Source of the DNA: a bacterium
GTDB taxonomy: Bacteria > Zhuqueibacterota > Zhuqueibacteria > Residuimicrobiales > Krinioviventaceae
Direction: 5' to 3'
Assembly (NCBI GenBank): GCA_029561455.1
Contig: JAKQIY010000041.1
Coordinates: 62,001 to 126,000, forward strand
DNA: 64,000 nucleotides
The translations under genes were made by a program, and so were the position numbers. Below, one piece after another: positions 1 to 64,000 of the stretch (positions within the stretch are counted from its first letter, which is position 1; every line of letters begins with the position of its first letter). The notes under the pieces are model-generated. The model did no database searches and was not told where the DNA came from. It worked only from the letters and a program-made list of their open reading frames with translations.

Positions 1-1341
1 CCCCACCAGCAGGCTGACGGCTACTGCAACCAGAAAGCCCACCCGTGAATTAAAAAATATGGTAATAATGATTGCCGCTATAGAAACCGGAATTAAATAT
101 ACGGAAAGTGAAAAACTGTTCAGCAGAAAAGTTATTATTCCCAACAGAATAATGACTATGAGTATTAATAAAAATTCTTTTCGGTCATTCACAATTTGCG
201 GATGATCGCGCCATAGAAAAATAAACAATATTCCAAGGATCAGGGCCACCAGAAAAAATTTCCCGATATTTGGTAATAAACGGGACCAAAATCCCGAGGA
301 TTCACCTAACTCTGCTTTGGCAAGGGCTAAAGAATTAAGCCGCTCTATATGGGTCGCGGTAATGCGCTCATGGCTGTCAATAATTCGTTCTCCTGCCAAA
401 ACCTGGTCCTTGGCAAGAGGAACATTGGCTACAGCCATGGTGTTCATTTCTTCAGTTTCCTGCTTGTTATACAGGATATTTGGCGCCAGATAATGTACCG
501 CAATTTGATAGATTATTTTAATCCGCTTTTCATCCAGCTTGTATCTGGTGCGTAAATTATCCAGCAAGGTTTTTGATGCTTCTTCTTTATCAAAATAGTA
601 ATTAATATCTTCAAGGTATGGAACTTCATAATCTTCAGGAGAAACCCGGGATGTATCACTATTAACCTGGTGTACTGTAATTTTCGTTGTCGCTTTGGGT
701 AATTCCTGCTTGTTCAAATCCAGTATTCCGGTAGAATAAAAATCATTTACCGCCGCCCTGGTAATGCGCGCTATATCTTCAAAGGCTGCCATTCGGGTTT
801 CAAGTTCATTTTTAGTTCGCACCGAAGCCGAATTGCTTTCAGTAAAACCGGAAATGAGTAAACCGACATCTTCATTGGAAACAATGATGCCATCATTGCG
901 GAATAATTGCTGCAGCCGGTCACGGTTGACATTGGTCGTATTGAGCAGCGTGCGAACCTGATTTAAAAACCTGGCCAATTTTTGCTTTTGCTCCGTTTCG
1001 ATGGTGTTGTTACGCATAAAAACCGGCGCAATACTTTCGCGGGCCTGTGTAACATCGGCATTGTATTCTTCCGGGCTTTTATTAACCGGGAAAGAGAAAG
1101 GGGCTATTATTTCTGCACCAACATATACCCGGCCTTCTTTCAGGTCGGTAAACTGGAACGATTTCCCCCTGGGAAAAAACAGGGAAAGTAACAGTGCACT
1201 AAAAAACAACACAACCAAATTTAAAGAATACCGCCTGATGAATTTTTTTATTTTCTTTTCGGCGCCACTTTTTTTTGTTTTTTCAGTTGTTGTGGTTTTT
1301 TTCTTTACCTTTTTAAATCTGTTTCCAAACAGTCTCATCAT
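1..1341 (-). CDS. pgpH: PgpH/YqfF-type membrane HD phosphohydrolase (7TMR-HD), 3' part missing
   Basis: The first 447 codons of a gene that runs off the left edge. I translated it directly from the minus strand. A Lys-rich cytoplasmic start (residues 1-35) is followed by a first membrane helix (about 38-55, LVVLFFSALLLSLFF), then an extracytoplasmic region of about 250 residues with the features of the 7TMR-HDED domain (VGAEIIAPFSFPVNKSPEEY near its start, AGERIIDSHERIT near its end), then the first of several membrane helices. The cytoplasmic HD domain, which in PgpH of Listeria hydrolyses cyclic di-AMP, lies outside the window, so activity cannot be judged. It starts 21 bases downstream of the phoH stop; the phoH-pgpH-ybeY order is common in bacteria and supports the call. 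Two adjacent ATG codons (1341 and 1338) are possible starts. Confidence 0.88.
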   Translation of the reverse strand, partial: MMRLFGNRFKKVKKKTTTTEKTKKSGAEKKIKKFIRRYSLNLVVLFFSALLLSLFFPRGKSFQFTDLKEGRVYVGAEIIAPFSFPVNKSPEEYNADVTQARESIAPVFMRNNTIETEQKQKLARFLNQVRTLLNTTNVNRDRLQQLFRNDGIIVSNEDVGLLISGFTESNSASVRTKNELETRMAAFEDIARITRAAVNDFYSTGILDLNKQELPKATTKITVHQVNSDTSRVSPEDYEVPYLEDINYYFDKEEASKTLLDNLRTRYKLDEKRIKIIYQIAVHYLAPNILYNKQETEEMNTMAVANVPLAKDQVLAGERIIDSHERITATHIERLNSLALAKAELGESSGFWSRLLPNIGKFFLVALILGILFIFLWRDHPQIVNDRKEFLLILIVIILLGIITFLLNSFSLSVYLIPVSIAAIIITIFFNSRVGFLVAVAVSLLVG

Positions 1342-1362
1342 AAACCGCTTCAATTCGATTTT

Positions 1363-2406
1363 TTAAGATTGACGATTGCCATTAGCTGCATAATTTTCAT
1401 AAGCATTGATTATTTTCCGAACCAGGGGGTGCCTTACCACATCCCGGTCGGCCAGATAAATAAAATCAATACCATCTACTCCTTTAAGAATTGTTTGGAT
1501 CTGTATCAATCCAGATTCCGTTTTGGGGGGCAGATCAATTTGTGTAATATCGCCGGTAATAATAGCGCGTGAATTGGCGCCAAGCCGGGTGAGAAACATT
1601 TTCATTTGTGCAGTAGTAGAATTTTGCGCTTCATCGAGAATGACAAAGCAATTATTCAGAGTTCTGCCGCGCATAAAAGCCAAAGGCGCCACTTCAATGA
1701 TATTGGCTTCCATTTGTTTGGTAAGTTTTTCAGCAGGCACCATGTCAAACAGGGCATCGTACAGGGGTTGAAAATAGGGATCAACTTTTTCCCGGTAATC
1801 GCCGGGTAAAAATCCCAGGCTTTCACCGGCTTCTACTGCGGGGCGGCAGAGAACAATTCTATCCACTTTTTTTTCACGTAAATAAGAAACAGCTATAGCC
1901 ACAGCCAGATAGGTTTTACCGGTGCCGGCCGGGCCGATTGCGCATACAATATCATTTACTTTACTCGACTCAAAATACCTGGTTTGACCTTCTGTTTTAG
2001 GTTTTATATAACCATGTTTGGTATAAAGAACAATTGATTCCTGGTCTTCCACAGGTTTGAGGAGTGCGCCGGGAACAGCGGTCAACCGGCTAACGGTATC
2101 AATATCATCAATTGTGATAAAACCATTGCGGTTAGCCATTTGCAAAAGTTCATTAATTATTCGTTCTGCTTTTTCGGTTTGTGTACTGGAACCGCGAATA
2201 ATAATTTCATCCCCGCGGGCAATAATATGGCTTTCAAGTAACGATTCAAGGTATTTAAGATTTTTATCCTGGGCGCCAAAAAAAGCCAGAGGCTCAATAC
2301 CGCGTAATAATATCTTTTTTTCACCTAATGATGAACTAGTCAAAATTTTACAACACTCTCCTTTTAAATTATCGCTTTTGTTCGGGTATATTTTATTACC
2401 GAACAT
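1363..2406 (-). CDS. phoH: PhoH-like ATPase
   Basis: 347 residues, the usual PhoH length. An N-terminal KH-like region (about 30-90) precedes the ATPase domain. Walker A GPAGTGKT is at residues 158-165 and Walker B VILDEAQN at about 255-262, followed by the TGDITQIDLP motif typical of PhoH/SF1-like ATPases. PhoH-family proteins are cytosolic RNA-linked nucleotide hydrolases, usually encoded beside ybeY and pgpH, and are implicated in rRNA maturation. Here pgpH follows immediately, so the two are probably co-transcribed. A terminator just upstream separates it from the LysM gene. ATG start at 2406. Confidence 0.93.
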   Translation of the reverse strand: MFGNKIYPNKSDNLKGECCKILTSSSLGEKKILLRGIEPLAFFGAQDKNLKYLESLLESHIIARGDEIIIRGSSTQTEKAERIINELLQMANRNGFITIDDIDTVSRLTAVPGALLKPVEDQESIVLYTKHGYIKPKTEGQTRYFESSKVNDIVCAIGPAGTGKTYLAVAIAVSYLREKKVDRIVLCRPAVEAGESLGFLPGDYREKVDPYFQPLYDALFDMVPAEKLTKQMEANIIEVAPLAFMRGRTLNNCFVILDEAQNSTTAQMKMFLTRLGANSRAIITGDITQIDLPPKTESGLIQIQTILKGVDGIDFIYLADRDVVRHPLVRKIINAYENYAANGNRQS

Positions 2407-2418
2407 ACCGTATTTGAT

Positions 2419-2456
2419 AAAAAAAACTCCCGGCCCTGAATATAGGCCGAGAGTTT
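2419..2456 (-). terminator. Rho-independent terminator after the LysM gene
   Basis: Inverted repeat AAACTC.CGGCC / GGCCG.GAGTTT with one mismatch and an 8-base loop. Read on the minus strand it is followed by a run of eight T. It lies between the stop of the LysM gene (2533) and the start of phoH (2406), so it should end the lipoprotein/LysM transcript. Confidence 0.85.
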
Positions 2457-2532
2457 ATAAAAATTACAGGTAGATTCAGTTGCGTTTACATTGCATTAAG
2501 CAAAAATGCAACACGAATACCTTGCCTGATTA

Positions 2533-3384
2533 TTATTTAGGGATTACCAGGACCGTATGCGGATAGATCAAATTGGCATTTTCGCCAATGATGTCTTTAT
2601 TCTTTTCGTATATTTTGGTCCAGGACGCCGGATCACCTAAGATAGAGGGGTTGGCGGCGATTTTCTGCAAATAATCACCTTTGGCAACCAGGTATTCATC
2701 CATACCAACTTCTCTTTGAATTTTGAGAACTTGTTGCGGATAAATCAGGTCCGGATCTTTAATCTGGCTTTTGTTGTAGGAATAAATACGCATCCATTGA
2801 ATTGGATCGTTATAGATTTCCTGTTTTCCGGAAATTTTCCACAGATAGTCGCCTACAACGACATTGTATTCATCATAAACAGCTTTCGGCATTTTGTTCT
2901 TTGCCTGGGTTAGCTTGCCTTCGATAGCTGCAATGAGATTTTGCATTTCGGTCAAAGCAGAAATTTTGCTTTGTTTTAATTCATTTAACTTTTCTTCTGC
3001 TGCTTTTAACTCGTCGCGTTTTTTGTATAATTCTTCCGGAGAAAGGGCCAGCAGGCCGTCAACCTGAGCTTCCAGGTCTTTCAGGCTTGCGCGATAGGCA
3101 TCCACACCGGCTTGATCTGTTCCGACTGCGCCAAGAATGGCTTTCCAGGTAGCATCGGTTTCCGCTTGAGCTTTTTCAACTTCCGCTTTCAGGCTTATTA
3201 CATCTGTGCCGCATTTTTCGCCGGCAGTTTTGGCATCGGCTTCCCTTTTCTGCCAATCTGCCAATTGGGCTTTATATTCATCCATAGACATTTTTTCTTG
3301 TGCTAAGGAAAAAGAAGCCCCGAATAATAATGAAATTGAAAGAGCCAAGGTAAAGAGTATCAATTTTTTACCTAAAACTTTCAT
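2533..3384 (-). CDS. Secreted coiled-coil protein with two LysM domains
   Basis: 283 residues. A clear signal peptide (about 1-28, ending FSLAQ) is followed by a charged helical, probably coiled-coil segment (30-165) and two LysM modules at about 173-222 and 230-281, each with the pattern GDYL.KI ... W..IY..NK ... L.YP..VL.I. LysM binds the glycan strands of peptidoglycan, so the protein probably sits in the periplasm attached to the wall. A Shine-Dalgarno GGAGGG precedes the ATG. The small lipoprotein gene lies 42 bases upstream, and the pair share a downstream terminator. No catalytic domain is visible, so a structural or scaffolding role is inferred. Confidence 0.85.
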   Translation of the reverse strand: MKVLGKKLILFTLALSISLLFGASFSLAQEKMSMDEYKAQLADWQKREADAKTAGEKCGTDVISLKAEVEKAQAETDATWKAILGAVGTDQAGVDAYRASLKDLEAQVDGLLALSPEELYKKRDELKAAEEKLNELKQSKISALTEMQNLIAAIEGKLTQAKNKMPKAVYDEYNVVVGDYLWKISGKQEIYNDPIQWMRIYSYNKSQIKDPDLIYPQQVLKIQREVGMDEYLVAKGDYLQKIAANPSILGDPASWTKIYEKNKDIIGENANLIYPHTVLVIPK

Positions 3385-3426
3385 TAGTTTCCCTCCAAGG
3401 GTTTCGAGTTTTTATGCATATAACCG

Positions 3427-3702
3427 TTATTTTTCCAGGGCTTGTAGCCGTTTTGTAACATCAGCCAGTTCCTGTTTCATTTTATCTAACTCTTGATTCT
3501 TTGCGGCTAATTGCGCTTCCAGTTGAGCTTTTTCGTTTTCACAATCAGCCTTTGCACTTTCAGCTGCCATAGCAGCAGCTTTGGTTTCTTCCAATGCTTT
3601 TAATTCTTTTTCATTCGGGCCACCACAGCCTGTCAGAGCAAAAGAAATAAAAAGAATTGCGATAGCTGCAAGGATAATTACGCCCTTGATCTTTCCTGTC
3701 AT
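3427..3702 (-). CDS. Small Lpp-like coiled-coil lipoprotein
   Basis: 91 residues. A hydrophobic segment ends in lipobox LTGC (Cys near residue 26), and the rest is a single Ala/Glu/Lys heptad-rich helix (KALEETKAAAMAAESAKAD onward). This architecture resembles Braun-type lipoproteins or the coiled-coil lipoproteins often paired with LysM/OmpA proteins. I chose ATG 3702 over the TTG one codon upstream because a near-perfect Shine-Dalgarno (AAAGGAGGTG) lies about 8 bases before it. A sigma70-like promoter lies about 120-145 bases upstream. Probably outer-membrane anchored; the C-terminal Lys could in principle serve for wall attachment, but this is not demonstrated. Confidence 0.82.
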   Translation of the reverse strand: MTGKIKGVIILAAIAILFISFALTGCGGPNEKELKALEETKAAAMAAESAKADCENEKAQLEAQLAAKNQELDKMKQELADVTKRLQALEK

Positions 3703-3807
3703 CAAGCAAACACCTCCTTTCGACTCTTTTTTATAACTGGTATTATTGGGTATGTATTATAAATGAACAAAATGTTGAAACTATTGTTTTTTAATTGTAT
3801 ATCACAC

Positions 3808-3848
3808 TAGAATAATTCTATGTTAATAAAAATAAGCATAATTGTCAA
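3808..3848 (-). promoter_or_regulatory. Candidate sigma70-type promoter with adjacent 13-bp palindrome
   Basis: On the minus strand a perfect TTGACA (3848-3843) is followed after 17 bases by TAACAT (4 of 6 to TATAAT). Just downstream is the perfect palindrome TAGAATAATTCTA (3808-3820), near the expected transcription start. It faces the small lipoprotein gene. Assigned by eye only. Confidence 0.4.
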
Positions 3849-3881
3849 GAAGAAAATCCAGTTTTTTTATTGCTTTAGGGA

Positions 3882-5666
3882 TTAATTGGTAATTTCAATA
3901 AATATTTTACCTATTTCTTCTTTATTCAGGGTAACGACTACCGGATATACAAGTCCCTGACTGTTTATGGAATACTCCTTTAACAAATGCTTATCAAGTG
4001 GTATGATTAAATGACGGTCTTCTGCGTCTCCCCGTCCTACATACCCTTTAAAATTAACCTTGACTGTTTTTTCTTTATCGATACTTTGGTCGTTGTTCAT
4101 TTCTATATCGATAATTTCTATAGCATCGTTTTCAATGAACTGTATTGTTTCTCCACTTTTAACATTAAAAACCATATCTTTATTTCTTATTTTAACACTC
4201 ATTAATTTTGATTGTTCCAGCTGCAGCCGGAAAACTGAATAAATGGTATTTCCGCTTTCAATGCGAATTTTATAGATTTGCCCGTTCTGGTCTTCCGCAT
4301 ATTCAGGCATCAGATCCCTGGCGGTATTAACGGCTACATTTCTATCGTCGGCGTTGTTCGACAGTTTATCCGGTATAAAACCATACAAGTTTATCCGAAT
4401 ATCTTTATCTGCTTTTGAGGATGGGACTGTGTCAATAAGTTTTACAATATCACCCTGTTTAAGGGTAATGTTTTTTTGATCATCAAACACTTCAATCGCG
4501 CCATTTATGTCCAGAACCAGGTATGGAAACGTTTTACGGGTATTCGAAGTATCATTATTGACCAAGACTTTAATTTCACCGCATAAAAACTTGTCTTTTT
4601 TAACATTGATCGTGGTCGACCTGTTAATTTTTAACCTGGTGCGGAAATCATTCAACGTTCCATAATCAAGCACATCAACGGACAAACCCCGTTTGTAATT
4701 TGCTTCAACATGATCAATTTCGATTATATCATCTTTTTTTACATGCAGTGTTTTATTGTTGGGTATAATTTCCGATTTATTATCATTCACTGTTACAATA
4801 ATAAATTTTAATTCAGGATAATCAAGGTATAGTCGTGGCACTTCAGGGACAATATCAAAAAGCCTCATAAATTCATTAATGATCCAAATCTGGTGCCGGA
4901 CTTTGGTTTCAAGGTCTGTAATGTCTTTGGAAGATTCAATTCCAAACGCCGGAATACCAAAATTGGAAAGAGCATAAAATGTAGCCGACGTGCGCTGCTC
5001 GGCATGCCTGGTTCGCTGTGAAAAGGTATTATGATTATTAAAATGAAAAGAATATTTTTCGTCGGCAATTTTTTTATTCACATTGGTAATAACTTCACGG
5101 GCTATTTCTTCAAGATTAAGCGTGCGGGATGAATCCTCGGAATGATATACTGCAATATCGGCAATGATCGACTGGCCATAGCGCATAGGATTTTCCTGAT
5201 CAGAAATCCACACTTCGCGATAAAATCCCGATCCTTCATGCAAATTCAGTAACACATCGGACTCGGCTATTAGGCCTTTAAGAACCTCAACAATCTTTTC
5301 TTCAAAACCTTGTTCCTGTTTGCGCGCAGTAAATTTGCGATTCATATCGCCATTCAGGGCACGTGAATTCTGGATGATGGTATTAAAATTTGCCCGCGGC
5401 ACCATGATCAGGGTGCCCTTTTCAAGATCCAAATCTACATAATGATCAGCCGCCAGGTAGCCGGTGGGTTCATCACCCTGAATACCGCCGATGACCAACA
5501 TGGTTTTATTGGGAATCCGGCCTATAATTTTATAAACATTCAATTCATAGGGTGTATCTTTAAAATACGTGGTTTGATTTAACCCCTTTTTTTCAGCGGC
5601 TGCAATTGACAAAGGATATGATATTAAACAGAACAGCAATATAACATTTAAAATGCTATTTTTCAT
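3882..5666 (-). CDS. M99-family (Csd4-like) zinc D,L-carboxypeptidase, predicted
   Basis: 594 residues with a signal peptide (1-24). The catalytic domain has GGIQGDEPTG at 60-69, giving the unusual Gln63/Glu66 zinc-ligand pair instead of His/Glu, then NGDMNRKF (about 105-112), NLHEGSGFY with His143, and FGIESS with Glu244 as candidate general base. Gln/Glu/His zinc ligation is the hallmark of Helicobacter pylori Csd4 (M99), which trims peptidoglycan tripeptides to dipeptides and sets helical shape. Residues 290-594 are beta-rich, as in Csd4 but longer (Csd4 is about 440 residues). The start was set at the ATG at 5666, which gives a clean signal peptide and an 11-base overlap with the gene upstream. 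Other succinylglutamate desuccinylase-like M14 enzymes are the alternative. Confidence 0.78.
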   Translation of the reverse strand: MKNSILNVILLFCLISYPLSIAAAEKKGLNQTTYFKDTPYELNVYKIIGRIPNKTMLVIGGIQGDEPTGYLAADHYVDLDLEKGTLIMVPRANFNTIIQNSRALNGDMNRKFTARKQEQGFEEKIVEVLKGLIAESDVLLNLHEGSGFYREVWISDQENPMRYGQSIIADIAVYHSEDSSRTLNLEEIAREVITNVNKKIADEKYSFHFNNHNTFSQRTRHAEQRTSATFYALSNFGIPAFGIESSKDITDLETKVRHQIWIINEFMRLFDIVPEVPRLYLDYPELKFIIVTVNDNKSEIIPNNKTLHVKKDDIIEIDHVEANYKRGLSVDVLDYGTLNDFRTRLKINRSTTINVKKDKFLCGEIKVLVNNDTSNTRKTFPYLVLDINGAIEVFDDQKNITLKQGDIVKLIDTVPSSKADKDIRINLYGFIPDKLSNNADDRNVAVNTARDLMPEYAEDQNGQIYKIRIESGNTIYSVFRLQLEQSKLMSVKIRNKDMVFNVKSGETIQFIENDAIEIIDIEMNNDQSIDKEKTVKVNFKGYVGRGDAEDRHLIIPLDKHLLKEYSINSQGLVYPVVVTLNKEEIGKIFIEITN

Positions 5667-6339
5667 CAATTTTTTCAGCTTTACGATATATAATATTGCC
5701 GTTCTTTGCATAAACAAAAATGACTAAATTTTGCAGTTGTGAAGGTGTTGAGGAAAATATTGTTACCGTAATATTTTTTAAATATTTTATGGAAAATGGA
5801 TCTCCGGCAGTAATATTTTCAATTGTAAAGTCTTTTCCTGTTTTTACTGCTTGTGGAAACAATATACCTGCTTCAGGTCGCAGTGGTTCCGGGAAAGCTC
5901 CGACAACCAGGTAGCCTTGCAAAGGAGCCGAACTAGTGCCGGTATTTTTCAGCTTGAAAGTTACAGAGAGATTGTTTTCATCAACCCGTAAAACCTGTAA
6001 ATCCTGAACCGAGATCAGGGTTGAATCAACCGGGGTAAAGCCAGTCATTACGGTTGTTTTTACTTCATCTTGAGTTTTTTTAGATTGCGAACCTGGCCCC
6101 TTGTATTCTATAGGCTCGGAATTTAAAACTTGAAATTGTTTTTCATTACGAAACAGTTTTTGTTTTAATTCGGTATTCTGTTGTTTTAAAACAAAAATAC
6201 CAATTACCAAACCAATAAATGATAAAACAAATAAAAATACCAAAAATTTGAACACCTTGTATAAAACAAACGGCAGGTGTATTTTCCTGATTTTATAAGA
6301 GCTGCGGATAAACAAAATTGTCAATAATTCTTGTCTCAT
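5656..6339 (-). CDS. Single-pass membrane protein with coiled coil and periplasmic beta domain
   Basis: 227 residues, family not recognised. A basic cytoplasmic start (1-28) leads into one membrane helix (about 30-50, VFKFLVFLFVLSFIGLVIGIFVL), a short coiled coil (52-75), a polar linker and a beta-rich C-terminal domain (about 105-225, with LSVTFKLKNTGTSSAPLQGY). The last domain resembles Ig-like folds. Its 3' end overlaps the Csd4-like gene by 11 bases and the transpeptidase gene lies downstream of neither, but 30 bases upstream of it, so all three appear translationally coupled or co-transcribed. By position it may organise or anchor the two wall enzymes; this is inference from context only. 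Confidence 0.75.
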   Translation of the reverse strand: MRQELLTILFIRSSYKIRKIHLPFVLYKVFKFLVFLFVLSFIGLVIGIFVLKQQNTELKQKLFRNEKQFQVLNSEPIEYKGPGSQSKKTQDEVKTTVMTGFTPVDSTLISVQDLQVLRVDENNLSVTFKLKNTGTSSAPLQGYLVVGAFPEPLRPEAGILFPQAVKTGKDFTIENITAGDPFSIKYLKNITVTIFSSTPSQLQNLVIFVYAKNGNIIYRKAEKIDEK

Positions 6340-6371
6340 CGGACTTGGTCGACCTGATTATTTATAATAAT

Positions 6372-7319
6372 TTAATTTAGCCTGGTCCACACTTCTTTAA
6401 TTATATGATACTGATCGTTATCTTTCTGTAAATAGAGTTGTTTAATTCCGTAGTCAATATAACCGTCTGCTTTGTAGGTTTGATAAAAATTTACCACGTA
6501 TTGTTCCATTTCACATATAATCTGGAGATTAGAAAATTCCACATCAATAGATTGGGTGGTATTAAAAATATAATTTTTGTAGTCGTGGTATTCCTGCCAG
6601 TTCATAAAATTTAAAGTAAAATTCGCCGCATAGCATTGCATATAACCTTCAATATTTCTGTCTTGCCAGTTTCGCTGCCAATTGTCAAGAAATGACATGA
6701 TATTGTTTTTATCCTGGTTAATAAACTGTTTTTGCCTGTACAATAATTCATTAACAATTAAAACGGGGGTAATATGCGGCTTTACAAATTGGCCCAGGTC
6801 TTTATAGTCTTCATTATTCAACACAACACAACCCTGGGTATCGTTTGAGTTTTTAATTCGTTCAGGCTCATTGGTGCCATGAATCCATATTCCATGCCCG
6901 TTCTTTTTATTTAATTGATCAAATGCGTTGGGATAATCCAACACAAAAGCACCGGCGCCATAAATTAATGATAATCGGGAGCTGTCCTTTTCTTCAATGA
7001 TAAAATAAATCCCTTCCGGGGTTTTCAGGTCACCGGCTTCATTTTTATTACCGCTGACTTTACCGGTTGAACAGGAATATTGTTTTATTACCGAAAACGC
7101 TGTATCGTTTACCTGTAATATAAAAAATTGTTGACTCTTTTTCTCAACCAGGAAAACAATACTATTACCGGTAAAATGCAAAAAAGGAGAAGGACTTAAC
7201 TGACTGGCATGATAATCACCATCCAGCAATAAATTATTTCCGGCCAGAGCCGGAATAAAAAGAATTACAATACAAAGGAATAACACTTTTTGATAGAGTT
7301 TTTTGTTTGTAATGGGCAT
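6372..7319 (-). CDS. L,D-transpeptidase/carboxypeptidase with NTF2-like C-terminal domain (Csd6-like)
   Basis: 315 residues from ATG 7319 (a TTG three codons upstream is also open). A signal peptide (about 1-26) precedes a YkuD domain (about 50-195) with GDLKTPEGIY, HGIWIHGTN (His147) and DTQGCVVLNN (catalytic Cys164). Residues 200-315 form a separate domain with the pattern of NTF2-like folds (NWQRNWQDRNIEGYMQCYA start, W at the end). YkuD plus NTF2 is the architecture of H. pylori Csd6, an L,D-carboxypeptidase needed for helical shape. The neighbouring Csd4-like gene strengthens the reading. Whether it cross-links (transpeptidase) or trims (carboxypeptidase) cannot be told from sequence. 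Confidence 0.85.
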   Translation of the reverse strand: MPITNKKLYQKVLFLCIVILFIPALAGNNLLLDGDYHASQLSPSPFLHFTGNSIVFLVEKKSQQFFILQVNDTAFSVIKQYSCSTGKVSGNKNEAGDLKTPEGIYFIIEEKDSSRLSLIYGAGAFVLDYPNAFDQLNKKNGHGIWIHGTNEPERIKNSNDTQGCVVLNNEDYKDLGQFVKPHITPVLIVNELLYRQKQFINQDKNNIMSFLDNWQRNWQDRNIEGYMQCYAANFTLNFMNWQEYHDYKNYIFNTTQSIDVEFSNLQIICEMEQYVVNFYQTYKADGYIDYGIKQLYLQKDNDQYHIIKEVWTRLN

Positions 7320-7359
7320 AGGAATCAATTACTCGTAACTTCTGGTCTGCCGTCTGATT

Positions 7360-7965
7360 CTAATTTTTTCCTGACTTGTCGTCTTTTTTTATGTTAAACC
7401 AGGACAAACTCCATTTATTTTGGGCGCTGAAAAATTTATCTATTTTTTCATCGACTGATTGCAAAAGGGCATGCAGTTCATCATTGTTAAGGTTATGTTC
7501 TTTTTTTAATAATTCCAAAATCTCATTATGCAAAGTTTTATAAGTGAGCAGGGTTCCTTCTTTTTTCAATAATTTCTTGTATTGCAAAATACGTGAAATC
7601 TTTTTTTCCAGACTTGCCAGTTCAAACGGTTTCATTATATAATCAAAAGCTCCCAGTTTCATAGCTTCTATTGCCGTATCAATTGAAGCATAACCGGTCA
7701 TCATAATAACTTCGGTCGTTTGCAAATTTTTATTCACATACCGTAAAATATCCATGCCCCCTTCGATATTGCCGTTCAGCCCTTCCATGTTTTTATCGGT
7801 AATAATGATATCATAGCCGTTTTGCTTTATCAAATCAATTGCCTGAGGAACGTTCGTTGCAGTTTCGACCTTGAAATTTAACTCTTTGATAAAAGCGTCA
7901 AGTAATTTCCGTAATTGCTCATCATCATCAATGACAAGAATTCGTGTATTCATCGGTTTTTCCAT
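7360..7965 (-). CDS. Orphan response regulator with helical C-terminal extension
   Basis: 201 residues. A CheY-like receiver domain occupies about 5-125 with the acidic pocket DDD (13-15), phospho-acceptor Asp57 in IIITDKN, Thr90 in MMTGYA and Lys112 in IMKPF. The remaining 75 residues are charged and helical with no DNA-binding or enzymatic motif I can name. No histidine kinase lies in the window. It sits 40 bases upstream of the transpeptidase gene and may belong to its operon. Start ATG 7965 is supported by AGGG five bases before it; an internal ATG (7953) would remove four residues. Confidence 0.88.
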   Translation of the reverse strand: MEKPMNTRILVIDDDEQLRKLLDAFIKELNFKVETATNVPQAIDLIKQNGYDIIITDKNMEGLNGNIEGGMDILRYVNKNLQTTEVIMMTGYASIDTAIEAMKLGAFDYIMKPFELASLEKKISRILQYKKLLKKEGTLLTYKTLHNEILELLKKEHNLNNDELHALLQSVDEKIDKFFSAQNKWSLSWFNIKKDDKSGKN

Positions 7966-8046
7966 CTTTACCCTATAATGATAGAATTAATTTTCCCAAT
8001 AATAACAAGGCGGAACGAATTATTAACCTCTCTTATCACTTTTTCC

Positions 8047-9810
8047 TTATATCCCTTCATATAACCGCAAACCCAATTCCAGTAATTGTTCACTTTTAAC
8101 TGTAGAAGGTGAGCCATCCATAAGAGAAGATGCTGTTGCAGTTTTGGGAAAGGCAATTACATCGCGAATGGAACTGCAACCTGCCAGGATCATGATCATC
8201 CTGTCAAATCCAAAAGCAATTCCACCATGCGGTGGAGCGCCATATTTAAATGCTTCCATCAAAAACCCGAATTTACTTTGCGCTTCCTGATCGCTGATAC
8301 CCAGAGCGGTGAACATTTGGGCTTGTAACTCGGCGTTAGCAATACGAATACTTCCGCCGGCTATTTCCATACCGTTCAATACCAGGTCATAAGCCCGTGC
8401 GGTTACATGTTCCGGATCGGTCAGTAATTTATGCTCATCGGCCGGGATCGGCGAAGTAAAAGGATGGTGACAGGCAACCCAGCGACCTTCTTCGGCGCTG
8501 TATTCAAACAGCGGAAAATCGACAACCCAGGCCAGCTTATATGTATCTGCCGGGATCATATTCTGTTCACGGGCAATTTTCAGGCGCAGGTCGCCCAATA
8601 ATGGCAAGGCTACTTTTTTTACATCGGCGACAAACAACAAAAGATCGCCATCCTGGGCGCTACAGGTTTTAACTATTTGCTTACGTTGTTCATCGCTGAA
8701 AAATTTATCCAGAGTGCTGTCCCAGTCATCGCCTTTGACTTTGATTGCAACCAGGCCCTTGGCGCCTTGTTCTTTGGTCCAGCTGGTAAGATCGTCAATT
8801 TGTTTACGAGAAAATTTGCCGCCGCCAGGCACACAAATTCCAGCGACAACATGACCGGCTTTGACTGTTTGCGAAAATACATTAAATTCACAATGTTCTA
8901 CCAGCGAAGAGATATTGTTAATTTCCATGCCAAAACGTAAATCCGGGCGATCGATACCATACTTTTCCATGGCGGTTTTATAGGGTATGCGCTGGATTGG
9001 AGAGGGTATGGTAATGCCGAGTATTTCTTTCATGACGCGGGCAATCAAACCTTCCATGATCTTAAAGATATCTTCCTCGTCAATAAACGATAATTCCATA
9101 TCGATCTGGGTAAATTCCGGCTGGCGGTCGGCGCGTAAATCCTCATCGCGAAAACAGCGGACGATCTGGAAATAACGGTCGTAACCTGAAACCATTAAAA
9201 GCTGTTTATATTGCTGCGGAGATTGCGGCAGGGCATAAAATTTGCCCTTCCAGACGCGGCTGGGAACCAAAAAATCTCTGGCCCCTTCCGGGGTGCTCTT
9301 CATTAAATAGGGGGTTTCGATCTCTAAAAATTTATTTTCATCGAGGTAATTTCGGACTATTTGTGCGGCTTTATGACGAATGAACATGTTCTTTTGCATG
9401 TCCGGCCGGCGCAAATCCAGATAGCGATATTTTAAACGCAGGTCTTCGGAGGCATTTATATCGCCGCTGATCGGGATCGGGGGTGTTTCTGAGGTGTTTA
9501 ATATCTCTATTTCATTGGCAATCAATTCAATTTCTCCGGTTTTCAGCTTGACATTTGTCATTCCCTCAGGACGGCCTTCGACAATGCCTTTAAAAGCCAC
9601 AACATATTCATTACGTAACTTTTTAGCCTCCTCATAAGCAGCGGAAGCTGGATTAATTTGTATTTGGGTTACACCATAACGATCACGTAAATCTATAAAA
9701 ATCAAACCGCCATGGTCGCGCCGACGGTCGACCCAGCCCATTAAAATAGCGGTTTGTGATTTTTGCTTGCCGGTTAATTCTCCACAAGTATGTGTTCTCT
9801 TCCACTTCAT
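8047..9810 (-). CDS. aspS: Aspartyl-tRNA synthetase
   Basis: 587 residues, standard for bacterial AspRS. An N-terminal OB-fold anticodon-binding domain (GWVDRRRDHGGLIFIDLRDR at about 26-45) precedes the class II core with motif 2 (FRDEDLRADRQPEFTQID) and motif 3 (GIAFGFDRMIM), and the bacterial GAD insertion lies between about 285 and 420. It charges tRNA-Asp with aspartate in the cytosol. I did not try to judge whether it also recognises tRNA-Asn. The response-regulator gene follows 81 bases downstream. Confidence 0.97.
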   Translation of the reverse strand: MKWKRTHTCGELTGKQKSQTAILMGWVDRRRDHGGLIFIDLRDRYGVTQIQINPASAAYEEAKKLRNEYVVAFKGIVEGRPEGMTNVKLKTGEIELIANEIEILNTSETPPIPISGDINASEDLRLKYRYLDLRRPDMQKNMFIRHKAAQIVRNYLDENKFLEIETPYLMKSTPEGARDFLVPSRVWKGKFYALPQSPQQYKQLLMVSGYDRYFQIVRCFRDEDLRADRQPEFTQIDMELSFIDEEDIFKIMEGLIARVMKEILGITIPSPIQRIPYKTAMEKYGIDRPDLRFGMEINNISSLVEHCEFNVFSQTVKAGHVVAGICVPGGGKFSRKQIDDLTSWTKEQGAKGLVAIKVKGDDWDSTLDKFFSDEQRKQIVKTCSAQDGDLLLFVADVKKVALPLLGDLRLKIAREQNMIPADTYKLAWVVDFPLFEYSAEEGRWVACHHPFTSPIPADEHKLLTDPEHVTARAYDLVLNGMEIAGGSIRIANAELQAQMFTALGISDQEAQSKFGFLMEAFKYGAPPHGGIAFGFDRMIMILAGCSSIRDVIAFPKTATASSLMDGSPSTVKSEQLLELGLRLYEGI

Positions 9811-9840
9811 AGTAATGGAACCCTGTCGTGTTTATTGTGT

Positions 9841-9880
9841 TTTTAAAAAAAACCGTCAGATAACTTTTACCTGACGGTTT
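9841..9880 (-). terminator. Rho-independent terminator after the 741-residue protein gene
   Basis: Stem AAACCGTCAG / CTGACGGTTT with a short loop, followed on the minus strand by a run of T. It lies about 60 bases after the stop at 9941 and ahead of aspS, closing the three-gene envelope cluster. Confidence 0.85.
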
Positions 9881-9940
9881 AAAGATAAGATTCTTTAGGA
9901 AAAAAATCAACAACGAATTGCAGTTATGTAACACCTGCTG

Positions 9941-12166
9941 TTAATAATTAATTCTGAATACCGGTCCTAACATAAATACTTTATTATAAGCAAAAGTTTT
10001 AGTTTCATAAAACGCCAATTTTACATCGATCCACAAAGCGCCGGAAACTTTCATCCTGGTAGTAACTAAATGAGACCAGCGGTCGCCAACGCCGAAACGC
10101 CATTGCAAGATAAATTTGTCCACGCCGGTATTCTGATCCGGGTAGCCAAACTGTGTATCAATAAAAAACATTTGGACTTTATCCGGGTTGTCGCTGTTGT
10201 ATTCTATGGCGCCATCATTTCCTGGTAACCCGGAATGGAATACTCCATCTTCAATCATATTGTTTTTCTGTTCAAATAACTGGAACCAGGATAATCCAAT
10301 GCTGCGCAGGTAATAATTGCCTAATTCATAATCTGTTTCCCGGTCGAAATTCAAACCCAAACAAACACCGGTAAATTGTTTAATATACGTGTAGGTATTA
10401 TTAAATTCTGCCGCACCGGTAATATTATTATTACCGCCGATATTATGGGTTTCTCTGTAGGAAATCGGCAATTGCCAGGGTACGGAAATTTCAATATTGT
10501 CCAATTGCGGGAATTTATACCGGTTAGCCTTGCTGAAATTGAAGGTTTTGCTGGCTTCAAATTGTAAATTATTAAGAGCGATGCGGCGATTGACCAAATC
10601 ATCTCTCTTCAGGTACTTGTTATCAACAGCCTGCTCGACTTCATTGATCAGCTCATTCATTAATGGATTATAGGAGCGGAAATTAACTGAAACCTTATCC
10701 ACTATTTTGGTAATATCACGCATACTTTTGGAAAACTGCCAGTTCAGGTAAAGAGACTGGCTGCCGGCCCACACAAAGGGGTAATTGAGTTGTTCCTGGC
10801 CCAGGCACGTGCCAACAGTTATATAATGATTTTTAAGATTGATCGAAGAAGAAATATTATCAAAGCCTAACTGGAACAGATTGGTTTGATAATCTTTGCC
10901 TTTTACGGTTACGTCTGTGGAAGCGGCCCAATAACCGGAATTCAAATTAAAATATTTTTGCCACAGGGCATCCTCTTCCATGAATTGATAATAATCATTA
11001 CCAACATCGGTACTGGTTTTGTTGACTTGATCATCGGCATCGCGTGCATTAATACTCATGGAAACAAAAGAAACCAGGGAAAAGCTGTTTTCCACTGCAT
11101 TATCATACTCATTAGTGCCTTCGGCGGGAAGCTGTGCAACATTATAATTATTGGTCAGAATGGCTCTTACATCATCTTCCAGGCCGGTTTTTTCAATAAT
11201 ATTTTTGGCTATTCCTTTTAAATCGGCCCCGGCTTTGATAGAAATTTCATTTAATTGTTCACCGGTATACAGTAAATCGGCTTTGCCACGTTTAATACCG
11301 GACACAATAATGCTATCCATAAAAAACTCTGCGCCCTGGTTTTTAATATAATACCTGACGCTGAATTTGGACGGCCAGTTCTTACGGTTCAGGTTCAAAT
11401 CGGATGATTGCTTATAAGAATCCAGCCACAATTCTTTGCCCAATTCACCGGCTTCGCGTCCGCTTTTAAAAGCATTATTAACTTCGGAGCCTTTAAGGGT
11501 TTTTACTTCCTGGCCTTCTTTCAAGAATTTCAAATTAATGAGCCGTTTAAACCGTCCTGACCCTTTGGTGGTCATGACGATCTGATAATCGGAAATGTCT
11601 TCATCATTAAGAGCAATCCCCAAATTCAGTTTTTCATTGAGGCGGTCGATAAAGCGCCGGGTTTCATCGGGATTGATCTTTTTATCGAATACAAAGGAAT
11701 CGGTGCCGACTTCTTCAGCGCCGGCTTCGCGTGACAGGAATACTTCTTCTTTGCGGACAAATATTGGGTAATTTTCCATCAAGCGCGGATCAACGCTGGT
11801 TTCCTGATCGGAAAAACAATATTGCAATACCCGCACTGGCACATCGGGAACTTTGCCAGGATCATTCACTTCCAAACGGTCGGGGTTGCTTCTGCCGGCA
11901 TAACTGATTTCCAGTCTGGTCATTTTAGTTTGCCGTTCGGTATCATCAAACGCAAACACCACATCAATTTCAGTGGCGCCTGCTATTTCATTTTCGCCGA
12001 TTATATCACTTTTTAATAAATTCATAAAATCATTAAAAGCATTGCCGTTGTCCTGGTTCAAAGCCTTATTCGTATACCAGACTTCTTCGCTGGCATACTG
12101 AGAAAAAACCATGATCGGAAAACAGAACAGGAAAGTAAAAAATATTACTTTATTCCAGGCTTTCAT
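9941..12166 (-). CDS. Secreted, probably outer-membrane protein of unknown family
   Basis: 741 residues with a signal peptide (about 1-22, ending VFSQ). No domain recognised. The N-terminal half is mixed alpha/beta and charged; the C-terminal half (about 400-741) has many alternating aromatic/polar strands and ends in FRINY, an aromatic terminus typical of outer-membrane barrels. A strong Shine-Dalgarno (GGAGG, 5-base spacing) supports ATG 12166. It follows the single-pass protein gene by 14 bases and is closed by a terminator, so it is the last gene of a three-gene unit. By position it could be the outer-membrane part of a trans-envelope complex (inference). Confidence 0.75.
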   Translation of the reverse strand: MKAWNKVIFFTFLFCFPIMVFSQYASEEVWYTNKALNQDNGNAFNDFMNLLKSDIIGENEIAGATEIDVVFAFDDTERQTKMTRLEISYAGRSNPDRLEVNDPGKVPDVPVRVLQYCFSDQETSVDPRLMENYPIFVRKEEVFLSREAGAEEVGTDSFVFDKKINPDETRRFIDRLNEKLNLGIALNDEDISDYQIVMTTKGSGRFKRLINLKFLKEGQEVKTLKGSEVNNAFKSGREAGELGKELWLDSYKQSSDLNLNRKNWPSKFSVRYYIKNQGAEFFMDSIIVSGIKRGKADLLYTGEQLNEISIKAGADLKGIAKNIIEKTGLEDDVRAILTNNYNVAQLPAEGTNEYDNAVENSFSLVSFVSMSINARDADDQVNKTSTDVGNDYYQFMEEDALWQKYFNLNSGYWAASTDVTVKGKDYQTNLFQLGFDNISSSINLKNHYITVGTCLGQEQLNYPFVWAGSQSLYLNWQFSKSMRDITKIVDKVSVNFRSYNPLMNELINEVEQAVDNKYLKRDDLVNRRIALNNLQFEASKTFNFSKANRYKFPQLDNIEISVPWQLPISYRETHNIGGNNNITGAAEFNNTYTYIKQFTGVCLGLNFDRETDYELGNYYLRSIGLSWFQLFEQKNNMIEDGVFHSGLPGNDGAIEYNSDNPDKVQMFFIDTQFGYPDQNTGVDKFILQWRFGVGDRWSHLVTTRMKVSGALWIDVKLAFYETKTFAYNKVFMLGPVFRINY

Positions 12167-12180
12167 TCATTCCTCCATCA

Positions 12181-14163
12181 TTATTTATTGGGTAAATCCA
12201 ATGGCGTTATTCTTTTTTGCTGATTGTTTTCATATTTCAATTGATAATGCAACGTTACATCAATTCGGTCGCCTTGCGCAGCATTGTTCAAATAGATCAA
12301 ATCACCGGCCAGGTTATAAGAAAGGTTTGGCGAATATTTTGATCGTGCCTCTACCCGGTCGATCTTTACTTCATCATCGAAATAATCGCGAAAATCTATT
12401 TTTGCTGTATAAATTCCGGTGCTGCCGTCGCTTCTGATAATTAAATTCAGATCGGTTTCCGGCACGCTTTGCACCATGAACCGGCGCAGATGACTGTGAT
12501 TGCTTCTGGTCGTTACAATCAAATCCACATATTTTACATCGCGACCAACCGTGTAGCCAAAATAACCCAGATCATTAGGATTTTCTGTTCTAACCTCGCC
12601 GTTGCTGGAGCGAACTTTGATCTCTTTGATCAGATTGGTGTTTACATTTTTCAATGAATAAAATATATTTACGTTCCTGGTCTCAAATACTAACGCCTGA
12701 CCGGAGGTTTGCTGGCTGTTGACGGGATATCGGTTTTCATCGCGATAGGTGCGTACAAAAGTATCCAGTAAATCCTTTTCATGGCCCTGCATCCGTTGCG
12801 GGGTTATCGGCGGCCACACCTGGAAACGATAGGGGATAACTTCTACCAGCCAGTTCCTGGTCCGTTCCACAGCGCCGGCAAAGGCATGTAAAGACACATT
12901 AACAAACGTATTGCCGCGAACATTAACATCCTGGGTAGTGCTGACGGGAATATCAATATCCAGAACCGTCCGTTGATTCGACGAGGTAATGCTCATACCA
13001 TTCGGCAGTGGTTGAGGATTACCATCCGTCAAGGTGGAAATATCCAGGTTATTCAACAATACTTTACCTTCAACGCTTAATGTAAAACGGTCTATCGGAA
13101 AGGTAGCGGACACGGTCTGTTTATAGGTGGTACCCACAGGAATATTGAGGCGTACCTGGTAGCCTTCCGGCGGATAGATCAATTGAAAATCTGTTGCTCC
13201 CCTGGGACCCACATGAAAAATGTGCATCGGGCAGGTAACGCCGCCGGAGGATACTTCCTGAATAATATCCGCATAATTGCCAGCCAGTTGCGCGGCTTCC
13301 GGAATATTAAAAATCACCGGAAAGTAAACCCGGGCGTCATCAAGGGTAACATTATCAATTGTGTAGGTGCCGTTTAAAAGATTAATTTTAAAAATATCGG
13401 TGGTAAAACGCGACTTTTTCTGGTTGGACGTTCCCGCCGAACCACTGCCCGGCTCGGAAACGGAACCAATTTTTTGCACATCCAGCAATATATTTTTATC
13501 CGCAGAATATGCAACATTAATTCTTTCATCGGTTAATTTTATTCGTTTATATACATAAAGATGGGTAATATCTTTAGTATGATTTAGTTCAAGGTTGTCA
13601 TAAAAATCGTTGCCGCGTTTTTCCAGGTTTACGGTTAGAGATGATTTTTTGCTGTTTTCAAATTTAGTAATAGTTGTGGTATTGTTTTGCCGTTTTATTT
13701 GATAGGTAAAATTGTACATCTGGTAATTGTTTTTATTTTTGTAAAAAAAGTATATTTCATCCTGGTCATTAAAACTGGTATCGGGAATGACCAATTGCAT
13801 AATATTTCTTCTTTGTTCTTTTCTGTCTCTGGTATCGGTGGTTGCCGGGTCTTCCGTAACAGAAACCTGGTTGCCAAATTCACCCTGCAGCCGGTATTCC
13901 GTTCTGCCTTCCGGGTTTATTACAATTTCATCAATCTGTTTGGCCAGCTTGAAAGAAAAAATATGTCTTCCGGAAACCAGCGGCCAGTAGTTCCTCATTT
14001 CATTGAGAGAATCGCCGATGACGATACTGCCGTTGTTGGTTAGTATTTCCCGCGTCAGTTCGTTTTTGGGCTGATCAAGTAAATGAGGATTGATAAACTT
14101 TAAATAGGCCGTTACCAAAAACATCATTATATATAAAATCATAATTATCGCATTACGACTCAT
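12181..14163 (-). CDS. Single-pass inner-membrane protein with large periplasmic region (GldM-like layout)
   Basis: 660 residues. One hydrophobic helix at 5-22 (AIIMILYIMMFLVTAYL) begins almost at the N-terminus, and the rest is a long, beta-rich, Asn/Thr-rich extracytoplasmic region with a Gly/Ser linker (GSVSEPGSGSAG, about 237-248). No family recognised by sequence. One short N-terminal helix plus several periplasmic beta domains is the layout of GldM/PorM of type IX secretion motors, and the polytopic gene directly upstream fits a GldL-like partner; sequence identity to GldM is not evident to me. Starts 60 bases after the 361-residue gene and ends 14 bases before the outer-membrane gene. 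Confidence 0.75.
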   Translation of the reverse strand: MSRNAIIMILYIMMFLVTAYLKFINPHLLDQPKNELTREILTNNGSIVIGDSLNEMRNYWPLVSGRHIFSFKLAKQIDEIVINPEGRTEYRLQGEFGNQVSVTEDPATTDTRDRKEQRRNIMQLVIPDTSFNDQDEIYFFYKNKNNYQMYNFTYQIKRQNNTTTITKFENSKKSSLTVNLEKRGNDFYDNLELNHTKDITHLYVYKRIKLTDERINVAYSADKNILLDVQKIGSVSEPGSGSAGTSNQKKSRFTTDIFKINLLNGTYTIDNVTLDDARVYFPVIFNIPEAAQLAGNYADIIQEVSSGGVTCPMHIFHVGPRGATDFQLIYPPEGYQVRLNIPVGTTYKQTVSATFPIDRFTLSVEGKVLLNNLDISTLTDGNPQPLPNGMSITSSNQRTVLDIDIPVSTTQDVNVRGNTFVNVSLHAFAGAVERTRNWLVEVIPYRFQVWPPITPQRMQGHEKDLLDTFVRTYRDENRYPVNSQQTSGQALVFETRNVNIFYSLKNVNTNLIKEIKVRSSNGEVRTENPNDLGYFGYTVGRDVKYVDLIVTTRSNHSHLRRFMVQSVPETDLNLIIRSDGSTGIYTAKIDFRDYFDDEVKIDRVEARSKYSPNLSYNLAGDLIYLNNAAQGDRIDVTLHYQLKYENNQQKRITPLDLPNK

Positions 14164-14223
14164 GGATTATCATCCCTTTTGTTGTACATACTGTCACTTT
14201 TATTTTCATCATTGCCGGAGATA

Positions 14224-15309
14224 TTATTTAATGTTGATTTTCGCATTATTTAATGCAATTTTAATTCCTTCGGCTATTTCTTCAGGATTGATCTGTACTT
14301 TTTGCACATCAACAACTGCGGCTTCCCTGACTCCTCCTTTAACCGATTGAATTTCTTTTCTGCCGACTGTTTCTTTGGGACGATATTGTTTGGGGAATTT
14401 ATAACCCAGGTAAAACGCGCCGACTTCGGCAAGACCGCCCAGCACCATAATAAAATGCAACTGGCTGAATCCCCATTTAAATGCGGCTATCTGCGAGATT
14501 GTCTTGTAATCCGGCATTATGCCGATCATTAAATACCAGGTATCCCAATAATATTTAAAATCTAAAAGCTGGTTTTCTTTAAAAAAGATGATACCGATAA
14601 TAGCAAAAATCATGGGGATAATACCCAGGTTCATGATCTTGGTAGGGATAATACTGAAAAACCCACGCCGGAATTCTACAGATTTTTGCGCCACCTTGTT
14701 TTTGGTAAATTGAAATGCGCTTATAAACGGCACCAGTACCGCAAATAAAAATGCGATTGAACCGACCCAGAAAAATACCAGGCCGATTGCCATTTTAAAC
14801 CGGGACGGCGTTTCAAAGTCGGCCAGATCATTGGATATCTTTAAAACATCAACAAATTTTTGGCTGTAGCCGGTAAATGAAAAAACAAAAAATAAAAACA
14901 AGATAAAAATCAAAAATACCGGAACATGCCACAGCTCATCGGTCGAGTCGATTTCATTTTGCGGATAATAATATGTTATTTCATTAACATACTGTTGAAT
15001 TACTTCGTCGGTATAATTGGTATTTCCGGTAGCGCGTAACACCTTTTCCAGAACGCTTCTAATTTCATCTTCAGTTGAACCAGAGCTGCCCGGCCAATCG
15101 GTTACAAAAGAAATTAAAAAATCCTTGAATCGTTTTAAAATCGGACGGTTCTTGTTTTTTTCACAAATCTGGTTAAACTCTTTGATGATGTTTTCTTTTG
15201 ACGCTTCATCAATTTTGCATTTGATCTTTTTTTCGCTTACTTTTTGATCTATTCTGGAAAAGATTCTTTCAATATTTTCATTTGAAATATCATACCGAAA
15301 GCTAAACAT
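14224..15309 (-). CDS. Polytopic inner-membrane protein with a GldL-like final helix
   Basis: 361 residues. A cytoplasmic helical region (1-125) precedes four predicted membrane helices at about 128-147, 173-197, 225-243 and 284-303, then a 55-residue soluble tail. The last helix (HFIMVLGGLAEVGAFYLGY) carries Glu295 within the membrane and is preceded by AAFKW; this resembles the FK.MHWP ... GLGTEA.IFF segment of GldL/PorL, whose membrane Glu is used in proton-driven motion. The resemblance is short and seen by eye. It is the first gene of a three-gene unit, with Shine-Dalgarno GGAGGAAG before the ATG. Alternative: an unrelated membrane protein of unknown function. Confidence 0.72.
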   Translation of the reverse strand: MFSFRYDISNENIERIFSRIDQKVSEKKIKCKIDEASKENIIKEFNQICEKNKNRPILKRFKDFLISFVTDWPGSSGSTEDEIRSVLEKVLRATGNTNYTDEVIQQYVNEITYYYPQNEIDSTDELWHVPVFLIFILFLFFVFSFTGYSQKFVDVLKISNDLADFETPSRFKMAIGLVFFWVGSIAFLFAVLVPFISAFQFTKNKVAQKSVEFRRGFFSIIPTKIMNLGIIPMIFAIIGIIFFKENQLLDFKYYWDTWYLMIGIMPDYKTISQIAAFKWGFSQLHFIMVLGGLAEVGAFYLGYKFPKQYRPKETVGRKEIQSVKGGVREAAVVDVQKVQINPEEIAEGIKIALNNAKINIK

Positions 15310-15497
15310 ATAACTTCCTCCAATAAAATTCCAACATGTATTTAACTATTTGCAATATACTTTTTAACTGCTATTATTTAATCAGGATAGATTCCCGACT
15401 TGTCTTATCTCCGTTATTTGGTTATATTTTAACCCTTAAACAAGGGATTTTATTCATTTTCAGGCTAGTACATAACTACGGTCATTTTTAAATTCTG

Positions 15498-15533
15498 CAA
15501 AAATATAAAACGGCACCAACAGATGGTGCCGTA
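15498..15533 (-). terminator. Rho-independent terminator of the ATP synthase operon
   Basis: Perfect stem CGGCACC / GGTGCCG (extended by one or two pairs) around a short loop, followed on the minus strand by TTTTATATTTTT. It lies about 60 bases after the atpC stop at 15590. The rest of the 280-base gap up to 15310-15497 is AT-rich and should hold nothing coding. Confidence 0.88.
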
Positions 15534-15589
15534 ATATTTTTCAAAATTCCAACATAAGCAAAAACCATTAGGTTGATAGTGGCTGTTGA

Positions 15590-15994
15590 TTACATTTTAG
15601 CAACTTCAAGTCTGTTTAAAGCTCGTAACAAAGCGGCTTTGGCGCGGGGAATATCCGTATTTTCCGCTTTTTCTTGTAATCGTTTCATTGCTCTGTCCCG
15701 AGCCCGCTGCGCTCGTTCCAGGTCGATAGAAGCGGCGTCTTCTGCGGCTTCTGCTAAAATTAACATGGTATTCCCTGTGACCTGAACGAAACCTCCGCAA
15801 ACGGCAAAACACTTATTTTCTTTACCCATTTCGGCTTTGATGTTCCCGGTCTTTATTACCGTTAAAAACGGTATGTGCTCCGGTTTAACGCCAAAATACC
15901 CATTATATCCGGGCGCCTTAACATGGTCGACCGGGTTCGAAAAAACAATCTTTTCGGGGGTTATGATTTCCAGTTTTAAATTTTTATCAGTCAT
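15590..15994 (-). CDS. atpC: F1Fo ATP synthase subunit epsilon
   Basis: 134 residues. The N-terminal beta-sandwich is typical (KLEIITPEKIVFSNPVDHVK, then GYFGVKPEHIPFLTVI and VCGGFVQVTGN), followed by the C-terminal helical hairpin (ASIDLERAQRARDRAMKRLQ). Epsilon joins the central stalk to the c-ring and can inhibit ATP hydrolysis through its C-terminal helices. Last gene of the operon, 21 bases after atpD and followed by a terminator. Confidence 0.95.
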   Translation of the reverse strand: MTDKNLKLEIITPEKIVFSNPVDHVKAPGYNGYFGVKPEHIPFLTVIKTGNIKAEMGKENKCFAVCGGFVQVTGNTMLILAEAAEDAASIDLERAQRARDRAMKRLQEKAENTDIPRAKAALLRALNRLEVAKM

Positions 15995-16015
15995 AAGAGT
16001 CTGTACATTCGATAA

Positions 16016-17476
<1,461 letters not shown>

Positions 17477-18337
17477 TTAGCCCTTTAACGCTTCAGCGCC
17501 GCTCACAATTTCGTTCAATTCTTTGGTAATCGCCGCCTGGCGGGCTTTATTATAGTACAATGTTAACTCTTTGATCATTTCCTGGGCATTATCCGAGGCA
17601 GTTTCCATAGCCGTCATGCGGGCGCCAAATTCCGAAGCCGCCGATTCGAGCAGAATTCTCCACATTTGAAAATTCAAACTCATCGGTATCAGTTTGTCGA
17701 GAATAACTTGTGGATTCGGTTCGTATAAAAAGCTGATGGGTTTGGATTTTTCTTCCGTAGCTGTTTGCTGAACCGGCAAGAATTGCTCGACTTGCGTTTC
17801 CTGCTGTACGGCATTTTTAAACCGGTTATAAATAATATAAACACGATCAAAAGTGCCGTTTTCAAACGCTTTCATTAATTCTGCAGCTATGCGTTGGGCA
17901 TGCGTAAATTCGAGATTGTTAAAGATCTCGATATAGTGCGCATATAAAGGAAAATCATTGCGTTTAAAATGCTCGTATCCTTTTTTCCCGATAGTAACCA
18001 GGTATTTCTTTTCAGCAGGTGAAGAATTTAACTCTTTTTTAGCATAACGGATCAGGTTGGCGTTAAAGCTTCCGCAAAAACCCTTGTCGGCAGTCAATAA
18101 AACATAACACACTTTATGGGGCGCCCGGTTTTTCATCATGGGATGTAAATCACGGTGTGATTTTTTTGCCACATTGCCCAAAACATCGGTGAGCTGACGC
18201 GAATAGGGCCGGGTGCTCATTAAACGGGTTTGTGCTTTTCTCAGTTTTGCCGCCGCCACCATTTTCATGGCTTTGGTAATTTGCATGGTGCTTTTAACGC
18301 TGGCGATCCGGCGTTTTATTTCCCTTAAAGTAGCCAT
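17477..18337 (-). CDS. atpG: F1Fo ATP synthase subunit gamma
   Basis: 286 residues, standard length. N-terminal LREIKRRIASVKSTMQITKAM and C-terminal MTAMETASDNAQEMIKEL helices form the rotor coiled coil, with the Rossmann-like domain between them (LLTADKGFCGSFNANLI). Starts immediately after the atpA stop with no gap, suggesting tight translational coupling. Confidence 0.97.
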   Translation of the reverse strand: MATLREIKRRIASVKSTMQITKAMKMVAAAKLRKAQTRLMSTRPYSRQLTDVLGNVAKKSHRDLHPMMKNRAPHKVCYVLLTADKGFCGSFNANLIRYAKKELNSSPAEKKYLVTIGKKGYEHFKRNDFPLYAHYIEIFNNLEFTHAQRIAAELMKAFENGTFDRVYIIYNRFKNAVQQETQVEQFLPVQQTATEEKSKPISFLYEPNPQVILDKLIPMSLNFQMWRILLESAASEFGARMTAMETASDNAQEMIKELTLYYNKARQAAITKELNEIVSGAEALKG

Positions 18338-19876
<1,539 letters not shown>

Positions 19877-19953
19877 TCAAAAGTTATACTGCAGAACCAG
19901 GAATAAAACTCTTCCAAAATACGCTATAATCGGGTGTTATATGATCGTTTCTG

Positions 19954-20508
19954 CTATGCAGCATACACTTTGGTCTGCATTAATTCCTGCTTCATGGTAT
20001 TTAATTGATGGATGATGCTGCCATCAATAATTTTTCCTTCAACCTGGATAATGAATCCGCCCAAAATATCGGGTTTAACCACATTTTCCAGGATAATTTG
20101 CGCATGAAATGATTCGGAAAGCAGAGTTTGCAATTTTTGGAGATTCTGTTCCGTTAAAGCAATAGCTGATGTTACAACAGCCTGTATCCGGTTGTGTTTC
20201 CGGTCGTTAAATCGATTCAGGAAGAAAACGATCTGTTCGATGGATTCAAGCCGGTTATTTTTAATCAGGAGCAATAATGTATTGGAGACGATTTTATCGA
20301 CCTTGTTATGCAGTAACGCATCCAGAGAGGCGCTTTTTTCTTGTTTACCGACTTGGGGCGATAAAAAATAATAACGCAGCCGGGTATCTTTTTGCATCAC
20401 TTCTGCAAAAGCTTTTAACTGGTCAAAAACCGTGTCGAGTTTATTTTGCTCTGCCGCCAATTCAAAAATTGCTCTGGCATATCTTTTTGCGACCGGATGT
20501 ATTCTCAA
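19954..20508 (-). CDS. atpH: F1Fo ATP synthase subunit delta (OSCP)
   Basis: 184 residues. Opening VAKRYARAIFELAAEQ and closing PDILGGFIIQVEGKIIDGSI are diagnostic of OSCP/delta, which ties the peripheral stalk to the top of F1. The start is a TTG at 20508 overlapping the atpF stop by four bases (TTGA arrangement); no ATG is available without losing the conserved N-terminus. Confidence 0.94.
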   Translation of the reverse strand: MRIHPVAKRYARAIFELAAEQNKLDTVFDQLKAFAEVMQKDTRLRYYFLSPQVGKQEKSASLDALLHNKVDKIVSNTLLLLIKNNRLESIEQIVFFLNRFNDRKHNRIQAVVTSAIALTEQNLQKLQTLLSESFHAQIILENVVKPDILGGFIIQVEGKIIDGSIIHQLNTMKQELMQTKVYAA

Positions 20509-20999
20509 TTCAATTTTTCCATTCGTTTAATCGAGTTCTGAATTAAAGATTCGTGTTCGCTTTTGTCCAAAGCTTTGCCAATAAGTTGTTTGGTTGCAGC
20601 CATAGATAATTCAACAGCCAGGTTGCGGATATCCTCAATGGCTTTATCGCGGCTCAACTCTATTTCCCGTTTGGCGTTGGTCAGCATGGCAGCCGCATCC
20701 GCATTGGCTTTCTGGATAATTTCTTCTCTTACCAGTTCGGCCGCTTTGCGGTTCTTTTCCACAATGTCCATGGCCTCTTTTTTGGCAGCGGCAATGACAT
20801 TTTGCTGATTGGTGAGCGCTTCCTGCACCTTTTGGTTGGCTTTGTCGGCAGCTTCCAGGGATTCCCTGATTTTAGTCTCCCGTTCCGCCAAACCCTGAAT
20901 GATCGGTTTCCATGCCACCTTCCATAGCATCAGCAGCAAGGCAATAAATGTTACGGCGGTCCAAAAAATCGTCCCGCCCTGCGGTGTCATTAATTCCAT
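20505..20999 (-). CDS. atpF: F1Fo ATP synthase subunit b
   Basis: 164 residues. One N-terminal membrane helix (about 9-27, TIFWTAVTFIALLLMLWKVAW) followed by PIIQGLAERETKIRESLEAA and a long charged helix, the usual b-subunit layout for the peripheral stalk. One b gene only, with no b-prime copy, so a homodimeric stalk is expected. 18 bases after atpE and overlapping atpH by four bases. Confidence 0.96.
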   Translation of the reverse strand: MELMTPQGGTIFWTAVTFIALLLMLWKVAWKPIIQGLAERETKIRESLEAADKANQKVQEALTNQQNVIAAAKKEAMDIVEKNRKAAELVREEIIQKANADAAAMLTNAKREIELSRDKAIEDIRNLAVELSMAATKQLIGKALDKSEHESLIQNSIKRMEKLN

Positions 21000-21017
21000 A
21001 GTTTTTTTCTTTTTAGT

Positions 21018-21245
21018 TTACTTTAAGCTTAACAAAAAGCAAATAGCTGCGGATAACAAAGCAACACCTTCAATCATGGCGGCGGTAATGATCATTGCGC
21101 CACGAATTTCACCGGCGGCTTCCGGCTGACGGGCTATGCCCTGCATGGCGGCGCTTGCCAGTTTGCTGATACCAAATGCTGCTGCAAAAGTTACACCTGC
21201 GGCTCCAAAACCTGCGGCCAAAAATGCTGCTACTTGAGATTCCAT
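21018..21245 (-). CDS. atpE: F1Fo ATP synthase subunit c
   Basis: 75 residues, two membrane helices joined by the polar loop ARQPEAAGEIR (38-48). The ion-carrying Glu59 lies in MIEGVALL. The positions that coordinate sodium in Ilyobacter-type rings are not conserved (Gly after the Glu instead of Ser; Ile at the helix-1 Gln position), so proton coupling is expected. Lys28 in helix 1 (FGISKLA) is shared with Bacteroidota-like c subunits from memory. 65 bases after atpB. Confidence 0.96.
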   Translation of the reverse strand: MESQVAAFLAAGFGAAGVTFAAAFGISKLASAAMQGIARQPEAAGEIRGAMIITAAMIEGVALLSAAICFLLSLK

Positions 21246-21310
21246 TGTTCCTCCTCAAAAAACATAGAGTGATAAATAAATAGTTAAACAATTACATTTT
21301 TTATGATCTA

Positions 21311-22141
21311 TTAATGCTCTTCAGCCATGTTCATACCTATAAATACAGCAGACAAGATGGTAAAAACATAGGCCTGAATAAAAGCAATCAATATTTCCAG
21401 TATTGCACAAAAGATAATAATTAATAAAGGAGCCGGGGCGACGATCCAGCTCTTGAAAATAAAAATTAACGACATAATAGCCAGAATGGTAATGTGGCCG
21501 GCAATCATATTGGCAAACAAACGTATAGCCAGGGCGATATGTTTGGCCATTAAGCTGACGATTTCAACCGGGATCATGATCGGTATTAAAAATCCCGGTA
21601 ATCCACCCGGTATTAAATGTTTCATATTACCCCAAAAACCGAATTTACGGATACCGGCAATTTGTCCCATTACCAAAGTCAGTATTGCCAGGGCTGCGGT
21701 AACGCCGATATTACCGGTGGCTGTAGCGCCGCCGGGCACCAGACCCAGTAAATTGCATAATAAAATAAAGAAAAACGCCGTTAAAAGATACGGAGCATAC
21801 ATCATTCCATGATGCCCCATATTGGGTATAATCACATCATCGCGGATGTATACAACAGCGGCTTCCAGGGCATTGGCGAGCCCGGAAGGGACCAGCTTTT
21901 TTCGGCGAAATGATAATCCGAAGGCCAAAAGCAGTATTAACGAAGTAATCCACATCATTAATACGTGGTTGGTAATTGTAAGATCCACACCATAAACGGT
22001 GGGTAATTTGATGACCGGTTGGGCTAATATGTGGTGCATAATAAATGCAGAGCCGCCCTCGGCGCCATGAGCGGCATGCTCAGCGGCCTGGGCTGCTTCA
22101 GCGCCATGTTCAACAACTTGTTCTGCTACGTGTTCAACCAT
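21311..22141 (-). CDS. atpB: F1Fo ATP synthase subunit a
   Basis: 276 residues with five to six membrane helices. The essential Arg207 lies in ALAIRLFANMIAGH, and the final helices (ILEILIAFIQAYVFTIL) form the proton half-channels against the c-ring. The first 30 residues are an unusual Ala/His/Glu-rich extension (EHGAEAAQAAEHAAHGAEGG) not needed for the core fold. Ends with the periplasmic/cytoplasmic tail MNMAEEH. Six bases after atpI. Confidence 0.96.
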   Translation of the reverse strand: MVEHVAEQVVEHGAEAAQAAEHAAHGAEGGSAFIMHHILAQPVIKLPTVYGVDLTITNHVLMMWITSLILLLAFGLSFRRKKLVPSGLANALEAAVVYIRDDVIIPNMGHHGMMYAPYLLTAFFFILLCNLLGLVPGGATATGNIGVTAALAILTLVMGQIAGIRKFGFWGNMKHLIPGGLPGFLIPIMIPVEIVSLMAKHIALAIRLFANMIAGHITILAIMSLIFIFKSWIVAPAPLLIIIFCAILEILIAFIQAYVFTILSAVFIGMNMAEEH

Positions 22142-22147
22142 AATGTC

Positions 22148-22534
22148 TTATTTCAGTTTACTTTTCAATTCCTGATTGATTATTTTAATTTCATAGATTT
22201 GCATTAAACAATAAAAAAACACAAAAGCGCCAACAAAGCCGAGCAGTGGCACAGTAGTAAAATATTTGTAAATTAAAAACAAGACCACAATAAAAATAAC
22301 AAAACGTAAAGCCATTCCACCATATAAAGCGGAATAAAAAATCTTTGCCTCTTTGTTAAACGCCCAGCGTAATAGCAGGTAGCCTGATATGATATTAAAA
22401 AGACTGATAAAATAACCCATTCCTAGAGCAATTGCATAACCCGCCCCGGTAATATAATCAATCCCGGGATACAGAAACAGGAAAATTTCACCCGCTACAA
22501 AGAGTAAAAAAGTTATCAGTAAAAAAACTATCAA
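22148..22534 (-). CDS. atpI: AtpI-like ATP synthase assembly membrane protein
   Basis: 128 residues, four hydrophobic helices (about 1-20, 28-52, 66-88, 92-112) and a charged helical C-terminus. Position between atpZ and atpB, and topology, fit AtpI, a c-ring assembly helper; sequence in this family is poorly conserved, so the call leans on context. The apparent start is TTG at 22534; no ATG is near. Confidence 0.75.
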   Translation of the reverse strand: MIVFLLITFLLFVAGEIFLFLYPGIDYITGAGYAIALGMGYFISLFNIISGYLLLRWAFNKEAKIFYSALYGGMALRFVIFIVVLFLIYKYFTTVPLLGFVGAFVFFYCLMQIYEIKIINQELKSKLK

Positions 22535-22547
22535 GGAACGAATTGGC

Positions 22548-22775
22548 TTATTTTTGGAGACCTTTTTTATTTTCTTTTTTCTCCGAATAAACTGTTCTAT
22601 AAATATTTAAAAAACCTGCACTTGCACCAAGCAAAACTCCCAAAATAAAAAATAAGGGAATTGTACCCAGCTTTTTGTCCAACCAATATCCGCCGGCCAT
22701 ACACAACCCGACAGCTACAGCAAATTGTATACCAATATCTAAAACCTGAACAGTAGATTTTTTCAAGTTAATCAT
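22548..22775 (-). CDS. atpZ: AtpZ-like protein (F0F1-ATPase gene 1 family)
   Basis: 75 residues, two membrane helices (about 10-30 and 40-60) with the family pattern G.QFAVAVGLCMAGGYWLD near the first and a Gly-rich second helix (FILGVLLGASAGF), then a Lys-rich tail. AtpZ with AtpI has been linked to ion uptake and ATP synthase assembly. Starts three bases after the bactofilin stop, so it is clearly in the same transcript. Confidence 0.85.
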   Translation of the reverse strand: MINLKKSTVQVLDIGIQFAVAVGLCMAGGYWLDKKLGTIPLFFILGVLLGASAGFLNIYRTVYSEKKENKKGLQK

Positions 22776-22778
22776 GAA

Positions 22779-23198
22779 TTAACGAGATTGCACTTTGAAT
22801 GTGGGTTCAAGGTTCTTAATATCATCATTCTTTTTGGTTATATCGGTCATCTTTTTATCGTCGCCGAGCATGGAACATTTACCATCGAAAATAGCGCCTT
22901 CATCGATAACCAGTTTTCTGGTTTTCATTTCACCATGAAATTCCGAACGGCTTTCCAGAACCGTTTTGCCATCGGCATCGACTATTCCGTTCAGTTTGCC
23001 GCCAACCACCAGATTCTTAGCCTTGACGTTACCTTCAATTTCTCCATCCTTACCCACCACCAAAGTATCGGAGGTTTTAACATCCCCTTTTACCTTGCCG
23101 TCCACCCTGAGGCTGTGTTCGACGGTAATTACACCTTCAAAATAAGCCCCTTTACCTAATATTGTATTAAGTTCACCAGGTTTTTCCAAGTTTTTCAT
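22779..23198 (-). CDS. Bactofilin
   Basis: 139 residues. The central region (about 10-115) is a regular right-handed beta-helix pattern typical of bactofilins: GKGAYFEGVITVEHSLRVDG, then GDVKTSDTLVVGKDGEIEG and similar turns, flanked by short disordered ends. Bactofilins polymerise without nucleotide into filaments under the inner membrane and recruit peptidoglycan enzymes. It lies 48 bases after a membrane-anchored M23 peptidase gene, the same pairing as CcmA with Csd1/Csd2 in Helicobacter, and directly ahead of the ATP synthase genes. Confidence 0.94.
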   Translation of the reverse strand: MKNLEKPGELNTILGKGAYFEGVITVEHSLRVDGKVKGDVKTSDTLVVGKDGEIEGNVKAKNLVVGGKLNGIVDADGKTVLESRSEFHGEMKTRKLVIDEGAIFDGKCSMLGDDKKMTDITKKNDDIKNLEPTFKVQSR

Positions 23199-23246
23199 TT
23201 TTTTTCCATTCTTGTTGTTAATTATTATAAAGAATTTAAGGTCATA

Positions 23247-24191
23247 TTAATTATTGGCAAAAGCTAGTAAATACTGTTTTGGATCAAGCGGCACCCCGTC
23301 CTTCCAGATTTCAAAATGCAAATGATGGCCGGAACTGATGCCGGAATTACCCAACAGGGCGATATTATCACCTTTTTTTACCAGGGAATTTCTTTCAACA
23401 ATTAAACGCTGATTATGGCCATAATAGGTAAAATAACCGTTACCATGATAAATAATTACCAGGTTGCCAAGATTATAGGTCCATCCGGCAAACACAACAA
23501 TACCGTCGGCTGCTGATTTTACCAACGCTCCTCTTTCACCAGCAATATCAATGCCCAGATGATTGGATTTTCCTTCAAACGTCAGATTGCTATAATCGTT
23601 ACTCAACACACCTTCAACAGGTAAAAATGTCGGTATACAGTTTTCAAAATTTTCATGCAGCAAGGTTTTGGTGCGAATCAGTCTTCCAAACCTTTCCCGG
23701 GCAATCATGGGCACTTCACGGTTTACCTGGGAAGTCTGGGGCGGATTTACAATCGGGGCGATATCCGGATATACCGCAGGTGTGGGCTCTTCTTCTATAT
23801 CATTTTCTTCGCTGTTATCATCATTTTGCGCCGGTGGTGACATGTTGACATTTTCATCACTATTTCTGCTGCTTCCCAAACCCAAAGCGCCGCGTATTTT
23901 AGTTTGCGAGCTTTCCAGATCTTCAAACTTGGCTACCAGTTCATAGATGCGTTTGTTATTTTCTTCCAACTGCTGATTAACCTCGCCAAGTTCCCGGTTT
24001 TTATTATAAACCCGAAAATATTGAAAATAAGCGACAAATCCCAGAAACATGTGTAATATCAATAACACACCGATCATTTGAAATATTTTTAACCGCTTTA
24101 TCGGAATACTAAAAGTCTTGGGTTCATCCTTATCATCAGGAATAACCAGAATTTGTAAAGACTTGCGGTGTTTTCTGGGTTTACTTAACAC
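23247..24191 (-). CDS. Membrane-anchored M23 peptidoglycan endopeptidase
   Basis: 314 residues. A 35-residue cytoplasmic basic tail, one membrane helix (about 36-57), a coiled coil (60-100), an acidic/Pro-rich linker (108-155) and a C-terminal LytM domain (about 185-310). Zinc ligands are complete: His211 and Asp215 in HLGID, and His292 in HHLHFE, with catalytic His259 in YYGH. Cleaves peptide cross-links in peptidoglycan, on the periplasmic side. The start is a GTG. Two bases after parB and 48 before bactofilin; the cytoplasmic tail could contact bactofilin filaments (inference). Confidence 0.92.
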   Translation of the reverse strand: MLSKPRKHRKSLQILVIPDDKDEPKTFSIPIKRLKIFQMIGVLLILHMFLGFVAYFQYFRVYNKNRELGEVNQQLEENNKRIYELVAKFEDLESSQTKIRGALGLGSSRNSDENVNMSPPAQNDDNSEENDIEEEPTPAVYPDIAPIVNPPQTSQVNREVPMIARERFGRLIRTKTLLHENFENCIPTFLPVEGVLSNDYSNLTFEGKSNHLGIDIAGERGALVKSAADGIVVFAGWTYNLGNLVIIYHGNGYFTYYGHNQRLIVERNSLVKKGDNIALLGNSGISSGHHLHFEIWKDGVPLDPKQYLLAFANN

Positions 24192-24193
24192 AA

Positions 24194-25075
24194 TTATTCA
24201 CCATTTATTACTGCAACAAGCCGGTTTAAATCGTCATCGTTATAATATTCTATTTCAACAAGGCCGCCTTGTTTTTTTGCTTTAACAACCACTTTGGTCG
24301 CCAGGCGCAGCCGTAATTTATTTTCTACATCTTCAAAGTAATAGGTTCTGGCATTATTTACTGTTTCAGTTGTAACCTGCTTTTTCGGCTGTGAATAATT
24401 CCGAACCAGTTCCTCGACTTTGCGAACCGAAAGTCCATCCTTGACGATCTTTTTCCACACCTCAACCTGGGCATCGCTATCTTCCAGGGCCAATAGCGCA
24501 CGGGCGTGACCCATTGATAATTCACCGGTTTTGGCGCTTTCCCGAATCTGCCGGGGTAATTTTAATAACCGCAAAAAATTCGCCACTGTTGCGCGATCTT
24601 TGCCTACTTTTTTGGCAATCACTTCCTGGGTTAAATGACACTCTTCGATGAGACGACGGTAACTGTTAGCAATGTCGATGGGATTGAGATCTTCTCTGTG
24701 AATATTCTCAATGATCGACAGCTCCATCATGTCTTCATCGCTCTCTATATCCATGATATAAGCTGGAATTGTGCTGATTTCCAGCTCACTCACAGCGCGC
24801 AGCCGCCGTTCTCCGGCAATAATCTGGTAGCCGTAATTATAACGTCGCACCGTAATCGGCTGAATGACGCCTTTTTCCGCGATAGAGTTCTTTAATTCTT
24901 CTAGCTTTACCGGGTCGAATGTTGCTCGTGGTTGAAAGGGATTGGGAGTAATTTTTGCAACTTCAATAAATTGAATATTTGCCGCTTCTGCCGCCAGCGT
25001 TGCTTCCTGCTTCCCTTCAGGGACATCCGGTATGAGCGCCTTGAGCCCTCTACCCAGCGCTTTCCTGTTCGCCAT
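24194..25075 (-). CDS. parB: Chromosome-partitioning protein ParB/Spo0J
   Basis: 293 residues. N-terminal [14 protein letters not shown], the CTP-binding ParB core (PNPFQPR, then AGERRLRAV and [14 protein letters not shown]), the helix-turn-helix ([20 protein letters not shown]) and a C-terminal dimerisation domain. It loads as a CTP-dependent clamp at parS sites and works with ParA to segregate the origin. No parS-like TGTTTCACGTGAAACA was noticed in the window. Overlaps parA by 26 bases. Confidence 0.97.
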
Positions 25076-25829
25076 GCTTTATTATTTCCTCAGCCAAATT
25101 CATATAATTTTCACTTCCAGCAGAAACGGCATCATATAATATTATTGGCTTTCCAAAACTTGGAGCTTCACTCAACCGAACGTTCCTGGTAATGATAGAA
25201 TCAAAAACTCGACCATCAAAATATTTTCTAACATCCTCGGCTACCTGCCGGGACAAATTTAATCGTGAATCATACATTGTCAACAATACACCTTCTATTT
25301 CCAATCCCTTGTTTAAATGCTTTTGCACCAGGCGAATGGTATTTAATAATTGCCCCAATCCTTCCAGGGCATAATATTCGCATTGTATCGGGATCAAAAC
25401 AGAATCCGAAGCGGTCAGCGCGTTAACTGTCAGTAAACCCAGAGAGGGCGGGCAATCGATTAAAACATATTTGAATTGTTTGCGAACATCTGCCAACGCA
25501 TTGGTCAGCTTGTGCTCTCTGGATATGGTAGTTACCAGTTCAACTTCAGCGCCTACCAGGTTAATGGAAGAAGGCAACAGCTTTAAACACTCTAATTCAG
25601 TATCGAGGATCAAATCGGAGGTTTTATACTCATTGATCAGGGCGTCATAAATGGTATGTTTGAACTCACCGGCGTCAAAACCCAAACCGCTGGCGCTGTT
25701 TGCCTGGGGATCCATATCGACCAGCAAAGTTGGATACTCCGCCACAGCCAGACACGCAGCCAGGTTAACCGCAGTCGTGGTTTTACCTACACCGCCCTTT
25801 TGATTCGCTATTGCTATTACTTTGCCCAT
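25050..25829 (-). CDS. parA: Chromosome-partitioning ATPase ParA/Soj
   Basis: 259 residues. Deviant Walker A KGGVGKTT (11-18), [15 protein letters not shown], and [13 protein letters not shown] (Walker B) define a Soj-type ParA. ATP-dependent dimer that binds DNA non-specifically and moves ParB-origin complexes. First gene of the long minus-strand run that ends with atpC, with its promoter presumably in the 312-base gap upstream. Confidence 0.97.
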
Positions 25830-26141
25830 TAACGGGCATCCTCCATTTTAAGTTAAGTAAAAATATAATTCTTTTATGCCATAAAATCAATAAAAAGTTT
25901 TACCAACACCGGCTATATTGCCAGGCCCCTGACCTGGTATCTTTTAAACTTTCAAGAATTTGAACAGACTATTTATGTTACCAGATAAATGCCAATTTGT
26001 TCCGTTTTTGCTTTCATTATATCATTTGTGTGTAATTTCATTCATTACAACATAAAAACACTCCAGTTTGTACTTGACTTGTAATTTAAAATCAAGTAAT
26101 TTATTCTATAAATCCCATCTGCTAAAACAAGGGTATCAGTC
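25830..26141. other. Divergent intergenic region between parA and proline dehydrogenase
   Basis: 312 bases, AT-rich, between oppositely transcribed genes, so it must hold promoters for both. I see a weak CCAGG/CCTGG inverted repeat near 25920-25936 and no DnaA-box cluster, parS or RNA gene. Confidence 0.6.
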
Positions 26142-27041
26142 ATGTCACTATTCCATAATCTGTTGATCAAGTTTATGCCCCTCGTGCCGAAACCCATTGT
26201 CAAATTCGTTTCCAAACGATATGTAGCCGGGGCAACGCTGGCGTCCGCTATCGAGACTGTCAAAGTACTTAACAGTGAGGGTACTGTTGCCACTCTTGAT
26301 GTGCTGGGTGAAAGTTCAATCCGGCGGGAAGAATGCGAAGCTGCTGTAAATGAATATCTGCAAGTACTGGACAGTATTGCTGAACACAGGCTGGATTGTA
26401 ATATCTCCCTTAAACCCACTCAGCTTGGTTTACTGCTCGATGAAGAATTATGCTATCTCAATATCCGTCAAATTGTTGTGCGCGCCGCAAAATATAATAA
26501 TTTTGTTCGAATCGACATGGAAGATGCGCAAACCACCAGCGCAACTATAAAACTATTCCTGCGCCTGCACAAAGAATTCTCTAACGTGGGTTTGGTCATT
26601 CAGGCTTGTCTGCGGCGCAGCCTCGATGATATTAATGTTCTGGCTGAGGCAGGAGCCAACCTGCGATTGTGCAAGGGTATTTATAATGAAACCCGCGCAC
26701 TGGCGTTCAAAGATCCCGCCATTGTAAACTATAATTTCTCATTGTTGATTAAAAAAATGCTGCAGGCAAAATGTTATATCGGCATAGCCACACATGATGA
26801 AAAAATAGTATGGGCCGGTTTGAAATATATCAACCAGTTCAATGTTGAAAAATCCCAATATGAATTTCAAATGCTGCTGGGAGTAGAGGAAGAACTGCGT
26901 AAAATTCTGCTGGCTGGTGGCCATAAGGTCAGGGTATACGTGCCATTTGGCATTAAATGGTATGCCTATTCAATGCGCAGGTTAAAGGAAAACCCAAAAA
27001 TTGCCGTTTATATTATCAAAGCCTTTTTCAGAATAAAATAA
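26142..27041 (+). CDS. Proline dehydrogenase (monofunctional)
   Basis: 299 residues, typical of short monofunctional enzymes. The FAD-binding TIM barrel motifs are present: TLDVLGESS near residue 50, NISLKPTQLG (about 86-95), RIDMEDAQTT, LRLCKGIYNE, YEFQMLLG, and VPFG.KWYAYSMRRLKENP, where the Arg pair binds the proline carboxylate. It oxidises proline to pyrroline-5-carboxylate and passes electrons to quinone at the membrane. No P5C dehydrogenase gene is in the window. It stands alone, 157 bases before ligA. Confidence 0.92.
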   Translation: MSLFHNLLIKFMPLVPKPIVKFVSKRYVAGATLASAIETVKVLNSEGTVATLDVLGESSIRREECEAAVNEYLQVLDSIAEHRLDCNISLKPTQLGLLLDEELCYLNIRQIVVRAAKYNNFVRIDMEDAQTTSATIKLFLRLHKEFSNVGLVIQACLRRSLDDINVLAEAGANLRLCKGIYNETRALAFKDPAIVNYNFSLLIKKMLQAKCYIGIATHDEKIVWAGLKYINQFNVEKSQYEFQMLLGVEEELRKILLAGGHKVRVYVPFGIKWYAYSMRRLKENPKIAVYIIKAFFRIK

Positions 27042-27194
27042 CAACCAGTTACATCCGGGAGTTACTGTTTTTGATCAGGGTTTTATTGCGTTAAGGATAC
27101 CCAAGGTTTCTATTCTGCAACGGCTGTATGGTGCAGGTAATAACTTTATTAATGAACGGGCTTTTTTAGTAAGATATTTACAATTAAACTATGA

Positions 27195-29210
<2,016 letters not shown>

Positions 29211-29232
29211 CCTCAAGGATAATGGATTGAAT

Positions 29233-30042
29233 ATGTATAAAAAAATATTTTCACTACTACTGATTTTACCCGTCATTAGCTGCCTGTTTTCATGCGCCGG
29301 TAATAAAAACGCGCAAAACAAACTGGATTTTGTTACCATTGAAGAAGAAATGTTTCTGGGCAAAGAACTGGCCCGTGAATGCTCTAAACAATTGAAACTT
29401 TATAATAATCAGGAAGTTAGCGCTTTTTTTGAAGGGATTGCAAATGAGATTGGTGATAATTCGGACTGGAGAGGATTGAATTACTCTGTATATATTGTAA
29501 ATGATACTACCATCAATCATTTTTCACTTCCGGGAGGCAGCATTTATCTTTACCGGGGCCTGATTGATCTGTGTGCTAATGCCAGTGAAGTAGCTGCTAT
29601 CCTGGCGCATGAAATTGCCCATATTGCCTCCCGTGATGCCGTTGACCGGGTCTCTAAAAAATATACCTTTGCTTTTGCAGCGCAAAGTGTTTTTGGCTAC
29701 AACCCCGAAATTCCCAAACAAATTGTCGCTTCGCTCTTTACCTCCGGAACAATTCTGGATTATCCGCAAAAAAATGAATTATACGCCGATGCCAAAGCTA
29801 TTCAATACGTCTGGAATTCCAATTATGACCCCACCGCTTTAATACGAATTTTGGAAAGACTCCGCGCTATCGAAAAAATTGCGCCCGGACAAATTTACAA
29901 ACTATCGTTAACTCATCCCCCCGCCGCTACTCGTTTCAAAACCGTTTCATCTGGAATCAAAGACCTGAATGGTAAAAACGATTTTATCAGAGACCTGCCA
30001 GAATATGCCCGTATCAAAGCGCTAATCCTTAGCCAGAACTAG
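29233..30042 (+). CDS. M48-family zinc metallopeptidase lipoprotein
   Basis: 269 residues from ATG 29233, which gives a lipoprotein signal (MYKKIFSLLLILPVISCLFSC, Cys21); an ORF extending upstream into ligA has no such signal. The HEIAH motif (126-130) and a downstream Glu in ELYADAKAI supply the three zinc ligands. FSLPGGSIYLYRGL is the conserved strand before the active site of the BepA/LoiP/YggG group. These periplasmic proteases handle outer-membrane assembly quality control. Starts 22 bases after ligA. Confidence 0.93.
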   Translation: MYKKIFSLLLILPVISCLFSCAGNKNAQNKLDFVTIEEEMFLGKELARECSKQLKLYNNQEVSAFFEGIANEIGDNSDWRGLNYSVYIVNDTTINHFSLPGGSIYLYRGLIDLCANASEVAAILAHEIAHIASRDAVDRVSKKYTFAFAAQSVFGYNPEIPKQIVASLFTSGTILDYPQKNELYADAKAIQYVWNSNYDPTALIRILERLRAIEKIAPGQIYKLSLTHPPAATRFKTVSSGIKDLNGKNDFIRDLPEYARIKALILSQN

Positions 30043-30077
30043 TTTTTAAATGGCAAGAAATTTGCATTTTTTACAAT

Positions 30078-30095
30078 ATGTCCGACGTTGGACAT
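30078..30095. promoter_or_regulatory. 18-bp near-perfect palindrome upstream of a secreted-protein gene
   Basis: ATGTCC.ACGT.GGACAT, symmetric at 16 of 18 positions, in the 207-base gap between the M48 gene and the gene starting at 30250. Its size and symmetry fit a dimeric regulator operator. No regulator gene is adjacent, so this is unassigned. Confidence 0.35.
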
Positions 30096-30249
30096 CTTTG
30101 TAAATTATGTTCGTTTATTGTTCATTAAAAACAATTACTTACGCTGCCTGTTTTCAGAGCTGTTTTCTGATAGAAACTCTAGTTGTTCGATAGTCGACCG
30201 CAGCGTCCGTTCTGTTACACCTAACCTGATCTTGATAAAGGGTATCGGT

Positions 30250-32109
30250 ATGAAAACGCTTTGCGCCTGGTTCTTTATGCTTCTGCTGCTGCTGCCGGTT
30301 TTAGGCTTGGCCGTAAATTCTCTACAAATCAATGCTACCACAGATCTCGTCTTAACCGAACTACCGGAAACTATAACCCTGCAATGTAATGAGGTAAAAT
30401 CCGGAGAAAGACTGGATATTGAATACTTTATCGATGTCAACAATAATAATGAAATCGATTTCTACGATTATAAATTTGACCAGGTTACCCTGGTTGACGG
30501 TATTGGTTGGATACGCGATGCCGAAGCGTCGGAAAATGATATTCCCGGCGATGAAGCGGAGGCTGCCGGGGTCATTTCCACAACTTTACCGGTTAGCCGT
30601 CAAAACCATCCGTGCGGTTCGCAAACCTGGCTGGTTCGCGCTGCAGGCCAGGGAACCCCGGCTGTAGCGGTTATACACTGGAACCTGACCAACGAACAAT
30701 GCTCCGTTTATGGCAATATCAGGGATAACTATAGTAAAACCGGCGCTGCCGGTGAGTTGCTTTTCGCTACAGAAATTGATTATGCCGGTGCAGTATATTC
30801 AACCATGTCCGACTCTTGTGGTAATTATCACTTGTCATTGGAACCGGGAACCTGGAAAATTTATACGCACACTTGTTCCGATACTGTAGAGGTAACTGTT
30901 GCTCCCGGTAAAAAGGTGCAAAAAGACCTGCGCTTAAATCCGTTGGCGAGTTTCATTAGCGGTCAGGCGTACTATGAAAATGGAAATCCGGCGCCGGGTT
31001 TAATAATCACCGCGCAAAATCCCGATCTTTTACAGTTTTATTTTGCAACAACCGACCATAATGGCCGTTATGTTTTAAATGTTGCTCCCGGAACAATAGA
31101 AATTTCCTGCAACCCGGCTCTGCATAACCGGTTTGGTAACAATGCCTGGCCGGATGGATATTATGCAGTTCCGCAGCAAGAGACCGTAGTGGCAGAAAAA
31201 GCCGGGGAAACGCATGTTAATATCAGGCTGGAACATTACCCAATTACCTTGCATGGCGTTTGCCTGGTTAATGGCCAAGGCTTAGCCGGAGTGCTTGTAC
31301 AGGGAGCCGCCAGGAATAATGTAACCGGTAAAATGCAGTTATTCCAAACGTGGACTCGCGGGGATGGTAGTTTTGATTTGGGAGTTAGTGGCGAGCCGCT
31401 GGTAACCCTGGTCGCGCAGAAAACCGGTTATACCCTGCACCAGGAAAACGGTTATTTAAATATTGATCCATCCACTGTAACCACAGGTTTTAATTTCACT
31501 TTTTCAGCAGAGAAGCCGTTGATGACTATATCCGGCGCTCTCAATAACGATGATATGACTCCCGCCTGTAATGTTCCGGTTATCGCCTATAATCCGGAAG
31601 AAAAAAGCTCCGCGGGATATATCATGCAAAGAACCGATGCACAGGGGCAATTCAGCTTTTACCCCGAGGTGGAAGGCGCATGGCAAATTGGTTTGTATAA
31701 AAAAGATTTCAAGTCCATTCCGCCTTTATATTATTTGTATGTGAATGAAGGTATGGGTTATACGGATATTAAATTTTATTTATACCAGGATAAAGATTAT
31801 GCCAGAATTGACGAAGGCCATTTTAAACCAATGGCATTGAATATAATCCCCAATCAACCGCTGCCTTTCGAGGCGGTAACCAGCATCCAATTTGTGTTGC
31901 CGGAAGCGCGGTGTACCCGTGTACAAATGCTGGATATGGATGGGAATTCTCTGCGCACCCTGGTTGATGAAAAGTTGTCCGGCGGTAAACATACTATTGC
32001 CTGGGATGGCGCCGATAGTAACGGGAATCCTCTCAACAGCGGTATCTATTGGTGCCGCATCGATGCCGTGAACGAAACCATGCAGCAGGCCATTACTTTA
32101 TTGCGGTAA
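30250..32109 (+). CDS. Secreted protein with carboxypeptidase-regulatory-like domains and FlgD-like C-terminal sorting domain
   Basis: 619 residues from ATG 30250, chosen because a signal peptide (about 1-21) starts there. Residues 20-140 form a beta-domain with a Cys pair. At least three repeats of the CNA-B/carboxypeptidase-regulatory type follow, each with GNYHLSLEPGTWKIY-, GRYVLNVAPGTIEI- or GSFDLGVSGEPLVT-like strands. The last 85 residues (SIQFVLPEA to the end) are a FlgD-like Ig domain: VQMLDMDGNSLRTLVD, then HTIAWDGADSNGNPLNSGIY and a C-terminal QAITLLR. Such C-termini direct type IX secretion and surface attachment in FCB bacteria. No catalytic motif seen. Confidence 0.8.
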   Translation: MKTLCAWFFMLLLLLPVLGLAVNSLQINATTDLVLTELPETITLQCNEVKSGERLDIEYFIDVNNNNEIDFYDYKFDQVTLVDGIGWIRDAEASENDIPGDEAEAAGVISTTLPVSRQNHPCGSQTWLVRAAGQGTPAVAVIHWNLTNEQCSVYGNIRDNYSKTGAAGELLFATEIDYAGAVYSTMSDSCGNYHLSLEPGTWKIYTHTCSDTVEVTVAPGKKVQKDLRLNPLASFISGQAYYENGNPAPGLIITAQNPDLLQFYFATTDHNGRYVLNVAPGTIEISCNPALHNRFGNNAWPDGYYAVPQQETVVAEKAGETHVNIRLEHYPITLHGVCLVNGQGLAGVLVQGAARNNVTGKMQLFQTWTRGDGSFDLGVSGEPLVTLVAQKTGYTLHQENGYLNIDPSTVTTGFNFTFSAEKPLMTISGALNNDDMTPACNVPVIAYNPEEKSSAGYIMQRTDAQGQFSFYPEVEGAWQIGLYKKDFKSIPPLYYLYVNEGMGYTDIKFYLYQDKDYARIDEGHFKPMALNIIPNQPLPFEAVTSIQFVLPEARCTRVQMLDMDGNSLRTLVDEKLSGGKHTIAWDGADSNGNPLNSGIYWCRIDAVNETMQQAITLLR

Positions 32110-32118
32110 TTGAATGAC

Positions 32119-32586
32119 TTTTTGTAGGATGGGGGCTTGCCCGGATAGTGCCTTATTCTGATAATATGCCTTTTACAAAGCCTGTTCTACATTAAAGATA
32201 CTTTCTTTTGCATGGGCAAGGCTCCATCCTACCAGTTTTCTTGTTCACCTTTTGTAGGATGGGGTCTTGACCGATTATTTCAGGATTTTAATCATTTCCC
32301 ATATTCAGATCATCATATCAAATTACACATAGTTTCTATTGCCAAGGTCAAGCCCCCATCAGTTATTAGCATAATATACCATTCTACCAGCTGATGATAT
32401 GCCTTTTACAAATCCGATTCAAAATTTTGATTATTGTTATTATCGGGCAAGACCCCATCCTACTAGATATTGTAACCCGATAAATTCCAGGCAATCTCAT
32501 ATATTCATAATGTCGCACGCGGACAAGGTACGTAGCACAGTAATAATAATACTTCCCTTTGCAAAAGTCAAAACCCCATCCTGCCG
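32119..32586. repeat. Array of six short interspersed repeats (GTAGGATGGGG.CTTG.CC family)
   Basis: This 528-base gap has no gene. It holds six copies of a 20-25 base element: plus-strand copies at 32119-32144 and 32250-32273, minus-strand copies at 32214-32234, 32342-32361 (degenerate), 32444-32466 and 32561-32586. The core reads GTAGGATGGGG.CTTG.CC. A second motif, CTGAT.ATATGCCTTTTACAAA, occurs directly repeated at about 32158 and 32391. Two more relatives lie at 63199 and 63283. Spacing and orientation are irregular, which excludes CRISPR. Confidence 0.8.
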
Positions 32587-32606
32587 GATGCCCCTGGTAA
32601 AAAATT

Positions 32607-32639
32607 AAAAAAGGTGTCCGTAGACCGGACACCTTTTTT
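32607..32639. terminator. Bidirectional Rho-independent terminator
   Basis: Perfect stem AAAAAAGGTGTCCG / CGGACACCTTTTTT with a five-base loop and U-tracts on both strands. It overlaps the stop codon of the minus-strand gene ending at 32638 and also faces the plus-strand gene ending at 32109. Confidence 0.9.
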
Positions 32640-33417
32640 ATCGTATTAAAGCGAGTTGTTTGGTTAATTCAAATTCTCCGGCCTGAATGCGGTAAAAATA
32701 AACACCTGCGGGCACGGACATACCAACTTCATTCATACCGCTCCAAACAACGGTATGTGTTCCGGCGCCTACAGTATAGTTGACAAGATTTTTGACCAAC
32801 TGCCCGGCGGTGTTGAAAATATCGAGCCGCACCTGTTGCGTAAACGGCACACGATATTGTATGCGGGTTTCCGGATTAAAGGGATTGGGATAATTCTGCG
32901 TCAACTCGTATGTATCAACTGTAATCCCGTTATCATTGATGCCGGAATTGGTTTCCTCAATAATTAAAAAACTGCCGTCCTGAACAGTAAAGGGCAGCTT
33001 TTGATTATTTTTGTCCATTACCGTAACTTCATTAAAGCCGAGAGCATAAACCTGGCCCTGGGGGGCTTCTGCGGCAACGGAATAGGATATATTCATAAGG
33101 GAGCCTTTGTTGGGCAGGATAAGGCGGTTTTTGCTCACCAGCAAAATAATTTCTATGGCTTCATCGCTATAATTATAGCTAAAAATCTGCGGATTCGTTC
33201 CGGCGGCAATCCACACGGAATCCACTGTAATAAATGGCGTTAAATCGGTAACGGTTAAACTGAGACCTTTCAGGGTATCTTCATTATCCACAGAAAGAGT
33301 GATCAGGTTATCCGTACTGCCCGGCTTACCGCTGCCGGAGCTGAGAACCAGTAGATTCTCACCGGCAAACGCTGTACACGCTGCCAATATGAATAATAAT
33401 ACTAACCCTTTTTTCAT
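32638..33417 (-). CDS. Secreted cohesin-like protein with T9SS-type sorting domain
   Basis: 259 residues with a signal peptide (1-18). Residues 20-150 have the cohesin-like pattern of a beta sandwich (NLITLSVDNEDTLKGLSLTV, then a conserved LGFNEVTV-type strand). The C-terminal 90 residues are a classic sorting domain: YELTQNYPNPFNPETRIQY, VRLDIFNTAGQLVKNLV, and AGVYFYRIQAGEFELTKQLA with terminal LIR. Surface or secreted protein. First of three neighbouring cohesin-type genes on this strand. Confidence 0.82.
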   Translation of the reverse strand: MKKGLVLLFILAACTAFAGENLLVLSSGSGKPGSTDNLITLSVDNEDTLKGLSLTVTDLTPFITVDSVWIAAGTNPQIFSYNYSDEAIEIILLVSKNRLILPNKGSLMNISYSVAAEAPQGQVYALGFNEVTVMDKNNQKLPFTVQDGSFLIIEETNSGINDNGITVDTYELTQNYPNPFNPETRIQYRVPFTQQVRLDIFNTAGQLVKNLVNYTVGAGTHTVVWSGMNEVGMSVPAGVYFYRIQAGEFELTKQLALIR

Positions 33418-33476
33418 GGTAACTCCTGTTGCGTTTTAGATTCCGATGTAATGGAATTTTTGTGATATTTTCTTTA

Positions 33477-33504
33477 TACCGGCCGGTTTAAAAACCGGCC
33501 GGTA
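33477..33504. terminator. Perfect 28-bp inverted repeat, probable terminator
   Basis: TACCGGCCGGTTT / AAACCGGCCGGTA with a two-base centre, 82 bases after the stop of the minus-strand gene ending at 33586. The T-run is imperfect, so termination is probable rather than certain. Confidence 0.6.
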
Positions 33505-33585
33505 CATTTTGTTCAAATTTACAACCTTGCCTTGAGTAATACATTATTCATGGTAATTGCAGTCAAAGCCGCCGCAAGTCGAATA

Positions 33586-35379
33586 TTATGGTAACTCATC
33601 AATAACCCGTAAGGCGTCAAACATATCGATGTCGCCGTCTTTATCCATATCGGCGGCCATACGTTCATAGTCGGTCGGAACCGCGCCCAGACCGAGAATG
33701 ATATCCACGATACGATCAACATCAGCCTGGTCGGTTACACCGGAGCCGTTAATATCGCCGCTTAACACGTAATAGAAATTACCATTCACCAGGGTTGGAA
33801 TAATCGCCTGGCTGGCTTCATTACTCATCCGAACTTCGGAGAATGTAACCGAGGATGACGTGCCATAAGTAGCTGTATTTTCTACTACTAACGGTATCTG
33901 TAAAATTGCGCCGCTGCCGGCTGCGATCGATGTAAACGACGTTGTGTTAACCATAACGATATTGATATACCCGGCGGCTAGTTCTTCGACATTCACTGTA
34001 AAAGTGGATGCGCGGTTGATCGCAACTGGACCTGCAGGCGCCAGACTCAGATGATTCGGCGTATCAGTAAGCCGGAATTGCAAACCGCGGATGGGAACCT
34101 GGTTGGTGAGTGAAACATTCAATACCACCGTTTCCGCTTGTTCGCCGCTGGCGCTTTGGATGGATAATGTTACCTGTGATGTAGTAATGCTGAACACCGT
34201 ATTGCTGACATCCGAGGGTACTGTATCTGTATCCTGCACTTTGACCAATGCCTGGGCAGTTGAACCGGATGGTAACGTCCAGGAATAGCTGCCGTCATTG
34301 GGCGTGCTGGCAACAATGGAGGTCCAGTTTGTGCCATTATCGACGGAATAGAAAATAGCGACATTGGCAATTGTCCCGGTCGAAGTCCAGGTAATATTTT
34401 GTACTGAAGTGGCCGCCCAGGTTTCGCCGCCATTGGGGCTTGTCACAGTAATTGTACCGGCGTCGGCAGTAATTTCAAAAACCGTTGCGCTGGTACCCCA
34501 TGGCATACCGTCTACGGCATCCGAGACTCGTACCAGGCAATTTGTCGATGAGGCGCTGGGAACAGTCCAGCTATAAGTGCCGGTGTTGGTTACGGATGCA
34601 ACAATGGTGGTCCAGGCAGTACCGTTATTGGTAGAGTATTCAATTTTAACATTACCTGTAAATTCGGAAACATCCCAGGTTATGTCATGTATAGATCCGA
34701 CAATCCAGGTTTCACCGCCGGCCGGCGATGTAACGGTAATTTGCTGAGCGCGGACTGTGAAATCGTCAATATTATTGACCTGGCCGCCAAACAGGGAAAC
34801 GCCGGAATAATAAAAACTGCTGTTGCCGGTGGTTTTGGCCGGATCGGAAACCGTGCCGTCCAGCTGGTCGTTAACGTAAACTGCAAAATGATGGCCATTT
34901 ACATCGGTTGTGGCAACAACTTTGATGATATCGCCGGCTACGGTTGTAGCTTTGGTAGAATTGACAGATGCGATAGTAGCGGTACGAACGACCACGCCAT
35001 CGACAATCGGGTCAAGGTAGATTTTGCCATTACGACGCATGATAAAATAACCATCGGCTGTTGAGGGGCTATTTGTAGTCAGATACATGGCAATACCGCC
35101 GGAGTTCACGCCCAGCGCCGAACCACCGGCAGCCCATTTGAACTGCACTTCGGAGGGACTTGTTAATCCTTTGTAAATCGCCAGGTAATCCCAGGATTCT
35201 ACAGTAGCAGAGTTGTCCAACACTGTATTACTGGCAATAACATATTCGGGATCCGCCGCCCAGTTGATGCCTAGCGACGCCCGGTTAAAATCATCCACAA
35301 TGGTTACGGCGCTCAAAGGCAAAACTGATGCACCGAACAGGATGACGAGAATGATCGAAAGAAATGTTTTTATTCTCAT
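33586..35379 (-). CDS. Secreted modular protein: lectin-like domain, two KNH/Ser-Thr-rich-type domains, cohesin and dockerin
   Basis: 597 residues with a signal peptide (about 1-24); AGAGG precedes the ATG. Residues 25-210 resemble a laminin-G/concanavalin-like domain. Two homologous domains follow (about 212-305 and 306-400), each opening ITVTSP.GGETW and containing W.S.G....V.I.YS..NGT.W..I. Residues 400-535 are a cohesin-like domain (VTLSIQSASGEQAETVVLNV, VPIRGLQFRLTD). The end is a dockerin-like repeat pair: DINGSGVTDQADVDRIVDII and DMDKDGDIDMFDALRVID. Unlike its neighbours it lacks a sorting domain, so its surface attachment could depend on cohesin-dockerin pairing with them. Confidence 0.83.
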   Translation of the reverse strand: MRIKTFLSIILVILFGASVLPLSAVTIVDDFNRASLGINWAADPEYVIASNTVLDNSATVESWDYLAIYKGLTSPSEVQFKWAAGGSALGVNSGGIAMYLTTNSPSTADGYFIMRRNGKIYLDPIVDGVVVRTATIASVNSTKATTVAGDIIKVVATTDVNGHHFAVYVNDQLDGTVSDPAKTTGNSSFYYSGVSLFGGQVNNIDDFTVRAQQITVTSPAGGETWIVGSIHDITWDVSEFTGNVKIEYSTNNGTAWTTIVASVTNTGTYSWTVPSASSTNCLVRVSDAVDGMPWGTSATVFEITADAGTITVTSPNGGETWAATSVQNITWTSTGTIANVAIFYSVDNGTNWTSIVASTPNDGSYSWTLPSGSTAQALVKVQDTDTVPSDVSNTVFSITTSQVTLSIQSASGEQAETVVLNVSLTNQVPIRGLQFRLTDTPNHLSLAPAGPVAINRASTFTVNVEELAAGYINIVMVNTTSFTSIAAGSGAILQIPLVVENTATYGTSSSVTFSEVRMSNEASQAIIPTLVNGNFYYVLSGDINGSGVTDQADVDRIVDIILGLGAVPTDYERMAADMDKDGDIDMFDALRVIDELP

Positions 35380-35422
35380 TTTGTTACCTCTATCTTGAAA
35401 AAGTGTTCTTTTTTCCTGTTGA

Positions 35423-36868
35423 TTATTTCATTATAGCCAGTTTTTTAGTCAGGACAACATCCTGCGCCGTTAGCCTGTAAAAATAAACACCGGAAGAAAC
35501 CAAACTGCCAAACTCGTCGCTGCCGTTCCATTGAACGGTATAACGGCCGGCTTGTTTGTTATGGTCAACCAGCCGCTTGACTAATTGGCCGGTGGTGTTA
35601 AAGATTTCCAGTTTTACGGGAACTGTGCCATTCTGTAAATTTGGTACATCAAACGTAATCATGGTATTCATGTTGAATGGATTCGGGCTGTTTTGGAATA
35701 ATGAAAAATGTTCCGGGACAACGGTTGCAGCACTATATTGTCCATAAATTGTCTGCATGGGGGTCGCGCCGGATGTTCCTGCCAGGGCTTTGACAATTTC
35801 CAATACACCCTCCTGAACTTGTTGTTTTTGTACAGTTACCGGCAGATTAAACAGGGTCGACTGTCCGGCAGGGATTGCCTGGCCTTCAATGCCACACAAC
35901 AAAATACTCAGTTTGCCGTCGGCTCGCTTGCTCACCAGTGTCATACTTTTTGCAGCATCTGTTAATACCGGTGCATCAATCATGAAATCTTTGCCGGCGG
36001 CATCTATCACCATCTGCAAACCATGCAATGGAGCGGATGTATTAACCTGTACCGGAATGTTAATTTTACCGGTAAAGTTTGCCGGGATTGACGGCATATC
36101 AATTTTTACACTACCCTGGGCAGCTTTAGCCAACGGGGTCACCGCCGCCGCTACACCAGGATTGACCGACTCATCCATTGCGGCAGAAATATCGACAATA
36201 GTAATCAGGCCGTCATCGTCGCTGTCCGCCGCCCAGCGTTCATAGGCGGTTGGTACAGGGGGGCGATCCAGGGCTATATCGATAATACGTAATACATCGA
36301 ACAAATCGACTACGCCATTATAGACAACATCCAGCTTGGTGCCGAACCAGAAGGTATTGTTAACCGCCGTTACCGGAGTAATGGGGTTGTTGGACGTATT
36401 GGCCAGGCTTACGTTACTTAGAGTTAACGCTGCGGTTGAACCACCCGGGGTTCCAGCGCGGACGGTAACTGCGATGGACAGAATATCGGTTCCCGGTTCG
36501 GTATTATCTATTGCCAAAACCTGGGCGTTGTCGTTGGGAAGTAATAGAACTTTGATTACTCCACCGACCTGGTTATAATAGGCAGTGAAATTTGCCGCGG
36601 CTGCGCCAAGCACGGTAACGCCATTGGCCGTTAACGAGTCCGGCGCTGCGGAAAGTTGAAAAGAAACGCCTTTAACGGTTGCCGGATTTAACAAGCGGAT
36701 GTAAATTAGTCCGTCATCGCCGGGTAAGGCAAAAAGCCCATCCGTCGGGGCGACTGTTCCTTTGGATACTTCAAGTTTGTATCCTTGCGAAAATGCCGGT
36801 ACCCCAAAACATAATACAAAAACAAATATTGCAAGAATCAGGGCCGGTATGGTTGATGATCGTTTCAT
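35423..36868 (-). CDS. Secreted cohesin-dockerin-cohesin protein with T9SS-type sorting domain
   Basis: 481 residues from ATG 36868, five bases after a GGAGG site; an ATG one codon upstream is too close to the ribosome site. Signal peptide 1-28. Residues 30-170 form a cohesin-like domain (GVSFQLSAAPDSLTANGV), about 178-235 a dockerin-like Ca-binding pair (NGVVDLFDVLRIIDIALD, DSDDDGLITIVDISAAMD), 250-370 a second cohesin-like domain (LHGLQMVIDAAG), and the last 95 residues a sorting domain (NSPNPFNMNTMITFDV, SGVYFYRLTAQDVVLTKKLA, terminal IMK). Both binding partners and a surface anchor in one chain. Confidence 0.85.
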   Translation of the reverse strand: MKRSSTIPALILAIFVFVLCFGVPAFSQGYKLEVSKGTVAPTDGLFALPGDDGLIYIRLLNPATVKGVSFQLSAAPDSLTANGVTVLGAAAANFTAYYNQVGGVIKVLLLPNDNAQVLAIDNTEPGTDILSIAVTVRAGTPGGSTAALTLSNVSLANTSNNPITPVTAVNNTFWFGTKLDVVYNGVVDLFDVLRIIDIALDRPPVPTAYERWAADSDDDGLITIVDISAAMDESVNPGVAAAVTPLAKAAQGSVKIDMPSIPANFTGKINIPVQVNTSAPLHGLQMVIDAAGKDFMIDAPVLTDAAKSMTLVSKRADGKLSILLCGIEGQAIPAGQSTLFNLPVTVQKQQVQEGVLEIVKALAGTSGATPMQTIYGQYSAATVVPEHFSLFQNSPNPFNMNTMITFDVPNLQNGTVPVKLEIFNTTGQLVKRLVDHNKQAGRYTVQWNGSDEFGSLVSSGVYFYRLTAQDVVLTKKLAIMK

Positions 36869-37310
36869 CATACCCTCCATATATCATTTTAGTTTTTACT
36901 CTCTGGTTAATTATAGTTTCATCTTTAAACAGGCAGTGTCTCTAAATGAAACGCTTGTGATTAAAAACACAATATCTGAAAAAAAAACTGTACCTAATTA
37001 TCCACCTCCTTCCACGCACCGGGCGTTTTTACGGCCCGGAAAAACTTCTTTTAACTTGTTAATATTATTACATTAATCTCTTTGTTCATTTTAGTATTTT
37101 TTATTGGTATATCATTTGCTTTGTTTTATTCTGTTCTTTACGAATTTTCTTATCTCTATATATGCAACGTACATGCCATTATTAATAATTCCTTTTTTGC
37201 CTTTATACAAAGGGAATATTATGCATTTTTTTATTGTATAGAGCATTATTTTTAATTACTTTTATTATTATATTTTGCAGAAATATTGCTGTACAAAATT
37301 AAGGAAAACT
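36869..37310. other. AT-rich divergent intergenic region
   Basis: 442 bases between divergent genes, presumably carrying promoters for both. It holds a GC-rich hairpin CCGGGC/GCCCGG (37019-37039). On the minus strand this is followed by AAGGAGGTGG (37012-37003), a full Shine-Dalgarno match with no obvious ORF behind it. Otherwise long A/T tracts; no RNA gene recognised. Confidence 0.55.
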
Positions 37311-39866
37311 ATGTATAAAATAAACAGTTATCAGGTAGTACCGGTAGTTCCCGAAAAACTGGCATTTCTTCATAAACTGGCTTTCAATTTATACTGGACC
37401 TGGGATCACGAATCCCGCTCGCTGTTTCGCCGTCTCGATTACAACCTGTGGGAAAAATTCAACAGAAATCCAATTCTGCTGTTAGGAAATCTGGATCAAA
37501 GAGTGCTGGAATCCTTTGCAAAAAACGAGGGCTATCTTTCCTTTATGAAAAGAGTGGAGGAAAAAGTCCAGGATTATATGAGCCGTGCCACATGGTACAA
37601 AGAGAACTTTCCGGGCAAACAAAAGGTTCGCATCTCTTATTTTTCCATGGAATATGGCATAACCAACGGATTGCCTATCTATTCCGGCGGCCTGGGCATT
37701 TTGTCGGCAGACCACCTGAAATCCGCCAGCGATCTGGGCTTGCCGGTAAATGGCGTAGGCCTGATGTATCAACAGGGATATTTTCAACAGTACCTGGCGC
37801 GCGACGGCTGGCAGCAGGAAACCTATCCCTTGAACGACTTTTTCAATTTACCGGTTACCCTGGAACGGGACAAGAACGGCGCGCCTATTAAAATCTATGT
37901 AGAGCTTCCGGGACGAAAAGTGTATGCACAAATCTGGAAGGCGCAAATCGGCCGGGTGCCGTTGTATTTGATGGATACCAATGTGCCGGAAAACAGCCCG
38001 GAAGACAAAGCGATCACCTCGCAATTGTATGGCGGCGACCTGGAAATGCGCATCAAGCAAGAAATTCTGCTGGGTATTGGCGGCATTCGTCTTTTGGAGG
38101 CGCTTAACCTGCGTCCCGATGTCTGCCACATGAATGAAGGTCACGCCGCTTTTCTGGCCCTTGAGCGGGTGCGGATCACTATGCAGGAACAACAGTTACA
38201 TTTCTATGAAGCTCTTGAAGCCGTGCGCGGCGGTAATGTTTTTACCACCCACACCCCTGTTCCGGCCGGTATCGATGAATTCAACAAAGACATGATCAGC
38301 CGTTACCTGGGCGATATGGTCGATTCTATGGGCTTGTCCCGCGAAGATTTTTTCAGACTGGGCGGCACGCAATACAAGGAAACCAACGGAAACTTTAATA
38401 TGGCAATCTTTGCTCTTAATTTAGCCGCCGGTTGCAACGGTGTAAGCAAGCTGCATGGCCAGGTTGCCCGCAAGATGTGGCATTACCTGTGGCCGGGTAT
38501 ACCGGAAGACGAAGTGCCAATCGGTCATATTACCAACGGTACGCACATCCGCACCTGGATCTCTGAAGATATGGCGGAATTATTCACCCGCTACCTGGGA
38601 CCAAACTGGTATCGCGACCCGATGGATGAATCGTTATGGCCGCGTATAGATCAAATACCTGATGAAGAATTATGGCGAACCCATGAACGCCGTCGCGAAC
38701 GGCTGGTAGCAATTGCCCGGCAAAAATTACAGGCGCAGTTAATTAATACCGGCGCCAGTCAGTCTGAAATTGAAACTGCTTCCGAAGTGCTGGACCCGGA
38801 AGCCTTGACTATCGGTTTTGCCCGGCGTTTTGCCCAATATAAACGCGCTTACCTGATCTTTAAAGATGTGGAACGGTTAAGCAAAATCATGAACAATAAA
38901 GAAATGCCGGTGCAGATGATCATTGCCGGCAAGGCGCACCCCCACGACAAGATCGGCAAGGGTATTTTACGCGATATTGTCAATATCATCCGCCAGGAGA
39001 ATTTCAGGATGAAAATCGTTTTCCTGGAAAATTATGATATTACCCTGGGATCGTACCTGGTTCAGGGTGTTGATATCTGGCTGAACAATCCGCTGCGTCC
39101 CCGCGAAGCCAGCGGCACCAGCGGGATGAAAGCCGGGGCTAACGGCGCGCTTAACCTCAGTATTCTGGATGGCTGGTGGGATGAAGCCTATAATAATAAA
39201 ATCGGCTGGTCGATTGGTAAAGGTGAAGTATATGAAGACCGGGAAGACCAGGACGAGGTGGAATCGACTGCGCTATACCATATTCTGGAGCAGGATGTTA
39301 TTCCCACCTTTTACAAACGCACTAAAAACGGTCTGCCCCGCGACTGGATAAGAATGATGAAAACCAATATTCAACAGGTTTCCCCGTTCTTTAATACCAA
39401 CCGTATGTTACGGGATTATCTGAAAAAATACTATTTACCGGCTGCGGATCAATGGGAAAAATTAAGCAAAGAGCAATTCAAGGCAGCCCGTGATCTTGCC
39501 AAATGGAAACATAAAATATATAATAACTGGCGTTATGTTAAAATTGTCAATGTATCTTCTGCCGAACACGAACAAATCAAAGTAGGTGGCGCCTTGTCCC
39601 TGCAGGCGACTATCGAATTACAGCATATCACCGCTCATGATATATGTGTACAGGTAATGTATGGCCGGCTCAACGGCAAGGATGTTATTGTAGAGGGTGA
39701 GGCCATGGCGATGACCCTGAAAGAAACCCTTGCCGATGGTAAATTATTATACCAGGCAGAAATCCCGTGCAGCGATACCGGTCAACATGGCTTTACAATA
39801 CGCGTTCTTCCGAATCATGCAAACCTGGTCAATCCACATGAAATGGGTTTAATTACCTGGTATTAA
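37311..39866 (+). CDS. glgP: Glycogen/alpha-glucan phosphorylase (DUF3417-containing type)
   Basis: 851 residues from ATG 37311, preceded by AAGGAAAAC; 12 upstream codons are open but not conserved. The N-terminal 110 residues (LAFNLYWTWDHESRSLFRRL) are the DUF3417 domain that marks the shorter, unregulated type of alpha-glucan phosphorylase. The catalytic core includes AYFSMEYG-like IRISYFSMEYGI, THTPVPAGID, and the PLP-lysine region ASGTSGMKAGANGALNL. It releases glucose-1-phosphate from alpha-glucans in the cytosol. No other glycogen genes are adjacent. Confidence 0.96.
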   Translation: MYKINSYQVVPVVPEKLAFLHKLAFNLYWTWDHESRSLFRRLDYNLWEKFNRNPILLLGNLDQRVLESFAKNEGYLSFMKRVEEKVQDYMSRATWYKENFPGKQKVRISYFSMEYGITNGLPIYSGGLGILSADHLKSASDLGLPVNGVGLMYQQGYFQQYLARDGWQQETYPLNDFFNLPVTLERDKNGAPIKIYVELPGRKVYAQIWKAQIGRVPLYLMDTNVPENSPEDKAITSQLYGGDLEMRIKQEILLGIGGIRLLEALNLRPDVCHMNEGHAAFLALERVRITMQEQQLHFYEALEAVRGGNVFTTHTPVPAGIDEFNKDMISRYLGDMVDSMGLSREDFFRLGGTQYKETNGNFNMAIFALNLAAGCNGVSKLHGQVARKMWHYLWPGIPEDEVPIGHITNGTHIRTWISEDMAELFTRYLGPNWYRDPMDESLWPRIDQIPDEELWRTHERRRERLVAIARQKLQAQLINTGASQSEIETASEVLDPEALTIGFARRFAQYKRAYLIFKDVERLSKIMNNKEMPVQMIIAGKAHPHDKIGKGILRDIVNIIRQENFRMKIVFLENYDITLGSYLVQGVDIWLNNPLRPREASGTSGMKAGANGALNLSILDGWWDEAYNNKIGWSIGKGEVYEDREDQDEVESTALYHILEQDVIPTFYKRTKNGLPRDWIRMMKTNIQQVSPFFNTNRMLRDYLKKYYLPAADQWEKLSKEQFKAARDLAKWKHKIYNNWRYVKIVNVSSAEHEQIKVGGALSLQATIELQHITAHDICVQVMYGRLNGKDVIVEGEAMAMTLKETLADGKLLYQAEIPCSDTGQHGFTIRVLPNHANLVNPHEMGLITWY

Positions 39867-39923
39867 AATGGATAATTCTGGCAATGGAAAATAAAACATC
39901 ACAAAAAGACGGGGTAACCGGTT

Positions 39924-41081
39924 ATGATTATTAGTAAAATAAATATTCGGGCCTTTAAATCAATATACGAGATGGAACTGGCCCTTAATCCCAAAATCAA
40001 TGTGTTTATAGGCGCCAATGAAAATGGCAAAACCAATATCCTTAAAGCCATTGAAGCTTTTCGCAATGATGTCCCCTTTGATAGTTCTATTACCTGTCAA
40101 TATTCCAGCCATTACCATGCAGGAAAATGTCCGGAAATAACCCTGGAATTTTCCGAAATCTCCAAAGAGAACCGTCGTAAATTACTGGCTTTATCAGATG
40201 TCTTTAAAGAGATTAACAGCTTTCAGATTCGCCGCGACGGCCCGGAGTTGACAGATTATCACCTCATCATTGGCGACAGCGAAACCGACAAGATCGACCA
40301 GAAAAAGCTGTTACAGATATTGCCCAAGATCATCTATTTCAGTGAAATACCTCTGCTTAAGAACAAAGTCAATTATGAAAGCCTGGTTTCCAACAGCGCG
40401 GAATTTTCTGCCGAAAAGAACCTGCTGCGGATCGGCGGGATTGAAGATTACGACTCTATTTTTGAAGACAGCTCGCGCGGCCGACGCGCGGCTGAAGAAG
40501 CCAGCCGGATCATTACCGAACAGATTCGCCGGGTATGGTCGCAGGAACAAACTATCGAGATCAAACTGCATATTAACGGTAATGTGCTGTATATAGATTT
40601 TTCCGATTCCACCACCGTGCTCGATACCCCGGAATCGCGCAGCATGGGCTTCCGCTGGTATCTCTCTTTTTATGTAAACTTTATTACCAAAACATTCGAG
40701 AACCGCAGCAACGATTACATTTTCCTCATTGATGAACCGGGTATCCATCTGCATCCGGCGGGACAAAAAGACCTGATCAAAGTTTTGGAAGACTTGTCTC
40801 TGAATAACCAGATTTTGTATACCACGCATTCGCCGTTTTTAATTGACCGCCGCCACCCGGAACGGGTGCTGCTGGTAAACAAGGACAAAAACGGTACCAA
40901 GGTCGATACCCAGTCCTATCGTGAAAACTGGCGGCCGCTGCGTAAACAAATCGGTTTGGCGATAAGCGACCTGTTTTTCTTTAACGATAAAAGTTTAATT
41001 CTGGAATTACCGACCCGCAAGCGTTTTGGTATGCTTGCTAAAAGAGATGTACAATACGAAGAAGGGGAAGACGGTAATTGA
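39924..41081 (+). CDS. OLD-like/RecF-type AAA ATPase without the nuclease domain
   Basis: 385 residues. ABC-type ATPase: Walker A GANENGKT (30-37), signature-like SRSMGFRWYLSF (238-249), Walker B FLIDEPGIHLHP (267-278) and switch His in YTTHSP (299-304). This is the OLD-family ATPase head. In full OLD proteins a Toprim nuclease starts at a motif like VEGPTE just after this point; here the corresponding SLILELPTRKRF (357-368) lacks it and the protein ends 17 residues later. It may therefore be a stand-alone ATPase or a truncated OLD. Ends overlapping the peptidase gene by four bases. Confidence 0.82.
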   Translation: MIISKINIRAFKSIYEMELALNPKINVFIGANENGKTNILKAIEAFRNDVPFDSSITCQYSSHYHAGKCPEITLEFSEISKENRRKLLALSDVFKEINSFQIRRDGPELTDYHLIIGDSETDKIDQKKLLQILPKIIYFSEIPLLKNKVNYESLVSNSAEFSAEKNLLRIGGIEDYDSIFEDSSRGRRAAEEASRIITEQIRRVWSQEQTIEIKLHINGNVLYIDFSDSTTVLDTPESRSMGFRWYLSFYVNFITKTFENRSNDYIFLIDEPGIHLHPAGQKDLIKVLEDLSLNNQILYTTHSPFLIDRRHPERVLLVNKDKNGTKVDTQSYRENWRPLRKQIGLAISDLFFFNDKSLILELPTRKRFGMLAKRDVQYEEGEDGN

Positions 41082-41992
41082 GTTCGCTTTGCGATGTGCC
41101 CGGTTTTCGCATCGGCCATTGCCATAACCTGGCCGCCCGAACCGGCTGTACGGTGATCCTCCCCCCCGGCGAAGCAACCGCCGGTGTGGATGTGCGCGGC
41201 TCAGCTCCCGGCACCCGTGAAATTGAAGTGTGTAAACCGGTGCGCCTGGTGCCGAAGATCCATGCTGTTTTACTTTCCGGTGGCAGCGCCTTTGGACTCG
41301 ATGCTGCCGGCGGCGTGCAAAAATATCTTGAAGAACAAAACATCGGCTACGATACCGGCATAATCAAAGTGCCGATTGTGCCGGCGGCCGTCATTTTCGA
41401 CCTCGGCGTCGGCGATGCTGCGGTGCGCCCGGATCATAAAATGGGATACCAGGCGTGCCTCAATGCAACCGCACATGAAAGATCACAGGGCCCGGTTGGC
41501 GCCGGATGCGGCGCTACTGTGGGTAAATTTTTCGGTCAGAATTACGCCAGTCCCGGCGGAATCGGTACCTGCTCGCAAAAAATCGGCGCTGTTTGTCTAG
41601 GGGTATTGTCAGTTGTTAATCCGCTGGGGGAAGTAATCAACCCGGAAAACGGGGAAATTCTTGCCGGAATAAAAAAGCCGGATCGCACCGATTTCATTCC
41701 CTCGCTGACCGCTATGAAAAGCCTGTCATCACATAAACCGCCGACCGCCAACACCACACTTTGCGTGGTTGCCTCTAATGCCGTATTCAATAAAGAAGAA
41801 TGTATTAAAATTGCGCAAATGGCCCAGGACGGCCTGGCGCGCGCTATCCGCCCGGCGCATACCATGTACGACGGCGATATCGTTTTTGCCTTGTCTGCCG
41901 GCGCCGAAAAAATGGATGTTAACCTGGCCGGCGCCATAGCCTGTGAACTGGTAGCGGAAAGCATTGTCCGCGCCGTACAGGCGGCGAATTAA
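41078..41992 (+). CDS. P1 family (DmpA-type, S58) peptidase
   Basis: 304 residues. N-terminal FRIGHCHNLAARTGCTVI, the G-rich RGSAPGTRE, LSGGSAFGLDAAGG and GAGCGATVGKF blocks, and NTTLCVVASNAVFNKEEC near 240-257, where self-cleavage in this family creates the N-terminal nucleophile of the small subunit (Thr/Ser). DmpA-type enzymes are aminopeptidases or beta-peptidases. The start is a TTG overlapping the ATPase stop (TTGA), implying coupled translation. Cytosolic; no signal peptide. Confidence 0.9.
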   Translation: MSSLCDVPGFRIGHCHNLAARTGCTVILPPGEATAGVDVRGSAPGTREIEVCKPVRLVPKIHAVLLSGGSAFGLDAAGGVQKYLEEQNIGYDTGIIKVPIVPAAVIFDLGVGDAAVRPDHKMGYQACLNATAHERSQGPVGAGCGATVGKFFGQNYASPGGIGTCSQKIGAVCLGVLSVVNPLGEVINPENGEILAGIKKPDRTDFIPSLTAMKSLSSHKPPTANTTLCVVASNAVFNKEECIKIAQMAQDGLARAIRPAHTMYDGDIVFALSAGAEKMDVNLAGAIACELVAESIVRAVQAAN

Positions 41993-42108
41993 AGCCTCTA
42001 AAAATTGCCCACGTTTACAGCAAGTTTATTTTCCAGATAATACAATTTTTTTACAAGTATGCCGGGGAGAAATGAAAATACCAGGATTAAAAAAGTTGGT
42101 TGGCTATA

Positions 42109-42813
42109 TCAGCATTCCGTATTGATATGGCTGTTTTTTATTAAAAGTGACGCGGCGGCCGGGCCTTCATTGAATATTAAATCCAAAATTGACAAGGGGA
42201 ACAGAATATCGTCATACTGCTGATAATATGAAAAAGGCGTTAATGAAAAGCTGTGCAGATTCATTCCCCCCAGCGTGATTACTTGCCGGGCAATAAAATT
42301 ACGCTCTTCAGCAGCGAACAGATACGTATCGCACGCCAGCTCCTTACCCCAACACAGCGCCCGCTCACTGCGGTCTTGCCGGTGCGGCAGCGCGCTGCTT
42401 TTGACAATTTTTGCAGTAATGTGCAATTGTTGCGTCAAAAATAAAAAACTGCTCCATAACAATTGTTCAAGCAGTTGTTGATCGTGGTTATAAACCGTCT
42501 GCAAATTTTCACAATAAAAATGATAATACGCGGCGTTACGATAGTTGATTTCCAGGGTGCGCCGGTGCTTTTGTTGCCATTTTTCATGGTTATCGATGCG
42601 CATGGCAGAGATGGGGGCGCCGCTGTCCGGCGTGGAAAAAACCGGTATGGTCAGCCATTTTGGCCCGGCAATAGTTTTAATAACCGTGCGGTTAATTTCG
42701 CTGTGTTTATTAAAGGTAAAGCTGTCCGCCCAGACGATAACATCGGCAGCCAGCGCCCGGCCCAAAACGGGAATCGCGGAAAAATAGCCGGGCTGTATAA
42801 CACAAAACCGCAT
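42109..42813 (-). CDS. WbqC-like family protein
   Basis: 234 residues. Opening CVIQPGYFSAIPVLGRAL, then DSFTFNKHSEINRTVIKT (the usual motif is QF.K.S..NRN.I), KWLTIPV, and IDNHEKWQQKHRRTLEINY fit the WbqC/VioA-like family found in surface polysaccharide loci. The exact chemistry is not settled; amide/acyl modification of amino sugars is proposed. It shares TAATG with the glycosyltransferase gene upstream, supporting a joint role in polysaccharide biosynthesis. Confidence 0.85.
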   Translation of the reverse strand: MRFCVIQPGYFSAIPVLGRALAADVIVWADSFTFNKHSEINRTVIKTIAGPKWLTIPVFSTPDSGAPISAMRIDNHEKWQQKHRRTLEINYRNAAYYHFYCENLQTVYNHDQQLLEQLLWSSFLFLTQQLHITAKIVKSSALPHRQDRSERALCWGKELACDTYLFAAEERNFIARQVITLGGMNLHSFSLTPFSYYQQYDDILFPLSILDLIFNEGPAAASLLIKNSHINTEC

Positions 42814-43949
42814 TATACATCCTGCGAAAAGGAGTGATATAATTGTAATAACTTGTGCGCTTCCATATCCCAGTTATAATTTTCCTGTACAAACCGCCAG
42901 CCGTTTTCGCCCATTTCTTTGCGCTGCGCGGGATTTTGTAATAACCCGGCAATTGCCGCTGCATAAGCGGCAGGATCGTCGGCTTTTACAATTATGCCGC
43001 TGTTGGCCTTGTTGAACACATATTTCAAGCTGGGCAGGTCGCTGGCGATCACCGGAATGCCGCACGCCATATATTCAAAAATCTTATTGGGAAAGATCAT
43101 GCGCAGCATTTGTTCATTTGGCTGCCAGGGGATCAGGCCGATGAGCGATTGCACAATATAGTCCGGCACCTGTTCGTGGGGAACATGATTGATATGCTCA
43201 ATACACCCTTCCAGGCCTTTTTCACGGATCAGGGCTTTAACGGTTGCTTCGACATGCGCTTCGTTGAACGGGCCAAGCAGCAACAAGCGCAGTTCAGGGA
43301 ATTGCCGGTTCAGAATAGCCATTATTTCTACTAAAATCCCGGCGCCGCGCACCATTGTTAACCCGCCGAGATATAATAATCTGTTTTGTTTGGGTAACTG
43401 TTTTTGCAGGGCGTTATCAAAATTTTCCAGCCGCGGCAGGTTACGCACCATAACGGTGCGGCAGCCTTTATGCGCCAGCCGTTTTTCCTGATCCGGAACC
43501 ACGCACACCACCGCATCCAGACGCTTCGCCAGAACCGGCTCTATAGAAGCAATAAGGCGGGAAAGAATCGGCTTGAGCCAATCGGGATACCAGACCCGTT
43601 CATAGACAGCTTCGGGGAAATTTTCATGGCAGTCATATATAACCCGGCTGCCGGTTGCCAGCTTTAAGAACAGGCCGACCGGCAGCAGTTCAAAATCGTG
43701 AAAATGATACACATCAGCCCGCTCTTTGAGGCACAAGCAGGTAAACCGAAAGACATTGAAAATGCGAAAAAACCGGTTAACCGGCCGTTTAACGCCTTTA
43801 ACGCGCACGCCCCAGGAAACCCGGTTATCAAATTCTGCATGAGCCAGCAGAACAACCCGGTGGCCGGCCTGGGACAGCGACCGGGCTTGTTTATGAAAAA
43901 TGCGCACATCGAACGGTTTGTGCACAGTAGTAAATACGCATATTTTCAT
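42813..43949 (-). CDS. GT4-family glycosyltransferase
   Basis: 378 residues, GT-B fold. N-terminal MKICVFTTVHKPFDVRIFHK with the linker to YHFHDFELLPVGL and YDCHENFPE (acceptor domain), then LLYLGGLTMVRGAGILVEIM, and FPNKIFEYMACGIPVIASDLP, the GT4 donor-binding Glu loop. Transfers a sugar from a nucleotide donor, probably to a lipid- or surface-linked acceptor at the inner membrane. Coupled to the WbqC-like gene. Confidence 0.9.
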   Translation of the reverse strand: MKICVFTTVHKPFDVRIFHKQARSLSQAGHRVVLLAHAEFDNRVSWGVRVKGVKRPVNRFFRIFNVFRFTCLCLKERADVYHFHDFELLPVGLFLKLATGSRVIYDCHENFPEAVYERVWYPDWLKPILSRLIASIEPVLAKRLDAVVCVVPDQEKRLAHKGCRTVMVRNLPRLENFDNALQKQLPKQNRLLYLGGLTMVRGAGILVEIMAILNRQFPELRLLLLGPFNEAHVEATVKALIREKGLEGCIEHINHVPHEQVPDYIVQSLIGLIPWQPNEQMLRMIFPNKIFEYMACGIPVIASDLPSLKYVFNKANSGIIVKADDPAAYAAAIAGLLQNPAQRKEMGENGWRFVQENYNWDMEAHKLLQLYHSFSQDV

Positions 43950-43953
43950 AATA

Positions 43954-46119
43954 TCAGTCCAACACCATGCTCAGGGCAATCCGGCCGCGTTCCTTGTCGA
44001 TGCTGACAACCTTAACTTCGACTATATCGCCAACCGAGACAATATCGAGCGGATTTTTAACAAATTTTTTCGCCATACGGCTCAGGTGCACCAGGCCGTC
44101 CTGCTTGACGCCAATATCTACAAAAGCGCCGAAATCTACCACGTTGCGCACTGTACCTTTCAGTACCATGCCTTCAGACAGGTCTTCCATGCTGAGTACA
44201 TCGCTGCGCAGGATCGGTTTGGGCATTTCATCGCGCGGGTCGCGGTTGGGTTTTTCCAGGCAGTCAATAATATCCGCAAGCGTTTCCTTGCCACAGCCAC
44301 ATACTTGAGCCAGTTCATTGAGCGACTTTTTAGTCGTTTTGATTTTGGCGCGCAGTAAATGGCCTTCGGCTTTGATCGAATCGACGCTCAGAGCCAGTTC
44401 TTCGAGCAGTTTTTGTGTGGCCGGGTAGGACTCCGGGTGTACGGCGGTGCGGTCAAAATAAACATCACTTTCCGGGATACGTAAAAAACCGGCCGCCTGG
44501 GTAAAGACATTGTCACCCACGCCCTTGACATTTTTCAAATCATCGCGGCTTGTAAAGCGCCCGTTTTCTTCGCGGTATTTAATGATATTTTCAGCCACGC
44601 GGGAATTAACGCCGGAGACATAGCGCAGCAGCGACGCCGATGCAGTGTTCAGGTCCACGCCTACCAGGTTCACAGCAGACTCTACTACATGATCGAGGGC
44701 TTCTGCCAGGCGGGTCTGGTTCACATCGTGCTGGTACAAACCAACGCCGATAGACTTGGGGTCGATTTTCACCAGTTCGGATAACGGATCCATCAGGCGC
44801 CGGGCTATAGAAATGTTGCCGCGCATCGAGGCGTCCAGTTCCGGGAACTCTTTTTTAGCCACCGGCGAGGCGGAATAAACGGAAGCGCCGGCTTCATTCA
44901 CTATGGTGTACATGACCTGGCGATCCAGTTCACCGATCAGCTCGGCGGTCATTTTTTCCGTTTCACGGCTGGCGGTGCCATTGCCGATAGCGACTATATC
45001 AACATTATATTTAACGATCAGGGCTTTGACGGTTTTTTTTGCGTCTTCCCACTGATTTTGCGGCGCATGCGGATAAATGGTAATACCTTCCAGGTATTTG
45101 CCGGTGGGGTCGATAACCGCCACCTTGGAGCCGGTGCGGAATCCGGGATCGATGCCCAGAATATTCTTGTTACGCAGCGGCGGGGTCAGCAGCAGCGCCC
45201 GGAGATTGCGGACAAATACGCCAATTGCGTGCTCGTCCGCTTTTTCGGTGAGGGTGTTGCGGATCTCCCGTTCCATTGCCGGCGCAATTAACCTGCCGTA
45301 AGAATCGGCCAGCGCCGCTTTCAAATCATCGGTAAAAATACATTTGGGATTTTTGACATACCGGGACTCTATTTCCGAAATCATTTCCGCTTCTGGCGCC
45401 TGAATTTCCACTTTGAGGAATTCTTCCCGTTCACCACGATTGATGGCCAACACCCGGTATTCGGGAATGGATTTGACCGGCTCGGAAAACTCTTTGTACA
45501 CCTGGTATTCGCCGATATTTGCCGGGTCTTTAGCGGCCGAGATCAACAGCCCCTTTTCAAAGGTTTTTTCGCGAATGACCTGGCGAATATTCGCATCTTC
45601 AGAGACCACTTCGGCTACAATATCCCGCGCCCCGGCTAGAGCTTCGGCAGCCGTGTTGACGCCTTTATCAGCATCTACAAATTGTCCGGCTATTTCATCA
45701 ATAATGCCGGAAAGGGTTTCCTGTTTCATAATTAATTCGGCCAGTGGTTCCAAACCCTTTTCTCTGGCAATGGTGGCGCGGGTCCGCCGTTTCGGTTTAT
45801 AGGGCAGGTACAGGTCTTCAACTTCCTGCAACATGGTGGCGGCGTTAATTTTTTCTGCCAGTTCCTCGGTCAGTTTACCCTGCTCTTCAATGCTTTTTAG
45901 AACGGTCTCTTTACGTTCCTGCAGGTTGCGTAAATAACGGATGCGTTCTTCAATATTTCTTATAACTTCTTCATCCAAACTGCCGGTCATCTCTTTACGG
46001 TACCGGGCAATAAACGGGACTGTATTTTCATTGTCCAGTAATTCTATGGTATTGGTTACCTGGTGTTCACGAATATTCAGTTCTTCCGCAATCAGCGCAT
46101 ACATTTGTTTCTCGTTCAA
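43954..46119 (-). CDS. tex: RNA-binding transcription accessory protein Tex (YhgF)
   Basis: 721 residues from TTG 46119, placed by a GGAGG site five bases upstream; an ATG 22 codons earlier is open but has a poor site and hydrophobic, unconserved residues. Layout: N-terminal helical region (TVPFIARYRKEMTGSLDEE), YqgF/RNase-H-like domain (LGIDPGFRTGSKVAVID), helix-hairpin-helix domains (NTASASLLRYVSGVNSRVA) and a C-terminal S1 domain (GMVLKGTVRNVVDFGAFVDI). Cytosolic; binds RNA and affects transcription and translation fidelity. Four bases upstream of the glycosyltransferase gene. Confidence 0.95.
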   Translation of the reverse strand: MNEKQMYALIAEELNIREHQVTNTIELLDNENTVPFIARYRKEMTGSLDEEVIRNIEERIRYLRNLQERKETVLKSIEEQGKLTEELAEKINAATMLQEVEDLYLPYKPKRRTRATIAREKGLEPLAELIMKQETLSGIIDEIAGQFVDADKGVNTAAEALAGARDIVAEVVSEDANIRQVIREKTFEKGLLISAAKDPANIGEYQVYKEFSEPVKSIPEYRVLAINRGEREEFLKVEIQAPEAEMISEIESRYVKNPKCIFTDDLKAALADSYGRLIAPAMEREIRNTLTEKADEHAIGVFVRNLRALLLTPPLRNKNILGIDPGFRTGSKVAVIDPTGKYLEGITIYPHAPQNQWEDAKKTVKALIVKYNVDIVAIGNGTASRETEKMTAELIGELDRQVMYTIVNEAGASVYSASPVAKKEFPELDASMRGNISIARRLMDPLSELVKIDPKSIGVGLYQHDVNQTRLAEALDHVVESAVNLVGVDLNTASASLLRYVSGVNSRVAENIIKYREENGRFTSRDDLKNVKGVGDNVFTQAAGFLRIPESDVYFDRTAVHPESYPATQKLLEELALSVDSIKAEGHLLRAKIKTTKKSLNELAQVCGCGKETLADIIDCLEKPNRDPRDEMPKPILRSDVLSMEDLSEGMVLKGTVRNVVDFGAFVDIGVKQDGLVHLSRMAKKFVKNPLDIVSVGDIVEVKVVSIDKERGRIALSMVLD

Positions 46120-46263
46120 GGGTCCTCCGTAATGTTGTAAAAATTTCAAGGCATTAAATATAAAAGTTAAAGGCTGGAAAAGCAAGAAGTTTACATAACG
46201 ACATAAAAAAAAGCGAGGAATTGCAGAGGCTATATCGTTTCTATTAACCGCTACCCGGTAAAC

Positions 46264-46299
46264 AAAAAAGGCTGATGCGTATATTCATCAGCCTTTTTC
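46264..46299 (-). terminator. Rho-independent terminator after the PorV-OmpA fusion gene
   Basis: Stem AAAAAAGGCTGATG / CATCAGCCTTTTT around a seven-base loop with a U-tract on the minus strand, five bases beyond the stop at 46304. Confidence 0.88.
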
Positions 46300-46303
46300 A
46301 CAA

Positions 46304-49228
46304 TTAATAAAGGGGCGAACCCTTCATATAGATTTTAATCTCGATGCGCCGGTTGAGAATGCGCCCGGAAGACTTTTCATTATCGCCGATCAGCACCACC
46401 TCGCCGGTCAATCGTTCAATTTGCAGGGGATTATACTCGCCAAATCCCTGCGTCTGGTCGACACGGCTGACAATACTGTCATAATAATTCGGATGTTTCT
46501 TTTTCAGGTATTCTTTGAAAATCTCATAAAAGCTGTTGGCGCGCCGGTCCGACAGCCGCTCGTTGATGGCCGAAGAGCCGGTTGCGCAGGCATGGCCGCT
46601 AAAGGCAATGCGCATAGCCGGATTTTCCAGTAATATGCTGGCCTGTTCAAACAATTTATCCAGGTAGAAATCATACAACGGATCGGTTTGCGCAAATTTA
46701 AGCGGTACAGCAATACGCTGTTCACGGGTAAAGTCCCGTTTATGCATCAACACTTTTTTCGGTTGGGTGCGGAAGGTTCGGCCCAATGTGTCGGTAAAGA
46801 GGATATGGTATTCCGCTTCTTTTTCATCCCAGTACAGGTCTTCTTTATTCACCGGCAGCCATTCGACATTTTTATTGATCTTGCTGCCACTGGCCAGGCT
46901 AAGCGAAATAGTATCTTTAATACCGCGACCATAATACAAAGAAAAAGCCTCGGCAGCAGGAACGGCATATTTTAACTCGGTTTTAAAAATTATGTGTTTC
47001 AACAAGGTTTCATTGTCGCGGTGTTCAACCGGTAAAAATAACGGATCCTGGCCGACCGAATCCGAGGAGATTTGCACCATACGGCGTTCTTCAAAAATCC
47101 ATTGCGCGTCTTCCGGGTTGGAAGGAACCCGGCGTGACGGCAGTACCTGCCCCGCGGCAATCCTGATCTGGTTGGGCCGTACACCCCGGTTTAACAGCGT
47201 ATCCCGAACCGCGCGGGCGCGTTGATCGGCCAGCTCTTTGGTTGCGTTTTCCGAATTGGTATCGGCATAACCCTGTAACTGGATTTTATACTGAGGATAG
47301 CGCACCAACCGTTCGGCTATGATACTGAGATGCGGATCGAAATTGGAAAAGGTCAGATAATCGGGGGCGACATCCGCTTTATTAACATCAAAAGTAATTT
47401 CCGTTACTATCGGCATGGTAATAACTACCCGAGAATTGATCAGAGCCAGCGCCGTATCCGCAGTAGATATTTGTCCTTTAGGTATGGTATATTCATCCTG
47501 GATCAGGATATTATTTTTCTTGTCCCATTCCACCAGTTTGTTTTCCACATCGGCACAGGCAATAATTTCATGTTTACCCAGCCAGCGGCTGTACCAATCC
47601 AGGTGGATGGTTTTTTGCTTGCCGGGAACCAGCGAATCGATGGTCGTTTTGGATAGCAACCGGGTAAACGGTTCATTTTGATATGATTCGTCCAGTTGTT
47701 CTTTAAACACGCCAAGCGAGTCCGTAATATTGACAATAAAATTCCTGGCAACCCGATCGCCGATATTGGAAACCGTTACCCGCAGGGCGCCGTGATATTC
47801 ATCCAGCGTGATCCAGGGACTGTAATCGAACTCGATCTTTTCAATATTAATATCCGGCATGGGCACATAGAACCGGGCGATATATTTATCATCTTTTTCC
47901 GCCATGCGCACATGGTTATCTTGATCGACAGCGCACACCGCCCAATAATAATTACCGCCAAAAGCCTGGGTAAACAGGTAATCGTTCTTTTGGACAGCGG
48001 TTTTTACCAGAAAATTGGAAACATTAATGTACTGCAACAACATATCCGGATCGTCCCTGTATAACTGGTCGATGCGGGCCATTTTTACGCTATCCTGATC
48101 GATGAGCAGGGTATACGCCACATCATCAAACAAATCGGGATCGACCGTGCCCTGCCATTTAACCAGCACGGTATCGGTTAAAAAGGTATCCACGTCGGCA
48201 GTGGTCAAAAACTTGAATTTTTCAGGCCCGATGGGATAATGACTCATTGTGCCGCGATAGGTGCGGTTAAAAAAGTCCGCTTCGTTCATGGATGCCAGAT
48301 CGACGCGCATGGCATTGTTGCGTCCGGGGAATACATCTCCCAGCGAAGCAATATTCACATCGTCCAGCCTGAGACTGGCGCCAATGGATAATTTTTCGAA
48401 CAGGTCGTTATCAAAATTATAACCGCCATTAATAGATAAAGTGCGGTTAAGCGTAACTTCGGCGCCGATACCCAGCACATCCTTTTCATCTTTAACCTGC
48501 TGGTAATCGGCGGTTAATAAAACCTGCACGCCCTTGTGCGAACCGGTGTAAAAAGCCAGGCCGGCGCGCATGGTTTGCGGTAATGGCGTTCCGGTCTGGT
48601 TAAACAGCATGTCGTTGCCTAGCTGGGTAATTGCCACACCCATAGAAACAATACCATACGGAAACAGCGGATTACCCATGGTAAAGCGCGGGGTACGCAA
48701 GGACAGCCCGGTATCGAACACCCAGGTTGACGCGCTGTATTCATCGAGATTACTTTGTAAATATTTAAAATTTGCGCCCAACGCTATATTTCTTGATAAA
48801 AACGTTAACGGCTGGCCGATGCTGACTGCCGCCACCATATCATTATAAGAAGCCGACGGCATAGCCTCATCGGTACTGTCAAATTCCGGCATACCCTGGT
48901 AAAGCAGGCCCAGAGCCAGCCGTGTCTGCCGGCTCCAGGGAGTGGGAATTTTTTGTCCGTATATGAACGAGGCGTTGGAAATATCGGCAATCCATTTAGT
49001 ATAGGAAGCCGCCCATTGCCATTCCCGTAAAAATCCGGTAGCGGCTGGATTGGCATAAATGGCATGCGGATCGTCAATCACCCCGGTGTGAGCGGCGGCC
49101 ATAGACTGTAATCGTGCGCCCGGCAGCATCTTTAAAAAAGCCGATCCGGCCCGTATCTGAGCGTACAGATTTCCGGTTATAAAAAACAACAGAACAAGAA
49201 TAAACCAGCGTATTTCTTTGCTTTTCAT
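46304..49228 (-). CDS. PorV/PorQ-like outer-membrane barrel fused to CARDB-like and two OmpA-like domains
   Basis: 974 residues with a signal peptide (1-23). Residues 24-300 match the PorV/UPF0164 barrel pattern: RAGSAFLKMLPGARLQSMAAA, then ANPAATGFL and repeated strands ending SIGASLRLDD. Residues 333-455 look like a fibronectin-type domain, 460-580 a CARDB-like domain (ALRVTVSNIGDRVARNF), and two OmpA C-terminal-like domains follow at about 610-722 (FDVNKADVAPD, GYADTNSENATKELADQRA) and 842-966 (SGHACATGSSAINERLSDRRA). OmpA domains bind peptidoglycan, so the protein should tie the outer membrane to the wall. Three bases after the DUF11-repeat gene and closed by a terminator. Confidence 0.85.
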   Translation of the reverse strand: MKSKEIRWFILVLLFFITGNLYAQIRAGSAFLKMLPGARLQSMAAAHTGVIDDPHAIYANPAATGFLREWQWAASYTKWIADISNASFIYGQKIPTPWSRQTRLALGLLYQGMPEFDSTDEAMPSASYNDMVAAVSIGQPLTFLSRNIALGANFKYLQSNLDEYSASTWVFDTGLSLRTPRFTMGNPLFPYGIVSMGVAITQLGNDMLFNQTGTPLPQTMRAGLAFYTGSHKGVQVLLTADYQQVKDEKDVLGIGAEVTLNRTLSINGGYNFDNDLFEKLSIGASLRLDDVNIASLGDVFPGRNNAMRVDLASMNEADFFNRTYRGTMSHYPIGPEKFKFLTTADVDTFLTDTVLVKWQGTVDPDLFDDVAYTLLIDQDSVKMARIDQLYRDDPDMLLQYINVSNFLVKTAVQKNDYLFTQAFGGNYYWAVCAVDQDNHVRMAEKDDKYIARFYVPMPDINIEKIEFDYSPWITLDEYHGALRVTVSNIGDRVARNFIVNITDSLGVFKEQLDESYQNEPFTRLLSKTTIDSLVPGKQKTIHLDWYSRWLGKHEIIACADVENKLVEWDKKNNILIQDEYTIPKGQISTADTALALINSRVVITMPIVTEITFDVNKADVAPDYLTFSNFDPHLSIIAERLVRYPQYKIQLQGYADTNSENATKELADQRARAVRDTLLNRGVRPNQIRIAAGQVLPSRRVPSNPEDAQWIFEERRMVQISSDSVGQDPLFLPVEHRDNETLLKHIIFKTELKYAVPAAEAFSLYYGRGIKDTISLSLASGSKINKNVEWLPVNKEDLYWDEKEAEYHILFTDTLGRTFRTQPKKVLMHKRDFTREQRIAVPLKFAQTDPLYDFYLDKLFEQASILLENPAMRIAFSGHACATGSSAINERLSDRRANSFYEIFKEYLKKKHPNYYDSIVSRVDQTQGFGEYNPLQIERLTGEVVLIGDNEKSSGRILNRRIEIKIYMKGSPLY

Positions 49229-49230
49229 AG

Positions 49231-52200
49231 TTATCTCACAATTATTAATTTTTTCCAGTCCTTAAACTCACCGGATTGCAATGTGATCAGGTACACACCG
49301 CTACCCACTTGAACGCCGTTTTCCAGCATGCCGTCCCATAACCAGGAATTCCAGCCGCCATTAAAAACATCTTCGGTCAGCTTGGTAATATGCCGGCCGC
49401 TGACATCATACACATCCAGCCGCGCCAGTCTTTGATATCCCAGCTTGAAACGAATATTAACATAATCTTCCAGTTCCGGTTTATAGACATTCCGGTCAAG
49501 CACCATGTGATCGCCGCTACGCACCAGTAACTGAGTCTGCGCTGTTCCCCTGGCGCCGCGCCGGTTGACAGCATGTAATTCTATGATCACCAGGTCTTCG
49601 TTAGTGGCGCCAACCAGTTTAGTCTGGTTGTACCAGTCTGTTATATCGAGCCAGACATCCGGGGTTGGCGACGGGTTTTGGTCTATGAACAGATCGGCAA
49701 AGGTACTATCCACCTGGCCGTTTGGCAGGCGTACCCACAAATCCCACTCCGTTACCTGTACGGGTATGCGAATGCGCACCTGGGCGCTATCGGTAACATC
49801 GATCACCGCAGGATTAACCTGGATTTCCGGAGTAAATGGCGGCGGTTCGGGCACATAATTGAATACCGTATTCAATGATAGATTATTATTTTGTTGTGGT
49901 GTATTCTCGTTTGTTGCGGATATGGTTACACGGTTTATCAACATATTGGTTCCCACCGGCATCCATGCGGCCACCTGAACATCAAAAGCAAACACAACCT
50001 GTGCATTGGGTTGTAAAGAATCCAGCCGCCAGGTAGCCGCTCCGGTTGTTGTTTCCGCCGGAGGGACATTGAAATTACTTATTATAACGGAATCGGGGAA
50101 ATTGCTGGTTATTTGTACATTGATAGCAGCTACCTGTCCGATATTTTTGGCAATAATATAATGGGGATAAAGTTCGCCTTCACGGGCAAATTTTAATGTA
50201 TCGACGCCGCTCACTGCAAAGGAATCCGGCAGGGCCAGTTGCTGCGGAACCACATCGACTAGCTCACCGGCGCCCTGCTTTTGTAATATATAGATTAACG
50301 CCGATGCGTTATTATTGCCGGCAACCGTATCGCGCGGGGCGGAAATATGCGCCGTAGCATTGACCGGGTAGGGAAATTCCGGCGCGGTTTGCGGCGCGGT
50401 GGCGGTGAACAATGCTGTCCATGTTGTTGCGCCGGCCAGGGTATCGATGCTCCAGAACAAGGTATCGTTATCTGCAACCGGAGTTATGGAAAAATCCGAC
50501 AATTCCAGGATTCCGGGAATAACAGAGCGTAACGAGATAGAGCCGCCCGGTTTGGCGCCGGAATTAATGACCTGGAGCCGGTATTGAAAAGAATTTCCGG
50601 CAACCACGGCTTTATAGACCGCCTCACTTAATTCCAGGGTTGTATCTGTCAAAGCCTCAAGCGTAACATAGGCGTCGAACCGGTGCTTGTCCACCGGGCC
50701 AACCGGCTTGTGCGCTACCCGGACAGTGTCCGCAGCCGAGTTGTTATTATCCGTAGAATCATTGGCCGCATACATCAGGGTTTTGCTGATCAACCGGTCA
50801 ACAGTTGCCGACACGCTGCCGGAGAGCGCGACATTGACGCTCCAGGTGGTATCCTGTCCCGAAGGCAGGTTGCGGATGCGCCAGAACAAACTATCGCCAA
50901 GCTGGAGATAGGGGGTAATAACGGCAGAAGTGAAACTCACATGAGCGGGTAGTTTTTGAATGACTTCAATGGTATCGGCGCTATTCGGGCCGTTATTATT
51001 AATAGTAATAGTATAGCGATACTCACTGCCCGGCTTGACGGCTTTCCATTCCTGTTCATCGTCAATAACAGTGGTGTCGGTCAACGATGACATTTGTAAC
51101 GCCAAATCGGTCATTTTAACACCGGGACCAACCGGTTTACGCACTATTTTTACGGTATCGGCGTCGCTATTATTGTTTAAAGTGGAATCATTGTCCGCAT
51201 AAAGTAATGCGCTGCCGGTTAACCAGTTAATAGCTGCGGGAACATTGTTTGACAGGAAAACATTTACCGTCCAGGTAGTGTCGCGCTTTGCAACCAGGTT
51301 GCGAATCCGCCAAAACAGGCTGTCACCCTGTTGACGATATGGTGTAATTGCGGCGGATTTAAAAGTTACATTCGCCGGTAATTGCTGAATGATTTCTATG
51401 GTATCGGCAGGATTCGGGCCGTTATTGCTGATATCCAGGCGGTATTGATAATTGCCGCCCGGCTTGACGGCGTTCCAGGTACGACCACCGTCAGTTACGG
51501 TTGTATCGGTCAGCGAAACCATTTGCAAAGCCAGGTCGGTCATTTTTTTAGCCGGCCCAACCGGTTTGCGTACTATTTTCACAGTATCGGCATCGGCGTT
51601 GTTGGTAGTGGTTGAATCATTACTTGCCGTCATTAATGCCGTACTTGTCAGCCAGGTTATTGCCTCGGGAACGTTGCCTGATAAAGTAACCTCTACTGTC
51701 CAAGCTGTATCCCGGCTTGCCGCCAGGTTATGGATATTCCAGTACAGACTGTCACCCTGCTGACGATAGGGAGTAATTGCGGCGGATTTATAACTCACAT
51801 TGGCCGGCAACTTTTGCGCTACAGTTATAGTATCGGCGGCATTGGGGCCGTTATTATCAATGGTAATAGTATAGTGATAATTGCCGCCCGGTTTAACGGC
51901 GTTCCAGGTGCGATCGTCATCAATCACAGTGGTATCGGTCAGCGAAACCATTTGCAAAGCCAGGTCGGTCATTTTCTTTCCGGGACCCACCGGGTTACGT
52001 ACTATTTTTACCGTGTCGGCGTCGCTATTGTTATAATTAGTAGAATCATTAACGGCCGTTTCTGTGACGGTCGCTGTCAGCCAGTCAATTCCATCGGGAA
52101 CAGTGTTGGCAAGAGTAACATTTACCAGCCAGGTGGCGTTATTGCCGGCCGCCAGTTCAGCAAGGTTCCACACCAGACTGTCGCCCTGCCACTGAAAAGG

Positions 52201-54213
52201 CTGCAGTGTAGTGCTGTTAAATTGCACATAGGCGGGTAATTTTTGCACAATTCGCAGCGTTTGCGCCGGATGAATTCCCTGGTTATGTAAAGAAACCCTA
52301 TATTGGTAATCCGCGCCCGGTTTGACCGCGTTTCTTTCCCGGTTGTCAATAATTACAGTCGTATCAGTTATTGCTGCAAGAGTAACCGCGACATCAGTTT
52401 TTGCCGGGGGCAGTATCTTTTCAATAACATAAACCAGATCTGTCGCGCTGTTGTTGGCCGGATTATCATCGAGAGGATGAGCGACAACTGCAAAATGCTG
52501 AATCTCAAAGGGGTATGCGGTAACCTGAGAAGAGACGTATGCATTGAATTGCACCTGGCGATTATCTAACGGCGCCAGAACGCCAAACTGCCAGAATAAC
52601 GTATCACCATTTTGCCGCGTCGGCGGGGTGGTAAAACCGGATAAAGTGACTGAATCCGGTTTCAGGCTCCACAACACCGCATTGGCGGCAGTTTCCGGGC
52701 CATTATTGATTACCTGTAATGTGACCGGGTAATTTTCACCGGGATATATTGCTTTAACTGTAGTATTATTTATTGTCGTGGTCTTGCCGGTTTGCGCCTG
52801 CATAGTGAGGGCCAGGTCGGCAGCAGGCTTGGCGGCGATCGCCTTAACCGTATCCACATCGGTATTGTTAAGCGCCAGGGTATCGTTTACCGCCGTCACA
52901 TATCCTTTGGTAATTACCAGGTTTTCAGCTAACGGTAATTTAACTTTGACTGTTGCGGTAAAGGGAATGACCTTTACTTCATAGGGAAGGAACAACGGAA
53001 AATTCCACACCAGGGAATCGGCATTATGCCAATTGGGGGTTACGACTGCATTTTTATAATTAACCAGCGGGGAGAGTTTGCTGGAAATTTTTACTATTTT
53101 TGCCGTATCGGGGGAGACGTTAGTAATGCGCAGGGTATATTGAATATCTTCATTTTCCCTGGCGATGTTTAAAGATCCCTCGGCGGAAATATCAACGGAA
53201 TCAGTGACCGACTCGATGCGGAGGGCAAGATCGGCTTTTTCCTGGTGCGGCCCGCCGTTGTCGGTCAGGGACCAGAATTGTCCGATTGCCGTATTATTTA
53301 CAAGATTAATATCATTAGGGGCGTCCAGCATCGCGGGGCATTCCAGCAAGGTATAGCCGTCCGGCATGGTTGCAGCCAGGCGGCCGGTGATCGTTACAGT
53401 AAAGGTGTTCTGCGGCTCCAGGTCCGGCACATCCCACAACAAGGTATCACCTACCATTGCTTTGGGTGTAATAGAGAACACCCGGTTTTGCAGAGCCACA
53501 GGCAGAGCTCCTTTTAACACTGCATAGCGCAGCCGGTTTTCGTTTATGTTCTGCGCGCGCAGGGTAATTGTTACCTGTTCACCGGGATAAGCAACCTGGC
53601 GTAGTTCGCCGTTATAGAGCCGGATTCTTGCCGTCTGCACATTCACCTGGACGGCGCCATCAATCCGTGGCTCGGCAATTACAGTCAGCACGCTGTCAAT
53701 ATAAACGCTTTCCGCGCCGCCTTCCTCGGTGGTGCCGCCCATTGGCGGATGCAGGAATTGCGGATATTGCTTGTAGATTTCTCCATAATGATGCAGACGA
53801 ATCGTGCTTGTCCCTTGCTTGAAATAGAACAGCCCGGCATTTTCAAAGACCGAGACCGTATCCATACCCACCGAATCGGCAACTACACGGTAAGGTCCAG
53901 CATTCGGATCTTCTGGGGTTGAAACAGTGCCGTCGCTATGATGTACCGTTAAAAAATAACTTTCGTTCAATTGGTGATCGCCGCTGTCGTGCGCCATGCG
54001 CGGATATAACCGGTAATACCCCGGATAGTGTACCTGGATTTGCACCATATCGGCAACCATTTTTGTTGGCCCCTTGTCTACACGCACACCAACGTATGCA
54101 AAAAGGCTGAAATCTTCTATCGGTTGTAATTGCGCCTGGACGAGGAAAGGAAAAAGGAGCACGGCAAAAAATAAACAAAGAAACCCTTGTTTAAAAAATG
54201 CAGGTGTTTTCAT
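49231..54213 (-). CDS. Giant surface protein with tandem DUF11-type repeats and C-terminal sorting domain
   Basis: 1660 residues, the longest gene here. Signal peptide 1-27 (ending LVQAQ). About ten beta-domains of the DUF11/CARDB type follow (ITVAQKLPANVSYKSAAITP, then SLYWNIHNLAA and NADADTVKIVRKPVGP). Four central copies are exactly 143 residues apart. The C-terminus is a sorting domain: YVNIRFKLGYQRLARLDVYD, VSGRHITKLTEDVFNGG and SGVYLITLQSGEFKDWKKLI. Probably a long extracellular fibre or adhesin secreted by a type IX-like route. The PorV-OmpA fusion gene follows after two bases, so the two are co-expressed and may work together. Confidence 0.88.
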   Translation of the reverse strand: MKTPAFFKQGFLCLFFAVLLFPFLVQAQLQPIEDFSLFAYVGVRVDKGPTKMVADMVQIQVHYPGYYRLYPRMAHDSGDHQLNESYFLTVHHSDGTVSTPEDPNAGPYRVVADSVGMDTVSVFENAGLFYFKQGTSTIRLHHYGEIYKQYPQFLHPPMGGTTEEGGAESVYIDSVLTVIAEPRIDGAVQVNVQTARIRLYNGELRQVAYPGEQVTITLRAQNINENRLRYAVLKGALPVALQNRVFSITPKAMVGDTLLWDVPDLEPQNTFTVTITGRLAATMPDGYTLLECPAMLDAPNDINLVNNTAIGQFWSLTDNGGPHQEKADLALRIESVTDSVDISAEGSLNIARENEDIQYTLRITNVSPDTAKIVKISSKLSPLVNYKNAVVTPNWHNADSLVWNFPLFLPYEVKVIPFTATVKVKLPLAENLVITKGYVTAVNDTLALNNTDVDTVKAIAAKPAADLALTMQAQTGKTTTINNTTVKAIYPGENYPVTLQVINNGPETAANAVLWSLKPDSVTLSGFTTPPTRQNGDTLFWQFGVLAPLDNRQVQFNAYVSSQVTAYPFEIQHFAVVAHPLDDNPANNSATDLVYVIEKILPPAKTDVAVTLAAITDTTVIIDNRERNAVKPGADYQYRVSLHNQGIHPAQTLRIVQKLPAYVQFNSTTLQPFQWQGDSLVWNLAELAAGNNATWLVNVTLANTVPDGIDWLTATVTETAVNDSTNYNNSDADTVKIVRNPVGPGKKMTDLALQMVSLTDTTVIDDDRTWNAVKPGGNYHYTITIDNNGPNAADTITVAQKLPANVSYKSAAITPYRQQGDSLYWNIHNLAASRDTAWTVEVTLSGNVPEAITWLTSTALMTASNDSTTTNNADADTVKIVRKPVGPAKKMTDLALQMVSLTDTTVTDGGRTWNAVKPGGNYQYRLDISNNGPNPADTIEIIQQLPANVTFKSAAITPYRQQGDSLFWRIRNLVAKRDTTWTVNVFLSNNVPAAINWLTGSALLYADNDSTLNNNSDADTVKIVRKPVGPGVKMTDLALQMSSLTDTTVIDDEQEWKAVKPGSEYRYTITINNNGPNSADTIEVIQKLPAHVSFTSAVITPYLQLGDSLFWRIRNLPSGQDTTWSVNVALSGSVSATVDRLISKTLMYAANDSTDNNNSAADTVRVAHKPVGPVDKHRFDAYVTLEALTDTTLELSEAVYKAVVAGNSFQYRLQVINSGAKPGGSISLRSVIPGILELSDFSITPVADNDTLFWSIDTLAGATTWTALFTATAPQTAPEFPYPVNATAHISAPRDTVAGNNNASALIYILQKQGAGELVDVVPQQLALPDSFAVSGVDTLKFAREGELYPHYIIAKNIGQVAAINVQITSNFPDSVIISNFNVPPAETTTGAATWRLDSLQPNAQVVFAFDVQVAAWMPVGTNMLINRVTISATNENTPQQNNNLSLNTVFNYVPEPPPFTPEIQVNPAVIDVTDSAQVRIRIPVQVTEWDLWVRLPNGQVDSTFADLFIDQNPSPTPDVWLDITDWYNQTKLVGATNEDLVIIELHAVNRRGARGTAQTQLLVRSGDHMVLDRNVYKPELEDYVNIRFKLGYQRLARLDVYDVSGRHITKLTEDVFNGGWNSWLWDGMLENGVQVGSGVYLITLQSGEFKDWKKLIIVR
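50642..52789. repeat. Tandem 429-bp coding repeats inside the giant surface protein gene
   Basis: The same DNA landmark (GTATCGGTCA or close variants) recurs at 51074, 51503, 51932 and 52361, exactly 429 bases (143 codons) apart, with a further copy at 50642 (432). Units share long identical stretches, for example at 51501-51545 and 51929-51973. Recent duplication within the gene is likely. Confidence 0.88.
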
Positions 54214-54502
54214 TTTTAACCCAATGATTACTGTAAGATTGATTGAATTAATTTACCTGTGATTAAATATAATATAAAACATATATAAATACAAAACATT
54301 CATGTAATTGCAGAGGGAATCCGGTTTTTATAACTACCTGAATAGTAAAATAATATAAAATCTTTTATCACCGTTCTCAATAAAATTACGTTATACAACA
54401 GTTTTGTTAGGTGCTATCATTCCCTAATTTTTACCGCCTGTGTTTCTGTAAAAAAATAACCGGATCGCTTACTAATTCAACATACCGGGCGGGTGATAAT
54501 AA

Positions 54503-55939
54503 CTAGCTCTTGCGCTCCAACAGGGCAACCACTTCAACATGAGCGGTATGTGGAAACATATCCACGGGTTTGACCTTGACAAGCCGGTATTCCTGTTCGC
54601 ACAAGATCGCCAGGTCGCGCGCCAGGGATGCGGGATTGCAGGAAACATGCACAATACGCTGCGGCAGCAATTTTAGAACCGCCTGCACCGTATCGGGGTG
54701 CATGCCGCCGCGCGGCGGGTCAATGATCATGACATCCGGCTCGCCGCAGCTTTCCAGAACTGCCGGAATATTCCTGATCAAATCCTTTAAATCCCCGGCA
54801 ATAAACCGACAATTTTCCACATTATTCAAAACACAGTTGTTATTCGCATCTTTAATAGCGGACTCGACTGATTCAAAACCGGTCACCCGGCGCACCAGGC
54901 CGCTGATATAAATGGAAATTGTGCCGGCGCCGCAATAGAGATCGTATACATTTTCATTTCTGGAAAAATTGGCAAATTCAATAATCGTATCGTATAACCG
55001 TTCCGCCTGGTGGGTGTTGGTTTGGAAAAAAGAGTTGGCGGAAATTTCAAAGCGGTATTTGCCAAGCTGTTCATAAACGGTACTGCGGCCGTACAGCAGG
55101 GTTTCGGTTTCGCAAAAAGCCACCCCGCCCAGACTGGTGGTCGTTCCCAGCAGCAAGCTGGTAATTTGCGGGAAACGGGCGGTCATTTCCCTGGTGACCA
55201 AGCGGGCAATTTTTTCATTATATTCACGGGTTACCACATTGACCATCAGATCGGTGGTATTCAGGCATTTACGGACGATCAGGAACCGCCAGAATCCTTT
55301 TTGCGCGCGGCTGCCATAAGCGGGCAGTCCGCTTTGCGCCGCAACTTCCCGGATATGTTTTACGATTTCGGCTACGATAGGGTCGGCCAGGTAACATTCC
55401 TGCAGATCGACTACTTTTTCAAAAAATCCTTTGGCATGCATACCCAGGTAATGGCCGTTTTTATTGAACTCGGCATTACTGCTTATTTCATCAACATCCA
55501 GCCATCTTTCCGGGGCAAAGGAAAACTCCATTTTATTGCGGTAATGAAATTGTTCTTCCGCAGGTAAAATCGGCAGCATGGTAAAATCTGTCAGTCCGCC
55601 TATTCGTTGCACTAAATCGCTTACCTGTTCCTCCTTGGCGGCAAGCTGGCTGGAATAATTAAAATGCTGCAGGGAACAGCCGCCGCAGCCGTTTACATGC
55701 CGGCATAAAGGTGGGATATATTGGTCACTTTGCTTGAGGATACGCAGCAGCCGGGCTTCACAATACTTTTTTTTCTTTCTGGAAATGCGCGCCAGTACCG
55801 TTTGTCCGGGTAAGGTATCATCCACAAAACAGACCATATCATTGATCCGTGCAATACCCCTGGCGCCAAAGGCGAGCGCCTGAATTTCCAATTCCAGTTC
55901 TGTTCCTTTTTTAGGAACGATATTTTCAGACAAAGTCAT
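54503..55939 (-). CDS. rlmD: 23S rRNA (uracil-5-)-methyltransferase, RlmD/RumA type
   Basis: 478 residues. N-terminal TRAM domain (about 12-68), then an iron-sulfur Cys cluster (C79, C85, C88 in CRHVNGCGGCSLQH; a fourth Cys in LQECYL), the SAM-binding domain with DLYCGAGTISIYIS, IDPPRGG and catalytic VSCNPASLARDL. TrmA/RlmC/RlmD form one family; the TRAM plus FeS layout fits RlmD-like enzymes, but the target uracil cannot be assigned from sequence. Free-standing; a 289-base AT-rich gap without features separates it from the giant surface-protein gene. Confidence 0.92.
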   Translation of the reverse strand: MTLSENIVPKKGTELELEIQALAFGARGIARINDMVCFVDDTLPGQTVLARISRKKKKYCEARLLRILKQSDQYIPPLCRHVNGCGGCSLQHFNYSSQLAAKEEQVSDLVQRIGGLTDFTMLPILPAEEQFHYRNKMEFSFAPERWLDVDEISSNAEFNKNGHYLGMHAKGFFEKVVDLQECYLADPIVAEIVKHIREVAAQSGLPAYGSRAQKGFWRFLIVRKCLNTTDLMVNVVTREYNEKIARLVTREMTARFPQITSLLLGTTTSLGGVAFCETETLLYGRSTVYEQLGKYRFEISANSFFQTNTHQAERLYDTIIEFANFSRNENVYDLYCGAGTISIYISGLVRRVTGFESVESAIKDANNNCVLNNVENCRFIAGDLKDLIRNIPAVLESCGEPDVMIIDPPRGGMHPDTVQAVLKLLPQRIVHVSCNPASLARDLAILCEQEYRLVKVKPVDMFPHTAHVEVVALLERKS

Positions 55940-55962
55940 TCGTAACCATACTCCCGCCCCGG

Positions 55963-56535
55963 TTATTCCATTATACGCTTTGCGCCCAGGTACTGGCTTT
56001 TATAAGGAGCTTCGGTTAATGAAGACACGATAACACCCTGGCTTTCCGACGCATGCACAAATTTTCCTTTGGCGATATAAAATCCCACATGATTGATTTT
56101 TTTGGTCTGCCCGTCGCTAAAGAACAGCAGGTCGGCAAAACGCACCTGTTTAAGTGAAACCGTTTTGCCCTTTTGCGCCTGTTGCAGGGTGCTGTGCGGC
56201 AGTTCGATATTGGCGGCGCGTTTATACAGGCTGGAAATGAGGCCTGAACAATCCGTTCCCGCCGGGGATGCGCCGCCCCAAACATAAGGAGCGCCCATAA
56301 ATCTCTTAATCTCGGCAAGAAATTTCTGATAAACTAATTTATCCAGTTTTCCGGTATTTACCGCTGCTGTACCAGGTGTAGTATCGCCCTGTTCCGTAAT
56401 TGCTGCTGTATCTTCGGGCGGTAATTCCCCTTCAGGGTAGCGGGGAACAAGTTTAATACCGCAGCCAGGCAATAAACTAAGCAGAAAAAATGTTACTATA
56501 ATTAAAATCACACTATTTTTGCGAGTTTTTATCAT
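55963..56535 (-). CDS. NlpC/P60 cell-wall hydrolase lipoprotein
   Basis: 190 residues. Lipobox LLPGC gives an acylated Cys at about residue 25. After a Pro/Glu-rich linker the NlpC/P60 domain (about 70-190) has PYVWGGASPAGTDCSGL with the catalytic Cys, HVGFYI with the catalytic His, and FVHAS. Hydrolyses peptide bonds in peptidoglycan at the outer membrane/periplasm. 23 bases before rlmD, same strand. The 289-base gap upstream (56536-56824) is AT-rich and featureless apart from presumed divergent promoters. Confidence 0.93.
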   Translation of the reverse strand: MIKTRKNSVILIIVTFFLLSLLPGCGIKLVPRYPEGELPPEDTAAITEQGDTTPGTAAVNTGKLDKLVYQKFLAEIKRFMGAPYVWGGASPAGTDCSGLISSLYKRAANIELPHSTLQQAQKGKTVSLKQVRFADLLFFSDGQTKKINHVGFYIAKGKFVHASESQGVIVSSLTEAPYKSQYLGAKRIME

Positions 56536-56824
56536 TGCTGTTCCTTTTACTGGTTCACGGTATGAACAATTGATACAGCGCTGCCGGTTATATTAACTAA
56601 AAACAATTACCCGGTATTCCTATTTTCCAAAACCATTTATATAAAACAAGAGTAACTTGCTGGTTTATCATTACATATATACCTGATAAAATACTTTAAT
56701 GCAGGCAAACTAGCAAGGAAAATATTTATATTTTTCACTTGACTTTTGCCGAACCTGAATTTAAATTTAACTGTTTTTAAAATAAAGAGTTGCCCCTTTA
56801 CCTGTTTTCAACAAGGATAAAAAA

Positions 56825-57220
56825 ATGCCAGAACCCGCAAAAGGAAATAGCTTTCGTATTGTTATCTTGATCGTTCTTGTTATTGCCGGCTACTATGCCT
56901 ATCAAAAATACCTGAAACCCTCGTCGCCTGCAGCCATCACTGCCGCTGCGGGTCCGGTCATTTATGATACCAATCCGCAAAATGACTCGTTTATAAAAGG
57001 AACATTAACCGCACAGCAACTGGTGCAGTTAGATAAAATATTGGAATTCGAGAAATCGCAAACCGGTATGCGCATTACCCAGGAGCAGCTCAAAGAACTG
57101 GCTGCCAATGACCTGGCCCTGTATGACGCCTATAACCGCTGGCGCCGGTGTGTGGATATGATGCGATCAACCCATCATACCATTTACCCCAGCGAGCGGC
57201 ATTTGTATCAGCGTAAATAG
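56825..57220 (+). CDS. Small single-pass membrane protein, unknown function
   Basis: 131 residues. One membrane helix near the N-terminus (about 12-27, IVILIVLVIAGYYAY), then an Ala/Pro-rich linker and a helical C-terminal region with LTAQQLVQLDKILEFEKSQTG. No recognised domain. Start codon ATG; Shine-Dalgarno AAGGA about 7 bases before. Its gene precedes the HEAT-like solenoid gene by 153 bases on the same strand, but the gap and the CCGGC/GCCGG hairpin there leave co-transcription uncertain. Confidence 0.65.
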   Translation: MPEPAKGNSFRIVILIVLVIAGYYAYQKYLKPSSPAAITAAAGPVIYDTNPQNDSFIKGTLTAQQLVQLDKILEFEKSQTGMRITQEQLKELAANDLALYDAYNRWRRCVDMMRSTHHTIYPSERHLYQRK

Positions 57221-57373
57221 ACCGGCTTTTAACTGCCGGGCATTTACCATTGAGTATTAAATCTCCTTAAATACACGGTTATTGTTTTAAATGGCTGGTA
57301 ATTCAATAGATCGTCCTTTTCCATATCATTCCCGGCGCTAACCCGGGTTTCACATTTTTACAGGCACAGGCAG

Positions 57374-58672
57374 ATGAAAATGACCCTGTTCGATAAACTC
57401 CGCTGGTCGCTGACCGGAGCTGAGCAGAAAAGCAAGCGAATTGCTGCTGAAACTGATCCGCATGTGCTTGTACAACTCGCATTATTTGAAAATAATCCGG
57501 ATACCTGTAAAAAGATCATCGACCGGCTCAGCGTTCACTTTGCCCTGGCAAAAATCGCCGGTAAGCATCCTGATCCGGGAATCCGTATTTATGCCCTCGA
57601 TAAAATAACCGAACAGACGATTTTGCAGGAATTTGCCGAAAATGACCCGGACGACACGGTGCGCCGCGCCGCGCTGGTTAAAATTACCGATCCCCTGTTC
57701 CTGGCAGAACGCTGCCAAAACGATCCTTCAGTGTGGGTACGCCAGGCGGCGGTAAAAAAAATTGACGACAAGGACTTGCTGCACAAAATAGTCCTCTCCG
57801 ATAACAGCGGAGATGTACGCCGCGCCGCCCTGGAAAAGATCGGTAACCCTGAAGTCATTGTGCAGCTGGCATTGTACGACCATGATGAAATGATGCGTCA
57901 TGCAGCCGTGCTGAAAATTCATGACCAACTCATTCTTGAAAAGATCGTCCGCAGCGAAAAAAGCGCCCTGGTGCGAAAATCAGCCGTGCAAAACATTCAT
58001 TCGCAGTCGTTTTTAGCCGAAACCTTGCTGGGTAACCCGGAAGAGCAAGTACGCGAAGCGTTGATTATGAAAATTAAGGACGAGAACTTGCTTTTCAAGA
58101 CCGCAAAATTCGATAAAAATCCGGCATTGCGTGAAATGGCCGCCAACAAGATTACCGATCAGCAATTATTGATCTCCCTGGCCCGCCTTGCCGACGATCT
58201 GTCGATCCGCGTGCTGGCCCTGGAACGGATCAGCGACCAAAATGTGCTTGCCGATATTGCCAAAACCGATAAAATGAACCAAATCCGCGTAGCGGCATTA
58301 AACAGATTGATAAACAAAGCTGTTTTAACAGATATTGCAATTACCGACAAGGAAGAATTTGTCAGCCTGAAAGCGCTGGAAAAAATAGATAATCCGGGAT
58401 TCATTGCCCGCATCGCCATGGATGCGCATTTGAGTACTGTTCGGGAAAAAGCGTTGGCGCAGATCAGCGATCAAAAAATCCTGTTTGAAATTGTCATGTA
58501 TGATCGTGATATTCATGTTCAACAACAGGCTTTGCTCAAGTTAGCCGACCCTGCCCTACTCGAACGGATTGTGTTAAACGAACGCCTGGATTATGAACTG
58601 CGCAGCAAAGCCCTGGCCGGCCTGCAGGATCAGCCTGGTTATGCTGCATTGGTAAAAAAAATGGGGCTATAG
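57374..58672 (+). CDS. HEAT/LRV-like alpha-solenoid with exact 26-residue repeats
   Basis: 432 residues with no signal peptide, so probably cytosolic. From residue 70 to the end there are 14 repeats. Each starts VR..AL.KI.D and continues LL..I...D; the first twelve intervals are exactly 26 residues, the last 27, without gaps. Starts are at IRIYAL, VRRAAL, VRQAAV, VRRAAL, MRHAAV and so on. Such short two-helix units resemble leucine-rich-repeat-variant (LRV) or short HEAT repeats, which build protein-binding scaffolds. No catalytic residue or Cys cluster is seen, unlike the Azotobacter LRV protein with its FeS cluster. The 15 bases to the NHL gene suggest one operon. Confidence 0.82.
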   Translation: MKMTLFDKLRWSLTGAEQKSKRIAAETDPHVLVQLALFENNPDTCKKIIDRLSVHFALAKIAGKHPDPGIRIYALDKITEQTILQEFAENDPDDTVRRAALVKITDPLFLAERCQNDPSVWVRQAAVKKIDDKDLLHKIVLSDNSGDVRRAALEKIGNPEVIVQLALYDHDEMMRHAAVLKIHDQLILEKIVRSEKSALVRKSAVQNIHSQSFLAETLLGNPEEQVREALIMKIKDENLLFKTAKFDKNPALREMAANKITDQQLLISLARLADDLSIRVLALERISDQNVLADIAKTDKMNQIRVAALNRLINKAVLTDIAITDKEEFVSLKALEKIDNPGFIARIAMDAHLSTVREKALAQISDQKILFEIVMYDRDIHVQQQALLKLADPALLERIVLNERLDYELRSKALAGLQDQPGYAALVKKMGL

Positions 58673-58686
58673 GAGAGTTTACACTG

Positions 58687-59634
58687 TTGAAAAATTTTCA
58701 TAAAATTAGTCCACTAGCGTGTTATGTGCTGTTTGCCTGTCTATTATCCGGATCAGCTTTGGGTCAGCAACTAGCCCTAAATCCGTTGCAAATAACCTGG
58801 GTGATGACCATAGGTGAAAAAGGCGACCAGCCGGGACAGTTCATGCTGCCCGGCGGTATTACCGCCGATGCCAACGGCAGTATTTATGTGGCCGATACCG
58901 GCAACAATCGCCTGCAAAAATTTGACTCGACCGGCAAGCTGCTGGCCATTACCGGCGGTTTTGGCTGGGATAGCGAACAATTCCAGCAACCGGTGGATAT
59001 TTGCTCCGGTAATATGCTCGATTTTTATATTGCCGACCGCGATAATAGCCGGATTGTTCGTTATAACAAAGAAATGCATTTTATTTCCGCCGTTTATGCC
59101 AATGCGGCCCTGGAAGAAAAGCTGCAATTCGTCTTTCCGATATCCCTGAGTATGAGCATTCATGGCGAGTTGTTCCTTATCGACAGCGAAAACAGTAAAA
59201 TTGTCAAACTCAACGCCCGCTTTGAACCGGCGTTTTCGTTTGGCGATTTTGACTGGGGCCAGGGCGCGCTGGATAAACCCGCGCAAATCCACGTCTCCAG
59301 GAACGACCAGGTATTCGTCTCCGACCAGGGTAAACAATGCGTGCTAGTTTATGATTATTTCGGCAATACCCTGGCAGAGATCGGCCGGGGAGTGCTTGTC
59401 TCTCCCTCCGGCCTGTGTACCGGGCTGAACGACATGCTGGTGGTTGCCGACAGCGGCCCCGATCAACTGCTGTTTTTTGACAAGAACGGCGCTTTTTTCC
59501 AGCAATTCGGTGCGAACGGGAATGATTTTGGCGCGTTCAATAATCCGGGCGATGTTGCCATACAAAATGATCTTTTGTATGTCGCCGATACCGGCAACCA
59601 TCGCGTGCTGGTTTTTAAAATTACAGTTCGTTAA
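58687..59634 (+). CDS. Secreted NHL-repeat beta-propeller protein
   Basis: 315 residues from TTG 58687 with AGGAGAG about 9 bases before it. Signal peptide about 1-26 (ending ALGQQ). Six NHL-type blades are visible, each with a D/N-rich turn and a hydrophobic strand: VADTGNNRLQKFDSTG, IADRDNSRIVRYNK, DSENSKIVKLNA, SDQGKQCVLVYDYFG, ADSGPDQLLFFDKNG, ADTGNHRVLVFK. A periplasmic or surface six-bladed propeller for protein or ligand binding is likely. Follows the solenoid gene by 15 bases and precedes the large outer-membrane protein by 77. Confidence 0.87.
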   Translation: MKNFHKISPLACYVLFACLLSGSALGQQLALNPLQITWVMTIGEKGDQPGQFMLPGGITADANGSIYVADTGNNRLQKFDSTGKLLAITGGFGWDSEQFQQPVDICSGNMLDFYIADRDNSRIVRYNKEMHFISAVYANAALEEKLQFVFPISLSMSIHGELFLIDSENSKIVKLNARFEPAFSFGDFDWGQGALDKPAQIHVSRNDQVFVSDQGKQCVLVYDYFGNTLAEIGRGVLVSPSGLCTGLNDMLVVADSGPDQLLFFDKNGAFFQQFGANGNDFGAFNNPGDVAIQNDLLYVADTGNHRVLVFKITVR

Positions 59635-59711
59635 TAATCGGGTCGGAAAGGATTTCTTATTTCTACATTCATTCTAGTATACACCTTGACCGGATTCATG
59701 GGCGGAAACTA

Positions 59712-62700
59712 GTGGCTTATAACAGACGACATAATGCCGGTTTTTTCACCCCTTTATTGTTCCTGCTGTTGCTTTCGGTAACCGTTCAGGCGCAAACCTC
59801 AGGTAACTTCGGCGCCATGAGCCTGTTCGACAAGGATATTGTCATTCAGGGTGAAGACCGTAAAGGTCCATACTTTTTGCCGGACAGCCTGATCATTTCC
59901 AATTCCGAAACGGTTTTTATCAACGGACTGTATACCCCCCGGCTGGCTTATGATTTTGATTATATCAGGGGTGAAATCCGTTTCCGCAATTCGATTGATA
60001 AAAATTCGCAAATCCGGGTGCGTTACCGGCTGCTCTATACCCCCCTGCAAAAAGAATACTATCACCGCCAGCTTCGCCAGCAAATTCTCAATGCTCCCGA
60101 TGGCCCGTCGGACCAGCACAAAATCGACGCCGCTTCCGCAGGCAAGGAAGAGGATTATGCCGCTAATCTCACCAAGAGCGGCAGTATTACCCGCGGCGTC
60201 TCCGTCGGCTCCAACCGGGGACTCAAGGTCAATTCGAGTCTCAACATCAACGTCAGCGGCAAGGTAGCGGAAAACGTCGAGGTGATCGCCGCGCTGACCG
60301 ACCAGACCACGCCGATCCAGCCGGAAGGCACCACCCAAAATTTGCAGGAAATCGACAAAGTATTTGTGCAGATCAAAGCGCCCAACTTGTCCGCCACCAT
60401 GGGCGATTTTCAACTCAACTATTCCGGCACCCAGTTCGGCGGTTATAGCCGTAAACTGCAGGGCGCCATGGGCGTGGCGCAAACGGACAATTACCAGGTT
60501 ACGGTTTCAGGGGCGGTGTCGCGCGGCAAGTATATATCGCTGCCTTTTTCGGGACAGGAAGGCTATCAGGGCCCCTACCAGCTCAAAGGCGACCAGGGGC
60601 AGATCGATATTATCGTGCTGGCGGGCACGGAACGGGTGTACATCGACGGCGAGCAGATGGTGCGCGGCGAAACCAACGATTATATCATCGACTATGCCTC
60701 GGCGCAGATCACCTTTTCGCGCAGCCGGCTTATTACCTCGGACTCGCGTATTGTGGTGGACTTTCAATACTCGGATGAAAAATTCCGCCGCAACCTCTAT
60801 TCCGCCGAGGGCAAGGCGCAGTTCCTGGACGGCAAAATCAAATTCGGGGCGCTGTTCCTGCGCGAAGCCGATGACCGTAACAATCCCCTGGATTTTACCC
60901 TGAGCGATGATAAACTGGCAATATTACAGGCGGCCGGCGATAATCCCGATCTGTCCATTATCAGCGGTGAAACCTATGTCGGTTCCGGCAATGGCCGCTA
61001 CACCAAAAATACGCAGGGGATTTATACTTATGCGGGAACCGATTCCGGCGACTACCAGGTGTCTTTTTCAGATGTCGGTGAAGGCGATGGCGATTACCGC
61101 TACAAGGGTTCGGGTATTTATGAGTATGCCGGCGCAAAGGCCGGTCGTTACAACCCGGTCATTCTCCTGCCGGCCGCCAAAAGTCACAACCTGACGGATT
61201 TTGACGTGCAGGCCGCGCCGTTTTCTTTTCTGACCATGCGCGGCGAAATGGCGTTCAGCAGCCTGGATAATAATACCTATTCCGCGCTAAACGACGACGA
61301 TAACCAGGGCGTGGCGCAAAACTGGTCGGCGCTTTTTAAACCGCAGAAGCTCAACTTTTGGGGCGTGAACTGGGGAAAACTTGAACTGGGCGGCAAATAC
61401 CGCAAGATCGACGATCTGTTCCAGGACATCGACCGCACCACCGAGATCGAATACAATCGCCGCTGGGACTTGCCAACTATCGGCAAGCGCGGCGAGGTGA
61501 CCAAAGAAGTACAGGCCAACTGGTCGCCATTCAGCGATTTCTCCCTGGGCGGCGAATACGGCAACATCCGCAAGGGCGATTATTTCTCCTCGCGGCGCTG
61601 GCAGGCGCAAAGCGCCATGACCCGAAAACACCTGCCGGAATATAACGCAAAAATTGAACGGATCATGAAAGATAACCACACCCAAAACCAGGATGGCGAC
61701 TGGTGGCGCGGAACCGGCAGCGCCGCTTATACGGTTTGGAAGTTCAAACCGTTCATTAAATATGAAAATGAAATTAAAAAGGAAAACTGGTCCGATTCGC
61801 TGCATACCGGTTTTAAATTTGCCGACAAAACCGGCGGTATCGAATTCAATCCCGGCTCGCGGTTGACGGCCACCGCCAAATTCTCGCGCCGCGACGACAG
61901 CGATTACCTGGGATATGACCGCTTTGCCAAAAAATCGCAAGCCAATACGCAAAACTATAAACTTGCTCTGCAAAATATCAAATCCTTTTCTGCGGGACTG
62001 GAATTTACCCACCGCGAAAAGAGCTTTACCGATCCGAATGTGAGCAATGTGCGCACCGACCTGGCGGATCTGCGCATGCAGTTCACTCCCTGGAAACGGG
62101 CGGTGAGCGGCACGGTGAATTACCAGATCTCCAATACCGCCGCCGCCAGAAAAGAACGGGTCTACATCAAAGTCGGTTCCGGCGAAGGCAATTACCGCTA
62201 TGATAAAGAGCTGAACGAATATGTGAACGATCCGCTTGGCGATTATATTATGCGCATTGTTACCACCGATGATTTTCTGCCGGTGGTGGAATTGAAATCC
62301 AGCGCCCGGCTGCGATTCGAGCCGGCGCGACTGTGGCAGCAGGCTTCCACCCAAAGCAATAAACTGCCGAAATGGAAAAAAACCGCGCGGGTGTTGTCGC
62401 TGGAATCGTACTTTGCGGTGGAAGAAAAATCGCAGGACAAGGATGTGTGGGATATTTACCTACTGAAATTCTCCAAATACCAGCAGCCGGGTACAACGAT
62501 TTTTGGTAACATGCAGCAGCGGCAGGACTTGTACCTGTTTGAGAACAACCGTTCATTTTCACTGCGTCTGCGCAATAAAACGCTCACCGAAAAAAACAAC
62601 CAGTTCCTGGAAGGCGGCCAGGATCGCAAAGAGCGGGAAAACTCGCTGCGGTTGACGCTACGCATTTCGGATAAAGTAAGTACGCAAACCGAGGTCGGTG

Positions 62701-63158
62701 CTACCCGCACCGAGCGTATTTTCGATTACCAGGGCCGGCAGAACCGCGATATTGTCGCCAACCAGGCAAAAACCGATCTGTCCTGGCGACCGTCATCGTC
62801 CCTGGAACTGGCGCTGGAAGGCCGTTACTCTCTGGAAGAAGATCGCTATTATGAGGAGCCAACCCGGTTGACCGCCCTGGCGCTGACGCCGCGTGTTAAT
62901 TACTCGCTGCAACAAAAAGGGCGGCTGCGCGCCGAACTGGAATGGAGCAACGTTAAATCCGAACCGGAAGGACGACTGATCCCTTATGAAATGGCCGGCG
63001 GTCGCAGTTTGGGCAATTCGCTGCGCTGGGATATTCGTTTTGATTACAAGGTATCGCAAACCATCCGCGCCACGTTTTCCTATAGCGGCCGCAACGAACC
63101 GGAGCGCGATCGCACCATTCACACCGGCCGCGCCGAAGTGACCGCGGCGTTTCGGTGA
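59712..63158 (+). CDS. Large outer-membrane beta-barrel-type protein, function unknown
   Basis: 1148 residues from GTG 59712, with a signal peptide (about 1-27, ending TVQAQ). The N-terminal third has a conserved-looking block: LTKSGSITRGVSVGSNRGLK, then SGKVAENVEVIAALTDQTTP and MGDFQLNYSGTQF. Gly/Tyr-rich turns such as GSGIYEYAGAKAGRY follow, and the C-terminal two-thirds is a long run of alternating polar/hydrophobic strands ending ...VTAAFR. This looks like an outer-membrane barrel with a plug or lumen domain. The first block resembles repeated segments of SprA, the type IX translocon channel, but is far shorter than SprA and the match is by eye. Downstream is a POTRA-containing gene. Confidence 0.72.
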   Translation: MAYNRRHNAGFFTPLLFLLLLSVTVQAQTSGNFGAMSLFDKDIVIQGEDRKGPYFLPDSLIISNSETVFINGLYTPRLAYDFDYIRGEIRFRNSIDKNSQIRVRYRLLYTPLQKEYYHRQLRQQILNAPDGPSDQHKIDAASAGKEEDYAANLTKSGSITRGVSVGSNRGLKVNSSLNINVSGKVAENVEVIAALTDQTTPIQPEGTTQNLQEIDKVFVQIKAPNLSATMGDFQLNYSGTQFGGYSRKLQGAMGVAQTDNYQVTVSGAVSRGKYISLPFSGQEGYQGPYQLKGDQGQIDIIVLAGTERVYIDGEQMVRGETNDYIIDYASAQITFSRSRLITSDSRIVVDFQYSDEKFRRNLYSAEGKAQFLDGKIKFGALFLREADDRNNPLDFTLSDDKLAILQAAGDNPDLSIISGETYVGSGNGRYTKNTQGIYTYAGTDSGDYQVSFSDVGEGDGDYRYKGSGIYEYAGAKAGRYNPVILLPAAKSHNLTDFDVQAAPFSFLTMRGEMAFSSLDNNTYSALNDDDNQGVAQNWSALFKPQKLNFWGVNWGKLELGGKYRKIDDLFQDIDRTTEIEYNRRWDLPTIGKRGEVTKEVQANWSPFSDFSLGGEYGNIRKGDYFSSRRWQAQSAMTRKHLPEYNAKIERIMKDNHTQNQDGDWWRGTGSAAYTVWKFKPFIKYENEIKKENWSDSLHTGFKFADKTGGIEFNPGSRLTATAKFSRRDDSDYLGYDRFAKKSQANTQNYKLALQNIKSFSAGLEFTHREKSFTDPNVSNVRTDLADLRMQFTPWKRAVSGTVNYQISNTAAARKERVYIKVGSGEGNYRYDKELNEYVNDPLGDYIMRIVTTDDFLPVVELKSSARLRFEPARLWQQASTQSNKLPKWKKTARVLSLESYFAVEEKSQDKDVWDIYLLKFSKYQQPGTTIFGNMQQRQDLYLFENNRSFSLRLRNKTLTEKNNQFLEGGQDRKERENSLRLTLRISDKVSTQTEVGATRTERIFDYQGRQNRDIVANQAKTDLSWRPSSSLELALEGRYSLEEDRYYEEPTRLTALALTPRVNYSLQQKGRLRAELEWSNVKSEPEGRLIPYEMAGGRSLGNSLRWDIRFDYKVSQTIRATFSYSGRNEPERDRTIHTGRAEVTAAFR

Positions 63159-63198
63159 GATAAATGATGAATTGTAAAGGAGTAAGATAAGCAATAAA

Positions 63199-63301
63199 AT
63201 TTGTAGGATGGGTGGTGTCCCATCATTATTTTCAAATCAATTTCAATTTGCAATATATTATTATTTATAAAGTTATCTTTGTAGTGGGACCCAGCCCATC
63301 G
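63199..63301. repeat. Two diverged, inverted copies of the GTAGGATGGG repeat
   Basis: TTTGTAGGATGGGTGG.GTCCCATC at 63199-63225 and, inverted, GTGGGACCCAGCCCATC at about 63283-63301. They match the core of the family at 32119-32586 and flank a 55-base AT-rich stretch, so they could form a hairpin in transcripts. Part of the 455-base gap after the outer-membrane gene. Confidence 0.6.
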
Positions 63302-63344
63302 CTCTTTAAAAAAATGTAATCCCTTTACGTTCAGAGTTCTTTTT

Positions 63345-63679
63345 AACGCAGAGGCGCAGAGATCGCGGAGAAAAGAATAATATGTTATAAAATTTACATT
63401 ACAAACAAATGATGATATTATCGAGATCAACTTTTTGAGAAAACTACCGGTTATTACACAATGAAGAAAATATTATTTATGTATTCAATAATAAAATGTT
63501 TTATCTTTGCGTTCTCTGCGTCTCTGCGTTTTTCTTTTTTAATGCCGGGACTAGAAAGATGCAGAGAACAAATAAATGAGTAGAAATAATTTCTGCTAGA
63601 GTAATGACAAAAAATGTTAACAAAAATACTTAAAAATATGAGATTAGCCCCTCTGCGTCCTCAGCGTCTCTGCGTTTTA
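63345..63679. repeat. Three copies of the AACGCAGAGACGCAGAG interspersed repeat
   Basis: Copy 1 (plus) at 63345-63375 reads AACGCAGAGGCGCAGAGA. Copies 2 (63506-63533) and 3 (63650-63679) are inverted, reading TTTGCGTTCTCTGCGTCTC and CTCTGCGTCCTCAGCGTCTC on the plus strand. The unit is a near-tandem of GCAGAG(a/g)C. Copy 3 lies inside the first codons of the following gene. Confidence 0.8.
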
Positions 63680-64000
63680 ATCCTTTTTTTAATCGCCGAG
63701 TGTGCTTTGGCCGCGCCGCAGACCAAACCGCCGACGCGCATCGACAGGATCGATTTCAACGGCGTACATCGCGTGCCGGTTAAACAGGCGCGCGAATGGT
63801 TCGGCGTTGCCGAGAAAGCGGCGTTCAACCAGGGCGAGCTGCAAAAAGCCGCCATGAACCTGCTGAAAGGTTACGCCGCCGCCGGGCTGCCTTATACCCG
63901 CATCGACTCGCTGACTTTTGCCATAACCCCGGATAGCCTTGCGGCTACTGTTCATGTGTATATCCACGAGGGCGGCGAGATCGTTACCGGCAAGATCGAA
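63638..64000 (+). CDS. POTRA-domain outer-membrane protein (Omp85/BamA-like), C-terminal part missing
   Basis: The first 121 codons of a gene cut by the right edge. A signal peptide (about 1-25, LCVLILFLIAECALA) precedes a POTRA domain: RIDRIDFNGVHRVPVKQARE, AAMNLLKGYAAAGLPYTRID, then VHVYIHEGGEIVTGKIE at the start of a second unit. POTRA domains belong to Omp85 proteins that insert outer-membrane barrels (BamA, TamA and relatives). Which one is not decidable without the barrel. Start 63638 or 63614 (eight codons upstream, in frame); neither has a good Shine-Dalgarno. Part of the signal peptide is encoded by an interspersed repeat. Confidence 0.82.
   Translation, partial: MRLAPLRPQRLCVLILFLIAECALAAPQTKPPTRIDRIDFNGVHRVPVKQAREWFGVAEKAAFNQGELQKAAMNLLKGYAAAGLPYTRIDSLTFAITPDSLAATVHVYIHEGGEIVTGKIE

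Follow-up and report, generated by a model that had tools for sequence, protein, structure and literature searches.

What a set of three envelope proteins does between atpC and aspS, and whether it is a diverged motor of the type IX secretion system (T9SS), are the questions raised by the 64,000-nucleotide stretch of DNA from the KSB1 phylum that was analyzed here (the window). The three adjacent genes encode an inner-membrane protein (L), a protein with one N-terminal helix and a long predicted periplasmic part (M), and a predicted outer-membrane protein (OMP). The original prediction had compared L and M with GldL and GldM of T9SS. Our analyses gave little support to that kinship and led us to tentatively favor a different reading, in which a genus-specific trans-envelope complex, possibly an ion-driven motor, occupies the place of an ancestral complex resembling the Agl/Glt machinery, the proton-driven, gliding-type kind of motor found at this site in most relatives.

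Structure, conservation and distribution of the gene trio

The three minus-strand open reading frames lie at exactly the coordinates predicted earlier (Table 1), separated by gaps of 60 bp (L–M) and 14 bp (M–OMP), and the anticipated terminator closes the trio. Strong ribosome sites had been predicted for all three genes; the Shine–Dalgarno sequences were indeed strong for L (GGAGGAAG) and OMP (GGAGGAATG), but that of M was weaker. Hydrophobicity profiles bore out the four helices of L, with peaks starting at residues 129, 175, 225, and 284, and also the lone helix at the N-terminus of M (residues 6–24), which contains no acidic residues. Net positive charge in the TM2–TM3 loop and at the C-terminus of L fits an N-in/C-in topology. 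Glu295 is located in the last helix of L, as predicted, and is also present in the orthologue of the genus-mate. The C-terminus of OMP, predicted to be barrel-like, showed only weak strand alternation and no family match. A recent foreign origin of the trio was rejected, as its GC3 (0.40–0.44) was close to that of the neighboring genes (0.43–0.50) and gave no clear signal.

Table 1 Features of the trio and the flanking genes in the window.
Feature	Position	Strand	Description and basis
L	14224..15309	minus	Inner-membrane protein, 361 aa; ORF and hydrophobicity
L architecture			N-terminal soluble domain of ~125 aa, 4 predicted TM helices, short C-terminal tail
TM3 of L (residues 221–250)	14560..14649	minus	Most conserved stretch of L
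TM4 of L (residues 282–306)	14392..14466	minus	Motif GGLxExxAFYLGxxFP, including Glu295
Glu295 codon of L	14425–14427	minus	Inside TM4
M	12181..14163	minus	660 aa; 1 N-terminal TM helix and ~635 predicted periplasmic, strand-rich residues (strands from a low-confidence model)
N-terminal helix of M (residues 1–25)	14089..14163	minus	MSR..I.M.LY; conservation windows
OMP	9941..12166	minus	Signal-peptide protein, 741 aa; outer-membrane location predicted
C-terminal half of OMP (residues 421–741)	9944..10906	minus	Ends in GPVFRINY
Stem-loop closing the trio	9850..9880	minus	Intrinsic-terminator-like; 14-pair stem with a trailing T run
Stem-loop between atpC and trio	15510..15532		Bidirectional, terminator-like; stem search
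aspS	8047..9810	minus	Downstream edge of the slot; ORF and aspS/atpC search in relatives
atpC	15590..15994	minus	Upstream edge of the slot; ORF and aspS/atpC search in relatives

The only other searched genome of the genus, a candidate division KSB1 metagenome-assembled genome (JAFGSB010000059.1), has the order atpD-atpC-L-M-OMP-aspS, with the trio in the identical place and in three intact frames. Protein identities between the two genomes were 36% for L, 29% for M, and 41% for OMP, compared to 77% for aspS. Identity by codon position peaked at position 2 in L, M, and OMP (0.50/0.63/0.37 for L). Since the frames are intact in the genus-mate and identity is highest at the second codon position, the trio represents real, constrained genes, and the sequence comparison indicates that their products are under purifying selection. 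Conservation was concentrated in certain parts of the proteins. TM3 was the best window of L (24 of 30 residues identical), TM4 with Glu295 had 14 of 25 identical residues, and the N-terminal helix of M had 13 of 25, a level reached by only 3 of the 636 windows of M. In OMP, residues 421–741 were 52% conserved versus 31% for the N-terminal domain. These peaks in TM3, the M helix, and the C-terminal half of OMP form the pattern expected if the core were an L–M membrane complex with an outer-membrane part.

No significant above-cut-off family match was found for the trio or its orthologues in Pfam, NCBIfam, or PHROGs, and sequence and profile searches of the PDB returned nothing relevant. AlphaFold2 models built from the two-sequence alignments (pLDDT 41 for L and 35 for M) were too poor for a fold search. 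The three-compartment layout would match a trans-envelope bridge for lipids or polymers, with L as the permease part, M as a strand-rich bridge anchored by one helix, and OMP as the outer-membrane acceptor, and M was predicted, with low confidence, to be strand-rich throughout. However, Pfam and NCBIfam searches linked none of the three proteins to the MCE, TamB/AsmA, Lpt, or Wz families, and the unit includes no ATPase gene; we regard such a bridge as unlikely.

The trio was present in 2 of 82 genomes of the KSB1 phylum. It was absent from the other genera among the 59 in the phylum according to single-sequence and two-sequence-profile searches, which a very diverged copy of such fast-evolving genes could escape. 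Nor was it found in aspS/atpC neighborhoods with readable flanks in sister genera (G003, G004, G006, and G008), on viral contigs, or on plasmids. A wider contig scan recovered the genus-mate alone, at a low sensitivity with two short peptide patterns usable. One match in another genome (G080, E = 0.003) contained internal stops and was discarded as noise.

Comparison with GldL, GldM and the type IX secretion system

SprA was found in all 82 genomes searched and is intact in the host genome (2077 aa, 897 bits). With SprA in 82 of these genomes but L, M, and OMP in only 2, the trio cannot serve as the lineage's general T9SS motor, and the co-occurrence with SprA expected for such a motor was not observed. 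GldL gave no above-cut-off match in the 82 genomes (eight weak partial matches), and GldM gave no match; no control genome exceeded the cut-off for either protein. The two proteins are thus probably absent from the phylum, with the reservation that the control genomes yielded no above-cut-off match either. Canonical gldL/gldM genes elsewhere in the genome, which would also have spoken against the T9SS-motor reading, were not recognizable in the genome or the phylum by these searches, which had no positive control.

The T9SS context claimed for the window stood in part. A PorV-family protein (46304–49228, minus strand) and one T9SS sorting domain (35423–36880) passed their cut-offs, and another sorting domain (49231–54213, minus strand) fell just below. 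The PorV-family part is joined with a CARDB domain and OmpA domains in a single protein, and the sub-cut-off sorting domain belongs to a 1660-aa protein with at least 8 DUF11 repeats.

Glu49 of GldL is essential for secretion in Flavobacterium (PMC8986121). We compared L and M with GldL and GldM using reference sequences recovered through PDB matches. The two pairs share a general build: the first gene encodes an inner-membrane protein whose last helix holds a conserved Glu, and the next gene a protein with one helix and a long part in the periplasm. L has the GldL trait of a conserved last-helix Glu (Glu295 in both orthologues, at most a putative counterpart of Glu49), and M has, like GldM, a single N-terminal TM helix. 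Short stretches around this Glu and at the start of M also showed local resemblance. TM4 of the genus-mate L (GGLTEAAAFYLGFRFP) aligned without gaps with GldL TMH2 (GLLTEALIFALSAFEP), with Glu49 as the shared Glu and a column-shuffle p of ~0.02, and MSR..I.M.LY of M has the same Arg-Tyr spacing as PRQKMINLMY of GldM. These features, together with the gene order of L then M as in gldLM, could reflect a highly diverged true GldL/GldM pair, in which TM3–TM4 of L would be the GldL hairpin, Glu295 would be Glu49, and Arg3...Tyr11 of M would be Arg9...Tyr17 of GldM.

Most of the comparisons, however, argued against such a pair, which we consider very unlikely. In the profile–profile alignments by hhalign, the Glu of L was placed on that of GldL and the N-terminus of M on that of GldM, but with P values of 0.4 and 0.24. 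Neither an HMM of five PDB GldL sequences nor a GldM HMM picked out L or M from 451 ORFs at a useful score. The NCBIfam GldL family (TIGR03513) did not match L at E ≤ 5, and the GldM family (TIGR03517) had no significant sequence match to M. In background tests, an unrelated DUF6057 helix scored higher against GldL TMH2 than TM4 of the genus-mate, L of the window matched TMH2 best by TM2 instead of TM4, and the two M orthologues ranked only 3rd and 15th of 171 against GldM. We therefore rejected the motif resemblance as proof of homology, since unrelated helices match equally well or better. The FKxxH motif is missing in L, where the two orthologues have FFKEN and FFREE and no His. The architectures also differ: GldL has two TM helices and a C-terminal cytoplasmic tail, whereas L has four and a large N-terminal domain, and the third gene of the trio is neither gldN nor gldK but codes for a protein predicted to lie in the outer membrane. 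Moreover, the trio is confined to one genus, in contrast to the phylum-wide SprA.

ExbB- or TonB-type genes were observed near sprA in three genomes. In one genome (G056, L072:61–4654), a peptidase-like gene and an ExbB gene come in that order after sprA, and in another (G052, L071:2498–8395) the same order continues with ExbD- and TonB-like genes. The ExbB-type genes after sprA in these two genomes are candidates for the T9SS energizer in a phylum without recognizable GldLM. In the host genome (contig C36, L061:681–14777), sprA is located near a TonB-like gene (TonB_C, 2.3e-6), adjoining genes resembling an LptF/LptG pair.

The atpC–aspS slot in related genomes

A combined search for aspS and atpC across relatives showed that the two genes are either adjacent at 138–154 bp (G010, G014, and G018), 7–12.5 kb apart, or unlinked. 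We read 11 intervals (L032–L045) from six families and found a conserved 7–12.5 kb Agl/Glt-like cluster, whose families were assigned on the cluster of one genome (G019) and read in the others by size, order, and sequence. It encodes TPR proteins of ~600–970 and 1360–1550 aa, a small protein of ~125–145 aa, a MotA/TolQ/ExbB protein (PF01618, 8e-23), two members of the ExbD/TolR family (PF02472), and a further protein that carries the AgmX/PglI C-terminal domain and matches GltG as well (NF033768, 1e-24; NF033760, 5e-24). A few of the members vary from genome to genome, and the shortest cluster (G038) lacks the first TPR protein. Another relative (G004, L055:4542–11476) carries two tandem gene pairs after atpD, beside the ATP synthase genes; each pair encodes a membrane protein of the DUF6057 family and a beta-propeller protein with PD40 repeats.

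In its composition, the slot cluster corresponds to the Agl/Glt core complex known from Myxococcus gliding, and related core clusters have been described in Gammaproteobacteria and Fibrobacter (PMC3169522). The combination of ExbB, two ExbD, a GltG/AgmX-type protein, and TPR proteins in one cluster was also found in a second, paralogous cluster of the host genome (contig C80, L060:4413–12279), with the order TPR, TPR, a 127-aa protein, ExbB, ExbD, ExbD, and an FHA-GltG-AgmX protein. The ExbB class of this paralogous cluster occurs in most of the phylum.

The slot ExbB is 64–78% identical across families, and a profile built on it separated orthologues (E ≤ 1e-94) from paralogues (E ≥ 1e-58). 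Orthologues were present in 64 of the 82 genomes and were absent, by this search, from the host genus and, with the exception of g2, from the remaining genera of its family, as well as from g8/g14. In the aspS tree, the host genus was placed among cluster bearers, apart from the g3–g7 clade of its GTDB family, which lost the cluster (support 1.0 for this clade; deeper nodes weak). In the simplest scenario, the site ancestrally held the cluster, which was lost in the host genus, where the trio now stands in its place.

The trio showed no similarity to the slot-cluster proteins (hhalign P of 0.37 for L against the slot ExbB) and no PF01618 or PF02472 match, and the idea that it is a decayed or diverged slot cluster was dropped for lack of similarity. 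Compared to the Agl/Glt core complex (AglRQS, GltC/D/E/G), the trio shares the slot and a predicted envelope-spanning layout, but lacks the ExbB, ExbD, TPR, and AgmX domains altogether. With the 5:2 ion-driven motors MotAB, ExbBD, and TolQR (PMC9389320), it shares the general layout of a multi-TM protein and a single-helix periplasmic protein in one operon. The acidic residue in the helix of MotB/ExbD is lacking in M, which is GldM-like in that respect.

A possible motor-like complex in a former motor slot

The suggestion that the trio is ion-driven draws on Glu295, the helix-centered conservation, and the nature of the replaced genes. In such a complex, the TM3–TM4 hairpins of several L subunits would pack around the M helices, Glu295 would be protonated and deprotonated during ion passage, and the movement would be relayed through the long strand-rich periplasmic part of M to OMP in the outer membrane. 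The output would be surface material that is moved or exported. The order and place of the trio are kept in the genus's only other searched genome, which favors a motor, but sequence and profile tests revealed no homology to known motor subunits. The trans-envelope complex with a membrane Glu proposed originally is plausible, independently backed by its position in an Agl/Glt-like slot, while its T9SS part is not upheld.

The trio may instead be a genus-specific complex for envelope or surface-layer assembly that transduces no energy, its location being coincidental and the cluster having been lost first. The proteins are fast-evolving orphans relative to aspS, and three relatives (G018, G014, and G010) lost the cluster independently with nothing in its place, which also weighs against a motor: because of these losses, taking over the slot does not imply taking over the function. 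Furthermore, since the second Agl/Glt-like cluster persists in the genome, the genus need not have given up any motor function. We nevertheless find an unpowered complex somewhat unlikely, because the best conservation lies in the membrane helices and not in the surface parts, and a conserved mid-helix Glu calls for a reason.

To our knowledge, ion-driven envelope motors fall into only a few families. The stronger form of the motor-like reading is a new family of trans-envelope motors, unrelated in sequence to MotAB, ExbBD, TolQR, and AglRQS and with no more than a remote kinship to GldLM, that replaced an Agl/Glt-like motor in one genus by a non-homologous swap at a fixed locus. We regard this stronger form as unlikely. 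For the phylum as a whole, the presence of SprA throughout, the lack of recognizable GldL/GldM, and the occurrence of TolQR/Agl-like clusters suggest that an energizer other than GldLM may power T9SS there. For the genus, a further motor layout at a former gliding-type slot, if true, would show how motors are exchanged in evolution.
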